Source of the DNA: Fibrobacterota bacterium
GTDB lineage: Bacteria; Fibrobacterota; Fibrobacteria; UBA11236
Length of the DNA stretch: 63,085 nt
Assembly (NCBI GenBank): GCA_019509785.1
Contig: JAEKLQ010000057.1
Span: 1-63,085, forward strand
Reading direction: 5' to 3'
Positions within the stretch are counted from its first letter, which is position 1. Every line of letters begins with the position of its first letter. Positions 1-63,085 of the stretch are shown piece by piece. The notes beneath the pieces were generated by a model, which saw nothing but the letters and a program-made list of their open reading frames with translations, was not told the origin of the DNA and searched no databases. Made by a program: the position numbers and the translations under genes.

Positions 1-1099
1 GTATTCGGCGAAATGCATTTTTGGTCTTGCCTCCTATTGCCCCCGAAACACTCCTATGGTGGAATTGGATAAAGTCACCCACTACAGACCATTGGGAAGC
101 TTCCTTGGGCCTGCAACCAGTGGCCAAAAGGAAAATAGCCGTTAGGTAATTGGCCCTAGCCGCTTCGCTCCCTCCGGGTCTAAGTGCCCGGTCCTTTAAG
201 CATTCGAAGAGGGCCAGCACTTGAGGCAAGGGTAATGGATAGTTCCGATGCCCAGAGGTAGGGGCATGGGATTCCATCTTGGAGAGAGTCACCCCGTCCA
301 TGGGATTAAACCCTATCCACCTTTTCCGAGTTGCATAGTGGCACACGTTTCGGAAGTAGGTTAGCTCCTTATTGAGAAGAGATTTTGTATTGGGTTGCCC
401 TTTTGTCCCGCCTAGCTTCCGTGGCTTCCTCCAAGCGATGTACCCTTTCCCGTGGTCGAATTGGCCTAGGGCCTCAATCCCCTGGACTTGGCAATACATG
501 GCCCATAAATCCCCGAACCGATGTAGGGCTTGGACCGTGACTAACTTGACTCTTACCGTTCGATGCTGATGGGCCGGAATGCGGTCTAGGAGATCCGCTA
601 GGGCCTTTATTGGAACCTTGGCCCCCTTTCCTTCCATAAGCGTTCCACGGGTCACTAAGAGGCTTAGAAGGACTTTTATCCGGTCCTCGTTTCCAAGGAA
701 GCTCGGGAAGTACGGGGCATAGTGATCAAGGGCTTGGGTCCGGTTGTATTCGGCAATGGTTTCCCGGACTGTGACGGGCTTAGGCTGTATGGTTGGTACA
801 GGGGCCAAGATTGGCTTTGGGGCTTCCCCTCCTAGTTCGGATAGGTGGTCCGCTAGAACGTCCTTCCAAAGCCTTCTATCCCTTCGTAGCATGGCCTTTA
901 TTACCCGGCCCATCCACTTGGGGGAAATGGCCCTTCTTTGTCCCTCAGTCAGGGACAGGTTAAAGACAAAATCATGGGCCTGTAAGGCGATTGCATGGGC
1001 ACTAGGCTCCTTGGTTCCTATGCCATAGACTAGGGCCTTTCCGATGTACGGCGCGGCCTTGTGGTCTCGTATCCGGTTGAGGTTGAATATTGAAGCCAT
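1..1099 (-). CDS. Tyrosine recombinase / integrase, 3' end cut by window edge
   Basis: An open frame of 366 codons runs without a stop from an ATG at 1099 to the window edge; a GGAAAGG Shine-Dalgarno sits 4 nt before it. The N-terminal half is basic and not recognised. From about residue 242 a helical core-binding segment appears (NKELTYFRNVCHYATRKRW). From about 290 the catalytic domain begins, with the box I pattern LLATGCRPKEAS, where Arg330 would be the first catalytic arginine. The remaining catalytic residues (His-x-x-Arg and the Tyr) lie beyond the edge. Tyrosine recombinases cut and join att sites through a phosphotyrosine link, and this one would integrate or excise the element next to the tRNA fragment. 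The family call rests on box I and overall layout. Confidence 0.78.
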   Translation of the reverse strand, partial: MASIFNLNRIRDHKAAPYIGKALVYGIGTKEPSAHAIALQAHDFVFNLSLTEGQRRAISPKWMGRVIKAMLRRDRRLWKDVLADHLSELGGEAPKPILAPVPTIQPKPVTVRETIAEYNRTQALDHYAPYFPSFLGNEDRIKVLLSLLVTRGTLMEGKGAKVPIKALADLLDRIPAHQHRTVRVKLVTVQALHRFGDLWAMYCQVQGIEALGQFDHGKGYIAWRKPRKLGGTKGQPNTKSLLNKELTYFRNVCHYATRKRWIGFNPMDGVTLSKMESHAPTSGHRNYPLPLPQVLALFECLKDRALRPGGSEAARANYLTAIFLLATGCRPKEASQWSVVGDFIQFHHRSVSGAIGGKTKNAFRRI

Positions 1100-1201
1100 G
1101 GAACCTTTCCAGGTGCCGGAATAGTACCGGCGGGAATAGGATGACCATGGGCCGTATTGGCTTACTTCGGGTTTTCTATGAAGAGGAAGGCGGTTAACCA
1201 G
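1..1201 (-). mobile_element. Integrase end of an integrated element (continues left of window)
   Basis: The stretch runs from the break in a tRNA-Gly gene through a tyrosine-recombinase gene and off the left edge. Its codon use (many CTA, AGG and ATA codons, frequent CCTAGG) and lower GC content differ from the GC-rich chromosomal genes that start at 1426, which suggests transfer. Recombinase gene, tRNA fragment and a composition change together are the usual signature of a genomic island or prophage end. The other end and the cargo are outside the window, so the element type is unknown. Confidence 0.75.
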
Positions 1202-1241
1202 GCTTGGGAAGCAAAAGCTCTACCAACTGAGCTAAATCCGC
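1202..1241 (-). pseudogene. 5' half of tRNA-Gly(CCC), truncated after the anticodon loop (putative att site)
   Basis: Reading the minus strand from 1241 there is a 7-nt acceptor strand GCGGATT, a D-stem GCTC/GAGC with an AGTTGGTA loop, and the anticodon-stem strand TTTGC. Then comes the loop TTCCCAA with anticodon CCC (1206-1208). The partner strand should read GCAAA, but only GC matches before the sequence diverges at 1201. No T-arm (GGTTCRA) or acceptor partner AATCCGC follows. The break falls at the anticodon loop, a known integration spot for tyrosine recombinases, whose arms bind the anticodon-stem inverted repeat. The intact copy, or the displaced 3' half, should lie at the far end of the element. 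Confidence 0.8.
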
Positions 1242-1270
1242 ACGTGCCCCGGATCTTCGGCGGCTCGGAT

Positions 1271-1299
1271 AATATAGACTGCCCAAGTGGATTTGGAAA
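1271..1299 (-). promoter_or_regulatory. Promoter of the interrupted tRNA-Gly
   Basis: On the minus strand a TTTCCA -35-like box (1299-1294) is separated by 17 nt from a TATATT -10 box (1276-1271). The tRNA 5' end follows about 30 nt downstream. Spacing and position fit a tRNA promoter. Its presence suggests this 5' half is the original chromosomal one rather than a piece brought by the element. Confidence 0.5.
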
Positions 1300-1425
1300 C
1301 GTCCTCGGGCTCGACGGTAATGCCCGGGCAATGCGGCTGGCGTTGGCCCCGGCTGGCTCAATTTTCCAAATTCACGGGGAGTTATTAACTTAGGTGCCGA
1401 ACCAAAGAAACGGAAATCGACTATC

Positions 1426-1866
1426 ATGGAATCCACTCTCGTCATTATCAAGCCCAACGGCGTTAAAGGCGGCATCATCGGGGAGATCATCTCCCGCTAC
1501 GAGAAGGCGCGCTTGTCCGTTTCGGCGATCCAGATCAAGAGCTTGAGCAAGGCCGAGGCCGAAGGCTTCTATGCCGAGCACAAGGAGAGGGGATTCTTCG
1601 GGGAACTGGTTGGCTTCATGACCTCGGGCCCGGTCGTTCTGCTGGCCCTGTCGGGCGAGAAGGCCGTGGAGAAGGTACGCACCATCAACGGCGCAACCAA
1701 TCCCGCCAATGCCTCCGCGGGCACAATCCGCCACGATTTCGCGCCGAACACCGGCGAAAACATCGTACACTCGTCGGACTCGGCCGTCAGCGCCGCCCGC
1801 GAGATCGCCTATTGGTTCGAAAAGACGGCGATAATCTCGTATCCCGCCTATTCCTACGTGAAGTGA
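1426..1866 (+). CDS. ndk: Nucleoside diphosphate kinase
   Basis: The 146-residue product is a full-length NDK, which transfers the gamma phosphate from ATP to nucleoside diphosphates through a phosphohistidine and so balances the NTP/dNTP pools in the cytoplasm. The start [12 protein letters not shown] is the classic N-terminal strand. The substrate loop [16 protein letters not shown] and the active-site motif NIVHSSDS, with His115 as the phosphorylated residue, are intact. It is the first chromosomal gene after the tRNA/integrase junction and reads away from it. It is followed 39 nt later by a gamma-carbonic-anhydrase-like gene. Confidence 0.95.
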
Positions 1867-1905
1867 TCCGCCGGCGCCGCCGCGCCGCCGCCGTGGGGGT
1901 GCCTT

Positions 1906-2427
1906 GTGATACACGCATTCGGCGATAGCCAGCCGGCCTTAGGGCCCAGGGTTTTCGTCGCCCCCAGCGCCGACGTCATCGGCCGGGTGGAATTAGGCGA
2001 AGACGCCTCCATCTTTTTCCAATGCGTGCTGCGGGCCGATATCAATTTCATCCGCGTGGGCCCGCGCAGCAACGTCCAAGACCATACCACCATCCACGTC
2101 GCCAGCGATCTCGGGACGACCTTGGGCGCGGATGTTTCCGTAGGCCATGGCTGTACCATCCATGCTTGCACCGTGGGCGATCGCGTATTGGTGGGGATGG
2201 GCAGCATCATCATGGACGGCGCGGTGGTGGGGGACGATTGCCTGATCGCGGCGGGCAGCCTGCTGCCCAAGGGAAAGGCCTACCAGGCCGGCACCTTGAT
2301 CATGGGCAACCCCGCCAAGCCCGTCAGAGGACTCTCCGCCGATGAGATCGCAGGCTTGGCAAAGCTGGCCCACAAGTACGTGAACGTGAAGGACGTTTAC
2401 CTGCATTCGCGACCATGGCCTGGTTGA
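1906..2427 (+). CDS. Gamma-carbonic anhydrase-like hexapeptide-repeat protein
   Basis: The 173-residue protein starts at a GTG and consists almost wholly of left-handed beta-helix hexapeptide repeats, as in the YrdA/PaaY/CaiE group. Members form trimers with a metal held by three histidines. Here the candidates are His in DHTTIH, the His in VGHGCTIH and the following His of that motif, which matches the gamma-class pattern. Whether it hydrates CO2 or acts on another small substrate cannot be told from sequence. Its end overlaps the next gene by 13 nt, so the two are translated from one mRNA. Confidence 0.85.
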   Translation: MIHAFGDSQPALGPRVFVAPSADVIGRVELGEDASIFFQCVLRADINFIRVGPRSNVQDHTTIHVASDLGTTLGADVSVGHGCTIHACTVGDRVLVGMGSIIMDGAVVGDDCLIAAGSLLPKGKAYQAGTLIMGNPAKPVRGLSADEIAGLAKLAHKYVNVKDVYLHSRPWPG

Positions 2428-3017
2428 AATCCCTCGGCGTCTTCGCCCTCTTATTGATCGTCGGCGCCTGGGTCATCAACGCCTACGTGGTCGTGAAAGG
2501 CAAGGGCCGCACGTTCCAGGCCGCCGAAGATGCTCCCGCGGTAGATGCGGTCATCGTGCCGGGCGCCAGCGTGTACCGATCAGGCAGGCTCTCGCCCGTA
2601 TTGCGCCAGCGCATGGAAGGGGCGCTGCGCTACCTCGCCTTGCACAAGGGCGTCAAACTGATCCTTTCCGGCCACGCCATCCCCCACGGGTATAGCGAAA
2701 CCACCGCTATGGTGGAATTCGCGCGCGCCAACGCCGTTCCGGAAAAGGATATCATGGTGGACGACAGGGGGCGTAGCACCTATGTTACCCTGCTCAATTT
2801 CCGGCGCGCCTCGCCGCTTCGCCGCATCCTGATCGTGAGCCAGGACTACCACCTTCCCAGGGCCCTGTACATCGCGCAAGCCATGGGATTCGAATCGGCC
2901 GGGTTGGTGGTGAGCGAGGATGCCGCGCAATCCGGTAACATGCCCTTCCGCGAATACTTCACCCGCCTCAAGGACTTCCTCTTGCTGCGCGTGTCGGGAT
3001 GGTTCAATGCCAATTGA
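2415..3017 (+). CDS. SanA/YdcF-like DUF218 membrane protein
   Basis: The product has 200 residues. It opens with one hydrophobic segment (about residues 6-25) that anchors it to the inner membrane. A DUF218 domain follows: DAVIVPGASVY, then RMEGALRYL, LILSGHAIPHGYSETTAM, DDRGRSTYVTLLNFR and VSQDYHLPRALYIAQAMGF. This order is typical of SanA, which in enterobacteria affects envelope permeability to vancomycin; no reaction is established. It overlaps the gene before it by 13 nt and the gene after it by 11 nt, making a tight three-gene unit. Confidence 0.85.
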   Translation: MAWLKSLGVFALLLIVGAWVINAYVVVKGKGRTFQAAEDAPAVDAVIVPGASVYRSGRLSPVLRQRMEGALRYLALHKGVKLILSGHAIPHGYSETTAMVEFARANAVPEKDIMVDDRGRSTYVTLLNFRRASPLRRILIVSQDYHLPRALYIAQAMGFESAGLVVSEDAAQSGNMPFREYFTRLKDFLLLRVSGWFNAN

Positions 3018-4059
3018 ACCGGAATCCGTCCTCCTTTCCGCGGGAGGGCGCGGTCCCCGGCGCCGGGGCGCAGTCGGCAAGGTAGACATCGCCTTCCTGA
3101 TCAATCCCATCTCGGGCGGCGGCATCGGCAAGCGCGTCTTCCATCAATTGCCCGAGATCATGGCTTCCTTCGGCTTCGCGCCGGGCGCCTGGCGAGCCGA
3201 GTTGACCGAGGCCGGGCGTCTCGAAGAGCAGACGGACGGGCTGCTGGAGTCGGCGCGTAAGGTCATCGCCGTGGGCGGCGACGGGACCATCGGCTTCGTG
3301 CTCAGCCGCCTGCGCCTCCGGGATCTGGGCGACACGGAGATCGGCCTCATCCCCCTCGGGACCGGGAACGATCTGGGCCGCGCCCTGGGCATCTTCCGCA
3401 TCTACAATGAGCGCGGCCTGTTGGCATGCGTGAAGCGGTTGCTCAAGGCGCAATGCGCGCGTTTCGATTTGTGGGACATCAACGGGCGGCTCACCATGGC
3501 CTCGTACGTGAGCTTAGGGATGGATGCGGCCGTGCTGCACGACTTCGACGTCGCCCGCAAGGCGGGCAAAATCCCCAAGGGTTCGCTGTTCAATAAGCTG
3601 TATTACATGAAGGCCTTCATGGCGCGGGCCACCGGCCGCATCTCGGGACGATGCACCTTGGTGCTGGGCCTGGAGGGCGGTGAGCAGCGTATCGAACTCA
3701 CGGGCGGCATCTGCTGCGTGATCGCAAATATCAATTCCTACGCGGCCGGCGCGCGCCTCTTCCCTTCCGCCCGCTTCGACGACGGCCTCCTGGAGGTCGC
3801 GGTTTTCGATCGGCTCTGGAAGTTCTCCTCGTTGGTAGGGGTCACGCGATTGATTCCGCGTTTCGCCAAGCTGATGGGCCCCCGCGTCCGCCTATACCAG
3901 GCCCGCAGCGTGGAAATCCAAGGCGGGACCGGGGAGTTCTGCCAGGTCGATGGCGAAGACGTCACCGCCTACCTGGCGGAGGCCGGGAGCCTGCGTATCC
4001 TTCCTTCCCGGCAAGTGCAATTGCTCGATCTGCGCCGGGAATCCTTCAGTCTGTTTTAG
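3007..4059 (+). CDS. Diacylglycerol kinase-family lipid kinase
   Basis: I place the start at the ATG at 3007 (MPIEPES), because the longer in-frame opening to 2920 only re-reads the preceding gene. The protein has 350 residues. It carries the DAGK catalytic fold: INPISGGGIGKR near the N-terminus, the nucleotide-binding GGDGTIGFVLS, and PLGTGNDLGRALG. A C-terminal half with GARLFPSARFDDGLLEV follows, as in YegS/DgkB enzymes. These phosphorylate diacylglycerol or related lipids with ATP at the membrane, recycling lipid into phosphatidate. The neighbouring glycerophosphodiesterase and glycerol-3-phosphate dehydrogenase genes, convergent with it, deal with related metabolites. Its 3' end overlaps that of the converging gene by 14 nt. 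Confidence 0.88.
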   Translation: MPIEPESVLLSAGGRGPRRRGAVGKVDIAFLINPISGGGIGKRVFHQLPEIMASFGFAPGAWRAELTEAGRLEEQTDGLLESARKVIAVGGDGTIGFVLSRLRLRDLGDTEIGLIPLGTGNDLGRALGIFRIYNERGLLACVKRLLKAQCARFDLWDINGRLTMASYVSLGMDAAVLHDFDVARKAGKIPKGSLFNKLYYMKAFMARATGRISGRCTLVLGLEGGEQRIELTGGICCVIANINSYAAGARLFPSARFDDGLLEVAVFDRLWKFSSLVGVTRLIPRFAKLMGPRVRLYQARSVEIQGGTGEFCQVDGEDVTAYLAEAGSLRILPSRQVQLLDLRRESFSLF

Positions 4060-4903
4060 ACGACCAGGATTCCTGGTCTGCTTTGATCAGCAGTTCCACG
4101 TCATCCGCCACCAGCCCGCGCACCCCGGCCGACAATGCCGCCTTGAACTCCTTCTCCCCATGGATATCCCAGATGAGGAAGGTCCCGGAATCGGGAACAT
4201 CCGGGTCTTGGCGGGTCAGCAGATCGACTTGGGAAGGCCGCACGGGGGCCTGGCGCGCGTTCCGATCGGCCACGTCCCTGCGCTCGCGAATGTAGCGGCG
4301 GAATATGTCCCAGGATACCGAGAAGTGGCGGATGGCCACCGCGGTCTCGGCGTCTTCGCCGGAATGGACTTCGCGGAAGCGCGCATAATCCTCGAAGATG
4401 CCCCCCAGGATCGGGAAGAGCCTTTCCTTCGATATAAAGCGCAAGATGCCGCCATGGAAGCTGGCCATGAAGGTATCGGGATGGGCGCCCGCCGCCTTCG
4501 CCATACGGGCGCATTTCTCGGCCAAGGTCTCGATATAGCCTTGGTTCTTCTCGACCGCCTTCGGGATTTTCAGTTCCAGGTAAAATGGCTTGCGGCCGAA
4601 CTCCGCGAGGAACTGCTCCAAGCTGGGCATGCGGTAAGCCGGGGACGAGGCGCGCCCGGGCTTCCAGCGTAGGGCCATCTTTTGTAGTTCTTCCCAAGTC
4701 AGATCGAAGACGGATTCGCCCCGGCCCGCCAGGCGATGGCAATCGTCATCGTGGAATACCACCGGCACGCCGTCCCGGCTCAGTTGCACGTCGAACTCGA
4801 CCATGTCGCATCCCGCCGCGTAGGCCGCGCGAAACGCCTCCAAGGTGTTTTCCAAATGCGAGTCGTGCCGTCCCCGATGCGCGACCTTCCAGAAATCGCT
4901 CAT
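4046..4903 (-). CDS. Glycerophosphodiester phosphodiesterase
   Basis: The 285-residue TIM-barrel enzyme starts with VAHRGRHDSHLENTLEAF and continues with DMVEFDVQLSRDGVPVVFHDD. These hold the two catalytic histidines and the metal-binding Glu/Asp residues of the GDPD family; YLELKIPK is the usual later strand. It cleaves glycerophosphodiesters to sn-glycerol 3-phosphate and an alcohol. There is no signal peptide, so it is a cytoplasmic, UgpQ-like form. Its ATG overlaps the glpD stop by 4 nt, so its product can feed directly into the enzyme encoded just upstream. Confidence 0.93.
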   Translation of the reverse strand: MSDFWKVAHRGRHDSHLENTLEAFRAAYAAGCDMVEFDVQLSRDGVPVVFHDDDCHRLAGRGESVFDLTWEELQKMALRWKPGRASSPAYRMPSLEQFLAEFGRKPFYLELKIPKAVEKNQGYIETLAEKCARMAKAAGAHPDTFMASFHGGILRFISKERLFPILGGIFEDYARFREVHSGEDAETAVAIRHFSVSWDIFRRYIRERRDVADRNARQAPVRPSQVDLLTRQDPDVPDSGTFLIWDIHGEKEFKAALSAGVRGLVADDVELLIKADQESWSSKTD

Positions 4904-6477
4904 TTTCCGCCGCCCCCCGCCGATGCCGCCGTATGCCGGTTAGCTCGCAGGAAAGCGGGATAATCCGCTTCGATCCCCAAGGCCGAAATTCCGGGAGTGC
5001 GGGTCCTGAAGAAGGCATCCACCCGATCGAGGCACTCGGTCCCGCCGCCCCGGGTGAAATACGCGTCGGTGCGGCGACGCAGGAAATCCTCGGAGGTGCG
5101 GGCCCACTCTTTCTCCGCGGCCCATGCCAGCTCTCCGGTCAGCAGGCCGTAGGGGCCCGGCAGCCTTTCGCGCCGCGCCGCTTCACCGGATACGAATTCG
5201 GCCAGTTCCAGCGCCCGCTTGCCGTAACGGCGCAGCCAAGCCGCGGCCACGGGCTCGTCGGCGAAGGGATAGGCCATTAATCCGCGCCTCACCGCATCGC
5301 GCTCTTGCGTGTCCTTCCACGCCCCGGGAAGTGGCCTCGGCTTGATGTCCTTAATGGATGCCTTTTTACCGAGGATGTGCTTCAGGAAGGCATCGGCGAA
5401 GCTGCGATGGGTCGTGTATTTCCCGCCGACCCCAGAATACACCTTGTCACGCAAGGTATGGAATTCGTGTTCGCGGCTCAGGCCCACGGTGGAACCCTTC
5501 CCGCTACGAGCCAAGGGGCGGATTCCGGTGATGGTGCAGATGATATCGGGTTTCCAATCCGGGAAGTAAGTCGCCGCCAGCCGCAGCAATTCGCCGATCT
5601 CCGCTTCCCGCGGAACGGCGGGCCCGGCGGGGATTTCCTCCAGTTCGGTCTCCGTGGTTCCAATCAGATGCTTCCCCTTCCATGGCACGACGAAGAAATA
5701 GCGTTTGGATCCCGGCACCGGCAGGATGAAGCAGGAGCGCGAGGGCAGCCCGTCCGCGATCAGATGGATGCCTTGGGACAACCGCACCTGGGGAGCGCTG
5801 CCCGGGAAGGCGGAAGCGATGACCTGATCGGTCCAGGGCCCGGCCACGATGGCCACCTGGCGGGCCCGGTGGACGATCTCCTTCCCCGTCAAACGGTCGG
5901 ACACCGTCACTTCCATGCGACCGTCACCTGCGGGTTCCGCCCCCTGGAAAGATTGGTAGTTGCTGATACGGGCGCCCAAGGACGCCGCGTCCGCCAGGTT
6001 TTCCATGACCAGGCGGGCATCGTCCATGACGCAGTCGGTATAGGCGTAGGCGCCGCAATCCTCCCCGGGCAGGAAGGCCGGCTCCAGGCGTCTCAGCTCG
6101 GCGGGCGGCACCCAGCGGTGCGCTTCCAAGCGGCGCCCCGCGGCCAGCAAATCGTACAAGGCCAATCCCGCTTTGATGATGGGGCGGGCGTGCCGGCCCA
6201 AGCGGGTGCTGGGAAAGAAAAAGCGCCGGGCTTCCACCAAGTGGGGCGCCAGGCCGAGCAAGGCGGCGCGCTCGCGCACCGCGTCTTTCACCAGGCCGAA
6301 ATCGTATGTCTCGAGGTAACGCAGGCCGCCATGGAGTAGTTTCGAGGTATTGGTGCTCGCTCCCCGGCCGAAATCCCCGGCTTCGAACAAAGCGGTGGCC
6401 AGGCCGTTGAAAGCGGCTAAGCGGGCCAAGGCAGCGCCATTGATACCGCCCCCTACGATGATCAGATCGTAATCCAA
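4900..6477 (-). CDS. glpD: FAD-dependent glycerol-3-phosphate dehydrogenase
   Basis: The 525-residue protein begins with the FAD-binding motif DLIIVGGGINGAALARLAA. The GlpD signature ASTNTSKLLHGGLRYLE follows, then the substrate-binding core with GTTETELEE and SGVGGKYTTHR, and a C-terminal helical domain, matching the usual length of GlpD/GlpA. It oxidises sn-glycerol 3-phosphate to dihydroxyacetone phosphate at the inner face of the membrane, giving electrons to quinone. With the downstream phosphodiesterase it forms a two-gene operon for salvaging phospholipid head-group breakdown products. Confidence 0.94.
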   Translation of the reverse strand: MDYDLIIVGGGINGAALARLAAFNGLATALFEAGDFGRGASTNTSKLLHGGLRYLETYDFGLVKDAVRERAALLGLAPHLVEARRFFFPSTRLGRHARPIIKAGLALYDLLAAGRRLEAHRWVPPAELRRLEPAFLPGEDCGAYAYTDCVMDDARLVMENLADAASLGARISNYQSFQGAEPAGDGRMEVTVSDRLTGKEIVHRARQVAIVAGPWTDQVIASAFPGSAPQVRLSQGIHLIADGLPSRSCFILPVPGSKRYFFVVPWKGKHLIGTTETELEEIPAGPAVPREAEIGELLRLAATYFPDWKPDIICTITGIRPLARSGKGSTVGLSREHEFHTLRDKVYSGVGGKYTTHRSFADAFLKHILGKKASIKDIKPRPLPGAWKDTQERDAVRRGLMAYPFADEPVAAAWLRRYGKRALELAEFVSGEAARRERLPGPYGLLTGELAWAAEKEWARTSEDFLRRRTDAYFTRGGGTECLDRVDAFFRTRTPGISALGIEADYPAFLRANRHTAASAGGGGK

Positions 6478-6574
6478 GCTGCCTCGATCCCTTTCGCGGA
6501 CATTTTCCTATTTTTCAAGGCGAATTGATTCCTAAATAACACGATTTTCCACTTTCTCACCAGGACAGGAGTCC

Positions 6575-7804
6575 ATGCCCGTTTCCCTCCTCCGCTTCGT
6601 CATTACCGCCCTTTTGGCATGCGCCTGGGTCGGCGCCGCCGATGCGCCCCCAGCCGCGACCCCGACCGCCGCCGCCCCTGCGCCGCAAGCCGCCCCCGCC
6701 TCCAAGGATGCGCCCGCGCCCGTGAGCGCGCCTGTTGCGACGGATGCGGCCCCCGTGGATCCGGCTGCCGCGCCCGCTTCCCCTTCCGCCAATCCCCCCA
6801 AGGCCAAGACCCGCAAAGGCGGCGCGAAGGCTGCCAAAACGGCGAAGGGCCCGGCTTCGATCGTGATCACCGTCGGCCCCAACAAGATCTCGAAGAGCCA
6901 AATCGACACCTTGGCCGATCTGATGATCAACGCCCGTCATCAGGATGGTTCCGCGCCCCAGCGTGGCGAGCGCGAATATATCGCTAAAATGGTGGCCACC
7001 AACCTCATCGGGCAGGATTTGCTCGATCTGGAAGCCAAGCGCCTGAACGTGGTCGCGGATCAGAAATCCCTCGACTCCTTGTCGAGAGCCTTCCGCGCCA
7101 ACTTCCCCAGCGATGAGGCCTATAAGCAGGCCTTACGCTCGGCCGGGGACACCGAAGCGGGCTTGCGCGAGAAGATGGCCCGCCAGATCAAGGCGGACAA
7201 GTTGCTGAACGCGCAGATGAGCCCGATGGAGCGGCCCTCCGAAAAGGAAATGCGGGATTTCTTCGCCGCCCACAAATCGGCCTTCCCCATCAACGATTCC
7301 CTGCGCGCCTGCCAAATCCTGTTCATGGTCGACGCCAATACCAGCGCCGGCGAGGCCGCGAAGAAGAAGAGCGAGCTGGAGTTGATCCGGGCGGATCTGG
7401 CCAAGGATACGGCGCGTATCGATGCGCTCCTCACCCGCTTCGTGATGAAGGCGCGCGAGATTTCCGATGGCCCCGAGAAAAAGGATGGCGGCGATCTGCA
7501 ACGCTTCCTGCCTGGCGATTTCAACCCGGAGTTCAAGAAGCAAGTCACCGCCCTTAAAGTCGGCCAGATGTCGCCGGTGTTCCGCACCCCGCTCGGCTGG
7601 CACCTGGTCGTGCTGACGGAACGGAACGACGGGAAGTTCGAGAGCTACCAACTCCAAATCGCCCGCGCCCTGGTGACCGAGAAGGCTGCCAAGGCGGGTA
7701 AGGACCTGAAGAAATACCTCAAGACCCTGGCGGACCGCTACAAAGTCGCCTTCCTCGACGAGGGATACCGCGACAGCACCGTCGCGGGAGTCTACGAGCA
7801 TTAA
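6575..7804 (+). CDS. Exported parvulin-type peptidyl-prolyl isomerase (SurA/PrsA-like)
   Basis: An AGGAG Shine-Dalgarno precedes the ATG. The 409-residue product has a signal peptide ending near ADA (residue 24). An Ala/Pro-rich, then Lys-rich, linker follows to about residue 95. Next is a SurA N-terminal-type helical domain (about 97-235) and one parvulin domain recognisable by GDLQRFLPGDFNPEFKKQV and TPLGWHLVVLTER. Such proteins chaperone outer-membrane proteins in the periplasm and isomerise X-Pro bonds. The low-complexity linker is unusual and may span cell-wall distance. A membrane Ser/Thr kinase gene follows after 19 nt. Confidence 0.87.
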   Translation: MPVSLLRFVITALLACAWVGAADAPPAATPTAAAPAPQAAPASKDAPAPVSAPVATDAAPVDPAAAPASPSANPPKAKTRKGGAKAAKTAKGPASIVITVGPNKISKSQIDTLADLMINARHQDGSAPQRGEREYIAKMVATNLIGQDLLDLEAKRLNVVADQKSLDSLSRAFRANFPSDEAYKQALRSAGDTEAGLREKMARQIKADKLLNAQMSPMERPSEKEMRDFFAAHKSAFPINDSLRACQILFMVDANTSAGEAAKKKSELELIRADLAKDTARIDALLTRFVMKAREISDGPEKKDGGDLQRFLPGDFNPEFKKQVTALKVGQMSPVFRTPLGWHLVVLTERNDGKFESYQLQIARALVTEKAAKAGKDLKKYLKTLADRYKVAFLDEGYRDSTVAGVYEH

Positions 7805-7823
7805 GGCAGGGTTCGGAGGCCGC

Positions 7824-9881
7824 ATGGAAAGGACCTTGATCGCCCAAGACCAGCTGATCGGCGTGCGCTTCGAGAAGTGCGTGGTGGAAAAGCTGATCGG
7901 CCGCGGCGGTTATGGCCTTTCCTATCTCGCCTTCGACGGGGAGCTGCAAGAACATCGCGTCATCAAGGTCTCCCAGGATTCGGGCCTGGACGAAGCGACG
8001 CGCCGCCGCCACCTCAAGACCTTCCTGGAGGAAGGCCTCATCCTCAGCCGCCTCAAGCATCCGCAGATCGTGACCCTGCGCGGTCAGGGGGACAAGCACG
8101 GCCATCGCTACATGATCCTGGATTACATCCAGGGCTATAGCCTCCGCGCCATCCTCGATGCCGTGGGGCAGCGCCAAGTCGCCCTCGGGTGCGCTTGGCA
8201 GGACCTGATGGATCCCATCACCGCATCGGCCCTGATCCTTTCGGCCCTCTATCCGCTGGAGTACGCCCACCGCGCCAACGTGCATCTTCCCGATCGAGAG
8301 ATCTTCGGCGTGGCCCATCGGGACATCTCCCCCGGGAACCTGATCCTGGGCGTGAAGGGGAACGAGAAAGGGCGCCTGGTGCTTATCGATTTCGGCACGG
8401 CCAAAACGGCCCTGAACGAGAACGTCACCGTCGATCAGAACCTGGTCGGAACCATTCCCTATATGGGGAAGGCGCGACTGCAGAAGGCCAACTCGCCGGA
8501 AGAGCGCGCGCTGCACCAGGAGTTCTGGAAGGACTTCCGCGAGACCCAGCACGACATCCACGCCATCGGCGTGCTCTACTACCAACTGCTCACGGGCCGG
8601 CTCCCGTTCTACGGCGAGACGACGCCGCAAATCATCGTCAAGATCCTGGATCGCGAAGCCTACACCCAGTGCCACCTGGACATCGCTTCCGCGCATCCCT
8701 ATGCTTCCGGGGTCTTGAGGAAATGCCTGGCCTGGAACGATTTCAATCTCCCCCTTTCCGAGCAGGAATACCAGTACCCGGACGCGGCCGCCATGCGCCC
8801 CGAGATGGAAGAGGTCTTCCATTCCCTCTCTGGAGGCAGATCTGTTAACGACGTTCTCATCGCATTGGGCAAGCGCATGGCCCATCCGGAAGCCCTGGCC
8901 CCCGCGGAGGAAGGCGCCAAGGCCAAGAGCGGAACGGCCTCCACGGGATCGCTGTCCATGCCCGTGGTCCCGCAGCGCACTTCCGAAATGTTGCGCGCCC
9001 TGCCTTATCCGGTGAAGAAGCGCTCGCCTTGGCCCTACTTCGCCTTGGGCGCGGGATTATTGGTGATCGCCCTGGGGGCCGCATGGCGCTTCGCCCCCAG
9101 GCACTCCGACCTTTTCGCAAGGGCCAAGTCGGAACCCGGTCCATCCACGCACTCGTCCCCCCTTCCCGCATCCGCCCAACCCGTCACCGCGGTTCCGGCC
9201 TCCGGCACGCGAGCACCCGCCGCGCCGGCCGCGCGCCCCCTTCCCGCGCCTCGCGAAATCCTGGAGAACCTGGGCTCCGCGAAAGCGGCATCCCATCCGG
9301 ATAAATCTTCCCGCCCCGCTCCGGCCTCCGCGAAACCCTCCTCCCGCCCGAACCCGGCAACCAAGGCCGCCCGCCCTGGCGGGAATTCCACCCTAACCCC
9401 GAATGCGGGCCGGGTCTCCCCGGGGGACGTCGCTCCCGAGGTCCCGCAGGTTGCCCCTTCCTCCGAAACCTCCGGGGAATTCGCCAAGGAGGAATTCGTG
9501 CAGGCTCAGACCCTGGTTCGCGAAGAGGATCCTTCCGCGTTCGAGCACATTAACGCCTTGTTGGCCAGGCATCCGGGATCGCCGGATCTCCGCCTGCTGA
9601 AATCCCAGGTGATTTTGCTGCGCAACCCCTCTTCGGCCGAGGCTCGCGGAGAGCTGTCGGCCTTGCAATCCGCACGGCCGGAATTCATGCATCCCGGCCT
9701 GTTCCATGAACAGTCGCTCTACCTCCTCTGGCAAGCGGATGCCGCCGCCTTCGAGGCCCAAAAAACCCCGGAGAACCGGGTCAGGCTGCTCAAATCCGCC
9801 AATGCTTACCTCTCCGAATACGGTTCGCTTCCCGCCTACCAGTCCAAGGTACAGGGAATCAAGGACCGCCTTCCGCGCTGA
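7824..9881 (+). CDS. Membrane-anchored Ser/Thr protein kinase with extracytoplasmic domain
   Basis: The 685-residue protein has an N-terminal kinase domain (about 18-340). Visible elements are the glycine loop GRGGYGLSY, the lysine in RVIKVS, the helix-C Glu in FLEEGLILSRL, the catalytic loop HRDISPGNLIL and the metal-binding DFG in IDFGTAK. HRDIS replaces the usual HRDLK, as seen in some bacterial kinases, and a canonical APE is not evident. A single membrane segment lies near residues 404-424. A Pro/Ala/Ser-rich stretch follows, then a helical, TPR-like C-terminal domain (about 545-685). The substrate is unknown. It probably shares a transcript with the upstream PPIase gene. Confidence 0.88.
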   Translation: MERTLIAQDQLIGVRFEKCVVEKLIGRGGYGLSYLAFDGELQEHRVIKVSQDSGLDEATRRRHLKTFLEEGLILSRLKHPQIVTLRGQGDKHGHRYMILDYIQGYSLRAILDAVGQRQVALGCAWQDLMDPITASALILSALYPLEYAHRANVHLPDREIFGVAHRDISPGNLILGVKGNEKGRLVLIDFGTAKTALNENVTVDQNLVGTIPYMGKARLQKANSPEERALHQEFWKDFRETQHDIHAIGVLYYQLLTGRLPFYGETTPQIIVKILDREAYTQCHLDIASAHPYASGVLRKCLAWNDFNLPLSEQEYQYPDAAAMRPEMEEVFHSLSGGRSVNDVLIALGKRMAHPEALAPAEEGAKAKSGTASTGSLSMPVVPQRTSEMLRALPYPVKKRSPWPYFALGAGLLVIALGAAWRFAPRHSDLFARAKSEPGPSTHSSPLPASAQPVTAVPASGTRAPAAPAARPLPAPREILENLGSAKAASHPDKSSRPAPASAKPSSRPNPATKAARPGGNSTLTPNAGRVSPGDVAPEVPQVAPSSETSGEFAKEEFVQAQTLVREEDPSAFEHINALLARHPGSPDLRLLKSQVILLRNPSSAEARGELSALQSARPEFMHPGLFHEQSLYLLWQADAAAFEAQKTPENRVRLLKSANAYLSEYGSLPAYQSKVQGIKDRLPR

Positions 9882-9914
9882 ATCCGGCATTTGCGGAATA
9901 CCGGCCTCGAACCT

Positions 9915-9942
9915 TTGAATTTCCAAGCGGTTTTGATAAATT
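9915..9942 (+). promoter_or_regulatory. Probable promoter of rplU-rpmA
   Basis: TTGAAT (9915-9920) and TAAATT (9937-9942) are separated by 16 nt, in the gap after the kinase gene and 70 nt before the rplU start. This fits a housekeeping sigma-70-type promoter for the ribosomal protein pair. It is judged by eye only. Confidence 0.42.
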
Positions 9943-10012
9943 AATGCGCCCGTTCGTATTGGCCCTGCCAGTACGGCGCCGGTTTCATTCAGAAGAGAGA
10001 TAAAGGACTGCC

Positions 10013-10456
10013 ATGTACTCTGTCATCGAATGCGGTGGATTCCAACATAAAGTCACCGTCGGGGAAACCCTGAAGCTTCCCAAAATGGACGTCAAGGTGG
10101 GCGACGTCGTCACCGTGTCCAACGTCCTCCTCTTCGCCGACGGCGGCACCATCCAGGTCGGCGCTCCGCTCGTTTCCGGCGCGGCCGTAACGCTTGAGGT
10201 CCTCAACCAGGGCAAGGCCGACAAGGTCATCTCCTTCAAGCGCAAGCAGCGGAAGCGCTACCGCCGCACCGTCGGCCATCGCCAACAGTTCACCGAAGTT
10301 CTCGTGACCGGGATCGCATCCGGCTCCGCCAAGGCCAACGTCGATGAGAAGGCCAAGATCCGCGCCCGGGCCCGCATCACGGCCCTCGAAGCGCGCAAGG
10401 TCCAGCAACCGAAGGTAACCCGCGCGCAAAAGATCGCCGCGGCCCAAGCCAAGTAA
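10013..10456 (+). CDS. rplU: 50S ribosomal protein L21 with C-terminal extension
   Basis: An AAGGA Shine-Dalgarno lies just before the ATG. The first ~102 residues are a normal L21: MYSVIECGGFQHKV, VTLEVLNQGKADKV, FKRKQRKRYRR and TVGHRQQFTEVLVTGI. L21 binds 23S rRNA in the large subunit. The protein is 147 residues rather than about 103, because a basic Ala/Lys-rich tail is added, possibly for extra rRNA contact. rpmA follows 33 nt later, the universal rplU-rpmA order. Confidence 0.97.
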   Translation: MYSVIECGGFQHKVTVGETLKLPKMDVKVGDVVTVSNVLLFADGGTIQVGAPLVSGAAVTLEVLNQGKADKVISFKRKQRKRYRRTVGHRQQFTEVLVTGIASGSAKANVDEKAKIRARARITALEARKVQQPKVTRAQKIAAAQAK

Positions 10457-10489
10457 GCATTAGCCAGGGAAGATAAGGGAAAACATCAC

Positions 10490-10768
10490 ATGGCACATAA
10501 AAAAGGTCTAGGCAGCACTCGTAACGGCCGCGATTCCAATCCGAAGTACCGTGGCGTGAAAAAGTTCGGCGGCGAAACCGTCATCCCCGGGAACATCATC
10601 CTTCGCCAGAAGGGGACCCGCTGGCATCCGGGCCATAACGTCGGCATCGGCAGGGACTTCACCATCTACTCCCTGATCGAGGGCCAGGTGAAGTTCGAGC
10701 GCTACGGGAAAGATCGCCAGAAGGTCAGCGTCTATCCTGCGGTCGCCGTAGCGGCCGCCGCGGCCTAA
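10490..10768 (+). CDS. rpmA: 50S ribosomal protein L27
   Basis: The 92-residue product begins [19 protein letters not shown] and contains the conserved [23 protein letters not shown]27 sits close to the peptidyl-transferase centre of the 50S subunit, where its N-terminus helps place the tRNA 3' ends. No N-terminal Firmicutes-type cleavage extension is present. An intrinsic terminator follows within 30 nt, closing the two-gene operon. Confidence 0.97.
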
Positions 10769-10797
10769 TCCACAGGCTCCCCAAACATCTCTACGTG

Positions 10798-10826
10798 AAA
10801 AGGCTTCCTTCCGGAAGCCTTTTTTC
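10798..10826 (+). terminator. Rho-independent terminator of rplU-rpmA
   Basis: AAAAGGCTTCC pairs with GGAAGCCTTTT around a 4-nt loop, and a T-run follows. It is 29 nt after the rpmA stop. The A-run on its left side could also let it work in the other direction. Confidence 0.9.
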
Positions 10827-10870
10827 ATTCCTTTCCGGAATGGCTGCCGCTTTCCGGGATCCCCATTCTT

Positions 10871-10876
10871 TATATC
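10871..10876 (+). promoter_or_regulatory. -10 box for the FGE-domain lipoprotein (near-leaderless)
   Basis: TATATC lies 10 nt before the ATG at 10887, and no Shine-Dalgarno is visible between them. Transcription would begin only a few bases before the start codon. No convincing -35 box was found. Confidence 0.4.
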
Positions 10877-10886
10877 TTACTCGGCG

Positions 10887-13568
10887 ATGCGCCTAGGCTT
10901 TAAATGCATTGCCTCGTTCGGCTTGGGCGCCTTGCTATTGAGCTGCACCTCCGAGCCCAGCGGAGTAAATCTGGACATCTTCCGCAGCCCTAGCCTATTC
11001 CGCGCCGATACCACGGCCTCCGATCATCCCTTCTGCGATCAAACCAACCCCGTCGGTACCCCCGCTGCCTGTAAACAAGAGCATAAGTACAAGCTGACCT
11101 GGTTGCGGCCGGAAGATACCGCGAACTTCCAGGGTTACCGCATCTATTTCGACACCGTCCCCGATGACAAGAAGTGGGCGGATGTCCAGAAACATCCCGA
11201 ATTGGCCTCGGTCATCGTCCACCGCTCTCCGGTGAATGACAGCCTGGTTTTCGTCTTCACTAGCGACCGCAAAACCCTTCCCGATACCTTGCTCCCGGGC
11301 CAGGATCGAATCGTGGCGCTCGATAGCAACGGCCGCGCGGAGCTCAGCACGGGAAAACTGGTTTTCGCCCTGGTCCCGGTGTATAGCGGGAGCGGAGCCC
11401 AAGGCCAGCCTCAGTACGCGTACTTCGTCACTACGGATCGTCAGGCTCCGGACGTGTTCCGTCCGGATATCCGGCCTCTGCCCCACGGTCTCCGCATCGC
11501 TTGGGAGCGGCCCACCGATCGGGTGAGTTTCTTCGACCCCGGCTTGGATACGGGAGTCATCAAGGGGTACCGCCTGGAGTTGGGCTTGGACGGACGCATA
11601 ACCGCCAATCGCCTGAATAGCTTCCAGCCTAAGCTCAAATCCTATCGCATGGGCGGCTCGGATAGTACGGCGGCCGTTCTGGATAGCCTGGAGCTCAAGA
11701 ATGGCGTCCCCGACAAGATGCTCTTCAAACTCCCGGACGGCCATCGCTCGGCCAAACACACGCATCCCGATGCCACCGACAGCATGTACGTGGAGATCGA
11801 GGGTATGTTCCCGCAGGATACCCTGACCGTGCAGCTTTGGGCCATCGATAGCGCGGGCAATTCCAATGACAGCGCGATGTCGCCGGTCTCCATACGCACG
11901 ACCGATACCACCCAGCCTTCGACGCCCAAGCTCGGTTTCGACTCCCTTTCGCTGAACGGTTTCACCATTACATGGTTGGCCGCGCGGGATTCCGTGGCCG
12001 GCCCCGGCGGCCTGACGGAGGCCGATCACCCCAACGCGAACATCATGGATTACCGGCTGACCCGCACCATGGTCCGGGCGCCCGGCGAGCGGACCACCAG
12101 CCTGGACCGGATGGACACCATAGTTCAGGATTCCTTGGTCCCGACGCGATCGCAGTTCCGCATCCCGGTCCGGTTCCTACCGCCGGGCGCGACCTATCAT
12201 ATGACCTTGTTCGCCGAAGACAGTTCGGGTTATCCTTCGCAGATCGATACCATGAACGTTACCACCCCGAAGGTCGCCTTCGCCGATACCGACAGCGTAC
12301 TCACTTGTCCGCCGGGATTCATCCCTATGCCGCGCGGGAAATTCCAGCTGGGTTCGAACGCTTTCCCGGGTTCGGACGAAACGCCCCCGCGCATCGCGGC
12401 CATGGCGCCCTACTGCATCGAACCCTACGAGCATCGCGACTCCACCGGGCAACGCTTCGTCTCCAACGTGACCTACGAACAAGCCGAAGCCATCTGCGAA
12501 GCCATCAGTCCCGAATTCGCGACCAAGCTTTGCAGCGAAGCGGAATGGGAACGCGCTTGCGAAGGGCCCACCGCCGACTCGGCCTTGGCCCTGCGCCACG
12601 GGATCCAATCCGAGACCAATGATCCTTCCATTTTGCAGGCCAGTTGCAATCAGGCCACCAATGATTCGGATATGGCCTTCAATTTCTCCTTGCGCAATCC
12701 CATCTGCCTCACCACCGAAGGAGTATACGACATGGCCGGCAATTTGTCCGAGTGGGTGCGGGATACGTATTTCCCGAACGCTTACAATAGCTTATCTGGG
12801 GACACCTTGCGCCTGGATCACGGCACCGTCTTCGCGGACTCGGGAGAACGCCCGCCGCACTCCCTGCGCGGCGGCAATTACCTGAAACCCGACCGCCTGC
12901 AATTATCGGCCGTGCAAAACCTGGCGCGCTGCTCCAATCGGGATTTCCCGGAACAAGTACGGCCCGTGTACCGGGACAGTTGCCTCAGCGAGGATAAGCC
13001 CAGGCTCGTGGTGATCTTCGGCACGGGATTGGATGGGCACCGCTGCTTTACACCGAAGGATGTTTTCCTGGACCCGGACGTTACGGACTTGCGCCCGGCG
13101 CCCCGCATAGATACGGCCATCCTGGCATTCCATCGCGGCTCCACGAAAGTGGACACGCAACGCTTTAGCCCGGACTCCACCTTCCGTGGGAAAAAACCCA
13201 CCTCGGCGAAACTCACGACCAAGACCCTCGCGGTCGTCAAGTTCGAGAGGATCTTGCCTATCTCCGCGCAGGACAGCGTTTACGACGATACCTTGGACGC
13301 CACCGAATTCCTGGACACGACGCAGGCGGGTTTGGCGAAAATCTTCCAGCGGGAGGCTTCGAACTCCGAATGGACGGTCCATAAGGAAGACGGAAAGTTC
13401 GCGATCAAATATCTCTACGCGTACACGCAATTGGGAAGCAAGCCTGCCCTGCCCTACTACTCCAATCGCGCCATCGGATTCCGTTGCTGTAGCTTGGCGG
13501 CCAAAAAAGTTGTTCCTACCGATTCCGTCGCCGGCCCCTCAGCGATGAGCGCAGCACTTCATCGATGA
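10887..13568 (+). CDS. Lipoprotein with fibronectin-III-like region and FGE-sulfatase (SUMF1) domain
   Basis: The 893-residue protein has a lipoprotein signal ending LLLSC (Cys20). Residues ~65-470 hold two or three fibronectin-III-like beta domains, with phrases such as YRIYFDTVP and LTVQLWAIDSAGNSN. From about 473 (CPPGFIPMPRGKFQLGS) to GFRCCS near 865 there is a formylglycine-generating-enzyme-type domain. Its hallmarks are LCSEAEWERACEG, YDMAGNLSEWVRD and LRGGNYL. True FGE oxidises a Cys in sulfatases. Many FGE-fold proteins are instead ligand-binding or structural, and I cannot confirm the catalytic Cys pair. It lies on the cell surface or periplasmic face. Its 3' end overlaps mutY's end by 10 nt. 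Confidence 0.82.
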   Translation: MRLGFKCIASFGLGALLLSCTSEPSGVNLDIFRSPSLFRADTTASDHPFCDQTNPVGTPAACKQEHKYKLTWLRPEDTANFQGYRIYFDTVPDDKKWADVQKHPELASVIVHRSPVNDSLVFVFTSDRKTLPDTLLPGQDRIVALDSNGRAELSTGKLVFALVPVYSGSGAQGQPQYAYFVTTDRQAPDVFRPDIRPLPHGLRIAWERPTDRVSFFDPGLDTGVIKGYRLELGLDGRITANRLNSFQPKLKSYRMGGSDSTAAVLDSLELKNGVPDKMLFKLPDGHRSAKHTHPDATDSMYVEIEGMFPQDTLTVQLWAIDSAGNSNDSAMSPVSIRTTDTTQPSTPKLGFDSLSLNGFTITWLAARDSVAGPGGLTEADHPNANIMDYRLTRTMVRAPGERTTSLDRMDTIVQDSLVPTRSQFRIPVRFLPPGATYHMTLFAEDSSGYPSQIDTMNVTTPKVAFADTDSVLTCPPGFIPMPRGKFQLGSNAFPGSDETPPRIAAMAPYCIEPYEHRDSTGQRFVSNVTYEQAEAICEAISPEFATKLCSEAEWERACEGPTADSALALRHGIQSETNDPSILQASCNQATNDSDMAFNFSLRNPICLTTEGVYDMAGNLSEWVRDTYFPNAYNSLSGDTLRLDHGTVFADSGERPPHSLRGGNYLKPDRLQLSAVQNLARCSNRDFPEQVRPVYRDSCLSEDKPRLVVIFGTGLDGHRCFTPKDVFLDPDVTDLRPAPRIDTAILAFHRGSTKVDTQRFSPDSTFRGKKPTSAKLTTKTLAVVKFERILPISAQDSVYDDTLDATEFLDTTQAGLAKIFQREASNSEWTVHKEDGKFAIKYLYAYTQLGSKPALPYYSNRAIGFRCCSLAAKKVVPTDSVAGPSAMSAALHR

Positions 13569-14707
13569 GGGCTGACGAGATCCCCCAGCGAGCGCCAAAT
13601 CTTCCGCGGTAAAGAACTAACCAGCAACCGGCCCAAGTCTTCCTCCGCGACCCAGGCATAGCCTTCCGGGAGGATGCTCGCGGCTTTCCGCGCCTCTACG
13701 CTTGCCTCCGCCACGCGAACGCGATAGCGGTAATGGGTGATGCCATGGGACACGGTGGCGGGACGGGGCTTTAGGTGGGCGCCCGCCAGGCCGGGTAATG
13801 CCGCCTTCCATGCTTCCCTCAGGCCCGTCCAATCCGGAACCGCGAAGAACGGGAAGTTGACCAGGCCCGCCAAGCGTTCGGACTTGCCCGCCGTGTAAAG
13901 CAGGACTTCGCGGCCCTTCCCCGCGTTCCGATAGGCGGCGACCGCGTAGCCCTCCACGTCTACCCGGGCTTTACCTTCCTTGACTGGAGGCAAGGCCGCC
14001 TGGGTCCCCTCCTTGCGGGCCACGCAACCCGCGGCCAAAGGGCAATCGTCGCAGGCGGGATTGCGGGGGGTACAGATCAAAGCCCCCAGCTCCATCAACC
14101 CTTCATTGACCAATCCAGGCCGGTGGGCCTCGGCCCATTCACGGGCCTTGTCCCAATAGGCGGCACGGTTCGCCTTGGAATCGGGCAAGAAGGCCATACC
14201 GTACAGGCGGCTGAACACGCGGACCAGGTTCCCGTCCAGGATGGGTTCGGGGCGATCGAAGGCCAGGCTGGCGATGGCCCCCGCGGTGTATTCGCCGATG
14301 CCTTTCAACGCCATCAACCCTTCGCGGGAATCCGGAAAAACCCCTCCGCGCGAAGCGAGCTCCCGCGCAGTAACCAGGATGTTACGGGCGCGCGAGTAAT
14401 ACCCCAGCCCCGCCCAGGCTTCCAACACGTCCGCCTCGGCCGCGGCGGCCAGCGCGGCCACGTCCGGGAACCGCGCCATCCAGCGTTCGAAGTAGGGTAC
14501 AACCGTAGCGACCTGGGTTTGCTGCAACATGATCTCGGCGATCCAGACCCGATAAGGATCACGCCGCGGCCCGCCGCCCGATTCGGAAAGGGCTTCCGGT
14601 GCGGAAAAGGGTTGGCGCCAAGGCAAATCGCGTTGGCCCGCGGAGAACCAGGCGGCCAGGGCCTCGGCTTCGCGTTCCACCTTCCCGGTCTTTAGGGCCG
14701 GCGGCAT
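13559..14707 (-). CDS. mutY: A/G-specific adenine DNA glycosylase
   Basis: MutY removes adenine mispaired with 8-oxoguanine. Seen here are the N-terminal catalytic Glu region WIAEIMLQQTQV, the helix-hairpin-helix LKGIGEYTAGAIASLAF, the catalytic Asp in ILDGNLVRVFSRL and the iron-sulfur ligands in CTPRNPACDDCPLAAGC (C-x6-C-x2-C-x5-C). A C-terminal NUDIX-like domain for 8-oxoG recognition follows. I chose the ATG at 14707, which avoids overlap with the upstream gene; a TTG at 14725 would add six residues. It is downstream of, and probably cotranscribed with, the aminotransferase-like gene. Confidence 0.95.
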   Translation of the reverse strand: MPPALKTGKVEREAEALAAWFSAGQRDLPWRQPFSAPEALSESGGGPRRDPYRVWIAEIMLQQTQVATVVPYFERWMARFPDVAALAAAAEADVLEAWAGLGYYSRARNILVTARELASRGGVFPDSREGLMALKGIGEYTAGAIASLAFDRPEPILDGNLVRVFSRLYGMAFLPDSKANRAAYWDKAREWAEAHRPGLVNEGLMELGALICTPRNPACDDCPLAAGCVARKEGTQAALPPVKEGKARVDVEGYAVAAYRNAGKGREVLLYTAGKSERLAGLVNFPFFAVPDWTGLREAWKAALPGLAGAHLKPRPATVSHGITHYRYRVRVAEASVEARKAASILPEGYAWVAEEDLGRLLVSSLPRKIWRSLGDLVSPHR

Positions 14708-14714
14708 CGTTACT

Positions 14715-15923
14715 TCAAGCCTCAAAATCGGACATGGCGGCTACCACCGCATCGATCTGTCGCTCGGAAAGGTACACGTGGGGCGACAGGCGGATGCGTC
14801 CCAAGCGCGCTGCCGCGATAATTCCCCGGCCTTTGAGCGTCTTCACCGCGGCGATCGCGTCTTGACCCGGCCGGATCGCGCTTACGATGCCAGCGGCCGC
14901 ATCGGGATAGGCGTCGGAATGGATGCCGTACCCGATTTCCCGTAAGCCCTCGGAAAGCCGCCGGGACAAGGCGCGGATGCGTTCCTGGACCCGGGCAAAG
15001 CCTAGCCCCTCGAGATAAGCGAGGCTGGCATCGAAGTACACCCAGTCGGTCATGCTTCCCGTGGAAAGCGTAAACCGGTCCGCCGTAGGTTTCCAGCCAT
15101 GCTTATAAGGAAGATACTCCTGGTCGCCCGGAACCGATTCGGTGCCTTTGAAAACCGGCCGCAGGGATTCCAGATGATCGCCATCCACGTACATTACGCC
15201 TAGGCCCAGCGGGCCTAGCAGCCATTTCCATCCCGAGAACGCCATGTACCGGATACGCGCCGCCTTCACGTCCAGCTTCAGCAAACCGGCGCCTTGGGAG
15301 CCATCCACTACGAAGGCAGCGCCCCGCTCCGCGCAGAGCGCGCCCATTTCCGCCAGAGGCAAGGGCATCCCCGTGCACCAATGGACCGCGGAGAGGGCCA
15401 CCACACGGACGCGGGGCCCGAGCGCATCCCGGAAGCCGGCGAGGAAGGCAGCGGGCGTTTCGGCCATGGGAATGGTTCGTAAGCGAACGCCTTTTTCCGC
15501 CCAATGCTCCCAAGGGTAAACGTTACTGGGATACTCGTTCTCCAGGAGCAGAATTTCGTCCCCGGGATCCAAGGACAGGCCATGGGAAATGAAATTCATC
15601 CCTTCCGAGGTATGGTGGATTAAGGCGATTTCTCCCGGCCGCGCGCCCAGCAAGGACTCGATGCGCCTTTGGATGGAAGCCCGGACGCCAACGTAGGACC
15701 AACCCTTGGCTTCCCCGCCCCTGAGACCGTACTCCTCAAGCCAAGCTCCGACCGCGCGCCGGATCGGATCGCCAACCGGCGTGGTGCCGCAATTGTTCAG
15801 CCAAATGAGATTGCGGTTGATCGGGAAATCGGCATGCACCCGGTCCCAATCCGCTTCGCTCGAAGCCGACGGGCCGGAATCCGAAGAGGCCATGGGATTA
15901 ATTGGGGGTCGGGTTCCCGGCAT
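14715..15923 (-). CDS. PLP-dependent aminotransferase class V-fold protein
   Basis: The protein has 402 residues with the class V (cysteine desulfurase/isopenicillin epimerase-like) layout. WLNNCGTTP comes near the start, then the cofactor-binding HHTSEGMNF, ENEYPSN and VDGSQGAGLL (Asp207, Gln210). The PLP lysine is Lys233 in FSGWKWLLGPLG. The substrate cannot be read from sequence: it could be a desulfurase, a lyase or an epimerase. The start at 15923 overlaps the upstream gene's stop by 26 nt; an ATG at 15893 would avoid that but has no better ribosome site. mutY follows 7 nt downstream. Confidence 0.85.
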   Translation of the reverse strand: MPGTRPPINPMASSDSGPSASSEADWDRVHADFPINRNLIWLNNCGTTPVGDPIRRAVGAWLEEYGLRGGEAKGWSYVGVRASIQRRIESLLGARPGEIALIHHTSEGMNFISHGLSLDPGDEILLLENEYPSNVYPWEHWAEKGVRLRTIPMAETPAAFLAGFRDALGPRVRVVALSAVHWCTGMPLPLAEMGALCAERGAAFVVDGSQGAGLLKLDVKAARIRYMAFSGWKWLLGPLGLGVMYVDGDHLESLRPVFKGTESVPGDQEYLPYKHGWKPTADRFTLSTGSMTDWVYFDASLAYLEGLGFARVQERIRALSRRLSEGLREIGYGIHSDAYPDAAAGIVSAIRPGQDAIAAVKTLKGRGIIAAARLGRIRLSPHVYLSERQIDAVVAAMSDFEA

Positions 15924-16377
15924 TCCCGGCAGGGCTTCCGCCGCGCGGATCTCCGTACACCTTTTCGACTTTGTCGCCCTTGAAGGTGATACCCGTGATG
16001 AGATTGCCTTTGCTATTCACGTATTCCCAGTTTGTGTCGCCGCCGGTGGTGCGGTCCGGCGCGCCATAGAGCTGGAAAACCATCTCACGGGCCATGCCCA
16101 CCTCCACGTACCCGTCGAGGAAGGCCTGCTTAACATTTTCCGGTATGCCGAACCCGTTCTGGATGATGTAGTCCTTGCGTTCCTCGGCCGGCAATCCGCG
16201 GGAAACCAGCGGACGGGTATAGCCAGTGGCGCAGGCGTCCAGGATAAGGCTGAAAACCACCGCCGAAACGAGTAGACCAGCGCCCGCCCAAAGCGGCAAC
16301 CGGCGGGGCCTGTGGCCCGGACGCGACTCGGCGCCTTCCCGTTGCTTTCCCTTGGGGCCGGCTGGGTCGATGCTCAT
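15898..16377 (-). CDS. Membrane-anchored BamE/SmpA-like protein
   Basis: The start at 16377 is set by GGGAGGAATCGC-ATG; an in-frame opening upstream has no such site. The 159-residue product has a basic, Pro-rich N-terminus of about 26 residues, then a hydrophobic stretch ending LILDAC, which looks like a lipobox. The remainder includes MAREMVFQLYGAPDRTTG and YVNSKGNLITGITFKGDKV. This is the short alpha-beta pattern of BamE/SmpA-like domains, which in proteobacteria belong to the outer-membrane assembly complex. The match is by pattern only. The long charged stretch before the hydrophobic segment is odd for a standard lipoprotein. Confidence 0.65.
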   Translation of the reverse strand: MSIDPAGPKGKQREGAESRPGHRPRRLPLWAGAGLLVSAVVFSLILDACATGYTRPLVSRGLPAEERKDYIIQNGFGIPENVKQAFLDGYVEVGMAREMVFQLYGAPDRTTGGDTNWEYVNSKGNLITGITFKGDKVEKVYGDPRGGSPAGNAGNPTPN

Positions 16378-16512
16378 GCGATTCCTCCCTGCGATATATC
16401 TGAAAAGGCTTCCGGGAAAATATAAGAAGAGAACCCGCGGCCCGAAGGCCTCCTTCCCGATCACGGGCCCAAGGGGAATATTCTAGATTTTCAAGATACG
16501 CCTCGCGAGGAG

Positions 16513-17451
16513 TTGCCGAAGTTGCCCGTCCTCCTTCCCAGAATTTCCCGCATCTTCCTCATCCTGGCCCTGGCCGCGGCCGGCATCAGGAAAGCGCCCG
16601 CCGATACCGTTAAGCCCCTTTTGTTCGGGCCCTTCTTCATGAACCAGATCAGCATCACGGGAAGTCCGGCTGGCTATGATTACATCCTCACCAACGGCTT
16701 CTATCATTTCCAGGTCGGCTGGATCGAACCCATTGCGCAGGGGAATAGCGGCCTTTTCAGCGAAACATACTTCGAAACCGACGGAAACCTCAACGTTTCC
16801 CCCTTCACCTCGGACGTCGGCACCACCTTCAATCTGAAGCCCCTGCGGTACCTGGAACTCGGGCTCAGCTATAACCGCATGATGTTCCACAACTCCATGG
16901 TTTCATTCGCCAGCCCGAACGGCTTGCCGGACAAAAGGCTTTATCGTCCCGATGAGATCCTTTCTAGGCGCCAAGAATTGGGCGGCGCGGATATTTTCAC
17001 CTACCATGCCAACTTCACGTTGGATATGGGACTGGCGCAATTCTATCTCTCGGGATCGCGCACTCTATGGGACATGGACGCGAAGGGCAAGGACTACGTG
17101 TACGAATACGGGGACGGTTTGCTGCTGTCCATACGCGACCGCGTGAACTACGCCATGGCCCAGACCACTTTCGATCTTCGGCCCCATTCCGTATTCCACA
17201 AAATGTCTTTCGTGGGGCTAGCCTTGAGGGATCAATACTGGGCCACGGAAACATCCAAACTCAAAAAGAATCTGGTATCGGGCGGGATTACCGGAATCCG
17301 CCTGGGACAGAATTCCCGTTTCCAGCGCCGCGGACTCGATTTAAGCCTGGGATATTGGACCCTCCACGATCAAATCCCTTCGGGGAATTTCGTGAAGTCG
17401 TGGGTGATCATCGCGGATTGGCAGTGGAACATCCACGTGCTTAAGATTTGA
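16513..17451 (+). CDS. Exported protein of unknown function, probable outer-membrane barrel
   Basis: The reading frame opens with TTG and encodes 312 residues with a signal-like N-terminus (LPRISRIFLILALAAAGI). The rest alternates aromatic and polar residues in strand-like runs such as YFETDGNLNVSPF, YLELGLSYNRMMF, TYHANFTLDMGLAQFYL and LDLSLGYWTLHDQ. That is the texture of an outer-membrane beta-barrel. No family is recognised. It is divergent from the BamE-like gene and convergent with the LolA-like gene, and it stands alone as a transcript. Confidence 0.68.
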   Translation: MPKLPVLLPRISRIFLILALAAAGIRKAPADTVKPLLFGPFFMNQISITGSPAGYDYILTNGFYHFQVGWIEPIAQGNSGLFSETYFETDGNLNVSPFTSDVGTTFNLKPLRYLELGLSYNRMMFHNSMVSFASPNGLPDKRLYRPDEILSRRQELGGADIFTYHANFTLDMGLAQFYLSGSRTLWDMDAKGKDYVYEYGDGLLLSIRDRVNYAMAQTTFDLRPHSVFHKMSFVGLALRDQYWATETSKLKKNLVSGGITGIRLGQNSRFQRRGLDLSLGYWTLHDQIPSGNFVKSWVIIADWQWNIHVLKI

Positions 17452-17479
17452 TCGCTAGCGGCAATTCCGTATTTGGATC

Positions 17480-18340
17480 CTAATTCCGGGCCTCGCTCGA
17501 TCCCTCGTCGGCGGATTCCGTTTCGGGAGAACCTTCGGTGCCCGGAGGAAGAACAAGAGGGTGCTTCTCCAAAAGACTCAGGCGCGCGTGCTCTTTGCGG
17601 GCCTGCGGCGGCTCGGAGAAGGAAAAATTCTTGAAGCACATCCTGAGGCTGGACAAGGAGTCGTTGTCCGCCAATCCCAGATCGGTCGCCAGCCATTTCC
17701 CGTCTAGCTCCTGGTAGGCTTTCACCGCCATGGTCTTCAAACGTTCCCCGTGGGTCCCGTAGAAAACCAAGCTCTTGACCAACACCGGGCTCTTGGATAA
17801 TTCCACATCCAAGCGGCTGTAAAACGATTGGTACAGAGGCTTCAGCACTATGCTGATTTGATAGGTGGAATCGGTGATACGTAGGCTTTTGCAGGCGGAA
17901 AATTCCAAGAAGAAATCCGCCGGCAACTTGAGCATGTCTTCATAGGTGAGCAAGGTGCCGAACACGCCCTTCTTCCATTGCCGGTTGGCGATGCGCCGCA
18001 CGCGATGCGTTTCTTCGTCCGTGATCCACTGTTCCTTGCCGAAATTCAGGCTCTTGTATTCGAACGCCTTGCGCGCCCCGGTAAGACAAAGCTTGCGCTC
18101 ACCCAAATCGTCGGCGAACTCGGCGTAGCCTGCCAAGGAATCCTTGCCCGAAGTGAAATCGTCATGAACCATTTCCACCGTGGCCTGATACCGGCCATGG
18201 AATTGGTTTTCCAAAGCCTGAGTCAGAAGGGGACGTGCGATTTCATCCTGGCTCGTTCCGGCCGGCTCCGCGAAGGCCGAGCCGGTCCCTGTGATAGAGA
18301 CGAATAGGATAAAGACTTTTAAATAGCGGATTGGCAGCAT
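17480..18340 (-). CDS. LolA-like outer-membrane lipoprotein-sorting protein
   Basis: I start at the ATG at 18340, which gives a clean signal peptide (MLPIRYLKVFILFVS to FAEP); the frame could begin at TTG 18352. The 286-residue product has the LolA-like beta layout found in uncharacterised outer-membrane lipoprotein-sorting proteins. ERKLCLTGARKAFEYKSLNFGKEQW comes in the first half, and an ISIVLKPLYQSFYSRLDVELSK strand comes later, followed by a YQELDGKWLATDL segment. The family carries lipoproteins or lipids across the periplasm. A charged Glu/Ser-rich tail ends the protein. Confidence 0.72.
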   Translation of the reverse strand: MLPIRYLKVFILFVSITGTGSAFAEPAGTSQDEIARPLLTQALENQFHGRYQATVEMVHDDFTSGKDSLAGYAEFADDLGERKLCLTGARKAFEYKSLNFGKEQWITDEETHRVRRIANRQWKKGVFGTLLTYEDMLKLPADFFLEFSACKSLRITDSTYQISIVLKPLYQSFYSRLDVELSKSPVLVKSLVFYGTHGERLKTMAVKAYQELDGKWLATDLGLADNDSLSSLRMCFKNFSFSEPPQARKEHARLSLLEKHPLVLPPGTEGSPETESADEGSSEARN

Positions 18341-18423
18341 GCGAAATTCCAAATCTCGGGTAAACCGGGTCGCCGTTCCCTAAATTATATAATTCGGCAC
18401 CCATCAGAAACCGCTATCCCGGT

Positions 18424-18460
18424 CGCAAAAAAGCCCGCAGATCCGCTATCTACGGGCTTT
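18424..18460 (-). terminator. Rho-independent terminator downstream of recA
   Basis: On the minus strand AAAGCCCGTAGAT pairs with ATCTGCGGGCTTT (one mismatch) around a short loop, and TTTTTT follows. It is about 130 nt after the recA stop. It separates recA from the LolA-like gene. Confidence 0.85.
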
Positions 18461-18553
18461 AACTCCAAGTGACGGGCGGCATGTAAGCGCTTGATCGAAT
18501 GTATCCTTGCGCGCGGCCGAATTTCCGAGCCTCTCCAAGCCGGCTGAGGAGTG

Positions 18554-18581
18554 AGGAAGGCCATCTTTCCATGGCCTTCCT
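18554..18581. other. Perfect 11-bp hairpin just after the recA stop
   Basis: AGGAAGGCCAT and ATGGCCTTCCT flank a 6-nt loop, 11 nt past the recA stop codon. On the recA strand no T-run follows. It is more likely a transcript-end stabilising or pausing hairpin than a full terminator. Confidence 0.6.
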
Positions 18582-18591
18582 TTCCTGAATC

Positions 18592-19707
18592 TCACTCACC
18601 CTGGGCCGTAACCTCGATATTGTCCCAGGACTCGTCGGCGGGATTGCTGGATAGGCCCTTGCCGGCCTTCGTATCCGCCTGGCCCGCGGCCAAAGTCTGC
18701 CGGATCTTGAGTTCGATCTCCTCGGCCATGGCCCGGTTTTCCTTGAGAAAATCCCTGGCCTTCTCGCGGCCTTGACCGATGCGTTCCTTCCCGTAGGAGA
18801 ACCAAGTCCCGCTCTTCTGCACGATCTCCATCTCCGTGGCCAAATCCAGAAGGCTGCCCTCGCGGGAGATACCGGTGCCGTAAAGGATGTCGAATTCGCA
18901 TTGCTTGAAGGGCGCGGCCACCTTGTTCTTCACCACCTTCACCTTGGTACGGCTGCCGATCACCTCTTCCCCTTCCTTGAGGGAAGCGATCTTGCGGATA
19001 TCCAGGCGCACCGAGGCGTAGAACTTCAAGGCGTTACCGCCGGTGGTGGTCTCCGGATTGCCGAACATCACGCCGATTTTCATGCGCAATTGGTTGATGA
19101 AGATAAGGCAGCAATGGGAGCGGTTCAGGATGCCGGTGAGCTTGCGAAGGGCTTGGGACATGAGGCGGGCCTGAAGCCCCATATGGGAATCGCCCATTTC
19201 GCCGTTGATTTCGGCCGCCGGCACCAAGGCCGCCACCGAATCAACCACGATCAGATCGATGGCTCCGCTACGGACCAAGGTTTCGCAAATGTCGAGGGCC
19301 TGCTCGCCGGTATCGGGCTGGGAGACCAACAGGTTATCGATATCCACGCCCAGTTTACGGGCGTATTGCGCGTCGAAGGCATGCTCGGCATCGATGAAGG
19401 CCGCCACGCCGCCGGCACGTTGAGCTTCCGCAATAGCGTGCAGGGTGAGGGTGGTCTTGCCCGAGGATTCCGGTCCAAAAATCTCGACGACGCGCCCCTT
19501 AGGTAGCCCGCCTATCCCAAGGCACATATCCAGCTGGATGCAGCCAGTGCTAATGGTCGGGATATCCATGGTCTCCTGGCTACCCAAGGTCATAATTGAA
19601 CCCTTGCCGTGGTTCTTCTCGATTTGGGCCACGGCAGCGTCCAAAGCCCGCTTCTTGTTGGCGGTTTCTTCGGAAACGGGGGGAGAGGATTTTTTACTGG
19701 ACATCAT
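18592..19707 (-). CDS. recA: Recombinase A
   Basis: The 371-residue RecA forms ATP-dependent filaments on single-stranded DNA for homologous recombination and triggers LexA self-cleavage. It shows the Walker [48 protein letters not shown], the L2-region [30 protein letters not shown] and a normal acidic C-terminus. An AAGGAG Shine-Dalgarno precedes the start, where two ATGs stand in tandem. The promoter contains a Fibrobacter-type LexA box. cinA lies directly upstream on the same strand. Confidence 0.98.
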
Positions 19708-19758
19708 GAACTCCTTCTGGAAGGGAGGTGGAAAAGGCGCAGGTGGCCTTTGGGGAAT

Positions 19759-19787
19759 ATTTTAGAATATACTGCACATACGTGCAA
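19759..19787 (-). promoter_or_regulatory. recA promoter
   Basis: On the minus strand TTGCAC (19787-19782) and TAAAAT (19764-19759) are separated by exactly 17 nt, about 50 nt before the recA start. This is one of the best sigma-70-type promoters in the window. Its -35 element lies inside the LexA box. Confidence 0.85.
19773..19786. promoter_or_regulatory. LexA operator of Fibrobacter type
   Basis: TGCACATACGTGCA fits TGC-N-C-N4-GTGCA exactly, the SOS box reported for Fibrobacter succinogenes. It differs from the Gram-positive (GAAC-N4-GTTC) and proteobacterial (CTGT-N8-ACAG) boxes. It covers the -35 element of recA, so bound LexA would block transcription until DNA damage. Confidence 0.82.
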
Positions 19788-19812
19788 GGGCATTTTTGGG
19801 TAGACGTGATGC

Positions 19813-21090
19813 TCATACCAGTTGTCCTGAGATCAAGAGCCGGAGTTGATTGAGCGCCCAATAAGCCGAGCGCCAGCGGATGGAATTCCGGTCGCCACGC
19901 AGCTTCACCAGGCGGGCATGGGCCCGCTCCTTGGAGGCGACGGCGATCCAAACGGTTCCCACAGACTTCTCCGGGGTACCTCCGGTGGGCCCGGCCACGC
20001 CGGTGACCGCGGCCGCGAAATCGGCGCCGGACCGCTCCCGACAGCCACGGGCCATGGCGAGGGCGGTCGCCTCCGAGACCGCGCCATGGGCGGCCAAGAT
20101 GGCGGGATCGACCCCGAGCAAGTCGGTCTTGGCTTGATTGGAATAGGTGAGATAGCCCTGCCGGAAAACCTCGGAACTGCCCGAAGTTTCCGTAATCAAG
20201 AAACCCAGTCCCCCGCCGGTGCAGGATTCGGCTACGGACACCGTGGCTCCCTTGGCCTTGAGGGCGGACACCACGGCCTCGGGAAGGCTGAGGCCTCCCG
20301 CATCCACCAGGGATTCCCGCGGAATGGCCGCCAGCATGGAGGCCCAAGCCGCATCGAGCTCGGCGGCGCGTTGTTCCCGCTCCGCAGGAGAGCATAGGAC
20401 GGAGAGACCCAAGTGCACGCCCCGCTCTTGGGGTAGACTCGAGAAGCGGAAACCCGCAGGCCAAGCGAGGGAAGCGAAAGCTTCGCGCTGCGCGCCTTCG
20501 GACCAAGCCCAGGTCCAGGCCTTTTTTTCGAGCAGGATCGAATCCCCGGTAAGGCCGGGAAGCACATGGAGACGGAACATGGCGTCCAGCTCGGCGGGAA
20601 CTCCCGGGAAGGAATAAGCCGGAATGCCGTTGACTTCGAAGGCGAAGCCGCAGGCCGTACCCGCGGGGTTACGTAACGGGCGCGTTCCGTCCGGGACGAA
20701 AGCCTGGTTACGCTGCCCATCGGACAGCATCGGTTTCGGGCGGCCCACGAAAGCGGCCATCCCCCCGAGGAACTCCTCCAGCCAGGCCAGGGCTTCGGCG
20801 CTTTCGCGCAAGGGCTTGCCCAACCACGCCGCCACCGCCTGCCGGGTGAGATCATCGCGTGTCGGCCCCAGGCCGCCGGTGAGGATCAAGAGATCCGCGG
20901 GCGAAGGGGCATGCCGCCCAGAGGCCAAGTCCAAGGCGCGGCCGATATCCTCTTCATCGTCCGCGACGACCAGCGAGAAGGCCACGGCATGGCCCAAGGG
21001 CGACACGATGCGGGAAAGATCGAATTGATTGGTATTCAGGATCTTGCCGCCGAGCAGTTCGTCCCCGATATTGATTACGCCGATTCGCAT
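19813..21090 (-). CDS. cinA: CinA: competence/damage-inducible protein with nicotinamide-nucleotide amidase domain
   Basis: The ATG at 21090 begins MRIGVINIGDELLGGKI, the true CinA start; the longer opening to 21228 is spurious. The 425-residue product has an N-terminal MoaB/MogA-like (COG1058) domain with ILTGGLGPTRDDLTRQAVA and SFPGVPAEL. Its C-terminal amidase domain has VSVAESCTGGGLGFLIT and AVTGVAGPTGGTPEKSVGTV. Such proteins recycle NMN by deamidating it to nicotinate mononucleotide. The position just before recA is common in bacteria. A TATATT box lies 6 nt before the start codon. Confidence 0.93.
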   Translation of the reverse strand: MRIGVINIGDELLGGKILNTNQFDLSRIVSPLGHAVAFSLVVADDEEDIGRALDLASGRHAPSPADLLILTGGLGPTRDDLTRQAVAAWLGKPLRESAEALAWLEEFLGGMAAFVGRPKPMLSDGQRNQAFVPDGTRPLRNPAGTACGFAFEVNGIPAYSFPGVPAELDAMFRLHVLPGLTGDSILLEKKAWTWAWSEGAQREAFASLAWPAGFRFSSLPQERGVHLGLSVLCSPAEREQRAAELDAAWASMLAAIPRESLVDAGGLSLPEAVVSALKAKGATVSVAESCTGGGLGFLITETSGSSEVFRQGYLTYSNQAKTDLLGVDPAILAAHGAVSEATALAMARGCRERSGADFAAAVTGVAGPTGGTPEKSVGTVWIAVASKERAHARLVKLRGDRNSIRWRSAYWALNQLRLLISGQLV

Positions 21091-21096
21091 GGAAGA

Positions 21097-21102
21097 AATA
21101 TA
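21097..21102 (-). promoter_or_regulatory. -10 box for cinA (leaderless)
   Basis: TATATT on the minus strand ends 6 nt before the ATG at 21090, and no Shine-Dalgarno is present. The transcript would begin at or next to the A of the start codon. Confidence 0.45.
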
Positions 21103-21212
21103 CCCTACCGCCGGGGACAGGAAGTGGCCCAGATGCGGACGCCGGCGTGCGGCCCATCCCGACGAAGGCGATATCGCGTCACGCGAAGTTGCTACCTTTG
21201 CTTCCCAAGCCG

Positions 21213-22187
21213 ATGTGGTCCAAGGCATTGCTCAGAACCTTACCCGCACTTGCGGCCCTCGGGATCGCCCTCGCGTCCATCTGCGCGCGTCCGGCGGAGG
21301 CGCAAACCCATAGCGGCATCCCGGAAATCGACTCCCTGCCTTTAAAGGATTGGGGAGGGCCGGACCATCCTCTCCCCTACGGCAAAATCATGATCTTGTC
21401 GGCCCTGGTTCCCGGTGCCGGGCAGATTTACGGAAACCATCCCGTGCGGGGCGGCTTCCTGATCGGAATGGAAACCTTGTTGGCCGGCCTTTCGATTTAT
21501 TCGAACCTGGTGGATATCCCGCATTGGCGCAATCAGGCCAACGATGCCTTGGACCAGGCCGATCTGTTGTTCCTACGGCAAAGCCTGGAGCCCGACAGCG
21601 TCGCGGCCTTGGAAGGCCAGCGCCGGAAGCAAATCGCCTTCGCCCGGGATCGCGTGCGCCTGGCCGCGCAGCAACAGGACCTGGCCAATTCCGAATTCGC
21701 CTGGGCCATCGGGCTGCACGCTTACGGAATCCTGGATGCGGGGGAGATCGCCTGGCGTAGCCAGCATCGCGATACCGAGCCCCGTTCGGTGCGCCGGGCC
21801 ATGGCTTGGGGAATGCTCTTCCCCGGTGGCGGCCAACTCTACAATCATCGTTACGGCAAGTTCGGCATGCTTTGGATGACGCTGGGGGCCAGCACGGTTT
21901 CCGCCTGGTCGCGGCAGGAAATGGTGGACCTTTTCAATCGCCGCATCGCCATCGCGCGCAGCGAGCAGCCCGCGGGTTCGGAAACCCTGACGGACATGGA
22001 GAAGGATAGGACCTTGTACCGCAAGCGGCGTAACCAATATTATTGGGGCATGGCCCTGTTCTACGTTTACGGGGTCCTGGACGGGATGGTGGATGCGGCT
22101 CTATCCGATTTCGACGCGCCCGCCAAATTCGCCGTCGCGCCTTCGCCCGATGGCGGATTGGCGGTTTCCTGGCAAGTGCCTTTCTGA
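21213..22187 (+). CDS. Membrane protein with two DUF5683-type segments
   Basis: The chosen ATG at 21213 (MWSKALLRTLPALAALGIALAS) gives a signal peptide ending PAEAQ; an upstream in-frame start only adds a basic stretch. The 324-residue product contains the DUF5683 hallmark LVPGAGQIYGNHPVRGGFLIG, and a second diverged copy, LFPGGGQLYNHRYGKFGMLWM. Each is followed by hydrophobic helices. The family is common in Bacteroidota and Fibrobacterota and has no known activity. It is divergent from cinA. Confidence 0.75.
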   Translation: MWSKALLRTLPALAALGIALASICARPAEAQTHSGIPEIDSLPLKDWGGPDHPLPYGKIMILSALVPGAGQIYGNHPVRGGFLIGMETLLAGLSIYSNLVDIPHWRNQANDALDQADLLFLRQSLEPDSVAALEGQRRKQIAFARDRVRLAAQQQDLANSEFAWAIGLHAYGILDAGEIAWRSQHRDTEPRSVRRAMAWGMLFPGGGQLYNHRYGKFGMLWMTLGASTVSAWSRQEMVDLFNRRIAIARSEQPAGSETLTDMEKDRTLYRKRRNQYYWGMALFYVYGVLDGMVDAALSDFDAPAKFAVAPSPDGGLAVSWQVPF

Positions 22188-22196
22188 AGGATCCTT

Positions 22197-22622
22197 TTAT
22201 ATCCCATCTTCGCTCGTGGCCTTCCGCCATCTCGCGAGGAACGCCTCCCATTCCTTCTTCGCGTACTCCAATCCCTCCCCCGGGTTAGGCGCTGTTCGCA
22301 CGTATTCGTCCAGGCACTCGGCGAGGGTCGGAGGTTCGAGATGGCGTATCCAGCGATCGAGGCGGAAATCGAAATACAGCTCGCGATGATCGAGCGGCCA
22401 TCCCGGCGGGAGCTTTTCCGCCAAGCGGCCCATGAGAGCCGCCGGAAAGCCGGCTTCGGCAAGGGGCAAAAGGAAAGCCGCCCCCGAGGGACCGTCCCAG
22501 GCTTTACCCAGGGACCGCAGGACGGATTCCAAAGCCTCCGCTTGGGGCGGAGAAAGGCGCTGGAGCCGGGACTTCGGATCGGAATCGTCCAGGCGGAAAG
22601 GTTTGCCCATGTCGGCCAGCAT
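22197..22622 (-). CDS. Hypothetical protein, about 141 residues
   Basis: I set the start at 22622 (MLADMGKPFRLDDSDP), with 22610 possible. The longer opening to 22712 would run through the terminator of the upstream gene. It is a soluble, Leu-rich protein with no signal peptide. Recognisable phrases are LSPPQAEALESVLRSLGKAWDG and DHRELYFDFRLDRWIRHLEPPTL. I do not recognise a family. It is convergent with the DUF5683 gene, its stop lying 9 nt past that gene's end. Confidence 0.6.
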   Translation of the reverse strand: MLADMGKPFRLDDSDPKSRLQRLSPPQAEALESVLRSLGKAWDGPSGAAFLLPLAEAGFPAALMGRLAEKLPPGWPLDHRELYFDFRLDRWIRHLEPPTLAECLDEYVRTAPNPGEGLEYAKKEWEAFLARWRKATSEDGI

Positions 22623-22668
22623 AGCATGGGCGGGGACCGAGTGGCCAGGTCCCGAGAGTGGACGAGGT

Positions 22669-22705
22669 AAAAACGAAAAGGCCCCGGGGAGGTTTCCCCG
22701 AGGCC
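22669..22705 (-). terminator. Rho-independent terminator of the giant lipoprotein gene
   Basis: On the minus strand GGCCTCGGGGA pairs with TCCCCGGGGCC (one mismatch) around AACC, and TTTTCGTTTTT follows. It begins 22 nt after the stop codon at 22728. Confidence 0.9.
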
Positions 22706-22727
22706 TGCGCAAACCGACTGGAAACGT

Positions 22728-25700
22728 TTATGGGCCGGCGGTGAGGGGCTTTTCCCTCACTAGTACCATACTGTTCGCGTCCAGGGCCAATTTGGTGGGA
22801 TCGATCTTTTCGCCAAGGAAAATGAACAAATGGGCGACATTGCCCGCTTCGCCGGCGATGAACACGTTCCCCTCGACATGCAGCGAGGCGCTATCCAAGC
22901 GGACCGCCGTTATCCCCTGCAGGGTGCGCATGTCCGCTTTCCAGCTCCGCTGGGTCATGACGGTCTCTAGGTTCGCCTGAGTCCCCGTATAGGCCGGCGG
23001 AGGAAGGGTATCCGCCGGAGGGGGATTGTTCACGACATGGGTGGTGTCCGTCGGCGGATTGTTGTTGGGCTGTTGATCGGGATTCGCCGCCATGGGGTAA
23101 TTGTCCCGGATGGCCAGCTTCAGCTTATCCGACGGATCCGCGAAGAGGACGTATTTGCTGGCCCCGGCTTTGTCGTAAACGAAGACGTACTGCAAAATCG
23201 GATCCTTGATCAGGGACAACGGGTTCACTTCCACGCGGAAATACGCGCCTGTGGAATCCTTGACCACGCCGATGAAGTTGGCGGAAGCGACGAGAGCGGC
23301 CTTTACGAGATCCAGGCTACCCATGTAGGGCTGGGGCTGTCCGCCCGGGGGGGGCTGGGTGCAATTCGCCGTGGCCGGATCGCAGGGCTGGGTGCAGTTG
23401 GTCCTAGTCGGATCGCAGGGCTGGTTGCAAGTGGTCTTGGTCGGATCACAAGGCTGCGTACAGGTTGCCTTGGTCGGGTCGCAGGGCTGGGGGCAAGTGG
23501 TCTTAGTCGGATCGCAAGGCTGCGTACAGGTTGCCTTGGTCGGGTCGCAGGGCTGGTTGCAGGGACCCTTGGTGGAATCGCACGGCGGATTCTGCACTAT
23601 GGGATTGGTGGCCGGGCATTGCGTTCCGGGCTTGCCGTAGTCCAGCGAAATCGGGCGCATTTCGACGATGGGTACGATGCTGTGGACATCGCCGTAGGAA
23701 TCGCGGGCCTTGTCCATGATGGCCGGTTGGCCGACGATGTACTGGTCCTCTATCGCGACTACGATGCTCTGGCCCATCTGGAAGGCCATGGAATCGGAAT
23801 TATGCGCCTGCTTGGAAACGTCCGAGCCGTCCTTCATCGGAAGCAGCTCGAGCTTCAAGACCACCTGGCCGCACATCGGGGAGAGCGCGTTGCTTACGCC
23901 CACGCTGTCGTCCTTCACGCGGTAGACGTGGCCGCCCATCGAGACGAAGAAGTAATCGCCATCCTTCAGGCTCAGCTTGGCCGTGACGAACATACGGTAG
24001 TTGGCCGCGCCGGACATATAAGTGCGGCTGTAGTTCGTGGTCGGATTGGTGGCCGGGTTGCAAACCTGGCCCGCGGGGCACTGGTTCGGATCGGTGGAGC
24101 AATTGGTCTTGGTCGGATCGCAGTTCGTGGTCGTGCACGAGCCCTTGGTGGGGTCGCAAACCGGCTGGTTGTTGACCGGATTGGAAACGAAGCCGCCACC
24201 GGTCTTGTCCTGGAAAATCCAGCCTTTCATGCTGCCCTTCGCGCCCGTGAGTCCGATGGTGAAATCGGCCTTGGCTACGCGTCCGCACATCTGGCCGGGC
24301 CAGCTAATGTGGATCCCGTTGGTGTCGGACTCCTGGAAGAAGTGGCCGTCCACCACCCAATTGCCCTGGCCGTCGTTGAAGACGTGGCCGCCGGCCTGGG
24401 TATGGTGATAAACCTTTCCGTCCGGGGTCTTGTAGGACCAGTCCGCATCGTAGTCGAAGGAACCGTCGGGCTGGCCGCGGAAGTTGGCGCCCGGCACCAC
24501 GGCGAGGGTATCGCCGAAAGCGCCGATGTAGATCGCCGTAGTGCCGTTGAAGACGATCACCGCGCCGGTGTCCGTGCCCTGCGGCGGCGGCCGATAGCCC
24601 ATGGAACCAGTATTCGTGGTATTTACGGGATTGTTTACGACTTGGCCCGTGGTACCGCCGTTGGCCGGCAGATAGCGGGAGACGTCTTCGCCGCGGGCGC
24701 TGGCCGCGAACTGCCCCATATAAGGCCCGGAACCGAAGTTGATCGAACCTTTGGCCGGCGCCATGATCATGTCGATCGGGCCCTGGAGCAAGGCCATGTT
24801 CGGGTCGTAGTGGCCGCGCAGCAACAGGCATTTGCCCGCGTCCGGGCCGCTCTTGAGGGTAACGGGTACGTAGACCTCGCCGGCCATCTCGTTGAAGGCG
24901 GTAGGGACGCTATCCATCAGGGTGTCGCCGTTGAACCAAGCCGTGTAATGGACCATCAACGCCTTGCTGGTATCGAGATACAACCGGAAGGAGATGCCGT
25001 TCACGTTGGAGCCGATTTGGAACTTGCCGGTGAAGGCGCCTAAGGGGGTGGTGACGCGGGCCCGGGTGCCCGGGTTGTTGTTGGGATCCATGGGATTGAA
25101 TCCGAGCATCATTTCGATGTCGTCCGGGAAACCGTCTCCGTCGGAATCCTGCCAAATTATCCCCAAAGCTTGCAGCTTCACGAACTCGGCCTTCTTGGTC
25201 GCGTCGTCGGCCTTCTTGAAGATGAGGCTATCTGTGCCCTTCGGATCGAGCATGGCTTCCAGGAAGTCGGCGATGCCGTCGCCGTCGGTATCGGTACGGA
25301 AATCCGGATACGAATTACGATTGCGGGGATCGGTCTTGTACTTGGCCTCGATTCCGTCGGGAACACCGTCCAGATCCGCATCGGAGAAGGAATTCCCCGT
25401 GACCGGTTGCGTGTTGACGAAGTTGGTCTGGGCCGATTGGAGCGCGTTGAAGGCCGCGTCCCCGGTGGGGTAGTTCTTGCAGGCGAAGTATCCGCGCGTG
25501 GGTCCGAAATCCGATTCCGCGTAGTAACGATCGGGGCTGAAGCCGTTGGCCAGGAACTGGGTGGCCGAGGTGTCGCGGACGGCGATGGCCTTCCACTGAT
25601 ACACGCCGCCGAAGCCCTTGGCGGAATCGTAAAGCGTGGTGATGGCGTTCTCGAAGATGGTGCGATCCCATCCGGGCAGCTTCAGATCCTGGACGCGGCG

Positions 25701-28109
25701 CAGGATGGCCGTGGCGTTGCCGCTATCGGGCACGCCGGCTGAATTGAGTTTGAAAGCTTCCCCTTTGGCTTCGTGGTTGGACGCCTTCACGAAGATCAAG
25801 GCTCCGTAGGGCGAGCGGCCGAAGCAGAACTTCGGATCCTCGGCGATGCCTACCAGGTAGCCGCCGATACTGTCGAGGGCGGGGCCGTTGAACTTGAAGG
25901 TTACCTTCCCGTCGGCGGACATGACCTTGTCCTTCAGGGGCGCGGTCAGGTTGATAGGCATGATTTGCTTGACCGAGATGTTCTTCGCGTCGATGGTTTT
26001 GTTGAAGTCCTGCTGGTTGTCGATCTTCTCGCCGCTGACGATGGAAGTGATCAACCACTTGGAACCGTCGTACACCAGGATGAACTTCAGGATCTGATAG
26101 GAGGTATCGCTGAGGGAGCCGGCGTCGCAGGATCCGCGATCCTGGAAGTTGCGGCGGCTGTACTTGTCATAGCCGATCATCTTCACGGCCAGCTTGGCGG
26201 TATCGCCGACGACGTTGACCGAAGGATCCACCTTGAACTCGTCCTTGGTTTCGAGCTTGATGGGCTCCAAGGCCACGGTCGAAGTCTGTTGCAGCATGCC
26301 GGACATGAAGCGATCGTCGTCCTTGGCGGCGTCCATGTTCACCGGGCCCTTGAATTTGGACATGTCGGGTCCGTAACCATAAATCTTGGCATTGTAGGTG
26401 AAGCGCGGGCCGGTGGGATCCCAGGTCAGGCTGGTCTGCGCGATGGCCTTGAAGTCCTTGTCGTACACCATGGGCGATTGGCCGGGATTCAGGTAGGCGC
26501 TGACCCAGACTTCGTCTCCGCCGCCCTGGGGCAGCACCTTCCAGAGCGAATGCAGCTCGTTGCAACGATCGGCCTTGTCGTAGAACACGGGGGCCGGGAA
26601 ACCGGCGGCCAGCGAGGCCTTATCGGCGGTTTCCGAGCGGATCTTGTCCAGGAACTCGGTCTTGGACTTGATGGAATTCTCATCGTACATGCGGAAGTTG
26701 GGATGGAAGGCCGCGCCGAAGCGGCCGATATCGCCGGACAGGTAGGCGTCGAAGGCCGCTTCCACGGCCAAGGCCACTTGTTGTTCCTTGCCGGTGTTGT
26801 CCTTGGCCGCGCCTTCGTAGTCTTTCACCGTGAAGGAGAAGCTGGTCGCGGTCTTGAGGGCCTTGCCGGAAAGATCCAACACGCTTACGGGCAGGGAAAC
26901 GGTATAGGTCTTCCCCACCTCGAGCGGATCCTTATGGATAAAGTTGGCGCGGGCGCCGTTGACTTCCCAGTAGCCGGTCACGGCCGGCGAGATGGAGGCG
27001 TTCTTCAGAACCGAGAAGACTTCCACCGGGCGGTTGAAGCTCACGCCGGGATTCTGGATGGGCTTGAGGGTATCCTTGTCGGCCGGGAAAGTCGAGGCCA
27101 CTTGGAAATCCACCTTATCCAAATCGGCGGCGGCGGCGGTCACGAAGGTCGCCTTGTATTCCTTTTCGAGGGGATTCTTGGCGAGATCCTTGAGGGTGGT
27201 CGGCAGGATCAAGCCGTACTGCGCCCCGGTCGCCAAGGAGGCGACGGACAAGGTCATCACCTTGCTGTCGCCGCTCCAGGAAACCGTCACGCCCGTCGCG
27301 GTGTCGGCCAGCACCATCGAGGTCGAGGTATTGGCGGTGTCGATACGTCCCAGGATGACGCCCTTGTAAGAGTCCCGGTTCATGGGCTCGGAGAAGTTCA
27401 CGTTGATCTTGGCGTTCTTGTCGGGGATCGAACCGACCAGGAAGATGCCATCACTGTTGGCCGAAGCCGCGTCGAACACGCCGACCACGGTCGGGGCGGT
27501 GACGTCTTCGATGGCGGTGGCGGTGTCCATCTTGACCACCGTGTCCGCCTTCGGATTCAAGTTGGGGATGGATGTGGTCACCAATTGGAAGGTCTCGAGA
27601 TCGAGGTACACCGCGAAACCGAAGTATTGGCCTTCGGGCAGGATGGCGGTGTAGTTGCCCAGGGAGTCGGTCCTCAAGGTCGTATCGGCGGCGGTGGTCG
27701 CCTTCAGGGAGTTGAAGATGAGGATGGTCGCGCCCGAGAGCGGGATCTCGCTCTTGGTCAGCATGCGGCGTTCGCCGGCGGCGTTGACCGCCAGCTTGCC
27801 CAGGATTCCCGCGGCCAGGCTTTTGCCTTCGCCGGTGAGGTAGCCCGTGACGACGCCCTTGCCCTTATTGTTCGCCACCAGGGAGTCGAGCTTGGTGACG
27901 ATCTTCTTAACGCCCGGGTTGTTTCCCGAATCGTCGGGCGGAGCTACCACCGTCTTCGAGGTTTTGCCGGCTTTCTGCGAGCAAGCGACGAAGGCGAGGG
28001 AAGCGGCGCAGGCGGCCGCCACCATGGTCTTACCGAAGAATCTGGAACCGTGCCGCGGGCCGGTCCCCTTGTTTAAGCGGAAGAAGGGAATCATTGCCGA
28101 TATCTCCAT
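22728..28109 (-). CDS. Giant surface lipoprotein with Ig-like domains, calcium-type repeats and a Cys-repeat array
   Basis: The 1793-residue protein has a lipoprotein signal ending AFVAC (Cys43). Residues ~205-425 look like two SbsA/Big_5-type Ig-like domains (INVNFSEPMNRDSY; GVSFNRPVEVF). A segment near 440-490 (VEAAFDAYLSGDIGRFGAAFHPNF) resembles an NTF2/SnoaL-like fold. Thrombospondin-3-type calcium motifs appear near 909-990 (DADLDGVPDG, DTDGDGIADF, DSDGDGFPDD). Cysteine-rich segments follow, including seven 11-residue repeats at about 1510-1586. It is probably displayed outside the outer membrane as an adhesin or structural protein; the ligand is unknown. An alternative ATG at 28094 also has a GGAG site. 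Confidence 0.82.
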   Translation of the reverse strand: MEISAMIPFFRLNKGTGPRHGSRFFGKTMVAAACAASLAFVACSQKAGKTSKTVVAPPDDSGNNPGVKKIVTKLDSLVANNKGKGVVTGYLTGEGKSLAAGILGKLAVNAAGERRMLTKSEIPLSGATILIFNSLKATTAADTTLRTDSLGNYTAILPEGQYFGFAVYLDLETFQLVTTSIPNLNPKADTVVKMDTATAIEDVTAPTVVGVFDAASANSDGIFLVGSIPDKNAKINVNFSEPMNRDSYKGVILGRIDTANTSTSMVLADTATGVTVSWSGDSKVMTLSVASLATGAQYGLILPTTLKDLAKNPLEKEYKATFVTAAAADLDKVDFQVASTFPADKDTLKPIQNPGVSFNRPVEVFSVLKNASISPAVTGYWEVNGARANFIHKDPLEVGKTYTVSLPVSVLDLSGKALKTATSFSFTVKDYEGAAKDNTGKEQQVALAVEAAFDAYLSGDIGRFGAAFHPNFRMYDENSIKSKTEFLDKIRSETADKASLAAGFPAPVFYDKADRCNELHSLWKVLPQGGGDEVWVSAYLNPGQSPMVYDKDFKAIAQTSLTWDPTGPRFTYNAKIYGYGPDMSKFKGPVNMDAAKDDDRFMSGMLQQTSTVALEPIKLETKDEFKVDPSVNVVGDTAKLAVKMIGYDKYSRRNFQDRGSCDAGSLSDTSYQILKFILVYDGSKWLITSIVSGEKIDNQQDFNKTIDAKNISVKQIMPINLTAPLKDKVMSADGKVTFKFNGPALDSIGGYLVGIAEDPKFCFGRSPYGALIFVKASNHEAKGEAFKLNSAGVPDSGNATAILRRVQDLKLPGWDRTIFENAITTLYDSAKGFGGVYQWKAIAVRDTSATQFLANGFSPDRYYAESDFGPTRGYFACKNYPTGDAAFNALQSAQTNFVNTQPVTGNSFSDADLDGVPDGIEAKYKTDPRNRNSYPDFRTDTDGDGIADFLEAMLDPKGTDSLIFKKADDATKKAEFVKLQALGIIWQDSDGDGFPDDIEMMLGFNPMDPNNNPGTRARVTTPLGAFTGKFQIGSNVNGISFRLYLDTSKALMVHYTAWFNGDTLMDSVPTAFNEMAGEVYVPVTLKSGPDAGKCLLLRGHYDPNMALLQGPIDMIMAPAKGSINFGSGPYMGQFAASARGEDVSRYLPANGGTTGQVVNNPVNTTNTGSMGYRPPPQGTDTGAVIVFNGTTAIYIGAFGDTLAVVPGANFRGQPDGSFDYDADWSYKTPDGKVYHHTQAGGHVFNDGQGNWVVDGHFFQESDTNGIHISWPGQMCGRVAKADFTIGLTGAKGSMKGWIFQDKTGGGFVSNPVNNQPVCDPTKGSCTTTNCDPTKTNCSTDPNQCPAGQVCNPATNPTTNYSRTYMSGAANYRMFVTAKLSLKDGDYFFVSMGGHVYRVKDDSVGVSNALSPMCGQVVLKLELLPMKDGSDVSKQAHNSDSMAFQMGQSIVVAIEDQYIVGQPAIMDKARDSYGDVHSIVPIVEMRPISLDYGKPGTQCPATNPIVQNPPCDSTKGPCNQPCDPTKATCTQPCDPTKTTCPQPCDPTKATCTQPCDPTKTTCNQPCDPTRTNCTQPCDPATANCTQPPPGGQPQPYMGSLDLVKAALVASANFIGVVKDSTGAYFRVEVNPLSLIKDPILQYVFVYDKAGASKYVLFADPSDKLKLAIRDNYPMAANPDQQPNNNPPTDTTHVVNNPPPADTLPPPAYTGTQANLETVMTQRSWKADMRTLQGITAVRLDSASLHVEGNVFIAGEAGNVAHLFIFLGEKIDPTKLALDANSMVLVREKPLTAGP
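23352..23582 (-). repeat. Seven tandem 33-bp units coding CDPTKxTCxQP
   Basis: Each 33-nt unit encodes an 11-residue repeat of the form CDPTKATCTQP. Successive units vary at residues 3, 5, 6, 7 and 9. Units 2 and 4, and 3 and 5, are close pairs, suggesting duplication of a 66-bp block. Two cysteines per unit give 14 cysteines, which could form a disulfide ladder. A related shorter cluster lies about 550 nt upstream in the gene (near 24060-24165). Confidence 0.9.
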
Positions 28110-28389
28110 CTGGGTATTCCTGGATCGGTGGTTTGGGACCGAAGACTCTGAGGATTCTAGGGGGTGGGCGCGGAAGCGGCAAACATTTTTTCCTTTCCTT
28201 TGACCGTCCTCTATCGCGAGATGGAACGCGCCCTTTCCTTCGGAATCCGCGGTAGTTTTTTCGGAAGCAAGCCTTTACTTTTCCGCCGCCATGTTCCCGG
28301 GCGGGGCATTGCTAGATTGGGGCACCCTTCGGCCCCGACCGGGCCGCGGAAGATTCGGCCCAGGCGGCCTGGGATGAAAAGGAGCCGGT

Positions 28390-29271
28390 ATGACCGCGCA
28401 AAGCATGACGGGTTACGGGAAGGCGGAGGCGGTAGGCGAAGGCTTCTCCGTTACGGTGGAACTGAAGTCGGTCAACAATCGCTTTCTCGAGTTCCAGGTA
28501 CGGGCCTCCAAGAACATCCTTCCCCTGGAGCCGCGCCTCAAGCAGGAAATCGGCAAGCATCTTTCCCGCGGCAGCGTGAACTGCCATGTCCAATACGATA
28601 GCATCGGGCCCGGCGCGGGGGGCCTATCCTTCAATGAGCCGGTTTTCCGGGCCTATGCGACCTTGCTCCAGGAGGCTCAAAAGCGCCTGGGATTGGAAAC
28701 CGTGATTAGCGTAACGGATCTGCTTAAAATGCCCGATATGTTGACCGCCGCCGAGACCTCCGAACCGGCGGAGCTCGCCTTGGATCGGATCCTGCCGGTT
28801 TTCGAGAAGGCCTGCCGCGAGCTGGTTGCGATGCGGACCAAGGAGGGCGCCGTGCTCTCCGCCGATCTGGAAGCCCGCATCCGCGCCTTTTTCCCGGGCC
28901 TCGAAAAGGTGAAGTCGCTGGTGCCCGTGCGCCAGCAGGAATACGTTTCCAAGATGCGCGCCCGCGTGAAGGAAATCGTCGGGGATGCGGCCATCGAGGA
29001 AGGCCGCATGGCGACCGAGATCGGAATTCTCGCGGAACGCCTGGACGTCACGGAAGAGATCGTGCGCCTGGAGGCGCATCTGCACCATTTCCTGGAGACC
29101 CTGGCGGATCACAAGTCGCCGGGGAAACGCCTGGGATTCCTATTGCAGGAAATGCTGCGCGAAGTGAATACGCTCGGGACGAAAAGCCAATTCCCGGACA
29201 TGCAGCACTTGTGCGTGGGCTGGAAGGAAGAGCTGGAGATTATCCGGGAGCAGATCCAGAATATCGAATGA
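28390..29271 (+). CDS. yicC: YicC/YloC-family endoribonuclease
   Basis: The 293-residue protein begins MTAQSMTGYGKAEAVGEGFSV and contains VELKSVNNRFLEFQVRAS. It ends with GKRLGFLLQEMLREVNTLGTKS and the helical tail YicC_N/DUF1732 members share. The family was long of unknown function and is now linked to RNA cleavage and decay in E. coli and Bacillus. It reads alone. The 280 nt before it hold no gene, and a G-tract inverted repeat starts 14 nt after its stop. Confidence 0.93.
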   Translation: MTAQSMTGYGKAEAVGEGFSVTVELKSVNNRFLEFQVRASKNILPLEPRLKQEIGKHLSRGSVNCHVQYDSIGPGAGGLSFNEPVFRAYATLLQEAQKRLGLETVISVTDLLKMPDMLTAAETSEPAELALDRILPVFEKACRELVAMRTKEGAVLSADLEARIRAFFPGLEKVKSLVPVRQQEYVSKMRARVKEIVGDAAIEEGRMATEIGILAERLDVTEEIVRLEAHLHHFLETLADHKSPGKRLGFLLQEMLREVNTLGTKSQFPDMQHLCVGWKEELEIIREQIQNIE

Positions 29272-29284
29272 GGAAGGTGAAGAA

Positions 29285-29374
29285 GAGGGTAAAGGGTATA
29301 GGGTTAAGGGTTAAGTAAGACGAGGTTTTATACCCTTTACCCTTTACCCTGTACCCTCTACCCTATACCCTTAA
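29285..29374. repeat. Inverted array of GGGTNNA heptads (copy A)
   Basis: The left arm has four GGG tracts at 29287, 29294, 29301 and 29308, exactly 7 nt apart. The right arm has six CCC tracts at 29333-29368, also 7 nt apart. The linking bases vary (TAAA, TATA, TTAA, TACA, TAGA). Each arm can pair with the other to form a long hairpin, and each G-strand fits G3N4G3N4G3N4G3, a quadruplex pattern. It lies between the ends of two converging genes, where it may act as a bidirectional terminator. Confidence 0.88.
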
Positions 29375-29406
29375 CTTTTTCCGGAAAGGAATCGGCAGAC
29401 CCGATC

Positions 29407-29775
29407 TCAGATTGGCTGGATCTTGGCCTTGATGTCGAGAGTGGTACCATACTCCGCCTTCAAGGATTTATGCACGGCCTCGAGCGTGAGCGGCGTCGTA
29501 ATAAGATCGATCTCGAGCTCTTGGGCCCGGGTGATTTCCTTGGGCTTAGGCAAATGCCCGTGGCAGAACACGATGGCCACGATGTCGACTTCCTCAGCCA
29601 CTTCCATCAATCGGATGTGCACGAGGTTGGTGACCAACATGATGTTGGTCAAATCGTCGGTCAATTCGTTGAGATCGGATCCCACGTAGACTAGGTCCAC
29701 GCTGTCGTGAATCAGTTCGGAATTCACCAAGCTACCCTTGATGGCCTCGATCATAGAACGGAGATCCGCTTGCAT
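29407..29775 (-). CDS. DRTGG-like domain small protein
   Basis: The 122-residue cytoplasmic protein has no signal peptide or membrane segment. The central part (VYVGSDLNELTDDLTNIMLV, then EEVDIVAIVFCHGHLPKPKEI, then ELEIDLITTPLTLEAVHKSL) follows the strand-helix order of the DRTGG domain. That domain is found next to CBS domains, in phosphotransacetylases and in hydrogenase-linked proteins, usually as a regulatory module. The usual DRTGG signature itself is not visible, so this is a pattern call. It converges on yicC, with the heptad repeat between the two ends. Confidence 0.55.
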   Translation of the reverse strand: MQADLRSMIEAIKGSLVNSELIHDSVDLVYVGSDLNELTDDLTNIMLVTNLVHIRLMEVAEEVDIVAIVFCHGHLPKPKEITRAQELEIDLITTPLTLEAVHKSLKAEYGTTLDIKAKIQPI

Positions 29776-30007
29776 ACGCCTTTCAGCCCTGAAGGCAATT
29801 TGGTAAAACGTCCCAAAAAGTATTAACTACGGGGCTTAAAAAGCAAGATCTACGCATTATTCGCGCTTGGCCGACTTGTCACCCCCTGCCGGGGCCGGGG
29901 CGCCGGGGCCGGGACGCTCCGGAACAGGGTTAGGCCTGGTTTTTTGAGTAGATTTCCTGCCGGACTTGTTGACTATCCGGCCCGGCGGGCCTAAGTTAAG
30001 GACCATC

Positions 30008-30262
30008 ATGGAGATTCGAATGATTTCAAAGTTCCCCCGCTTTGTTTTGCCCGTCACGGTCGCCCTGTCCATGGCGGCCCTTTTTGGTTGCGCCGGGAGC
30101 AAGCACTCCTCCGCCTCCGCCTCGATGAGCGACGCCACCGCCTCCGAGCCGCCCAAGAACCAGAAGCTCGACGATGCCCGCCATTCCGCCGAGGATGCCG
30201 AGCAGAAGGCTCATGAGCTTCGCGTGGAAAAGAACCGCAACACTGCCAAGAACGACAAGTAG
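30008..30262 (+). CDS. Small lipoprotein, 84 residues
   Basis: The start ATG at 30008 has AAGGA 5-6 nt upstream. A signal peptide ends at LFGC, with the lipid-bearing Cys near residue 28. The mature part is short and charged: Ser/Ala-rich, then Lys/Glu-rich and probably helical (DDARHSAEDAEQKAHELRVEK). It resembles small coiled-coil lipoproteins of the Lpp type, which tether or space the envelope, but no homology can be claimed. phoH starts 9 nt after its stop, so the two probably share a transcript. Confidence 0.7.
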   Translation: MEIRMISKFPRFVLPVTVALSMAALFGCAGSKHSSASASMSDATASEPPKNQKLDDARHSAEDAEQKAHELRVEKNRNTAKNDK

Positions 30263-30271
30263 AGCGGATAA

Positions 30272-31234
30272 TTGTTCTCATTTAACCTGCCCGCGACGGA
30301 CGATGAAAAGGTCCGGTTAGCGGGCGAAGGCGAAAAGAATTTCATCCGGGTCGAGCGGGCATATGCCGTCAAGCTCCTGACCCGGAACCCCGGCATTACC
30401 ATCCAAGCCGACGAAGAGCCCAAGGTCAAACAAGCCCAGGCCGCCTTGGAACGCATGCGCGATGCCATGCGGACCGGCCATGATCTGACCGACTTCTATG
30501 TGCAAGAGATCGTCGCGGGCGGATCTACGGGCGAAGTGAAGAACGGCGATTTCACTCCGCACCTGGAAAAGCCCATCCTGATCGATCGCTTCGGCAATCC
30601 CGTGCAGCCCAAGACGCGCGGACAGGCCCGTTTCATCGGCGTCATCAAGCAGCACGACATCGTACTGGCCGCCGGCCCCGCGGGCACGGGCAAGACCTTC
30701 CTGGCGGTGGCCATGGCCGTGCAGGCCCTGGAAAAGAAACTGGTGGAGCGCATCATCCTGGTCAGGCCGGCGGTGGAATCGGGCGAGAGCCTGGGCTTCC
30801 TGCCCGGCGCCATCGGCGAAAAGATCGGCCCCTACATGCGGCCCCTCTACGACTCCCTCAGCGTCATGCTGTCGGCGGAAAAGCTGAAGGAGTACTGGGA
30901 CGGCAACTCCATCGAGATCGCCCCGCTCGCCTACATGCGCGGCCGCACCCTGGGCAAATGCTTCATCATCCTCGACGAAGCCCAGAACACCAGCATCTCC
31001 CAGATGAAGATGTTCCTCACCCGCATCGGCATCGGCTCCAAAGCCGTCCTCACCGGCGACGAGACCCAGGTCGATCTCGACAAGTTCGAGAAAAGCGGCT
31101 TCGCCCACGCCCGCAAGATCCTCGGAGGCATCGAAGGCATCGGCCAAATCGAACTCTCCGTCGAAGACGTCGTCCGCCACCGCCTGGTGCGCGACATCAT
31201 CAAAGCCTACGAAAAGAGCGGCTTCCCCGCCTAA
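30272..31234 (+). CDS. phoH: PhoH-family ATPase
   Basis: The start is a TTG (LFSFNLPATDDEK). The 320-residue product has an N-terminal KH-like part, then the PhoH ATPase core. Walker A is GPAGTGKTFLAV near residue 135, followed by RPAVESGESLGFLPG. Walker B is CFIILDEAQNTS, and LTGDETQVDL comes later. PhoH proteins are cytoplasmic ATPases linked to RNA metabolism and, in some species, phosphate starvation. In many genomes phoH precedes ybeY, but not here: a gene-free stretch with a structured repeat follows. Confidence 0.95.
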   Translation: MFSFNLPATDDEKVRLAGEGEKNFIRVERAYAVKLLTRNPGITIQADEEPKVKQAQAALERMRDAMRTGHDLTDFYVQEIVAGGSTGEVKNGDFTPHLEKPILIDRFGNPVQPKTRGQARFIGVIKQHDIVLAAGPAGTGKTFLAVAMAVQALEKKLVERIILVRPAVESGESLGFLPGAIGEKIGPYMRPLYDSLSVMLSAEKLKEYWDGNSIEIAPLAYMRGRTLGKCFIILDEAQNTSISQMKMFLTRIGIGSKAVLTGDETQVDLDKFEKSGFAHARKILGGIEGIGQIELSVEDVVRHRLVRDIIKAYEKSGFPA

Positions 31235-31738
31235 CGTTCCGGGCGGAAGCGATTCCGCCCCCTCTGCTCCTCGACCGCCTCGAACGATTTCCGGACCGGG
31301 AGACGGAACCCCGCCGGACCGCAGGCGCGGGTCTGCGGGGTGGATCGGGCGCGAAAACTGGGACGGCGGGGCCGGGTCTCCTGGCCGCTGAGTTGCGAGC
31401 GCCCGCGGCTTGGGGAAGGGTCCGAACGCTTCTACAGAAAGCCCGCGCCAGCCGGCGCGAGACCCACAGTTCGGTTCGCGGGCGTACCTTCCCCAAGCCG
31501 CGAAAAGACAGCGCTAGTGGCCAGCGAGCATCCGAAGCGGCACGGAGCCCCGGCACCGCCAGACCCAAACCGAAGCGCCCGCTCCACCCAGCAGCCCCGC
31601 GCCAAGCGAAACGCGCGGAGGACCCAACGCTACCCGCGGACGATTTTTCGCGGCGGCCAAACGCGGCCAAACTCTTGCATTCTTTTCCATTCCTTCTTAA
31701 ATTTCCCCATCCCAAGAGACGAAAAGAAGACGCGCGAC
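31235..31738. other. Gene-free region holding structured repeat copy 1
   Basis: No protein frame with a plausible start and codon pattern is seen in this 504-nt gap. Its centre is the 182-nt structured repeat at 31372-31553. The flanks are very GC-rich, apart from an AT-rich end just before the small membrane-protein gene. The stretch before the repeat shares short matches with the matching side of copy 2, so the true element may extend 80-90 nt further left. Confidence 0.7.
31372..31553 (+). ncRNA. Structured repeat, copy 1 (putative ncRNA or hairpin element)
   Basis: Four nested stems can be drawn. P1 is 31372-31389 with 31536-31553 (18 positions, three imperfect). P2 is 31404-31419 with 31487-31502 (16 bp, perfect). 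P3 is GCCCGCG 31441-31447 with CGCGGGC 31477-31483. P4 is GACC 31461-31464 with GGTT 31473-31476. The P3-P4 core (CCAGCCGGCG, then GAGACC, an 8-nt variable loop, GGTT) is nearly identical in the copies at 41145-41329 and 41492-41669. P2 has entirely different bases in each but stays paired. Whether it is transcribed is unknown. Confidence 0.7.
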
Positions 31739-31939
31739 ATGCAAGATTTTTTCGGTAAGAAGAATTGGCTTGGCCTGCTCCTCGGGGCGGTTTTGCTCGC
31801 GATCGGTTTTTATCTCCTGGGCCGAGGGCCGGCCGATAACAAGATCGCCTTGAACGTTGCGCCTTTCATTCTCATCTTCGCCTTCGCGGTGGTCCTTCCC
31901 GTCAGCATCCTGATGGGAGGGAAAAAGGAAGAGAAGTAA
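31739..31939 (+). CDS. Small membrane protein, DUF3098-like
   Basis: The 66-residue product begins MQDFFGKKNWLGLLLGAVLLAIGFYLLGRG and has a second hydrophobic run (ALNVAPFILIFAFAVVLPVSIL) before a Lys/Glu tail. Two transmembrane helices with an FGKKN start and GF-LLGRG after the first helix resemble DUF3098 proteins of Bacteroidota/Fibrobacterota, which have no known function. The frame can be extended upstream through the structured repeat, but that part has no gene character. tRNA-Val begins 4 nt after the stop. Confidence 0.68.
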   Translation: MQDFFGKKNWLGLLLGAVLLAIGFYLLGRGPADNKIALNVAPFILIFAFAVVLPVSILMGGKKEEK

Positions 31940-31942
31940 TCA

Positions 31943-32020
31943 GGGCGTTTAGCTCAGTTGGTTTAGAGCATCTGCTTTACACGCAGAGGGTCGGGGGTTC
32001 AAGTCCCTCAACGCCCACCA
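31943..32020 (+). tRNA. tRNA-Val(TAC)
   Basis: Acceptor GGGCGTT pairs with AACGCCC, the D-arm is GCTC...GAGC and the anticodon stem CTGC...GCAG carries anticodon TAC. The T-arm has GGTTCAAGTCC and the CCA end is encoded. It may be read together with the small membrane-protein gene just upstream. Confidence 0.96.
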
Positions 32021-32028
32021 GCTGTTCC

Positions 32029-32105
32029 GGAGTGGTAGCTCAATTGGTTAGAGTACTAGCCTGTCACGCTAGGGGTTGCGGGTTCAAGTCCCGTCCATTC
32101 CGCCA
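32029..32105 (+). tRNA. tRNA-Asp(GTC)
   Basis: Acceptor GGAGTGG pairs with CCATTCC, with one G-T pair. The anticodon stem CTAGC/GCTAG carries the loop CTGTCAC with anticodon GTC. The T-arm has GGTTCAAGTCC and CCA is encoded. It lies 8 nt after tRNA-Val, so they form one transcript. A GC-rich hairpin (about 32114-32147) without a T-run follows. Confidence 0.96.
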
Positions 32106-32266
32106 CTGACCCGCCCGGCCGGGGCTCCCGATAAGGGAAGTCCCGGCCCGGGACGGCGTCGGTTTCCTTATTCCTCCTTCTTCTCCCGCCTCCATCTTCC
32201 CATCCATTCGACATAGCACGCGATTTCCGCAGTCGCGGACCAACCAATATTTATTTTCGGGTAGCC

Positions 32267-34585
32267 ATGAAGAAATGCCTGTTACCTCCCCAGGAACTGC
32301 GACTCCTGGAAAACCTGGAAAGCCACGATCCCTTCTCGTGCCTGGGCTACCATCACGTGGTGGTGAACCGGCAGACTTCGGGAATCCTGCGGGTGTTCAA
32401 CCCGCGGTTCAAGAAGGTCGAGATCGTGTGGGAGGACGGCGGAGCGCAGGGAGATGTACCGCAAAGCAATTCATTGCCCGGGGACGGCGCGCGCATCGTC
32501 ACGGCCGAGTGCGAGTACGCATCCGGCACGGGGCTTTTCGAATGCCTGCTTCCCAACCACTTGGAGTTTTTCCCCTACCGGATCCGGGCGACCTCCCATT
32601 CCGGCGAAGTGATCGAATACGAGGATCCGTACGCGATCCTGCCCGTGCTTTCCGACTACGACATGTTCCTGATCGGCAAGGGAACGCATTACCAGATTTG
32701 GAAGAAGCTGGGCGCGAACCAGGTGCGCCATCACGGCCAGGACGGGGTGCACTTCGCGGTATGGGCGCCCAACGCCAAGGGCGTGGCGGTGATCGGGGAT
32801 TTCAACGGGTGGAACGGGCGCAGCCATATGCTGCGCAAGCTTTCCTTCTCGGGCATCTGGGAAATCTTCATTCCCGGCATGGCGCATGGATCGAACTACA
32901 AGTTCCTGGTGCATGGCGGCAACGGGGCCAAGGTGGAGAAGATGGACCCCTACGCGAAGGAGACCGAACTGCGTCCACGCACGGCGGCCATCATCGCCGA
33001 TCCTTCGCCTTACGCGTGGGGCGACGCGGCCTGGACCGCGCAGCGCGCGCATGCCAACCGGGACGATAGGCCGATTTCGATTTATGAGGTACATCTGGGA
33101 TCGTGGCAGAAGGCGCCGGGGCGCGAGTCCGGTTTCCTGACCTATGAGGAATTGGGCGAGCGCCTCATTCCCTACGCCAAGGGTATGGGCTATACGCATC
33201 TGGAACTGATGCCGGTGCAGGAGCATCCCCTGGACGAATCGTGGGGATACCAGGTGATCGGCTATTACTCCCCGACCAAACGCTTCGGATCGCCGGTGGG
33301 GCTGAAGCGCTTCATCGACAAATGCCATCAGGCCGGGCTGGGCGTGATCCTGGATTGGGTGCCGGCGCATTTCCCCTCGGACTTGCACGGCTTGGACATG
33401 TTCGACGGGACCTCATTGTACGCGCATGAGGATCCGCGCAAGGGCAGCCATCCGCAATGGGGCACGCGCATCTTCAATTACTCCCGGCACGAGGTGAGCA
33501 ATTTCCTGATCGCCAACGCGCTGTATTGGCTGGGCGAGTTCCACGCCGACGGGTTGCGGGTGGACGCGGTGGCATCCATGCTCTACCTCGACTACGCTCG
33601 CGAGCATGGGGCCTGGATCCCCAATCCGGACGGGAGCAATACCAACCATGAGGCGGTGGAGTTCCTGAAGCACATGAATTCCCTGGTGGCGCAACATCAT
33701 CCCCATTGCCTGATGATCGCCGAAGAGAGCTCCGCCTTCCCCGGCGTGACGCATCCCCTGGATCATGGCGGCCTGGGCTTCCATTACAAATGGAACCTGG
33801 GCTGGATGAACGATTTCCTCACCTACCTCTCCAAGGACCCGATCTACCGGCGTTACCATCAGGGCCTTTTGACCTTCGAGATGAGCTATGCCTTTTCGGA
33901 GCGCTTCACCCTTGTCCTTTCCCACGACGAGGTGGTGCACGGCAAGGGTTCGCTCCCGAACAAGATGCCGGGGGACGAATGGCAGAAGTTCGCCAACGTG
34001 CGCTCCGCGTTCACCTACCTGTTCGCCCACCCCGGGAAGAAGCTGCATTTCATGGGCCTGGAAATAGGGCAATGGTCGGAATGGAATCCCGGGGTTTCCC
34101 TCGATTGGCATCTCCTGCAAAACGAACGCCATAAGGGCTTGCAGTCCCTGGTGCGGGACCTGAACGGCTTGTACCAAAGCGAGCCGGCCTTGCACGAGCT
34201 GGACAGTTCCTACGAGGGCTTCCAATGGGTGGACTTCCACGACCAGGACAACAACATCGTGTCCTTCTTGCGTAAGGGAAAGCACCGCGAGACCGGGGCC
34301 CCGGAGCTGATCCTATGCCTGTTCAATTTCAGCCCCATACCCAGGCACAATTACCGGCTAGGGGTTCCCTTGGACGGGAGTTATCTGGAAATCTTCAACA
34401 GCGACTCGCAGATCTACGGCGGCGGCAACCTGGGGAACCTGGGCGGCAAAAGGGCGGAGCGCATCCCCATGCATAACTTCCCCTTCTCTTTGCAGTTGAC
34501 AGCGCCCCCCATAGCGGCTTGTTTCTTCAAGTTCTCCGATGTGATATCCTCGGAGGCCGTAGCGCTTGGCGGTCAAAAGGGCTGA
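32267..34585 (+). CDS. glgB: 1,4-alpha-glucan branching enzyme
   Basis: The 772-residue enzyme has an N-terminal beta module (HDPFSCLGYHHV), a CBM48 domain (GVHFAVWAPNAKGVAVIGDFNGWNGR) and a GH13 barrel. The catalytic set is complete: nucleophile Asp433 in DGLRVDAVASM, acid/base Glu486 in IAEESSAFPGV and Asp554 in LSHDEVVHGKGSL. It makes the alpha-1,6 branch points of glycogen. It stands alone rather than in a glg operon, and the following gene is an unrelated lipoprotein. Length and domain order match the two-module N-terminal type. Confidence 0.97.
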   Translation: MKKCLLPPQELRLLENLESHDPFSCLGYHHVVVNRQTSGILRVFNPRFKKVEIVWEDGGAQGDVPQSNSLPGDGARIVTAECEYASGTGLFECLLPNHLEFFPYRIRATSHSGEVIEYEDPYAILPVLSDYDMFLIGKGTHYQIWKKLGANQVRHHGQDGVHFAVWAPNAKGVAVIGDFNGWNGRSHMLRKLSFSGIWEIFIPGMAHGSNYKFLVHGGNGAKVEKMDPYAKETELRPRTAAIIADPSPYAWGDAAWTAQRAHANRDDRPISIYEVHLGSWQKAPGRESGFLTYEELGERLIPYAKGMGYTHLELMPVQEHPLDESWGYQVIGYYSPTKRFGSPVGLKRFIDKCHQAGLGVILDWVPAHFPSDLHGLDMFDGTSLYAHEDPRKGSHPQWGTRIFNYSRHEVSNFLIANALYWLGEFHADGLRVDAVASMLYLDYAREHGAWIPNPDGSNTNHEAVEFLKHMNSLVAQHHPHCLMIAEESSAFPGVTHPLDHGGLGFHYKWNLGWMNDFLTYLSKDPIYRRYHQGLLTFEMSYAFSERFTLVLSHDEVVHGKGSLPNKMPGDEWQKFANVRSAFTYLFAHPGKKLHFMGLEIGQWSEWNPGVSLDWHLLQNERHKGLQSLVRDLNGLYQSEPALHELDSSYEGFQWVDFHDQDNNIVSFLRKGKHRETGAPELILCLFNFSPIPRHNYRLGVPLDGSYLEIFNSDSQIYGGGNLGNLGGKRAERIPMHNFPFSLQLTAPPIAACFFKFSDVISSEAVALGGQKG

Positions 34586-34654
34586 CGGGCGCTTCAAGGT
34601 GAAGCGGGCGCTTTGGAAAAGCGGGCGCCTTTCCCGGAAGCCGCGGAGGTCGAA

Positions 34655-35332
34655 GTGCCGCCTACTATTCCTAGCCAGGTCCGGACGAAAAGAAAGCCTG
34701 CCGGCCGCGCCATAGCCCTCGCCGCCGCGGCTACGATGCTGTCACTTATGGGCGGATGCGCCCTCCTGCAAGGGTTGCAGGATCGCCTGGGCGTGCTGGG
34801 GATGCGCTTCTCCCTCGAACGCGTGGACGTTTCCCATCTGGCCTATCCCACCAGCATACTGAGCGCCGCGGCCGGGGCCTTCTTCCCGGACCGCTCCTTG
34901 CTGGGGCAATTCGGCGTGGACATCGTCTGCGGGATCCGCGCCGCGAACAGCCAGGCCGGGCGGGCGGTTTTCGACGGGGCCTTGGGCCGTTTGCGCGTGC
35001 AAGACGTCTCGGCTTCGGCGCGCAGCGCCCAAGGGAATATCCCCGCGTTTTCCGTGGGGCCCAATTCGGATACCGTGATCAACGTGACGTTCCCCTTGCG
35101 ATTGGACAATCCCGTTTTCGCCAAGGCGGCCTGGAAGGCCATCGTGGCCGGGCAGGACGTGCCCTACCGCGTGGACGCGGACATGCGCTACCGCATCCCC
35201 GGGGCCGCGGCCTTAGGGTTGCCCGATACGCTGCGGACGGTGACGCTGAACGTGGATAAGGGGAACGTGAACGCGAAAGCGAGCGGCAACCTTATCGACC
35301 GTATCCTGGCGGTGATCGATAAGGTGCTTTAG
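34655..35332 (+). CDS. Lipoprotein of unknown function, LEA14/WHy-like
   Basis: The GTG at 34655 follows GGAGGTCGAA, a strong ribosome site that decides the start; the longer frame from TTG 34613 lacks one. The 225-residue product has a lipoprotein signal ending LMGGC, then one soluble domain. Its middle and end (DTVINVTFPLRLDNPVF, YRVDADMRYRIPG, TVTLNVDKGNVN) resemble the beta sandwich of LEA14/WHy proteins. Such domains bind surfaces or stabilise proteins, but the assignment is tentative. It converges on the AsmA gene. Confidence 0.68.
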   Translation: MPPTIPSQVRTKRKPAGRAIALAAAATMLSLMGGCALLQGLQDRLGVLGMRFSLERVDVSHLAYPTSILSAAAGAFFPDRSLLGQFGVDIVCGIRAANSQAGRAVFDGALGRLRVQDVSASARSAQGNIPAFSVGPNSDTVINVTFPLRLDNPVFAKAAWKAIVAGQDVPYRVDADMRYRIPGAAALGLPDTLRTVTLNVDKGNVNAKASGNLIDRILAVIDKVL

Positions 35333-35371
35333 GCGGAAAGGGCCTTGAGGAGCCTGGAGGGAATCGGGCGG

Positions 35372-38110
35372 TTAGAAGCCCAGCCCTTTCAGGGCTTTCT
35401 TCCCTTGTTGCTTGGCCTGATCGGTGGCCTTCTTCTTCTGCTCTTCGGCGGCGGCGGCGGCCTTTTTCTTTTCCGCGTCCGCGGCGGCTTGCACCTGGGC
35501 TTTGGCCGAATCCGCCTTGACCTTGGCTTGGCCTTCGAACTTGGCCTTCTCTGCGTTGGCCTGGGCCTTCAATTCGTCCTTCTTCTTTTGCAGGGCATCG
35601 TTGAGGGCGTTCTTGGCCCCTCCGGAAGCTTCCGATACCATGCGCTTGCTGTCGACGGCGAAGGTGGGCTTGGCCAGGGTGCCCCCGACCAGGAAGTAGA
35701 CGATAGCCCGCCCGGCCTTATCCATGGGGACCAGGCTGGCGCCCGAGAGCGCGGAGGCCCCCGGGAGCTTGGATAATTCGGAAGTGAGGGCGCTGCTCGC
35801 CCCCGCCAGCGCGCCGCTGGCTCCCGGGGGCAGATGCGATTCCAGATTCAGGTTCAAGGTATTGTCGAAACCGATGGCGCCCGCGGCCAGCACCGCGCCC
35901 ACCACGGATTCGGAAATGTTCGCATCCTTCACCAGCAGCTTGCCGTTGGAAGCCTCCAAATCAGATTTGAAGCTGGAAAAGGACAGGTCATGGAAGGCCA
36001 GGCTTTTGCTGTACTTGGACAAGGCGTCGGATAGCCCTTTGACGAAGCCGGATTCGACCAGCTTCCCGTCCGTCAAGGCGAAGGCGATTTTCCCCGTGAG
36101 GTTGTCCGACATCGCCTGAGGCAAGCCGTGGGTGGCGACGTCCATGTTGAGGGTGAGCTTGCCGAAGATGACGCTATCCGCATGCGCCAGGCTCTTCATG
36201 ATGCGGTTGTTGGCCGGCAGGCGATCGTTCAGGCGCGAGATGAAATCGTTGGCCTCCACATGGTTCACGTCCAGTTTGATGGCCACCTTGGCGTCCGAGG
36301 TATCCTTCAGATCGGCCCGCACGTTGGAAGTGAATCCCCCCGTATACAAGGCGCCTTTCATCGCGGTGGTCGCGATGCCGTTGGCCAGGCTGGTATGCGA
36401 GGAAAAGCCGGTCATGGCCAGGTTCATCAGTTGCGTCTTGGCCAGCTTCAGGTCTATATCCGCATCCAAATTGGGCAGCTTGGGATAAGCCGTCATGGGC
36501 GGCGTGGGCTTTTCCTCTTCCTTGGGTCCGCCCGGCAGAAGCTCGTCGAGATTGAGGAACTCCGAGGTGATCGCCAGCTTGGCTTTGGTGGTTTGGCCCT
36601 TCGCCATCTTGGGCATGACCATGGCCAGGTAATTGGCCACCGTGCCGTTCACGTTCAGGTCCGATTGCCCGATATGCACTTGCAGGGCCTCGCCGATCTG
36701 ATCGTTATCCACCTTCACCTGGCCCGACAGCTTGACCGGCGCGGGCAAGGGCTTTCCTTCCGCGGCCACGCCCTTCAGCTCGATGGTCCCATTGGCCTTG
36801 AGGTTCTGCGGCGCCTTGGGATCGAGAGGCCCGGAGGCCGCCAGCTTGGCCTGGATGAGGCCTTCCGCCTTGAGCGATTTGTCGGCCAGGGCCAGCTTTT
36901 CCAGCAAAGGCACCAGCTTGCCGAGGTCCAGTACGGCGTCGAGGTTGAAGGCCTTCAAGAGCGGAACGGGCTGGTGCCAGGCGGTGAGCAGGGCGTTCAT
37001 GTCGACCGGATTCCCGCCCATTGTGAAGGCGAACTTATCCAGCCGGATGCTGTCCCCTTCCACGTTCAGATCCATGTTCATGTTCTCGAGGCCCGCGGGC
37101 AGATCGCGATGCGACACGCCGCCGTCCCGGATGGTGAATTTCGCGGTGACATCGGGGATGGAGCCAGAGTCCAGGGTACCCTTGATGTGGGCTTCCAGAT
37201 CGGCCACTCCCTTGACGCTCAGCTTGGGGATGTCCGGCGAAAGGCTGGCGGGCACTTCCTTGAGTACCGAGGCCAGCTTGATGCCAGGAGCGGAAACGGA
37301 AAGATCCACCGCCGGGGGCTTGGTCATGAAATGCGTGGCCTCGCCCTTCACGGTCGCGCGGATGTCCTGGAAGCCCAGCTCCAGCGACTTGATTTGCACC
37401 CGCTCCCCGGGCAGGTTCAGATGGATATCGTGCCGCAGGGAGATGCGGATATCGCCTTTGCGCAGCCCCGAAGCGGAATCGCTCACCGAGATCTGCGCGA
37501 TTTCCAGCTTGCCGCGGGTCTTCACGTCCTCGAGGCGTTGATCGAGATCGAGCGAAACCTGTTGGTTGATCTTTTCCAGGATGATCTCGCGGCCGCTTTG
37601 CGCATCGCGATAGCGTACGCGGCCGTTCTCGATCACGAAGGACTTGAGGGCCACGGCGGCCGGGCTTTCCATGACCGCTTTGGCCGTGTCCTTTTTCTGA
37701 AGGGTATCCGATTTGCCCAACCCTTCCAGGTTGTTATGGCCGCGGGCGTCCACTTCGTAAAGGATCTCGGGCTCGACCAGCTTGATTTCGTTTACGACGG
37801 GGGCGAATCGCAGCAGGGAGAGGAAATCGATGGAGAGGGCCAACTCGCGCAGCTTGATGACCGGATCCTTGGAGAAGCCGGGGGCATTGGCCACGTTGAC
37901 TTCGGTGACCGAGAGCTTCAGGTTGGGGAAGACGCGGATGGATACGTCCTCCACGCTCACGTCGCGGTTCAGCGCCTCCGAGCCGTGCTTATGCACCAGT
38001 TCCTTGATCTTGGCCGGGGGGAAGGCGATCTTGATGGCGAAATACGCCGCCAAACTGAGGACGACCACCAGGACCAGGCCTGCGAGGATGATGCGTTTGA
38101 GGACCTTCAT
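35372..38110 (-). CDS. AsmA-family protein with C-terminal coiled coil
   Basis: The 912-residue protein starts MKVLKRIILAGLVLVVVLSLAAYF, an uncleaved inner-membrane anchor. The AsmA N-terminal domain follows (DVSVEDVSIRVFPNLKLSVTEVNVANAPGF), then a long periplasmic beta-rich stretch and the AsmA_2 region (LTGKIAFALTDGKLVESGFVKGL, then SSFKSDLEASNGKLLVKDANI). AsmA/TamB-type proteins are thought to bridge the periplasm and move phospholipids to the outer membrane. The last ~90 residues are a Lys/Ala/Glu/Gln-rich coiled coil, unusual for the family. The mla operon elsewhere in the window serves a related job. Confidence 0.88.
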   Translation of the reverse strand: MKVLKRIILAGLVLVVVLSLAAYFAIKIAFPPAKIKELVHKHGSEALNRDVSVEDVSIRVFPNLKLSVTEVNVANAPGFSKDPVIKLRELALSIDFLSLLRFAPVVNEIKLVEPEILYEVDARGHNNLEGLGKSDTLQKKDTAKAVMESPAAVALKSFVIENGRVRYRDAQSGREIILEKINQQVSLDLDQRLEDVKTRGKLEIAQISVSDSASGLRKGDIRISLRHDIHLNLPGERVQIKSLELGFQDIRATVKGEATHFMTKPPAVDLSVSAPGIKLASVLKEVPASLSPDIPKLSVKGVADLEAHIKGTLDSGSIPDVTAKFTIRDGGVSHRDLPAGLENMNMDLNVEGDSIRLDKFAFTMGGNPVDMNALLTAWHQPVPLLKAFNLDAVLDLGKLVPLLEKLALADKSLKAEGLIQAKLAASGPLDPKAPQNLKANGTIELKGVAAEGKPLPAPVKLSGQVKVDNDQIGEALQVHIGQSDLNVNGTVANYLAMVMPKMAKGQTTKAKLAITSEFLNLDELLPGGPKEEEKPTPPMTAYPKLPNLDADIDLKLAKTQLMNLAMTGFSSHTSLANGIATTAMKGALYTGGFTSNVRADLKDTSDAKVAIKLDVNHVEANDFISRLNDRLPANNRIMKSLAHADSVIFGKLTLNMDVATHGLPQAMSDNLTGKIAFALTDGKLVESGFVKGLSDALSKYSKSLAFHDLSFSSFKSDLEASNGKLLVKDANISESVVGAVLAAGAIGFDNTLNLNLESHLPPGASGALAGASSALTSELSKLPGASALSGASLVPMDKAGRAIVYFLVGGTLAKPTFAVDSKRMVSEASGGAKNALNDALQKKKDELKAQANAEKAKFEGQAKVKADSAKAQVQAAADAEKKKAAAAAEEQKKKATDQAKQQGKKALKGLGF

Positions 38111-38169
38111 GCCTGGGCTCCTGGTAGGTGGGATTCAACGGCAAATCTAGCTTTATCCGCCCTGAAATG

Positions 38170-38197
38170 AAAAAACGCCGCCCTTGCGGGGCGGCGT
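38170..38197 (-). terminator. Rho-independent terminator of the 38222-38833 lipoprotein gene
   Basis: On the minus strand ACGCCGCCC pairs with GGGCGGCGT around a 5-nt loop, and a T-run follows. It is 24 nt after the stop codon. It separates the lipoprotein gene from the asmA gene downstream. Confidence 0.9.
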
Positions 38198-38221
38198 CTC
38201 GCATCGATCGGAGAGGGATGC

Positions 38222-38833
38222 TTAGATGGTATTGACTTGCAGCAGGACCGAGCCGGCAGCGGCCTTATCCGTTCCGGTGATCGAAGACATCGTTACCAGG
38301 GCCAACTTGCCGCCGGTCGACATCACCAGGAACATGTCGCCCTGGGCCACGGTGGAACCGTGGATCTTGGTTCCGGCGGTGAAAGCCGCCTTGGCCGCTT
38401 CCTGATCGGCGGGCTTGGTGGTCACCTTGACCATGTCCACGTCCTGGATCTTGGTCACATCGTAGCTGTTGGTCAGGTTGATGTTGTTGGCGACGCCCGA
38501 GGCCCGCGCCATGACGGCGTCTTCCAAATGGAACGCTCCGCCGTAGAACAGGAATACGAGGTCGATCGTCGACTGGGCGGCGTTCGCCTGGGCCGAGGTC
38601 AAGGCGGTGCCCGCATCGATATCGATGGCGGAACCGTAAGTCGCATGACCCTGGGCGCCAATGGTCACGGAGGTGCCCGTGGGAAGCGCGGTGTGATGCG
38701 AGGTATCGGTCTTGGTGGTATCCTTGTTGTCATTGGTCAAGCAGCCGGTGACCGACAGCGAACTCGCCAGCATCATCGCACCGACGAACATGCCGCCAAG
38801 CGTAACCTTCTTCACATTTGCCCAAAACTTCAT
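38222..38833 (-). CDS. Lipoprotein of unknown function
   Basis: The ATG at 38833 has AAGGAG upstream and begins MKFWANVKKVTLGGMF; the signal peptide ends SVTGC. The 203-residue product has a Thr/Asp/Lys-rich linker and then a compact domain (STIDLVFLFYGGAFHLEDAVMARA, then VKVTTKPADQEAAKAAFTAG, VLLQVNTI at the end). I do not recognise the family. It has an AT-rich upstream region of 145 nt and its own terminator, so it is a single-gene transcript that may be strongly expressed. Confidence 0.7.
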   Translation of the reverse strand: MKFWANVKKVTLGGMFVGAMMLASSLSVTGCLTNDNKDTTKTDTSHHTALPTGTSVTIGAQGHATYGSAIDIDAGTALTSAQANAAQSTIDLVFLFYGGAFHLEDAVMARASGVANNINLTNSYDVTKIQDVDMVKVTTKPADQEAAKAAFTAGTKIHGSTVAQGDMFLVMSTGGKLALVTMSSITGTDKAAAGSVLLQVNTI

Positions 38834-38978
38834 GCATTGCTCCTTAAGTTGTCCGGTGGATTGCGGATCAACCGGCATAGTATCGCAAAATTAAATAAGA
38901 ATTCCAGGAGTAGCTAATAAAATCTGACTGAATAAGACTAATTCTTAGTTACCAAACGGGTGGTTTGGGTGGATTCGC

Positions 38979-40982
<2,004 letters not shown>

Positions 40983-40989
40983 GGGTATC

Positions 40990-40995
40990 AATATA
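40990..40995 (-). promoter_or_regulatory. -10 box for uvrB (leaderless)
   Basis: TATATT on the minus strand ends 7 nt before the uvrB ATG, with no Shine-Dalgarno between. The transcript would begin at or beside the start codon. A clear -35 box at 17 nt was not found. Confidence 0.42.
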
Positions 40996-41144
40996 CGTTT
41001 CGGGTCCGCCGGGAAATGTCAGCAGGGCGCGTCGGGCCGGGGGCGGGGCTTTCTTTTCGCGCGCTGGATTGGGGCGACCGCAGGTTGTGCGGTCCGCGGG
41101 CGGGCCCGGACCGGGAGCGCGCCTTGGACTCGGCCCGGACGTCC

Positions 41145-41329
41145 CCGGGGCTCCGTGCCGCCTCGGATGCTCGCTCGGCGATAATTGGGTCTGTTCACGG
41201 GCTGGAGAAGGTTACGCCCGCGCAACCAAGGTATCGGTCTCTCGCCGGCTGGCGCGGGCTTTCGATTCCCTGGATCAGAATCCTTCTCCAGCCCGTGTGC
41301 GCTCGCAACTCGGCGGCCCGGAGCCCCGG
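41145..41329 (-). ncRNA. Structured repeat, copy 2 (putative ncRNA or hairpin element)
   Basis: On the minus strand P1 is 41329-41312 with 41162-41145 (17 of 18 bp). P2 is 41297-41282 with 41211-41196 (16 bp, perfect, CACGGGCTGGAGAAGG type). P3 is 41259-41253 with 41222-41216, and a GACC/GGTT stem lies inside. The core is almost identical to copy 1, whereas P2 has different bases that still pair. In P1 the copy 1 pairs GCT/AGC become GCC/GGC. These compensated changes argue that structure is selected. Confidence 0.7.
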
Positions 41330-41491
41330 GGCCGCCCTCTCCGTGGCCGGGCGCGATCCCGGCCCGGACCCGACCGCTCTTCGCGGCCTGAGGCGTGCCG
41401 GGGATCCGATCGGGATCGTTCTTCCTCCCCGCGGAAAGTTGCTGGCGCAGATGACCGGACATCGATGGGGGGCGGAGCTGGCCGGGACGGG

Positions 41492-41669
41492 GGGTCCGGC
41501 GCGGCGAGTTAAAGCGGAAGATGGTCAGGGGAAGCGCGCTGGACTAAGGGAATTGCTGGCCCGCGGCAGCCGGCGAGAGACCGGCAGATTGGTTCCGCGG
41601 GCGTCCCCTTCCCCTGGCCATCAGGCGATTCGGAGCACCGGCTAGCTTTAGTCGAGCCTCGCCGGACCC
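41492..41669 (+). ncRNA. Structured repeat, copy 3 (diverged)
   Basis: P1 is GGGTCCGGCG 41492-41501 with CGCCGGACCC 41660-41669. P2 is 41520-41534 with 41608-41622 (15 bp with one G-T). P3 is GCCCGCGG 41559-41566 with CCGCGGGC 41595-41602. P4 is GACC 41579-41582 with GGTT 41591-41594. The core CAGCCGGCGAGAGACC matches copy 2, while P1 and P2 have unrelated bases but stay paired. It is the most diverged of the three. Confidence 0.66.
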
Positions 41670-41698
41670 ACCGGCACGGCCAGACCCACCTCAAATGT

Positions 41699-42418
41699 TC
41701 AGGGAATCTGCGCCAGCAACCGAGTCGCGTCGAAGGACTCGCGGCTCTCGGGATAGGCCTTCACCAGCTTTTGCGCGGTGGCCTTTTCCTTTTCGGTATT
41801 CTTCAGTTCGCGGTAGCAGAGAGTCAGCTTCCACAAGGCGTTGGGCACCGAGGGCGCCAAATCGACTTTCTCGTGGCCGGCCACCTTCTCTTCGGGATTC
41901 CCGGTCCGCTTGCCGAATTGGGAGACCAGCTTCTCGAGGGTCTCCGTGGCCAGGGCGTAATTCTTGTTTTGGATGTAGCAGGAAGCCAGGCCGTGCAAAG
42001 CGCCGGAGGAAACCAGGGGCTGATCCGTATTGCCGCCATCGATTTGCGAGAAGGACTTGATGGCGTCATCGTACTTGGCTTTGGCGTATTGGACCTGGCC
42101 CAGCATCAGATTGGCCTTGTCCTGAACCAAGCGCGAGTGGCTGGCTTTCACGAAGGCGTTGAGGAAGCTTTCCGTCGAATCGTACTTGTCCTCGCTGAAG
42201 TAAATGTAGGCCTTACCCAGCTCCTTGTTTTCTTTCGCTTGGGATTGCAGGCGATCGCCGTTCCACCATACCCCGACGGCGATGACGACCGCGATGGCCA
42301 AGAGGAGGTAGGAGGTTTGCTTGCCGAAGCGGGGCCAGAAAACGTCGAGGAACCATTCGACCAAACCGGCTTCCTTATCCGGTGCCTTGGCTGCCTGGTC
42401 TTGCTTGAAAAGGTTCAT
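41699..42418 (-). CDS. Membrane-anchored TPR protein (YfgM/Tol-Pal-like tetratricopeptide)
   Basis: The ATG at 42418 (MNLFKQDQAAKAPDKEAG) has GAGG upstream; the frame stays open further upstream but overlaps the divergent phosphatase gene there. The 239-residue product has one membrane helix (about residues 37-54, SYLLLAIAVVIAVGVWW). A periplasmic TPR domain follows, with units such as AYIYFSEDKYDSTESFLNAF, YAKAKYDDAIKSFSQI and ASCYIQNKNYALATETLEKL. This matches YfgM-type ancillary chaperones of the Sec translocon in layout only; other TPR scaffolds look alike. Confidence 0.75.
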   Translation of the reverse strand: MNLFKQDQAAKAPDKEAGLVEWFLDVFWPRFGKQTSYLLLAIAVVIAVGVWWNGDRLQSQAKENKELGKAYIYFSEDKYDSTESFLNAFVKASHSRLVQDKANLMLGQVQYAKAKYDDAIKSFSQIDGGNTDQPLVSSGALHGLASCYIQNKNYALATETLEKLVSQFGKRTGNPEEKVAGHEKVDLAPSVPNALWKLTLCYRELKNTEKEKATAQKLVKAYPESRESFDATRLLAQIP

Positions 42419-42640
42419 TCCATCCTCATGTCGACGCTGTGGCGGGGACCGTAGCCCCTTCGAAAAACGGCCCCGAAAGCTAGCTATCCCCCCCTGCCCG
42501 GTCAACCGTCCGCCAGATATCCTCGCGATCCCTGGAACGCAAACGGCACGATCCGGGCGGCAAGCGGTTCGGGTATCGAAGGACCTTCGGGTGCCGGTGT
42601 GGTATAATCGGCTTGGCCGAAACCGAAAGGGCCAACCGAC

Positions 42641-44041
42641 ATGGCCTCCCAGGAAACCGAAGACTCGCAAAATCCCGACCTCTTGTACAAGGAGCTGACC
42701 TTGAGCTCCCTGGTCCATGAGGTAACCCGGGTCATGCATTCCGCGGCCACTTTGGATCAAGCCATGCAGGCGTTCCTCCTGGGCGCCGCGGAGTTGACCG
42801 GGGCCGAAAGGATGGCCCTCCTCACGTTCAAGGACGGCGAGGCCCGTCTGACTCCGGCCCATGATCTCGGGCTTTCGCCGGAAGTGAAAGCCATCCTCCA
42901 AGCAGCCCCTTCCGTAGGACCTGTGAAGGAAGTCCTGATCTCGCAACGGCACCTGCTGGTGGAAGAGGTGCTTCCCGGGGATCCCTTCCTTCCGACCGGG
43001 ACGGAGCGCTACTTGCTGCTTCCCCTCACCACCCGCATCGCCGAGATCGAGCCCGGCGGGCCCAGTTGCATGTTGCCGGTGGGAGTGCTGTGGCTGGATG
43101 CGACGCTTCCCGGTCCCGAACTTACCGGCCAGTCGATTTCCCACCTCTCCGCCTTGTCCCAGCAAGCCAGCCTCATGCTGGAAACCTGGCGCGCCCAGCG
43201 CGAACTGGCATCCGCCAACGTCGAACTTAAGCAAGCGAACTTGAAGCTCAACGAGGCGTACGCGGCCTTGAGCCAAGCCCAGAAAATCATCGAGAAGGAT
43301 TTGGATCGGGCCCGCTCCATCCAGAACAACCTGCTCCCGGCGGCCTTTCCGGAACATCTGCTCAAGCGCGTAGCCTCCCGGTATATTCCCGCGGGCATGG
43401 TTGGCGGCGACTATTACGATTGCTTCGAGCTGCCGGGAAACCGGTTGGGGGTGGTGGTGGCCGACGTTTCCGGCCACGGCATCGGGGCGGCGCTGGTGAT
43501 GTCGATGTTCAAGGCCCTGCTGCGCTCCTTTTCGGAGAATGACCCATCGCCTTGTTCGGTGCTGAACCGCATCAACGCCACCTTCATGACCCAAAGCCTG
43601 GGGGCGGCGCAATTCGTCACCGCTTATTACGGGATCTTCGACAAGGCCGTGCGGAGCTACGTCTATTGCAATGCCGGCCACGTCGCGCAACTGCTCCGCC
43701 ATGAATCCCCGATCGAATCCCGCGCGGAGCTCTTGGAGATGCCCTCCCAGGGCCTGGTGCTGGGCATGTTCGACAATACCTTCCTCACCGACGCCGTCCT
43801 TTTGCTGCCGGGCGATGCCCGCCTATTCCTTTTCACCGACGGCATCACGGAAGCGCACGGGACGACCGGCAAGATGTTCGGGGTGGAACCGGTCAAACAG
43901 CTGGCAATGGACTCCGCGGCCGAATCGCCCGCGGGAGTGGTCGACGCGCTGATGCGCGCCCGTTGCGATTTCCTGGGCGGCTCGATCCAGGCCACCGGAG
44001 AATTGGCGGACGACGCCACCCTTGTTATCATAGACCTGTGA
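42641..44041 (+). CDS. GAF-domain SpoIIE-type serine phosphatase
   Basis: The 466-residue protein has an N-terminal GAF-like sensor (about 25-185), a coiled-coil linker (about 187-225) and a PP2C-like SpoIIE domain. In that domain the metal-binding aspartates lie in MVGGDYYDCFEL, VVVADVSGHGIGAALVMS and LFLFTDGITEA, with GELADDATLVIIDL at the end. Such RsbU-type enzymes dephosphorylate anti-anti-sigma factors in partner-switching cascades. No anti-sigma or antagonist gene is nearby, so its partner must be elsewhere. It overlaps the next gene by 4 nt. Confidence 0.92.
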   Translation: MASQETEDSQNPDLLYKELTLSSLVHEVTRVMHSAATLDQAMQAFLLGAAELTGAERMALLTFKDGEARLTPAHDLGLSPEVKAILQAAPSVGPVKEVLISQRHLLVEEVLPGDPFLPTGTERYLLLPLTTRIAEIEPGGPSCMLPVGVLWLDATLPGPELTGQSISHLSALSQQASLMLETWRAQRELASANVELKQANLKLNEAYAALSQAQKIIEKDLDRARSIQNNLLPAAFPEHLLKRVASRYIPAGMVGGDYYDCFELPGNRLGVVVADVSGHGIGAALVMSMFKALLRSFSENDPSPCSVLNRINATFMTQSLGAAQFVTAYYGIFDKAVRSYVYCNAGHVAQLLRHESPIESRAELLEMPSQGLVLGMFDNTFLTDAVLLLPGDARLFLFTDGITEAHGTTGKMFGVEPVKQLAMDSAAESPAGVVDALMRARCDFLGGSIQATGELADDATLVIIDL

Positions 44042-44880
44042 ACGCCGCCCCGGGCTTGCTCCACCCCTTTCCGGAATGGGACGACCGTCTCGCCGCCGCG
44101 TTCACCACCCGCGACCTCCCTCCCGGCGCGCAACCCCTCGATGCCTATGACCGGCTCAACCTCGGATTCCGTTCCGGCGGCGATGCGGATCGTACGGCAG
44201 GGAATTGGAAAGAGGTCCTGGCGGCCTGCCGCCTGGAAGGCCTCCCCTTGGTCCTCCCCCGCATGATCCATGGCGATGCCTGGGCCGATGCCGACGTTCT
44301 GATGGATCCGACTCCGCCGTTCCATGCGGATCCGAACCGACCCTTTAATAGCGACGAGGGGAATCCGCCTTCCCGTCCCGGTTTCGCCGCCTGGGAGCCC
44401 GAAGGATGCGATGCCCTGGCCGCCGGCGTTCGCGGGCGGGTGCTCGCCGTGACCATGGCCGATTGCCTCACCGCCCTGGTATGGGATCCGGAATCCGCCA
44501 CCATCGCGGCCGTGCATGCGGGCTGGCGCGGAACGCGGGCGCGCATCCTGCATAAGCTTCTGCGTTCCCTTACCCAAGCGGGGCGCCTGAAGCCGGCCAG
44601 CACCTGGGTCGCATTCGGCCCTTGCTTACGGCCCCAATCCCTGGTCGTCGGTCCGGAAGTGGCGGCGCAACTCGATCCCCGCTTCCTCTTCCCCCATGCC
44701 GGCCAAGTCCATTTCGACATGCCGGCGGACAATCGGGCGCAAGCGCTGGAAAGCGGAATCGCCCCGGAACATATCCGCGATCTGGGCGGCGATACCCTTT
44801 CCGAACCCGGCCGGTACTTCTCGTACCGGCGCGACGGGGCCGCATCGGGACGCCTAGCCGCCTTCATTTGCCTCCGCTGA
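44038..44880 (+). CDS. YfiH/YlmD (LACC1-like) purine nucleoside phosphorylase/oxidoreductase
   Basis: The GTG at 44038 overlaps the stop of the phosphatase gene. The 280-residue protein carries the metal-binding set of the family: MIHGDAWAD, TMADCLTALVWD, AAVHAGWRGTRA and the late RDLGGDTLSEPGRYFSYRRDG. These enzymes were annotated as multicopper polyphenol oxidases and are now known to phosphorolyse and deaminate purine nucleosides. It is cytoplasmic, and translational coupling to the phosphatase gene gives no functional link by itself. Confidence 0.92.
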   Translation: MNAAPGLLHPFPEWDDRLAAAFTTRDLPPGAQPLDAYDRLNLGFRSGGDADRTAGNWKEVLAACRLEGLPLVLPRMIHGDAWADADVLMDPTPPFHADPNRPFNSDEGNPPSRPGFAAWEPEGCDALAAGVRGRVLAVTMADCLTALVWDPESATIAAVHAGWRGTRARILHKLLRSLTQAGRLKPASTWVAFGPCLRPQSLVVGPEVAAQLDPRFLFPHAGQVHFDMPADNRAQALESGIAPEHIRDLGGDTLSEPGRYFSYRRDGAASGRLAAFICLR

Positions 44881-44905
44881 AAGACGCTTGCCGAAGCGGT
44901 ATCCG

Positions 44906-44934
44906 TTGCAAACGATCCCCCAATTACTTATCCT
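44906..44934 (+). promoter_or_regulatory. Probable promoter of the 44987 gene
   Basis: TTGCAA (44906-44911) and TATCCT (44929-44934) are separated by 17 nt. A hairpin-forming leader (CCTATCGGC / GCCGGATAGG) follows, and then GGAGG just before the ATG. It is judged by eye. Confidence 0.4.
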
Positions 44935-44986
44935 ATCGGCTTCGGCCGGCGCCGGATAGGCGCGGTCCCTATTACCCGGAGGAATC

Positions 44987-45751
44987 ATGAAAGCAGCGTG
45001 GATTAAATCCCTGGCCCTGGCCGCCGTGGCGGTCGGCTATTCCCATGCCATCTTCGGCATCGGCGGGCAATGGGCCCCGGCACCGGGGCTCGAGGTCAAA
45101 GGCAGCTCCGGTACGTTGGTCGGATCGGGCGCGAACGCCATCACCCTCTCCCAGGCCAAGGTCTCGGGGCTGAACGGCTTCGGCGTCAAGCTGTGGATAG
45201 ACGCGCTGCCCTTAATCGACATCGAAGCCGGTAGTAACGTGCAATGGGGCCTGTACGACGTGACAGTCGCCCAGGGAAATAATTCGCAGAAGCTGACCTT
45301 CGACCTGGGCGTTCCCACGGTGGACAAGCCCGGTTTCGCCCGCATCGTCAGCGACGTGACCGTACTCTACCCCTTCCTCAAGCTGCCGCCCCTGGTGCCG
45401 GTCAGCATCGTGAAAGTCTACGCCGGCGCCGGCCTTTCCCATGTCATCGCGACCGAGGTCCTGAACCAGAAGTTCGCCGCGAAAGCGGTGGACAAGGCCA
45501 CGAATTCCGGCGTTGATCCTTCCGCGGCGGATACCCCGGACAAGGTCGCCAAGGTCCTCGTCAACGCCATCAAGGACGAAGGCCTCAAGAGCGGCATCGG
45601 ATTCCATCTGGAGGCGGGCGCCAAGGCCAAGATCCCGATCATCCCCATCGCCGTCTTCGCCGATATCAAATACCACTTCCTGAGCGCCATGCCCTCGGGC
45701 GTGGACGCGAACAGCATGACCTTCGAGTTGGGCGGCGCGCTGGCCTTCTAA
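44987..45751 (+). CDS. Exported protein, probable outer-membrane beta-barrel
   Basis: GGAGG sits 4 nt before the ATG. The 254-residue product has a signal peptide (MKAAWIKSLALAAVAVGYSHA) and then repeated amphipathic strand-like segments: GFGVKLWIDALPLIDIEAGSNVQW, IVKVYAGAGLSHVIA, GIGFHLEAGAKAKIP and a final TFELGGALAF. Ending on a hydrophobic strand with aromatic Phe is typical of outer-membrane barrels. No family is recognised. It has its own promoter-like sequence and terminator, so it is a single-gene unit. Confidence 0.7.
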   Translation: MKAAWIKSLALAAVAVGYSHAIFGIGGQWAPAPGLEVKGSSGTLVGSGANAITLSQAKVSGLNGFGVKLWIDALPLIDIEAGSNVQWGLYDVTVAQGNNSQKLTFDLGVPTVDKPGFARIVSDVTVLYPFLKLPPLVPVSIVKVYAGAGLSHVIATEVLNQKFAAKAVDKATNSGVDPSAADTPDKVAKVLVNAIKDEGLKSGIGFHLEAGAKAKIPIIPIAVFADIKYHFLSAMPSGVDANSMTFELGGALAF

Positions 45752-45773
45752 GCGGCCCGTACGCCTGGAACGG

Positions 45774-45808
45774 AAAAGCCGGGGGCCCAGCGCTCCCGGC
45801 TTTTTTTT
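45774..45808 (+). terminator. Rho-independent terminator of the 44987 gene
   Basis: AAAAGCCGGG pairs with CCCGGCTTTT around an 11-nt loop, and the T-run totals eight. It is 22 nt after the stop codon. Confidence 0.92.
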
Positions 45809-45849
45809 GGCCGGTAAGGAATCGAAGATTGCCTAGGGGCGGGGCGGCC

Positions 45850-46914
45850 CTAACGGGCCGGGGCCGGAAGTTCTATGGGCCGCGCCATCAACACGTGGCG
45901 CGGCAGCATGTTGGACTTGCCCTTCACCTTCACGGCGCGGATGATTTCGTCGAGCATTTCCTGGGTGCAAAGGCTGCGGCCGGTCTGGCGCGGTGTCTTG
46001 CCCCAGAGGCTCACGCGCGGCTGTTCGTTCCAGATACTCTCCAGAACCCATTCCAGCTCGGGAACGGCTATGGTAGCGCCGGCCAAGTCCTGCACGATGC
46101 GTGAAAGCAAGCTGGGGCTCAGTTCCCAATCATGCAGCAGGGCCGGGAAGGACCACGACTCTTCCAGCTCCTTGTCCAGATACTCCTCCCAACGCACCAG
46201 GGCCTGGAGGTAGTTCTCGCTGGGGATGGGCATGTCCACGCAGAAATCCATCCAATGGGCGTGGGACCACAATTTCTTCTCCAAGGTACAGGCGGAAAGG
46301 CCGTTGGGGCAAAGCCGCAGGCAAGTCAGGGCGCGCGCGCGGAGTTCATTGCCCGTGAAATAGGTCGGGGCGGCGAGCAGAACCGCTTCGGGCACGTTCA
46401 CGTTGATGGAACGCAACGGGGCGCGATGCACCTGCATGAAGCACGCGTCCTTGTTCGGCTTGGCCGGCGCCGTCCACCAGGAAAGATAGTCGTTAGGGCT
46501 GTAGAGTATCTCGCGTCCGGTCCCCAGGTCCCGGCCATAGAAGCGCACGCGATCCTCGTGCATGCCCATGAACTCCACCAGCGCGGTCTCCGCCTCGCCC
46601 AAGCGCAAGGCCAGGACCTCTTCGAGCTGGGTCGGGAAGTCGGTCTCCTTCATGTAGATCTCGTAGACGCTTCCCTCGGGCTGCGCCGTCTCATGCAGGA
46701 AATAGGACATGAAGCGCCCGAAGGTGGATGGGTAATCGTTGGCCGGATAGGACCAATGATAGCCGCGGCTCTCCAGGGGTCCGAGGAAGGTTCCCCGGTG
46801 CTTTTTTTCCTCGAACCGCTCGGGCTGGGAAAGGGCGAAAGTGCAAACCTTCTGCCATTCCAGGCCCAACAGGTTCGCTTGCTGGGAGACGGGGAATTTG
46901 TACTTGCGCTTCAC
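45850..46914 (-). CDS. Hypothetical protein, about 354 residues
   Basis: I place the start at the GTG at 46914 (VKRKYKFPVSQQANLLGLEW), which has GAGG 8-9 nt upstream. The frame extends to a TTG at 47031, but the extra part is Pro/Arg-rich and lacks gene character. The protein is soluble and Trp/Leu-rich, with TFGRFMSYFLHETAQPEGSVYEIY, VHRAPLRSINVNVPEAVLLAA and WELSPSLLSRIVQDLAGATI. It has no signal peptide or obvious catalytic motif. I do not recognise a family. Confidence 0.65.
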   Translation of the reverse strand: MKRKYKFPVSQQANLLGLEWQKVCTFALSQPERFEEKKHRGTFLGPLESRGYHWSYPANDYPSTFGRFMSYFLHETAQPEGSVYEIYMKETDFPTQLEEVLALRLGEAETALVEFMGMHEDRVRFYGRDLGTGREILYSPNDYLSWWTAPAKPNKDACFMQVHRAPLRSINVNVPEAVLLAAPTYFTGNELRARALTCLRLCPNGLSACTLEKKLWSHAHWMDFCVDMPIPSENYLQALVRWEEYLDKELEESWSFPALLHDWELSPSLLSRIVQDLAGATIAVPELEWVLESIWNEQPRVSLWGKTPRQTGRSLCTQEMLDEIIRAVKVKGKSNMLPRHVLMARPIELPAPAR

Positions 46915-47077
46915 GTATGGCACCCTCGACCCGAGGCCTTGCGCTCCAAGCGCCGCCGGGGTCAGACACAGGGTACGGGGTGGGCGCGGAGGGCGTAAAG
47001 ACCGGGATTGAGGTTGGGCCGCGAAGCTCAAATACCGAAAGGGATGGGGATTCCTCGGGACAGGGCGACTAATCCGT

Positions 47078-47083
47078 TATATT
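47078..47083 (+). promoter_or_regulatory. -10 box for the propeller lipoprotein (leaderless)
   Basis: TATATT ends 8 nt before the ATG at 47092 and no Shine-Dalgarno is present. An out-of-frame ATG (47084) lies between. Confidence 0.42.
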
Positions 47084-47091
47084 ATGCCCAA

Positions 47092-48366
47092 ATGCGGGGA
47101 AGCCTGAGCCGATCGCAACTCTTCGCCACCTGCCTGCTTCTCGGCCTACCGGGTTGCCTGGTTCCGAATGGTCCTTTGGCCGCCTCGGTTTCCGATATCA
47201 AACCGGGCGAATGGTTCGAAGTCCCGGATTCCAAATTGGAAAAGGTCGTGCCCGCCGTCGTGCCGGAAGGGAGTTGGAACGGGTTCCAGGCCATCATGCA
47301 ATCCTGGAGCGGGGGCGCGCTGGACTCTAAGCGGGAAAGGCTTATCGTTTGGGGAGGGGGCCACCACGACTATTCCGGCAATGAAATCTACGCCTTCGAT
47401 CTGAACAAGCTGGCCTGGTCCAGGCTTACCGATCCCAGCCAGGACGTGGGCGGGGATGAATCGACGGGGGAGTATCCGGACGGCAAGCCGCGTTCCCGGC
47501 ATACCTACAACTACATCCAATACGTTCCCGCCATCGATCGTTTCTGCACCCTGGGCGGCCAGGGGATGTTCCCTTCCGGCCAGGTGGGGACCGATGCCAC
47601 GCATTGCTTCGACTTCGAGACCTCGGCCTGGGAAAGGAAGGGCGCGGGCGCGAAAGGATCCATCGGCGGCATATCCGGAGTGGATGAATCCACGGGCAAG
47701 GTCTATATGCATACCTCGGGCAGCAATGCGCGCCTATTGATTTGGGATCCGAAGAGCGACACCTGGTCGGCGCACGCGAATTATCCCGATGGGTGGTTCG
47801 GGTACTATTTCACGGGGTCAGTGGGCGGAGGCTACTTCATCGCCATCGGTACCGATAATAACGGCAAAGCCAGCGTGCTTACCTGGAACCTGGCCTCCCC
47901 GGATGCGGCGCCGCGCATCTCGGATGCGCCCGCCGACGTAGAACCGGCCGCAAAACCCAATCCCGGATTCACCTACGACTCCAAGCGGAACCTGTTCGTG
48001 GCCTGGGCGGGAGGCGCGCAGCTTTGGACATATAACCCGGTATCTTCCGGTTGGGATAAGGTCCCCGTCTCCCTTACCAATAAAGTTGTTCCCACCTCGG
48101 CCGAATCCCTGGGCACTTTCGGCCGTTTCCGATACGTTCCGTCCAAGGACGTTTTCGTGGGCGTAAACCGCACTTCCGAGAACGTTTGGATCTTCCGGAT
48201 GCCGGCTTCCATCCCTTTGGCGGCCTCCAAAAATCCCGGGAATGGGTTCGGCGTGCTGCGCATGGCAAAACCCTCTTGGGCACGGGCGTATAGGCCGGAT
48301 GGCCGGCTAAGGAAGATAAGGCCGCAGGGCGATGCGCTCGACACCCGCATCCGTACCCACGAATAG
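47092..48366 (+). CDS. Kelch/galactose-oxidase-like beta-propeller lipoprotein
   Basis: The ATG at 47092 gives a lipoprotein signal (MRGSLSRSQLFATCLLLGLPGC); the longer frame from 47008 has no ribosome site. The 424-residue product is a propeller of kelch-like blades: KRERLIVWGGGHHDYSGNEIYAFDL, AIDRFCTLGGQG, STGKVYMHTSGSNARLLIWD and RNLFVAWAGGAQLWTYNPVSSGWDKV. Such surface propellers bind sugars or proteins, and some are oxidases; the Cys-Tyr copper site of galactose oxidase is not evident. Its 3' end overlaps that of the next, convergent propeller gene by 60 nt. Confidence 0.78.
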   Translation: MRGSLSRSQLFATCLLLGLPGCLVPNGPLAASVSDIKPGEWFEVPDSKLEKVVPAVVPEGSWNGFQAIMQSWSGGALDSKRERLIVWGGGHHDYSGNEIYAFDLNKLAWSRLTDPSQDVGGDESTGEYPDGKPRSRHTYNYIQYVPAIDRFCTLGGQGMFPSGQVGTDATHCFDFETSAWERKGAGAKGSIGGISGVDESTGKVYMHTSGSNARLLIWDPKSDTWSAHANYPDGWFGYYFTGSVGGGYFIAIGTDNNGKASVLTWNLASPDAAPRISDAPADVEPAAKPNPGFTYDSKRNLFVAWAGGAQLWTYNPVSSGWDKVPVSLTNKVVPTSAESLGTFGRFRYVPSKDVFVGVNRTSENVWIFRMPASIPLAASKNPGNGFGVLRMAKPSWARAYRPDGRLRKIRPQGDALDTRIRTHE

Positions 48367-49794
48367 GAATCCGTCCGCCACCGTCACGCAGGTGACCTTG
48401 GTCCCGGGAATGCCGTCGACCAGCCGGAAGTCGTTCCAGAGTTGCTTGCGCACGTCGTAAGCCGCCACCCCGTCGGCATAGGCCACGTAGAGGATATCCC
48501 CATCGAAGCGCAAGCGGAACGGGGCGTTGCGCTCCAGCAACACCTTGGGCAATTGCTTGCGGGGCTTCGCCATGACGCGGTTCTCGTAGATCCAATACAG
48601 GGTGGTATCGTGGTACACGACCGACGGATTGGGCACGTTGCTGGCCTCGGGCACGTCCTTGGAGGAAACCGCGTTGAGGCTTTTCCAGGCTCCGTTCTGG
48701 AAAACCTGCAGGCCATAGCGCGTAGCCGCCCAAAGATCCTTGTCCTTGGATGAAAGTTCGAAAACCTCCACGCCGCCGGATACGGGCAACTCGCCCAAGG
48801 TCTTGATCTCTTCCCTATCCGGGGACTCCAGATAACAAACGCCGCGCTCGGTGGCGGCATATAGGTTGCCCTCGTGCACGTGCAGGAAATTCACGCGCAC
48901 GTCAACGCTGCCCATCAGATGCCGGTAAGTGAGGAACATGCCGGTACGGGGATCATGGCGTACGATGCCCTTGTCGGTCGCCAACCAGATGTAATCCTTC
49001 CATCCCTTCACGTCGCGCACGCAGCCGTCCCCGAAGCCGCTCTCCAAGGTGGCCGGATAGGCCTTCCATCCGGTCAGGTCGCTCTTGGCCTTTACCAGCG
49101 AGCCGTTGCTTTGGCCGGTGATGGAGTTGCCGCCCACCACGCCGTAATCCGCCGGGCAGGAACCGAACCAAAGCTGCCCGCCTTCGGCTTGGATGACCGA
49201 GGTGGCGGGGAAGTCGAGCCCGAAGCGGAAAGAGGATGCCTGTTTCCGGCGCAACGATCCATAGTAGGGGCCCAGGCCGTCGGTGAGGACCCAGAGGTTG
49301 TCGTAGTCGAAGACCTTCGCCTGCGTGATGGGCGCCCGGCGCATGTATTTGTCCCGGATGGCGTCCCCCAGGAAGAAGTCGTTCTCGGAAAGGGTAAGCC
49401 CGGTGAGGTCGGCCGGCTTTCCCACGTCGTTGGCGGCGTTCCACTCGTCCAGACTGGCGTCGGTAAAGCGGCGGAAGGCTGGGTTGTACTCCAGCAAAGC
49501 GCCGCCCGCCAGCACGGCATAGAGCTTGGACCGGGAAGACGAGTAACGGATGGATTGGATGGGCCGGCCCACGTTCAGGTTATCCACCCAGGCCTGGCGC
49601 CGATAATCGTAACAGAGGACCCCGCCTTCGGTGAGCAAGTAGGCCATCTTGGAATCGCCCACCACTTGGGTCGGGGACTTGTGGGTGGAGATGAAAAGGA
49701 GATCGCGGGTCTGGAGATTGGCCGCGTGGCTAACGGAGAGGGCCGACAACGCCGCCCAGGCCGCGGCCATCGCGGAGGCTATGCGAATATTCAT
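48307..49794 (-). CDS. Exported beta-propeller protein
   Basis: The ATG at 49794 gives a signal peptide (MNIRIASAMAAAWAALSALSVSHA). The 495-residue product is built of WD/regulator-propeller-like strands such as GDSKMAYLLTEGGVLCYDYRR, WKDYIWLATDKGIVRHDPRTG, HEGNLYAATERGVCYLESPD, KDLWAATRYGLQVFQNGAW and VADGFLFVGTDAGVERIAL. It resembles the periplasmic sensor part of hybrid two-component proteins, but no kinase part is attached. It starts 65 nt inside the 3' end of the upstream TPR gene, so the two are cotranscribed. Confidence 0.74.
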   Translation of the reverse strand: MNIRIASAMAAAWAALSALSVSHAANLQTRDLLFISTHKSPTQVVGDSKMAYLLTEGGVLCYDYRRQAWVDNLNVGRPIQSIRYSSSRSKLYAVLAGGALLEYNPAFRRFTDASLDEWNAANDVGKPADLTGLTLSENDFFLGDAIRDKYMRRAPITQAKVFDYDNLWVLTDGLGPYYGSLRRKQASSFRFGLDFPATSVIQAEGGQLWFGSCPADYGVVGGNSITGQSNGSLVKAKSDLTGWKAYPATLESGFGDGCVRDVKGWKDYIWLATDKGIVRHDPRTGMFLTYRHLMGSVDVRVNFLHVHEGNLYAATERGVCYLESPDREEIKTLGELPVSGGVEVFELSSKDKDLWAATRYGLQVFQNGAWKSLNAVSSKDVPEASNVPNPSVVYHDTTLYWIYENRVMAKPRKQLPKVLLERNAPFRLRFDGDILYVAYADGVAAYDVRKQLWNDFRLVDGIPGTKVTCVTVADGFLFVGTDAGVERIALRPYLP

Positions 49795-50701
49795 CCAAGA
49801 TCCCCTGCAGATCGAAGCCTGAAAAACGTTGTCCGACAAGATCCATATCCTGGCGCAGTTTGGCAAGTTGGCTCTCGTCCTGCACCAGTAAAAGGCGAAG
49901 CGCTTGGGCCTTAAGGCCGGGCAGTTCGAGCCCGAGCTCGCCATAGATGGCAACGGCGCGGGCATTGGCTTCCAACGCCTCGTCGCGCCGGCCGAGCGAG
50001 AACAGGCACAGGGCGGATTGGTTCATGCAGGCCGCGACCTTGGCCAGGCGGCCTTGCTCGCGATAAGAATCGCCGGATTGCCGCCATAGCGAATCGGCCA
50101 GGGCGAAATCCTTGCGGGACATGGCCGCCAAGGCGTCGATGGAAGGGGTTTTACGTTTCCCCGCCAGCTTACGCCAACTTTCCAGTTCGCCTGCCCAAGA
50201 GGAAGGCTCGCGGCTTTGGATCAAGTAGCGCAAGCGATCCCCGCGCATGGGAACCTCGCGACCCGCATCCCCTTTGGCCAGCCGCAAGGCCGAATCGACC
50301 AGGCTTACCGCCTGATCGACATGGCGGCGGGCGAATGCGGTTTGGGATCGCTTCCAATACCACAGGGATCGCAGGCCCTTGTCCCGCACCACTAAGCCCT
50401 CCAGCATACGGTCCGCCTCGTCCTCTTCCCCGGTTTCCATTTCCAGATCGGCCAGGTTGAGGGTGGCCTTCGCGATCCACTCTTCCTTGCCCTTGAGGAC
50501 CGCGTCCTGCAGGGCCTTGGCGAAGAACATGCGGGCGAGATCGAATTTGCCGGCGGAATAGGCGGAGATGCCGCGCTCTGCGTACTTGGGGGAATCGTCT
50601 GCGCGTGCGGTCGCGGCGAACGCCAACAACGTCAGCGCGGCGAGCGCAATTCTTAAGGCTGCCGTTCTCCCGGCCGGCACCCTCGCGGACCGCATTCTCA
50701 T
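49730..50701 (-). CDS. Exported TPR-repeat protein
   Basis: The ATG at 50701 overlaps the mlaD stop by 4 nt. The 323-residue product has a signal peptide ending ATARADD and then helical TPR-type units: YAERGISAYSAGKFDLARMFFAKAL, EWIAKATLNLADLEMETGEEDEADRML and ALCLFSLGRRDEALEANARAVAIYGEL. Its last 22 codons also encode, in another frame, the start of the propeller protein. It is the fourth gene of the mla transcript; whether it works with the transporter is unknown. Confidence 0.78.
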   Translation of the reverse strand: MRMRSARVPAGRTAALRIALAALTLLAFAATARADDSPKYAERGISAYSAGKFDLARMFFAKALQDAVLKGKEEWIAKATLNLADLEMETGEEDEADRMLEGLVVRDKGLRSLWYWKRSQTAFARRHVDQAVSLVDSALRLAKGDAGREVPMRGDRLRYLIQSREPSSWAGELESWRKLAGKRKTPSIDALAAMSRKDFALADSLWRQSGDSYREQGRLAKVAACMNQSALCLFSLGRRDEALEANARAVAIYGELGLELPGLKAQALRLLLVQDESQLAKLRQDMDLVGQRFSGFDLQGILDEYSHSLRDGRGLGGVVGPLR

Positions 50702-51648
50702 GGCCCGGCCTCGTTCAACAGCACGGGATACTCGCCCTTCTTATGCATCCTCCCGCGGATGAACCAGAAGGATGAGACCGCATCCATCAAGTCGCCGGCT
50801 TGGTCCAGCTTGCCCGCGCCCTGAAGCATGATCTGATCCATGCGGCGCAGGATGGTCTCCCCGTGATCGGCCAGGACGTTGGCTTGCGCGCCCAGGCGCT
50901 CGGTCTCCTCGGCGGTTTTCACCAGGCGTTCCGATGCGGTATCGGCGCGGGCCAGTATCCCGTTCAAGGAGGCATGCAGGGTATCGGCCATGGTACCCAC
51001 CCGGCCCATCACCTTGCGGCCCTCGGTGACGGCCGTATCCACGTTGTTCACCCCTGCCAGCATCCGATCGTAAAGTTCGCGAGAGCCCAGCAAGGCCCCC
51101 ACCGTGGTATGCGGATCCTTGCTCATCACCACCACCTGATCGATGCTGTTGATCAGCTGGTCCATCTTCCCCATCAAGGCCGTCAGGCCGGTGAGCACGG
51201 TTTCGATATCGCGGGAGTTGGATACCATCAAGGTGTCCCCGTCTTTCAGGATCTCGCCGCCGGGGCCCTGGGTTTCGATGTTGACCACCCGGTCCGAGAC
51301 CAGGTTCTTGTCGCGCAGGGCGAAGGCCACCGATCGGCGCGTGATGAAATCCTGGAACTTGCGATCGATGGTGAGGTTGAGGACCACCTTGCCCTGGGAT
51401 ACGTCATGCCCCCCATGGCTCAGAAGGTTCAAGGACTCCACGCTGCCGATCTTGACGCCGTTGAAAAGCACGTCGGCGCCGGGGCGCAGGCCCACCCCGC
51501 TATCGAACACGGCCGCGAGGGAGTAGCGTATCTCGAACATGCCCTTGTGCGCGAAGAGCAGGCCCAAGCCCACCATGAAGGTGATCGCCGCCGTGGCTAC
51601 GAAGAAGCCGGCCAGCAAATCCCGATGGCGATGCAGCTCCAGCTTCAT
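50698..51648 (-). CDS. mlaD: MlaD-family MCE lipid-transport protein
   Basis: The 316-residue protein has one N-terminal membrane helix (about 11-32, LLAGFFVATAAITFMVGLGLLF). An MCE domain follows (YSLAAVFDSGVGLRPGADVLFNGVKIGSVESL, VSDRVVNIETQGPGG), then a long helical C-terminus. MCE proteins form rings that carry lipids between inner and outer membrane with the MlaFE ABC transporter. It overlaps the ATPase gene and the TPR gene by 4 nt each. Confidence 0.92.
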   Translation of the reverse strand: MKLELHRHRDLLAGFFVATAAITFMVGLGLLFAHKGMFEIRYSLAAVFDSGVGLRPGADVLFNGVKIGSVESLNLLSHGGHDVSQGKVVLNLTIDRKFQDFITRRSVAFALRDKNLVSDRVVNIETQGPGGEILKDGDTLMVSNSRDIETVLTGLTALMGKMDQLINSIDQVVVMSKDPHTTVGALLGSRELYDRMLAGVNNVDTAVTEGRKVMGRVGTMADTLHASLNGILARADTASERLVKTAEETERLGAQANVLADHGETILRRMDQIMLQGAGKLDQAGDLMDAVSSFWFIRGRMHKKGEYPVLLNEAGP

Positions 51649-52430
51649 GCGGGAGCCTCCCCGGTCATGGCCGCTTCCTGCTCCAGTTGGCGGAAGAGGA
51701 ATTCGACGAAGCTATCCTGGCAATTCTTGAGCTGCTCGAAGTTCATCGGTTGCAGCAGTTCGCCTTCCTTGAGCACGCCGATCTCGCCGCCCAACTCGCG
51801 CGCGGCGAGCAAATCGTGGGTCACCAGCACCATGGAAACGTGGTTGATACGGCGGATGTTGGCGATGAGGGCGAGAAGCACGCTGCGGCTGATGCGATCC
51901 AGGCCGGCCGTGGGCTCGTCCATGAGGATGAGCTTGGGCCGCATGATCATGGCGCGGGCCACCGCGGCGCGTTTCAGGATCCCCAGGCTCACGTTGGCGG
52001 GATATTGATGCTGATGATCCTTGATGAGCAGCATCTCCAGCGCATTATCCACCCGGTAGCGTATCTCGTCCTCATCCCCGATGTTGTGGTAGATGAGGGG
52101 CAAGGCCACGTTCTCGAAAATGGTCTTGTTGGAGATCAGCGCCGGGTTCTGGAAAACGAAACCGACTTCCTTCTTCAGATCGTTGAAGGCCGCGGCGTTG
52201 AGCCCGGATATGTCCCGGCCCAGAAGGCGGATCACGCCGGCATCGGGCTTTTCCAATCCGATCAAAAGGCGCAGCAAGGTGCTCTTGCCCTGGCCCGACA
52301 GGCCGCAGATGACCAGGATCTGCCCCGGCAGGACGTGGAAGTTGACGCGCCGGAGGATGGGTTCCTGCCCTGCGTAACCGAAGCGCAGGTTGTGGACCGA
52401 AGCGATTACGCTCATCCCGCGCTCGTTCAT
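51645..52430 (-). CDS. mlaF: MlaF-like ABC transporter ATPase with diverged signature motif
   Basis: The start ATG at 52430 (MNERGMSVIASVHNLRFGY) overlaps the permease stop; the frame stays open upstream only as a shadow of the permease gene. The 261-residue ATPase has Walker A GLSGQGKSTLLRLL, Q-loop FVFQNPALISNKTI, Walker B LILMDEPTAGLD and the H-loop VLVTHD. The signature normally reading LSGG-x is VSLGILKRAAVARA, so the two glycines are not conserved as usual. It powers lipid movement by MlaE/MlaD. Confidence 0.92.
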   Translation of the reverse strand: MNERGMSVIASVHNLRFGYAGQEPILRRVNFHVLPGQILVICGLSGQGKSTLLRLLIGLEKPDAGVIRLLGRDISGLNAAAFNDLKKEVGFVFQNPALISNKTIFENVALPLIYHNIGDEDEIRYRVDNALEMLLIKDHQHQYPANVSLGILKRAAVARAMIMRPKLILMDEPTAGLDRISRSVLLALIANIRRINHVSMVLVTHDLLAARELGGEIGVLKEGELLQPMNFEQLKNCQDSFVEFLFRQLEQEAAMTGEAPA

Positions 52431-53248
52431 AGGATCCTCAGATTGGCCAGCAGCGGCACGGCGAAAAGCACGTCGAACAAGGTGATGCACACGAAGCTGT
52501 TCACGACCCCCAGGGTCGTCGCTTTGGGCACCGCGCGGATATCGTTCGTTACCGCCATGCCGTGGAAGCAGGCGATCACGGACACCAGCATGCCGAAGGT
52601 TACCGGCTTGATGATCCCGAGCACCCCGTCCATCACGCCCATGGAGGCCAGGATGCGCTCCAGGAAAAGCGACAACGAGAGCTGCACCTCGGCGAAATCG
52701 GAAAGGAACAGGGAGAGCATCTTCACGACCAGGTAACCGCCGAAGATGGCCACCAGGTTGAAGATGACCGTGAGGCAGAACATGGAAAGCATGGTGGCCG
52801 CGAAGCTGGGGAACACCAGGTATCGGACCGGATCGATGCCCATGGTCTTGAGCGCGTCGATCTCCTGCTGCACCTTCATATTGCCGAGGTAGGTGGAAAG
52901 CGCCGATCCCGTGCGGCCGGCCACCAGGAAGGCGGTGAACAAGGGCCCCACCTCGCGTATCACCACCAGCACCATCACGTTGCCGAAATAGTCGCCCGCG
53001 CCGATCTTGGGCATCACGGTCGCGGCCTGCAGGATGGTGGCGCTGCCGATGACCAGGGCCAGGAAGGCGACCAAGGGGATCGCCTCCACCCCGGTGAAGT
53101 AGATCTGGGAGATCAGGTGGTCCATGGCCTGCCGGCGATTGCCGACCTTGTGCACGGCGCACCAGGAGGCCTGCAGCCCCAACTCCATCAATTGGCCGAC
53201 ATAGGACTTGCGGTAACGCAGGCCCATCCAGGCAAGCAAACGGGTCAT
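52427..53248 (-). CDS. mlaE: MlaE-family lipid ABC transporter permease
   Basis: The 273-residue permease has several hydrophobic segments and the family landmarks GVEAIPLVAFLALVIGSATILQA, REVGPLFTAFLVAGRTGSALS, LGNMKVQQEIDALKTMGIDPVRYLVFP and a C-terminal AVPLLANL. It heads the operon mlaE-mlaF-mlaD-TPR-propeller. MlaB and MlaC are absent, as is usual outside Proteobacteria. TACAAT lies 7 nt before the ATG without a Shine-Dalgarno. Confidence 0.94.
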   Translation of the reverse strand: MTRLLAWMGLRYRKSYVGQLMELGLQASWCAVHKVGNRRQAMDHLISQIYFTGVEAIPLVAFLALVIGSATILQAATVMPKIGAGDYFGNVMVLVVIREVGPLFTAFLVAGRTGSALSTYLGNMKVQQEIDALKTMGIDPVRYLVFPSFAATMLSMFCLTVIFNLVAIFGGYLVVKMLSLFLSDFAEVQLSLSLFLERILASMGVMDGVLGIIKPVTFGMLVSVIACFHGMAVTNDIRAVPKATTLGVVNSFVCITLFDVLFAVPLLANLRIL

Positions 53249-53255
53249 CCCGGTG

Positions 53256-53261
53256 ATTGTA
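53256..53261 (-). promoter_or_regulatory. -10 box for the mla operon (leaderless)
   Basis: TACAAT, one base from consensus, ends 7 nt before the mlaE ATG on the minus strand. The transcript would start at the ATG. A matching -35 box was not identified. Confidence 0.42.
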
Positions 53262-53340
53262 CCACCCGGCCGGGGGAATTAGCGGTTGGCGCGGAGTTTG
53301 AGACTGGCGGGATTTAAAGCGGGTTTGGGATTTTGGAGAT

Positions 53341-53434
53341 GGGTTAAGGGTACAGGGTAAAGGGTAAAGGGTTAGAGTATGGCATTTCCCGCTTTTTCTT
53401 AACCCTTTACCCTGTACCCTTAACCCTATACCCT
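53341..53434. repeat. Inverted array of GGGTNNA heptads (copy B), running into engB
   Basis: Five GGG tracts start at 53341, 53348, 53355, 53362 and 53369, and five CCC tracts start at 53403, 53410, 53417, 53424 and 53431. All are spaced 7 nt. The arms share a perfect 25-bp match around a roughly 27-nt loop. The right arm covers the engB stop codon and its last two codons. It is the same family as 29285-29374. Confidence 0.9.
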
Positions 53435-54037
53435 GTCTTCGCCGGCCAAGAGCAACCCGATCTGATCGAGAACCTCTTCCCTGCCCGACTTGGTGTCCGC
53501 GCTCGTCAGTAACGGCGGCTCCGGAAGGCCGTGGAACTTCATGATCGAATCCAGCGACTTGCGCAGTTCGCCCTTGGAAAGCTTATCGCCCTTGGTCGCC
53601 ACAGCCAGGATGGGGACGTCGAACCCTTGCAACCATTGCAGGGCCTCGCGATCGACCGCGCTATCGGCGATGCGGGAATCGATCAGGTAGAGCAGGCCGC
53701 GCAATTGCTTGTTCCCCCGGAAGAAGGATTCGATGGCTTCTTCCATGGAACGTTTCTCGGCGCGGCCGATCTTGGCGTAGCCGAAACCGGGGATGTCCAC
53801 CAAATGGAAGGCCGATCCCGCCGGCCCGCTTTTGTTGATGAGGAAAAAGTTGATCAAGCGCGTCTTACCGGGCACCTGGCTGGTCTTGACCAATTGCTTG
53901 CGCTGGACCAGCATGTTCAGCAAAGACGATTTGCCCACGTTGGATCGCCCGGCGACGGCGATTTGCGGCAGGCCGCTGGATGGGAACTCGGCCGGCGCGG
54001 ATGCCGAAGTCACGAACTCGGCGGAATGGATCTGCAT
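53426..54037 (-). CDS. engB: Ribosome-biogenesis GTP-binding protein EngB/YsxC
   Basis: The ATG at 54037 begins MQIHSAEFVTSASAP; the open frame to 54484 is a shadow of recR. The 203-residue GTPase has G1 GRSNVGKSSLLN, the switch I region VPGKTRLINFF, G3 DIPGFGYAK, G4 TKGDKL and G5 SADTKSG. EngB acts in late assembly of the 50S subunit. The last codons, AGG GTA TAG, lie inside the heptad repeat, so the natural end of the gene may have been replaced. recR lies 14 nt upstream. Confidence 0.95.
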   Translation of the reverse strand: MQIHSAEFVTSASAPAEFPSSGLPQIAVAGRSNVGKSSLLNMLVQRKQLVKTSQVPGKTRLINFFLINKSGPAGSAFHLVDIPGFGYAKIGRAEKRSMEEAIESFFRGNKQLRGLLYLIDSRIADSAVDREALQWLQGFDVPILAVATKGDKLSKGELRKSLDSIMKFHGLPEPPLLTSADTKSGREEVLDQIGLLLAGEDRV

Positions 54038-54051
54038 GCGGGGGAGGGCCT

Positions 54052-54690
54052 TCAGCCCACTTCGACGCGGCCCTCGAGGGCCCGCTGCACGGTGAGTTCG
54101 TCCACGTATTCCAGTTCCGATCCCACCGGGATGCCGCGCGCCAGGCGGGAGACCTTGGCGGGAGTGCCTTGCAGCTTCTGGGCGATATAGGTGGCGGTGG
54201 CTTCGCCTTCGGCGTTGGTGTTGAGGGCGAGGATCAGTTCCACGCGGCCCTTGGAAGCCCCCGCCGCGGCGCGTTCCCAAAGGCGGGCGAAATTGAGATC
54301 GCCCGGGCCGATGCCGTCCAACGGGGAAATGCTTCCGCCCAAGACATGATAGATGCCCGGAAAAGTGCCCGATCGTTCGAAAGCGAGGATATCGGCGGGT
54401 TTCTCGACCACGCAGATGAGGTCGCGTTGGCGCCGCTCGCTCGCGCAAATGCGGCAGACCTCGCGTTCGGTGTAGTTGCCGCATTCGGAGCAGGCGTGGA
54501 TGCGGGCCTTGGCATCGGTCAGGGCCCGGGCCAATTCCTGCACGGGCCCGGAGTCCTGGGACAAGAGATGGTAAGCCAAGCGCTGGGCCGTCTTGCGGCC
54601 GATGGAGGGCAGCCCGGCAAGATGATTAATGAGGTTCTCGATGACGGATTCCCTCGCGTCGGCTTCGGACATGGGGATTAAAATACTCAT
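54052..54690 (-). CDS. recR: Recombination protein RecR
   Basis: GGAGG lies just before the ATG at 54690 and favours it over the internal ATG at 54672. The 212-residue product has an N-terminal helix-hairpin-helix (LAGLPSIGRKTAQRLAYHLL), the zinc finger CSECGNYTEREVCRIC, and a Toprim domain with LICVVEKPADILAFE and ALNTNAEGEATATYI. It works with RecO/RecF to load RecA at gaps. engB is downstream in the same operon. Confidence 0.96.
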   Translation of the reverse strand: MSILIPMSEADARESVIENLINHLAGLPSIGRKTAQRLAYHLLSQDSGPVQELARALTDAKARIHACSECGNYTEREVCRICASERRQRDLICVVEKPADILAFERSGTFPGIYHVLGGSISPLDGIGPGDLNFARLWERAAAGASKGRVELILALNTNAEGEATATYIAQKLQGTPAKVSRLARGIPVGSELEYVDELTVQRALEGRVEVG

Positions 54691-54806
54691 TATCCTCCGC
54701 CTGTCCCTCCCGGCGGAGCCGCGCCCGGTGTTTTCCGGCCTTCCTTTTTGTTAAATTCACCTCCGCTTTACCGCATTCGATTACTTCCGGAGGCGAACCC
54801 GTCCGC

Positions 54807-55937
54807 TTGACCATGCGCTCGCACCCTTCCCAAAGCTTCCCTAGCGTCGCCGCCTTGCCCTTTACCGTCACGGCACCCTTTGCGGCCGCGGTCAGAACGC
54901 GCCTCGCCACCGGAAAACGCGGCCCAATCTTCCTGGTGGCGATCGCTATCGCGGCCATGGTCGTTTCCGGAGCCTGGGCTGCCGCTCCGGCCAACCTCTC
55001 CGTTCCCGACTCCCAGCCCGCCCGCGATCCTTTCCTGTCGCCGCCTCCCGGCGCCGCGGTCCAGGATTCGGCCGCGCCTATGCAAGCGGCCGTGAAGCTT
55101 TCCACCCAGGGCGCCTTCACTTCCCAGGCCGCCCGCGTTGGGGACTCGTTGGACTACGTGGTCTCGGTGGAATGGGAGGATACCCAGGTCCCGGTCATGG
55201 TGCTGGCTCCCGATAGCGTGGAGTTCCCGGGTTTCAAGATCCTGGGGCAGGCCACCCAGCACTCGAAACTGGCCAATGGCCAAACCGTTCGGAACCATAC
55301 GGACTTCATCTACAAGCTGCGGGCCGCCAGCCAGGGCCCGGGCAAGGCCGCTTCGCTTAAGGTCCGCTATCTCTCCGGTTTGTCCCAACGGGAAGAAGCC
55401 GTCTTCGTTCCCTCCGCCCTGATCGATATCGGTCCGGCCCCGGTGCGGTTGCTGGACATGCTTTGGTTCAAGCTCCTGCTCTGGATCGCCATCTTGGCCG
55501 CGGCCGTGGCCGCGGGTTGGGCCAGCTTCAGGCTCGCGGCCCGCAAGCGGATGGAAGCCCGGCCGAGGCGCGCCGATCTTCGCCCCCAAGTGGACGCCTT
55601 GAAATCCCGGCTGCGGACCGTCCAGAACAACGCGGAAGCCAGCAAAGCCGTCCTGATGGAAATGGAAGCGATAGCGACCGCCTTCCTCTTGGAGGAATTA
55701 GGCGAAACCAAACCGGCAAGCGAAACGAAACCGGCCCGCTTTGAGTCCCTGGCAGACGCTTACTTGTCCAAAGGCGGCGGCGGAGCGACGGGTCGCGAAG
55801 CGGCGGATTGGGCCAAGCTCAAGGAATTGTTCCGGCATGCCCGCTTCGCGGGCGGCTACAAGGAGCCGCACGAGCTCCAGGACGCGTTCAAGACTTTCAG
55901 GAAATGCCTCAAGATGCAAACGGAGGACGAACTATGA
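54807..55937 (+). CDS. BatD-like membrane protein, first copy in the Bat operon
   Basis: The frame begins at TTG 54807, with an ATG two codons later. The 376-residue product has a long N-terminus with a hydrophobic segment (about 40-60), then a beta domain (VGDSLDYVVSVEWEDTQVPVMV, VEFPGFKILGQA). A second membrane helix follows (about 215-240), then a cytoplasmic helical domain (RTVQNNAEASKAVLMEMEAI to LKELFRHARFAGG). This is the layout of BatD proteins, though short. It is the first gene of the operon and overlaps moxR by 4 nt. Confidence 0.74.
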   Translation: MTMRSHPSQSFPSVAALPFTVTAPFAAAVRTRLATGKRGPIFLVAIAIAAMVVSGAWAAAPANLSVPDSQPARDPFLSPPPGAAVQDSAAPMQAAVKLSTQGAFTSQAARVGDSLDYVVSVEWEDTQVPVMVLAPDSVEFPGFKILGQATQHSKLANGQTVRNHTDFIYKLRAASQGPGKAASLKVRYLSGLSQREEAVFVPSALIDIGPAPVRLLDMLWFKLLLWIAILAAAVAAGWASFRLAARKRMEARPRRADLRPQVDALKSRLRTVQNNAEASKAVLMEMEAIATAFLLEELGETKPASETKPARFESLADAYLSKGGGGATGREAADWAKLKELFRHARFAGGYKEPHELQDAFKTFRKCLKMQTEDEL

Positions 55938-56935
55938 CCAACGGGACCAAGGTGGATATCCAAGCCATCACCGAAAAGGTGAAGCGCGAAGGCGCCTTCA
56001 TCCAGAAGATCCTGGACGAAGTGGGGCGCACCGTGATCGGGCAGCGCAACATGCTGGAAAAGCTGATCATCGGGCTGTTGGCCGACGGCCACGTTTTGCT
56101 CGAAGGCGTGCCGGGCCTGGCCAAGACCACGGCCGTGAAGTCGCTGGCGAATGCCATCAACTGCCACTTCAGCCGCATCCAGTTCACCCCGGATCTGCTG
56201 CCCGCCGATCTCATCGGCACCCTCATCTTCAATCCCAAGTCCGGGGACTTCCACGTCAAGCGCGGGCCCATCTTCGCCAACATCGTGCTGGCGGACGAAA
56301 TCAACCGCGCCCCGTCCAAGGTGCAATCTGCCTTGCTGGAGGCAATGCAAGAGAAGCACGTGACCATCGGGGACACCACTTACCCGCTACCGCCACTCTT
56401 TTTGGTGCTCGCGACCCAGAACCCTTTGGAACAGGAAGGCACCTATCCTCTGCCCGAAGCGCAGGTGGATCGCTTCATGCTCAAGGTCACCCTCACCTAC
56501 CCCACCAAGGAAGAGGAGAAGGCCATCGTGAACCTGGTATCGGGCAAGGGCCTGCATACGGCCGAGAAGATGGCTACCGAGGAGGACATCCTCAGGGCCC
56601 GGTCCACGGTGGGCGAAGTATACATGGACGACAAGATCATGGACTACATCATCAACCTGGTGGGGGCCACGCGCGATCCCGTCGGACATGGCATCAAGGA
56701 CGTCGCCGGGCTGATCGAGTTCGGTTGCTCGCCGCGGACCAGCATCAGCCTGGCCAAGGCTTCCAAGGCCCACGCCTTGATCCGCGGCCGGGGTTACGTG
56801 ACCCCGGAAGACGTGAAGGCGATCGGGATGGACGTGATGAAGCATCGCCTGATCCTGAGCTACGAGGCCGAAGCGGAGGAAGTGAAGGCGGAGAACGTGG
56901 TGCAACGGGTATTCGATTCGGTAGAGGTCCCGTAA
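55934..56935 (+). CDS. MoxR-family AAA+ ATPase
   Basis: The ATG at 55934 overlaps the previous stop. The 333-residue ATPase has [16 protein letters not shown], Walker [32 protein letters not shown], Walker [23 protein letters not shown] and sensor 1 [24 protein letters not shown]. MoxR ATPases act as chaperones that mature or load partner VWA-domain proteins. Here those would be the DUF58, BatA and BatB proteins encoded just downstream. Confidence 0.96.
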
Positions 56936-56965
56936 GGATATTCCGGCAACGGGAGCCGCATCAGC

Positions 56966-57853
56966 ATGATACCGAAAGAAGTCCTGAAAAAAGTCCATCA
57001 GATCGAGATCCGCACCACGGGCATCGTCAATTCCGTGCTCGCTGGCGCGTACTCGTCGTCCTTCAAGGGCCAGGGGATGGAATTCGCCGAAGTGCGCGAA
57101 TACGTGCCCGGGGACGAGATCCGCTCTATCGATTGGAACGTGACCGCGCGGCACGGGACGCCCTTCATCAAGAAATTCACCGAGGAGCGCGAGCTCACCG
57201 TGATCCTGGTGGTGGACGCATCCTCATCGGGGGACTTCGGCAGCCAAGGGGAGATGAAAGGCGAGGTGATGGCCACCCTGAGCGCCTTGCTCGCCTTCTC
57301 GGCCACGCACAACAACGACCGGGTGGGATTACTCATCTTCACCTCCCAGATCGAGATGTACATCCCGCCCAAGAAGGGCCGCCGCCACGTGCTGCGCGTC
57401 ATCCGCGAGCTGCTGTATTTCAAGCCCAAGGAACGGGGGACCAATCTGGCCCTGGCCCTGGAGTACCTCAACAAGATCCAGAGCCGCCGCGCCGTCGTCT
57501 TCGTGGTCTCCGACTTCGCCACCGGAGATTTCGAAAAGCCCATCAAGGCCCTGATGCGCAAGCACGACGGAGTGGCCATCACGGTATGGGATCCGCGCGA
57601 GCGCGAAATGCCGGACGTGGGCTTCATCGAGCTGGAGGATGCGGAAACCGGCGAGATCATCCTGGTGGATACGGGCGACGAGGACTTCCGCAAGACCTTC
57701 AAGAAGGAAACCCAGCGGGAGAGTTCGCAATTGAAGCGGCTGTTCCGGCGCATGCGCATCGATTTCGTCGAGATCGTCATCCAACCGAAGTACGACGACA
57801 CCATCCACCCACTGCTCGAGTATTTCCGCAAGAGGGCTTCCAAGCTACGATGA
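56966..57853 (+). CDS. DUF58-domain protein
   Basis: The 295-residue protein shows the DUF58 landmarks [25 protein letters not shown] and [24 protein letters not shown], a VWA-like core. It lacks membrane helices. DUF58 proteins accompany MoxR ATPases in nearly all genomes and are thought to be their clients or adaptors. It ends in an ATGA overlap with the lipoprotein gene and follows moxR by 30 nt. Confidence 0.93.
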
Positions 57854-58779
57854 ACCAGGGAAACTTTTTCCGTATCGCCGCGGCATTGACGGCGCTATCC
57901 CTTTCGGCCTGCGATCCTTCCCGCGGCGGGATGACGCGCGAGCAATACCGCTCCGCCGCCACCGCCCTGTTCGAGCGCCAGCTGTACAAAGAGACCATCG
58001 ACATGTACCAGCGCTACCTGGACTCCCCCGCCCTCACGCCGGAGGATGCGCCCAACGTACTGTACCAGATGGGCGTCATCTACCAGGACAACCTGATGGA
58101 TACGCGCGGAGCCTTGGCCGAATTCACCTTGGTCAAGGCGCTCTACCCGGATCAGACCTTCGGGAACCAGTTGGGCAAACGGATGGTGGCCGCCTTGGAA
58201 GGCATGGGCCGCAGCACGGACGCCAGCCAGGCCCGCGCGCGCATCACCGATCTGAATCCGGATACCGCCGCCCAAGGCTTCCATGAAGGCGCCGTGGTCG
58301 CCGACGTGGACGGCCGCAAGATCACCCTGGGAGAAATCAAGGCCATGGTGGGCAAGCTCCCGGAGGCGCCCCTGGAACTCAACCAACTGGTGCGGGAATA
58401 CGTGGCCCAGATCCTCATCGCCGACGCGGCCCGCCGCAAGGGCCTGGCCGATAAGCCCGAGGTCAAGCTGCGCCTGGGCCAGGTGGAAAACCAGATCCTC
58501 ACCCAGGCCGGGCTGATGGACGAAATCAAGATAGCCCCTCCCGGCGGCAATGATCTCAAGTATTACTTCGAGGCCAACAAAGCGCGCTATCTGCAAGGCG
58601 CGGATTCGACCGCGACCTTCGAGAAGCTGCTGCCTCGCGTCCAAGCCGATTGGGCCCGGGAAAAGCAAGGCGCAGCCTACCAGCAATACGTCGAACGCCT
58701 GCTGCAGGCGGGCAAGGTACAGTTCTTCAGCGCTTCGCCGGGAAGCTCCGCGACCCCAGGAGCCGCCGCCTCCAAATGA
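57850..58779 (+). CDS. Lipoprotein with TPR-like region and SurA-N-like domain, in the Bat operon
   Basis: The ATG at 57850 overlaps the DUF58 stop; only this last third of a longer open frame is real. The 309-residue product has a lipoprotein signal ending SLSAC (Cys21). A TPR-like part follows (ATALFERQLYKETIDMYQRYL, VLYQMGVIYQDNLMDTRGAL). Then comes a segment typical of SurA/PrsA N-domains: VVADVDGRKITLGEIKAMV, LVREYVAQILIADAARRKGLADKPEVKLRL. The usual parvulin domain after it is missing. It may be a periplasmic chaperone for the Bat complex. Confidence 0.74.
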   Translation: MNQGNFFRIAAALTALSLSACDPSRGGMTREQYRSAATALFERQLYKETIDMYQRYLDSPALTPEDAPNVLYQMGVIYQDNLMDTRGALAEFTLVKALYPDQTFGNQLGKRMVAALEGMGRSTDASQARARITDLNPDTAAQGFHEGAVVADVDGRKITLGEIKAMVGKLPEAPLELNQLVREYVAQILIADAARRKGLADKPEVKLRLGQVENQILTQAGLMDEIKIAPPGGNDLKYYFEANKARYLQGADSTATFEKLLPRVQADWAREKQGAAYQQYVERLLQAGKVQFFSASPGSSATPGAAASK

Positions 58780-59822
58780 ACCCTACGCTTGACATCTCTT
58801 CCCAGGTCGATCATTCCGAGATCACCATCGGCGATCGGGTGCATTACGAGATCAAGGTGGTCTATCCCAAGGATGGGAACCTGGTGCTCCCTTCCGTGCT
58901 GGGAAACCTGGGTTCCTTCGAGGTCAAGGATTACCAGGCCTCGGAACCCAAGGACGCGGGCAATCTCAAGATCCAGACCTGGCGCTTCGATCTTTCCACC
59001 TTCACGGTGGGCAAGTACACCATTCCGCCGCAGATCATCGAGTATCGCGAGGGCAAGGATACCACCGCCCGCATCTTCTACACCCAGCCCATCGAGCTCA
59101 ACGTCAAGCGCACTTCGCCAGAAACGGTGAAGGACATCGCCGATATCGCGCCTTTGGCCCAGGTGTCGGCGCCCACGCCTTGGCTTCTCTACGGCCTGGG
59201 CGGTTTTATCGCCTTGGCCCTCGCCGCCGTCCTCTGGCGGCTACTGCGCAAGAAGACGCCGACCGTGGCGGCCAAGCCCCAGCTCCCGCCCTTCGAAGAG
59301 GCCCTCGCAGGCCTGGCCGGCCTCAAGGATTTGTCCCTCATCCGCCAGAACCGGGCCCGCGAATTCTGCTTCGATCTATCGGAGATCCTGCGCCGATACG
59401 TTTCCCGCCGCTTCGGAGTGGATGCGCTGGAATCGACCACCTCCGAATTCCTGGAAAAGGCCCGTCACCTGCCGGTTACGGCGGCCCAGAAGCAATGGCT
59501 GGCCGAGTTCTGCGACAAGACCGACGTGGTGAAATTCGCGAATGCGATGATGCTGGAAAGCGATGCGGGAGCCTTGCTTTCCGCGACCGAAGCCTTCGTG
59601 CGCCAAACCCGCCCTCGCGAAGACGAAAGCGTAGCGGCGACCGAGGCGCAACGGACCGCGGCGCAGAAGGGCCTGGAACCCAAGACCGCGCCATCCAAGG
59701 CTGCGCCGTCGAAGGCAGGGGGCCCGGCCAAGCCCGGTTCCCGTCCGAAACCTGCTTCGGGCGGCGGCCTGATCCAAGGCGGCCACGGCCATGAGGATCA
59801 CGATCGGGGCGGGAAGCCATGA
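58776..59822 (+). CDS. BatD-like protein, second copy
   Basis: The ATG at 58776 overlaps the previous stop. The 348-residue product starts directly with a beta domain (SSQVDHSEITIGDRVHYEIKVVYPKDG), so it has no obvious signal peptide. It has one membrane helix near residues 130-150 (LLYGLGGFIALALAAVLWRLL). A cytoplasmic helical domain follows (NRAREFCFDLSEILRRYVSRRFGVDALESTTSEFL) and a Lys/Pro/Ala tail ends it. The helical part is a BatD/DUF4381-type feature. How the N-terminal domain reaches the periplasm without a signal is unclear. Confidence 0.76.
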   Translation: MNPTLDISSQVDHSEITIGDRVHYEIKVVYPKDGNLVLPSVLGNLGSFEVKDYQASEPKDAGNLKIQTWRFDLSTFTVGKYTIPPQIIEYREGKDTTARIFYTQPIELNVKRTSPETVKDIADIAPLAQVSAPTPWLLYGLGGFIALALAAVLWRLLRKKTPTVAAKPQLPPFEEALAGLAGLKDLSLIRQNRAREFCFDLSEILRRYVSRRFGVDALESTTSEFLEKARHLPVTAAQKQWLAEFCDKTDVVKFANAMMLESDAGALLSATEAFVRQTRPREDESVAATEAQRTAAQKGLEPKTAPSKAAPSKAGGPAKPGSRPKPASGGGLIQGGHGHEDHDRGGKP

Positions 59823-60817
59823 TCGCGCCGCATTTCCAGAATCCCTGGTTCCTGCTCGGCTTGGCAGCCGTGCCCTTGCTGGCATGGGACCATTTCCGCA
59901 AGGCCGCCAGGCGTAAAGCCAGCATCCGCTTCCCGTCGTTGGCCGTGATCAAACGCGTGCCCCATAGCGTCATGTATCGCTTGCGCCATATCCTGCTGGT
60001 TCTGCGGCTATTGGCGATCTCCCTCATGTGCATCGCCATGGCGCGCCCGCAATACGGGGAATCCATCGAGGACATCACCACCAACGGCATCGACATCGTG
60101 CTGGCGCTCGATATCTCCGGGTCCATGCGCACCATGGATTTCAAGCCCCAGAACCGCCTGTACGTGGCCAAGAAGGTGATGGAGAATTTCATTACCGGCC
60201 GCACCCACGATCGCATCGGGCTGGTCATCTTCGCGGGACGTAGCTTTACCCAATGCCCGCTGACCCTCGACTACGGCATCCTGGTGAACTTCCTGCGCAA
60301 GATCGACTTCGGCATGGTGGAGGACGGCACCGCCATCGGCACCGGCCTGATGAACGCGTGCAATCGACTGCGCCAGAGCGGGGCCAAGAGCAAGGTGGTG
60401 ATCCTCACCACGGATGGCGCCAATAATTCCGGTGAAGTCGACCCCCTCACCGCCGCCAAGGCGGCCAAGGCACTGGGCATCAAGGTCTACACCATCGGCG
60501 TGGGCAAGGAGGGGGAGCAGCCAATCGAGATCGACGATCCGCTTTTCGGCAAGCGCATCATCACCCAGAAGAGCGACGTGGACATGCCGACCCTCAAGGC
60601 CATCTCCGACGTCACCGGGGGCAAAAGCTTCCGGGCCCAGGATTCCAAGGCCCTGCAGGACATCTATGATCAGATCGACAAGCTGGAGAAGACGGAGATC
60701 AAGACCACCAGCTATTACCGTTACCATGAATTGTTCCGCAACTTGCTGCTGCTGGCTTTGCTGGCGCTGATCCTGGAGATCGGCCTGGCCAACACGAGGT
60801 TCATGAAAATCCCATGA
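59819..60817 (+). CDS. batA: BatA, VWA-domain membrane protein
   Basis: The 332-residue protein has two N-terminal helices (about 10-25 and 58-78), a VWA domain with the MIDAS motif DIVLALDISGSM, plus VVILTTDGANNSG, and a C-terminal helix before FMKIP. BatA belongs to the aerotolerance operon first described in Bacteroides fragilis and sits in the inner membrane. An ATGA overlap joins it to batB. Confidence 0.93.
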   Translation: MIAPHFQNPWFLLGLAAVPLLAWDHFRKAARRKASIRFPSLAVIKRVPHSVMYRLRHILLVLRLLAISLMCIAMARPQYGESIEDITTNGIDIVLALDISGSMRTMDFKPQNRLYVAKKVMENFITGRTHDRIGLVIFAGRSFTQCPLTLDYGILVNFLRKIDFGMVEDGTAIGTGLMNACNRLRQSGAKSKVVILTTDGANNSGEVDPLTAAKAAKALGIKVYTIGVGKEGEQPIEIDDPLFGKRIITQKSDVDMPTLKAISDVTGGKSFRAQDSKALQDIYDQIDKLEKTEIKTTSYYRYHELFRNLLLLALLALILEIGLANTRFMKIP

Positions 60818-61839
60818 GGTTCGGCGCCCCGCATATGTTCTGGCTGCTCTGGTTCCTCCCCGTGCTGGCGGGATTCTTCCTCTATGCGTTCCGCAAGAAG
60901 AGCAAGACCCTGGCGCGCTTCGCGCAGGTGGAAATGATCCGCCGCATGACCGACGGGATTTCCCGGGGCCGGCAATACTTCAAGGCGTTCCTCATCCTCA
61001 TGGTGGCGTTCTTCGCCGTGCTCTCCCTGGCCCGCCCGCAGTTCGGCACCAAGATGGAGCTGATGCGCCGCAAGGGCCTGGACGTGGTGGTCGCCGTGGA
61101 CGTCTCGCTCTCCATGTACGCCGAAGACATCAAGCCCAGCCGCATGGCACGCAGCAAGCAGGAGATCGGGAAGTTCGTGGAGCGTTTAGGCGGCGATCGC
61201 GTGGCGCTGGTCGCTTTCGCGGGCGAAGCCTTCCTGCAATGCCCGCTCACCTCGGACTATGGAGCTTTCAAGATTTTCCTGGACGTGCTGGGCCCGGAGC
61301 TCATCCCCACCCCGGGCACCGACATCGCCGGGGCCATCGAAACCTCCATGAAGGCATTCGATCCCAAGGACCGGAAATACCGCGTTCTCGTTCTCATGAC
61401 GGACGGCGAGGATCATAGCGGGCGCGCCGAGAAGATGGCCGAAGAGGCCGCCAAGGAAGGCGTGGCGGTTTTCACGGTCGGCATCGGCTTGCCCTCCGGG
61501 GTGCCGATTCCCCTCAAGGACGAGCAAGGGAACGTCGTGTACAAGAAGGATCGCAACGGCAACGTGGTGACCACCAAGCTGGATGAAGTGCTACTTCAGA
61601 AGATCGCCCTCGCCACCAACGGCAAGTACTATCACGCCGAGCCGGGCCGCTTCGAACTGGGGGACGTGCTGCGCGAAATCGAGAAAATGGAGAAACGCGA
61701 ATTGGACAGCGAACGCCTGAGCCAATACGAGGATCGCTTCCAGATCCCTCTCGGAATTTCCCTCGCATTGCTGGTGGCGGAAATGCTCATTTCCGACCGC
61801 CGCAAGCGCCGTAAGGAATGGGAGGGCCGCTTCTCATGA
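60814..61839 (+). CDS. batB: BatB, VWA-domain membrane protein
   Basis: The 341-residue protein has N-terminal helices (FWLLWFLPVLAGFFLYAF and FKAFLILMVAFFAVLSLA). Its VWA domain has MIDAS DVVVAVDVSLSM, and VLVLMTDGEDHSG and GDRVALVAFAGEAFLQCPLT follow. A C-terminal helix (LGISLALLVAEMLI) ends it. It is a paralogue of BatA and probably forms a complex with it. It overlaps the BatC gene by 4 nt. Confidence 0.93.
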   Translation: MRFGAPHMFWLLWFLPVLAGFFLYAFRKKSKTLARFAQVEMIRRMTDGISRGRQYFKAFLILMVAFFAVLSLARPQFGTKMELMRRKGLDVVVAVDVSLSMYAEDIKPSRMARSKQEIGKFVERLGGDRVALVAFAGEAFLQCPLTSDYGAFKIFLDVLGPELIPTPGTDIAGAIETSMKAFDPKDRKYRVLVLMTDGEDHSGRAEKMAEEAAKEGVAVFTVGIGLPSGVPIPLKDEQGNVVYKKDRNGNVVTTKLDEVLLQKIALATNGKYYHAEPGRFELGDVLREIEKMEKRELDSERLSQYEDRFQIPLGISLALLVAEMLISDRRKRRKEWEGRFS

Positions 61840-62861
61840 GCAGGCCTAACCTCGGTCACGTGAAATTGCTTTTGTCCGCTGCCCTGCTGACCACGTCCTG
61901 CCTGACCGTCGGTCCTTCCTGGGCCCAAATCCCGATCGACAACGCCCCGGTTTCCAAGGGCGTGCGTATTATCGATACGGATGCCGATAGCCTGGGCAAG
62001 GATTCGGGCGCGACGGGCCCGGCCGGTGGCGCGAATTCCCAAGCCTCTCCCGGCGGCTCCGCGACCGGGCCCTCCGCTCCCGCTCCCGATCTCCTTTCCA
62101 AATACGAGAAGTCCTCTGGCGGCAAGCCACGCTGGCTGACCAAGCTCACGGGCCTTTTGGGCGCGGGGGGCGCGCCGCCCAAGCAGGCCGCCAAGGCCTA
62201 TGAGAAAGGCGATTACGACGCGGCCCTGCAGAAGTACGCCGAGGCCCAGCTCGATCATCCCGAATCCCAGGCCCTGGCCTACGATATCGGCAATGCGCAA
62301 TACCGCAAGAAGCGTTACGACGATGCCATCGTATCCTATAAGAAGGCGTTGCAAGGCGGCGATGCGGGCCTGGCGGCCTCGGCCTATTACAATCTCGGCA
62401 ATTCGCATTTCCGCAAAGGCGAATTCGCCATCCAGGGCGGCAAGCAGGAAGGCATCGAGGATTACCGCGAGGCCATGGCCAACTACAAGAAATCCCTGGA
62501 GCTGCGGCCGGACAACAAGGACGCCAAGCGCAATATCGAGGTGGTGCAGGCCCGCATCAAGGAACTCCTCGATCGCCAGAAGCAGGATCAGAAGCAACAG
62601 GGCAACCCCCAGAAGCCGCCCGAACCCAGCGAAGAGGCCAAGAAGGTCCTGGCGCGGGCCCTGCAATTGGTCCAGGAGCGCCGCTATTCCGAAGCGAAAA
62701 CCATCCTCGAAGACGTGATCCAGAAGGACCGGACGGCGGTAAGCTTCCAATCCTACGTACAACGCATCGACGACGTCCTCAAGATACTGAGGGGCGAATC
62801 GCCCACGCCTCCCAAGGCGCAGGACCCGCGCGCCGCCCAGCCCGGAGTCGGGGTCATATGA
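61836..62861 (+). CDS. batC: BatC, TPR protein
   Basis: The ATG at 61836 gives a signal peptide (MSRPNLGHVKLLLSAALLTTSC to WAQ); a lipobox-like SC is present. After a low-complexity stretch the 341-residue product has TPR units: AAKAYEKGDYDAALQKYAEAQLDHP, ALAYDIGNAQYRKKRYDDAIVSYKKAL, SAYYNLGNSHFRKGEFAIQG and NYKKSLELRPDNKDAKRNIE. This resembles BatC of the aerotolerance operon, which scaffolds BatA/BatB. It overlaps the next gene by 4 nt. Confidence 0.86.
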   Translation: MSRPNLGHVKLLLSAALLTTSCLTVGPSWAQIPIDNAPVSKGVRIIDTDADSLGKDSGATGPAGGANSQASPGGSATGPSAPAPDLLSKYEKSSGGKPRWLTKLTGLLGAGGAPPKQAAKAYEKGDYDAALQKYAEAQLDHPESQALAYDIGNAQYRKKRYDDAIVSYKKALQGGDAGLAASAYYNLGNSHFRKGEFAIQGGKQEGIEDYREAMANYKKSLELRPDNKDAKRNIEVVQARIKELLDRQKQDQKQQGNPQKPPEPSEEAKKVLARALQLVQERRYSEAKTILEDVIQKDRTAVSFQSYVQRIDDVLKILRGESPTPPKAQDPRAAQPGVGVI

Positions 62862-63085
62862 ACTCCTTGCTTAAAGCGTTGCTGGCCTTAGGCCTCCTCG
62901 CGGGCTTCGCCGCCGCCAAAAGCGCCGAGGATTATCTGCACGGCGGCGCCGCGTTATACATCCAAAGCCGGCTGCAAGAAGCTTCCGTGGAAGTGGAAGA
63001 AGGCTTGCGCAAATACCCGAACGACTCCCGCCTCAAGGCCCTGGCGGACCAATTGAAGTCCATGAAGGATCAGCAGAAAAAGGAC
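62858..63085 (+). CDS. Bat-operon TPR protein, 3' end cut by window edge
   Basis: The first 76 codons are present. They encode a signal peptide (MNSLLKALLALGLLAGFAAAKS) and the first TPR-like helix pair (HGGAALYIQSRLQEASVEVEEGLRKYPNDSRLKALADQL). The ATGA overlap with BatC puts it in the same operon. It may correspond to BatE or another TPR protein of that cluster, but most of it is outside the window. Confidence 0.7.
   Translation, partial: MNSLLKALLALGLLAGFAAAKSAEDYLHGGAALYIQSRLQEASVEVEEGLRKYPNDSRLKALADQLKSMKDQQKKD

Follow-up and report, generated by a model that had tools for sequence, protein, structure and literature searches.

The arrangement termed 'reversed target gene orientation', in which the 5' fragment of the target gene is displaced, reportedly has its primary description in the work of Zhao and Williams in 2002. 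In the Islander collection, 159 islands carry a 5' fragment versus 3760 with a 3' fragment (3919 in total), and 2083 sites are anticodon-centred (PMC4383910). A survey of thaumarchaeal elements also found 5' recombination to be considerably rarer (PMC6563490), and the pTN3-like archaeal integrases recombine with the 5' half as the shared part (PMC8371274). The integrative elements ICEKp1, ICEclc and ICEEc1 have their int genes driven by the host tRNA promoter when integrated and by a promoter at the element end when excised (PMC13023037). Finally, in tRNA-dependent lysogeny the tRNA gene is rebuilt at neither junction, a complete tRNA being supplied by the phage (PMC10865867).

We analysed a window of 63,085 nt that comprises the entire contig C57 of a 5.4-Mb Fibrobacterota draft genome in 106 contigs (G000), with base 1 being a true contig end. 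With a probability of about 0.88, we consider that an element with a tyrosine-type integrase has inserted in reversed orientation in the anticodon loop of the tRNA-Gly(CCC) gene, which was rebuilt at the far junction. The element thereby joins 5'-fragment displacement, a rarer but established configuration. As in other reversed tRNA-gene islands, the crossover lies within the tRNA gene, the 5' fragment is displaced upstream, and the far end is rebuilt by an element-borne 5' part. Less common features are a shared block as long as 109 bp that includes the entire promoter-like region, an integrase without near relatives, and the reuse of one gene in both orientations, the insertions in the same gene of congeners being in the usual one.

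Read directly, positions 1241 to 1202 of the reverse strand are the first 40 nt of tRNA-Gly(CCC) (GCGGATTTAGCTCAGTTGGTAGAGCTTTTGCTTCCCAAGC), comprising the 5' strand of the acceptor, the D arm, the 5' strand of the anticodon stem, the loop TTCCCAA (1210-1204) and the bases GC. After 1202 the sequence is no longer tRNA-like and continues CTGGTTAACC, which places the break 2 nt past the anticodon loop. ARAGORN called no tRNA at 1241-1202; its only calls in the window are two tRNAs elsewhere. The break at 1201/1202 is judged not to be a chance feature because the displaced half (1202-1241, reverse strand) matches the 5' half of tRNA-Gly(CCC) in three congeners at 40/40 positions and belongs to a 109-bp perfect repeat. 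The putative crossover core CTTCCCAAGC (1202-1211, reverse strand), within which we infer the exact strand-exchange points, corresponds to the anticodon loop and its closing pairs and is common to the insertions found in the same gene of congeners. Positions 1 to 1201 form the integrase-side end of the element, with a GC content of 0.531 versus 0.628 outside, and the native chromosomal neighbour on the other side is ndk (nucleoside diphosphate kinase, 1426-1866, forward strand). The first-pass annotation had described a tRNA that reads correctly through TTCCCAA and breaks 2 nt later, with a recombinase gene starting 102 nt further on the same strand and a promoter kept on the tRNA side. The direct reading agrees with the first point, and the gene was found as a partial open reading frame (1099-2, reverse strand). 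The promoter corresponds to a promoter-like site, TTTCCA-17-TATATT, at 1299-1271 of the reverse strand, by consensus match only; this site now points at the integrase gene.

The second junction was found on another contig of the same genome, C43, which harbors an intact tRNA-Gly(CCC) gene with an encoded CCA at 1047-1122. A 109-bp perfect direct repeat relates the two contigs (window 1310-1202 of the reverse strand, C43:978-1086); it begins with the 69 bp that precede the tRNA and goes on through the tRNA 5' half to 2 bases past the anticodon loop, and the copy at 1202-1310 would be that of the host, at the integrase-side junction. Past the anticodon-loop end of the repeat, C57 enters the integrase-side DNA and C43 enters the tRNA 3' half and terminator. 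Past its upstream end, C57 runs on into the region upstream of ndk, and C43 passes into unrelated DNA. On the inner sides, GC contents are 0.531 (C57) and 0.518 (C43) and CGCG is depleted, whereas the outer sides (0.628 and 0.617) are host-like; by composition, the inner sides are low-GC foreign DNA and the outer sides are native. The element is bounded by an intact tRNA gene (C43:1047-1122) and its cognate fragment (window 1241-1202). By synteny with congeners G004 and G002, the displaced fragment, which is the 5' part, lies upstream of the intact gene and points the same way, and the integrase-like gene adjoins this fragment. The two junctions and their repeat, the intact tRNA and the native flanks are directly observed; that C57 and C43 represent opposite ends of a single element is probable from the repeat, the composition and the synteny, the fragment, the integrase gene and the intact tRNA gene being spread over more than any single assembled contig.

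The intact copy bears directly on the fate of the gene. Among the loci scanned, there is one intact tRNA-Gly gene each for the anticodons CCC (C43), TCC (C67) and GCC (C29). Taken alone, the window junction shows a broken gene, and a true loss could be covered by wobble reading by tRNA-Gly(TCC), which is present, or by a whole tRNA gene borne by the element, as in the tRNA-dependent lysogeny of actinobacteriophages (PMC10865867). However, at the other junction tRNA-Gly(CCC) is intact, with the host 3' half and a native-type terminator, and is joined through the 109-bp repeat; the loss of the tRNA is therefore rejected as hardly credible. Like those phages, the element integrates at a tRNA gene and leaves it broken at a junction; their lysogeny is marked by the lack of a functional tRNA rebuilt at either junction, and here one junction, with its intact gene on C43, does rebuild it (PMC10865867). 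The first-pass annotation was thus right that the element splits the gene at the anticodon loop without rebuilding it on the window side, and the alternative that it offered, with the other junction carrying an intact copy, is borne out. The CCC and TCC genes that it had proposed to count are both present and intact. Its suggestion that the loss is tolerated through wobble falls, since the intact CCC gene makes wobble unneeded. The 3' half that it expected to the left does exist, on C43, but begins GCAAAGGG rather than GCAAAA, and the predicted direct repeat is likewise on the other contig and measures 109 bp instead of 7. A broken tRNA gene at a contig end should not be read as evidence of tRNA loss.

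Both contigs stop about 1.0-1.2 kb into the foreign DNA, and the assembly lacks the element core between them, along with its cargo and the catalytic end of the integrase. Neither the initial 16 bases of C57 nor the initial 18 of C43 occur elsewhere in the assembly, and neither end continues into another contig. Such ends, in a draft of 106 contigs whose congeners are MAGs, would also fit a misjoin at 1201/1202 or a mixture of strains, with C43 from one and C57 from another. We regard this as very unlikely, since the break coincides precisely with the anticodon loop, as in the congeners, an integrase-like gene stands at the expected place, the inner sides of both contigs share the same foreign composition, and the repeat is internal rather than located at contig ends.

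Insertion in reversed orientation would account for this arrangement as follows. An integrative element (a genomic island or a plasmid- or phage-like element) with a tyrosine-type integrase would have recombined into the tRNA-Gly(CCC) gene of the chromosome, which has ndk on one side and the C43 genes on the other, strand exchange by the integrase taking place in the core CTTCCCAAGC. At the integrase side, the host promoter and 5' half would be left stranded, cut from the rest of the gene. At the far side, the element-borne promoter and 5' half (109 bp) would join the host 3' half and terminator into a complete tRNA-Gly(CCC). The rebuilt gene would lie at the far end, with the host 5' half stranded by the integrase, because the element carried a promoter and a 5' half and not a 3' half. 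By supplying this front half with its promoter instead of the usual back half, an element can halve a tRNA gene without harm to its host, which is an uncommon but known way of inserting.

We compared the locus with five congeners (G001-G005), whose named records are MAGs of Fibrobacteres/Fibrobacteria. In the congeners, ndk adjoins tRNA-Gly(CCC). G002 has an empty site, with the promoter, the tRNA and a terminator that resembles the one after the C43 tRNA (AAGCCCCTTCGG...GGAGGGGCTTTTT). In G004, a single contig comprises the ndk side and an intact tRNA, followed by a 6.2-kb insert that encodes a tyrosine integrase, a displaced 3' half and its native-type terminator, and then DNA syntenic to C43. 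From these two layouts, the order ndk, tRNA-Gly(CCC), C43 chromosome is ancestral, with the insertion in the window genome exactly in the anticodon loop. Three of the five congeners harbor an insertion in the usual orientation, in which the intact tRNA retains its own promoter and the 3' half is displaced: G004 (C88:84902-91262, or 4902-11262 of locus L071; 53-bp repeat), G003 (on two contigs, C33 and C16; 48-bp repeat) and G001 (on two contigs, C101 and C146; an exact match of 35 bp, beyond which one or more mismatches occur on the 5' side). The 5' half is displaced only in the window genome. By these insertions, the tRNA-Gly(CCC) gene is a hotspot used repeatedly and in both orientations, and within the genus it provides a small natural series in which to study how the orientation of integration is fixed. 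The integrases near the displaced fragment in G004 and G003 are related to each other (48% over 75 aa); we detected no relatedness of either to the window integrase, and no integrase on the short G001 contig. The 5.2 kb between ndk and the tRNA in G005 was considered as a second reversed insertion and not counted, as no displaced fragment was detected and its genes appear host-like.

The putative, tyrosine-recombinase-like integrase gene (2-1099, reverse strand) is partial, with 366 codons that remain open at the contig end before the HxxR and Tyr region, and its ATG is 102 nt from the tRNA break. Residues 223-335 match phrog_1 (E=3.1e-8), and this family match falls in the catalytic domain; the Pfam and NCBIfam models gave no integrase match. 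By eye, we noted a box-I-like ATGCRPKEASQW with an arginine, followed by a lysine. It is probably the enzyme that made the insertion. No relatives were found in collections of genome contigs, viral contigs, phages or plasmids, and solved structures yielded no credible match. A single-sequence structure prediction reached a pLDDT of 39.8 and was discarded. Exact att-junction patterns were sought in viral contigs without a hit, and a search for arm-type sites gave no shared words longer than 8. The only relative found in the phylum is a relic in one of 166 other genomes (G004:C41); its first 87 residues show 53% identity. This relic begins about 115 nt from a displaced tRNA-Thr(CGT) 3' half cut at the anticodon loop, within an element of about 5.8 kb in usual orientation (locus L077, 3073-8960). 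The repeat there spans 52 bp, from the anticodon loop to past the tRNA-Thr 3' end, and the intact tRNA-Thr lies 5.8 kb away. The window integrase and this one relic seem to share a layout, with the integrase start by the displaced half and a crossover in the anticodon loop, in opposite orientations to the tRNA, a likeness that is suggestive only.

As a candidate continuation of the integrase gene, contig C58 was rejected: it starts with an integrase C-terminus, but by eye this has an integron-type look and lies in CG-rich, host-like DNA. Contig C58 thus opens inside an integrase gene, with an integron-like C-terminal fragment at G000:C58:1-200 (locus L109).

The origin of the 109-bp block was considered from its upstream part. 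Over the 69 bp upstream of the tRNA, congeners are 0.59-0.72 identical to the window genome, where shuffled sequences average 0.57-0.58, and the two copies within the window genome are identical. Because its own copies are identical while this upstream DNA differs between congeners, the block of the element may have come recently from the same or a very near species, or recombination may have made the copies alike. The block could plausibly have arisen when host DNA was captured in an imprecise excision. It is rather doubtful that a recent capture of this kind in this species, by imprecise excision or another illegitimate event, is all that happened, with a one-off and perhaps immobile element rather than a reversed-orientation lineage. 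The full identity of the block, including upstream DNA that differs between congeners, and the usual orientation of the nearest integrase relative would agree with it. However, both block ends are sharp and the inner end is the crossover core, as site-specific recombination predicts, and reversed islands with 5' fragments form a regular minority elsewhere (PMC4383910). A past capture would moreover be compatible with an element that works at present.

The site TTTCCA-17-TATATT is the only promoter-like site found in each of the C57 and C43 regions, and on this predicted promoter the rebuilt tRNA-Gly(CCC) at C43 appears complete and promoted. Between the stranded copy of the site and the integrase gene there is no convincing terminator, the one same-strand hit being the tRNA D arm. 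The stranded host promoter, on the same strand and 102 nt away, may now transcribe the integrase gene. After excision, the copy borne by the element would occupy the same position ahead of this gene in the circle, so that one promoter would be used in both states. A similar case is that of ICEKp1, ICEclc and ICEEc1, in which the integrase gene lies directly downstream of the host tRNA promoter on the same strand and its promoter situation shifts with the state of integration, but their tRNA is intact at the int side, with the 3' half shared, and their excised form uses another promoter (PMC13023037). In the present element, it is at the int side that the tRNA is broken, and the integrated and excised states would each rely on a copy of a single promoter. 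As with the pTN3-like integrases, the 5' half is shared and the rebuilt tRNA stands on an element-brought promoter tied to the integrase gene; those are archaeal and suicidal, with an integrase gene split by integration, whereas the start of the present integrase gene is undamaged and lies 102 nt from the site. Tentatively, this orphan integrase family might thus use one tRNA promoter for three jobs, the element copy driving the rebuilt tRNA when integrated and the integrase when circular, and the stranded host copy driving the integrase when integrated, and might insert in either orientation to a tRNA gene, with the 5' or the 3' half displaced.

Inside the far end of the element, C43:554-694 (locus L034) is 82-85% identical to G000:C48:24996-25164 and matches each of the congeners more weakly. 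Inspected by eye, it looks like the beginning of a fabV-type enoyl reductase gene, broken, and may be a captured host fragment.

Follow-up and report, generated by a model that had tools for sequence, protein, structure and literature searches.

The window, a stretch of 63,085 nucleotides of DNA, carries three copies of a large structured hairpin. The family to which they belong is a real one of considerable size, confined to a single genus as far as the searches went. Its anatomy was observed in aligned copies; beyond this we infer, with slightly less than even confidence, that the family is a genus-specific, non-autonomous REPIN/MITE-like element that acts as a folded single DNA strand, that its innermost helix (P4) and tip are read by a protein, and that two neighbouring copies (a doublet) are the two ends of one unit. 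The small palindromic repeats of other bacteria appear to have a new relative in this family. A structured RNA is a serious competitor and the chief rival to the DNA reading.

Anatomy and extent of the family

The anatomy was derived from 78 aligned copies, with the strand reading GAGTTGCGAGC ... GCCCGCG ... CGCGGGC ... GCGAGCATCCGA taken as the sense strand. The alignment showed an outer stem of ~20 bp (P1) and a stem of ~16 bp (P2), separated by an internal loop of several types; the first type is GAGTTGCGAGC / GCGAGCATCCGA, with tandem G-A pairs, and the second is GCGGA, with Watson-Crick pairs at the same place. Inside P2 lie a short hairpin at the junction (P3), then P4, whose arms GCCCGCG/CGCGGGC are nearly invariant, and then the tip. 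Tips fall into class A (CAGCCGGCGAGAGACC N8 GGTT, the class of the window copies), class B (CTCTTCAAATG), class C (GACGGGATCAGGC...GCCGTCG...CTTT) and further classes. The initial annotation had taken CAGCCGGCG..GAGACC..GGTT as part of a nearly constant core; this sequence is present in the window copies but is one of several tip classes, and the universal core of the family is P4. The features of the window copies are as follows.

31366..31566, + strand: copy 1, whole hairpin from P1 to P1' (covariance-model core 31382-31544)
31390..31400, + strand: copy 1, conserved internal loop GAGTTGCGAGC, 5' side, tandem G-A with 31524-31535 (from sequence and alignment)
31404..31419, + strand: copy 1, P2 5' arm CGCGGCTTGGGGAAGG (from sequence and covariation)
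31441..31447, + strand: copy 1, P4 5' arm GCCCGCG, near-invariant (from sequence and covariation)
31448..31476, + strand: copy 1, tip of class A, CAGCCGGCG.GAGACC N8 GGTT (from tip comparison)
31477..31483, + strand: copy 1, P4 3' arm CGCGGGC (from sequence and covariation)
31487..31502, + strand: copy 1, P2 3' arm CCTTCCCCAAGCCGCG (from sequence and covariation)
31524..31535, + strand: copy 1, conserved internal loop GCGAGCATCCGA, 3' side (from sequence and alignment)
41130..41346, - strand: copy 2, whole hairpin (core 41154-41319), left member of a divergent doublet
41025..41129, - strand: copy 2, long conserved 3' extension ending in GGCCCGACGCGCCC, immediately upstream of the uvrB promoter region
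41472..41692, + strand: copy 3, whole hairpin (core 41498-41664), right member of the doublet
41014..41022, no strand: possible target-site duplication AAATGTCAG, uvrB side (weak, single case)
41693..41702, no strand: possible target-site duplication AAATGTTCAG, TPR-gene side (one indel; weak, single case)

The positions, strands and core that had been given for the three copies were all found in the sequence. Pairing between arm and partner is perfect for the P2 arms CGCGGCTTGGGGAAGG and CACGGGCTGGAGAAGG, as claimed, and includes one G-T for the third, GATGGTCAGGGGAAG. The proposed outer stem is also present, but the element is bigger than the ~180 nt first described, P1 adding ~20 bp to give a hairpin of ~200-220 nt. 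Folding with single-stranded DNA parameters against dinucleotide shuffles gave z-scores of -5.0, -6.7 and -5.7 for copies 1, 2 and 3, and for each copy 0 of 200 shuffles were as stable as the real sequence. The neighbours are ordinary: copy 1 is flanked by phoH on one side and a 67-aa ORF / tRNA-Val/Asp on the other, the 3' end of copy 2 points to uvrB, and the 3' end of copy 3, CAGACCCACCTC, adjoins the stop codon of a TPR gene.

The genome from which the window comes (G000) was compared with five congeners (G001-G005). Blastn of copy 1 against its own genome showed 16 places. A covariance model built from eight copies (R1) found at least 36 copies in G000 and at least 12, 4 and 3 in three congeners, and a model built from 62 copies (R2) found at least 47 in G000 and at least 20, 5, 4 and 1 in four congeners, numbers that come from scoring a limited set of preliminary candidates in each genome and in which decayed copies are under-counted as the search method favours intact ones. 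The description as a three-copy family therefore gave way to a much larger one, the proposed covariance-model search having returned many further copies in the genome and its congeners and not an empty result. No element was found in G001, the sixth genome of the genus, among the candidates scored with R2, and no copy was found in 162 other genomes of the phylum searched with the covariance model under Infernal's stricter filters. Phages and plasmids gave no match by blastn, and viral contigs gave no match to two tip patterns. A scan of GTDB genomes with the B tip gave 21 matches; because none was confirmed by the covariance model, the scan provided no relative outside the genus. Comparison with Rfam returned only tRNAs at the gathering cut-offs and the copies had no match even at E 10, in agreement with the initial annotation, which did not recognise the element as RNase P RNA, tmRNA, SRP RNA, 6S RNA or a riboswitch. 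None of the outcomes set out beforehand as refuting the observation was obtained. Several G005 contigs end in or beside an element (L185 on G005:C52, L087 at the end of G005:C241 and L090 on G005:C45), so the element seems to break assemblies and the copy numbers are probably underestimated.

A length of 300-400 nt is reached by some copies, for example 41145-41329(-), which have an additional outer stem and a 3' end with the conserved sequence GGCCCGACGCGCCC. This end precedes a -10-like site of the following gene by a few bases at window positions 41025-41060 and at L056, L057, L058, L080, L068 and L073, and the distance from model end to start codon in long-type copies is near-constant (171-179 nt in four). 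The long-type element may be part of the promoter of the next gene. A second conserved 3' motif, TTTAGAGTGCGCC..GGCGCCC, was seen between element and neighbouring gene at L062, L068, L083, L089 and L091. At L087 (~240-370; G005, upstream of uvrB), a nested insertion of ~115 nt with GACAAT on both sides lies in the internal loop of the element, and a similar arrangement was seen at L083 before 4608.

Covariation and the folding molecule

Standard pairs made up 95.2% of cells in the 78 copies, compared with 69.8% when the 3' letters were shuffled and at most 43.3% when partners were slid; the absolute percentages are optimistic because the alignment follows the model and intact copies are found preferentially. 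Double-change cells numbered 641, against 176 in the shuffled and at most 128 in the slid controls, and were spread over 31 of the 34 pairs, and the covariation score was 0.630 against 0.170 and at most 0.120, respectively. The compensatory change reported from three copies is thus borne out on a larger scale: structure is kept while stem letters turn over. As a natural data set the 78 copies are a large one, and nearly all of their stem pairs have been replaced with the shape kept.

Such strong covariation, together with the conserved loops, also favours a structured non-coding RNA family, trans-acting or protein-binding, in which each copy would give its own small transcript and doublets would be divergently transcribed twins whose tips share specificity. 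We regard this as a genuine possibility, though on balance less likely than not. Mismatches counted by helix bear on it in both directions. P4 and the inner helices contain 13 G-T and 0 A-C mismatches, and tandem G-A pairs occur on the sense strand only; these two observations indicate that one strand folds. Both are points in favour of the RNA, and the sense-strand wobble, which fits RNA too, counts against the DNA-strand reading. P1 and P2, on the other hand, contain 27 G-T and 31 A-C mismatches, whereas control tRNA stems of the same genome contain 25 G-T and 1 A-C. Fisher's test gave P 0.0003 for short versus long helices and 6e-6 for tRNA versus long stems, with related copies not representing independent events. 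Counting by helix thus refined a first impression that wobble was lacking throughout the stems. The symmetric spectrum of P1 and P2 looks as if it had been left by DNA-level maintenance (cruciform or template-switch correction) and is unlike that of RNA selection in tRNA. The existence of two mismatch spectra, differing by helix, makes it testable whether covariation is a sign of RNA structure, DNA structure or template-switch repair.

Other results also stand against the RNA. The RNA folding energy was better on the sense strand in 22 of 62 copies, so that this strand is not favoured, while the DNA folding energy was better there in 41 of 62, favouring it slightly. TATAAT-like sites upstream of copies numbered 16 against 15.6 expected, showing no enrichment, and no A+T-rich promoter zone was found upstream. 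No promoter-like sites were found for the window copies, and for each of them the terminator-like matches fall either on its antisense strand or beyond its ends. The lack of an Rfam match and of a fixed orientation to neighbouring genes adds to these points. The initial annotation had left the choice between a structured RNA and a hairpin DNA recognised by a protein; the conserved structure stands, and the evidence leans to DNA, there being no tRNA-like G-U excess in the long stems, no promoter or terminator signal and no fixed gene orientation.

According to published reports, hairpins can arise and be maintained through template switching, which also homogenises their arms (PMC8794818, PMC8604942). 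The covariation could be mainly mutational, with template-switch (quasipalindrome) correction keeping the arms complementary without selection and the elements being inert palindromes. The symmetric, wobble-poor mismatch spectrum of the two long stems agrees with this explanation, but nearly all copies conserve asymmetric internal loops, which the same correction would also erase; moreover, P4 is near-invariant and tips are class-specific despite synonymous saturation between species, and matching doublet tips (see below) are left unexplained. We therefore consider it improbable as the main cause. Template switching alone cannot explain the conserved loops and tips, but it may well contribute to P1 and P2.

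In the REPIN/MITE-like reading that we prefer, the sense strand would function as folded single-stranded DNA, for instance at the replication fork, and P4 and the tip would be the sequence-specific recognition site of a structure-reading protein. Helicity alone would be required of P1 and P2, whose complementarity would be kept at the DNA level, probably aided by template-switch correction between the arms, while the loops and P4 would be held by selection.

Doublets, placement and history of the copies

Sixteen pairs of neighbouring copies, with 179-570 nt between model ends, were found; all 16 have the divergent order (minus then plus), with no pair in any other configuration inside 1.2 kb. 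The mean tip similarity within doublets was 0.404, whereas random copies from the same genome scored 0.104 and shuffled partners 0.148, and 0 of 2000 permutations reached the observed value against either. P1, P2, P3, loops and linker of doublet members showed no likeness above that of random copies. By our own reading of the classes, the tips clearly match in only 11 of 17 doublets, a point against the REPIN/MITE-like reading. At the uvrB locus, the G000 tips are A/A, and the G005 copies beside the orthologous genes, which are split over two contigs, are of another class; this G005 pair has 45 of 46 tip letters identical and is 61% alike in the rest, indicating that both tips changed together. 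The matching tips point to class-specific protein recognition of folded DNA (or RNA), and under the preferred reading one protein would recognise both, the doublet forming a single unit with two ends. Single copies are as intact as doublet members (pairing 0.939 and 0.933, respectively), and no signal of decayed partners was found beside them.

According to a simple gene caller based on codon usage, all 78 copies are intergenic, the loci themselves being 82% coding. The sense 3' end lies a median of 83 nt from the nearest gene and the 5' end 414 nt, a closeness that would suit transcription terminators or other cis elements of neighbouring genes. However, the gene edge that the 3' end faces is a start in 44 cases and a stop in 33, leaving the sense strand without a fixed relation to its neighbours, no T-run follows the stem, and at L081 and L095 an ordinary terminator (AAAAAAGGCGCC..GGCGCC) lies between element and gene; a cis element of this kind is very improbable. 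Orientation showed no bias with respect to local GC skew (11 of 26; underpowered). The genes that recur beside copies are only syntenic ones, and a shared neighbour gene was therefore rejected as an autonomous partner. The initial annotation was right that no transposase or nuclease gene adjoins any copy.

Comparison of flanking genes showed positional orthology for many copies, across two to four species. Three G000 doublets are also doublets in G005, one of them also in G004, and the window doublet has two G005 copies as its counterpart. Two to four species share single copies, whose orientation to the orthologous gene agreed in every case compared, and 9 of 10 copies of G002, G003 and G004 lie at places where G000 has one. 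This conservation of position and orientation, and the purely intergenic placement, also agree with the structured RNA. At fourfold sites of uvrB, G000 is only 44-59% identical to the other genomes, implying that the structure has outlived synonymous saturation; copies are ~55% alike on average outside the tip, with the structure kept. In most cases positional orthologues resemble each other little more than random copies do. Copy 2 shares 84% identity with another copy within G000 and 60% with its G005 counterpart, suggesting homogenisation within genomes or refilling of sites. No element is present at the uvrB site in G001-G004 or at the phoH site in at least three of these genomes, indicating that copies have been gained or lost over time. 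In G002, a different inverted-repeat family (GTCGGGCGTCGGGCG ... CGCCCGACGCCCGACG) was seen at L124 (upstream of uvrB) and L187 (downstream of phoH). With the element in G000 and another repeat in G002, the uvrB and phoH spots may be insertion-tolerant.

Old copies are retained and not decaying, which suggests a present use to the host; speculatively, they might, like REP/BIME elements, be sites on the chromosome to which proteins bind. MITE remnants do not usually stay in place past synonymous saturation, and this retention counts against the REPIN/MITE reading. The copies could instead be a new class of paired, structure-encoded chromosomal elements, that is, divergent hairpins with tips that must match and change class together, read as folded single strands by a structure-specific protein and kept vertically as host loci, not as transposon remnants. 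We hold this to be unlikely but not negligible.

Partner enzymes and known systems

REP, REPIN and BIME elements, the partners of RAYT (TnpA-REP, Y1 HUH) transposases, are multi-copy extragenic palindromes with inverted doublets, a single-stranded DNA hairpin thought to be read by a protein, and species-specific classes (PMC3116915, PMC3733652). The element resembles them in its many extragenic copies (78 of 78 intergenic, at least 47 in G000) and inverted doublets and, under the preferred reading, in a protein-read hairpin of single-stranded DNA. Unlike REP, it is about ten times longer (200-400 nt versus 20-40 nt), has a three-way-junction anatomy, matches its tip classes within doublets and has singles that are not decayed. 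The Y1 transposase (PF01797) is absent from G000 and G002-G005 and present only in G001, the genome without the element, and RAYT was accordingly rejected as the partner. The REP/MITE-like alternative of the initial annotation fits the anatomy best but lacks, in every carrier genome, the enzyme that defines REP. Because that enzyme was tested for and not found, the family is classed with intergenic palindromic repeats and not as a REPIN.

Like MITEs and ERIC/IRU, the element is a non-coding, intergenic, dispersed, imperfect palindrome of 100-400 bp that is missing at some orthologous sites. It differs from them in having no clear terminal inverted repeats or target-site duplication, in keeping its structure at ~55% sequence likeness and in being conserved in position beyond synonymous saturation. 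Only one candidate target-site duplication was found, at the uvrB doublet, and none was seen by eye at the other ends inspected.

HEARO / omega RNAs are repeated, dispersed structures of ~200 nt with covarying stems, features that the element shares. In contrast to them, it matches nothing in Rfam, HEARO among the families compared, and has no adjacent nuclease, and the genus lacks any PF07282 protein. The TnpB-type nuclease (PF07282) was found in 0 of 6 genomes of the genus, so a guide RNA of a TnpB system, one form of the guide-type RNA that had been offered as an alternative, is excluded as far as PF07282 detects TnpB.

In integron attC sites, one strand folds, the stems are free in sequence and the terminal structure is variable. 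The element is similar in its one folding strand, sequence-free stems and variable tip, but it has no cassette arrays and the distribution of the integrase does not follow it. Integron integrase exceeded the NCBIfam cut-off in G001-G004, including the element-free G001, and not in G000 or G005, which carry most copies; IntI was rejected as the partner on this basis. The integrases above the cut-off lie at L190-L193 (G002, G003, G004 and G001, respectively), which suggests chromosomal integrons in the lineage of the genus.
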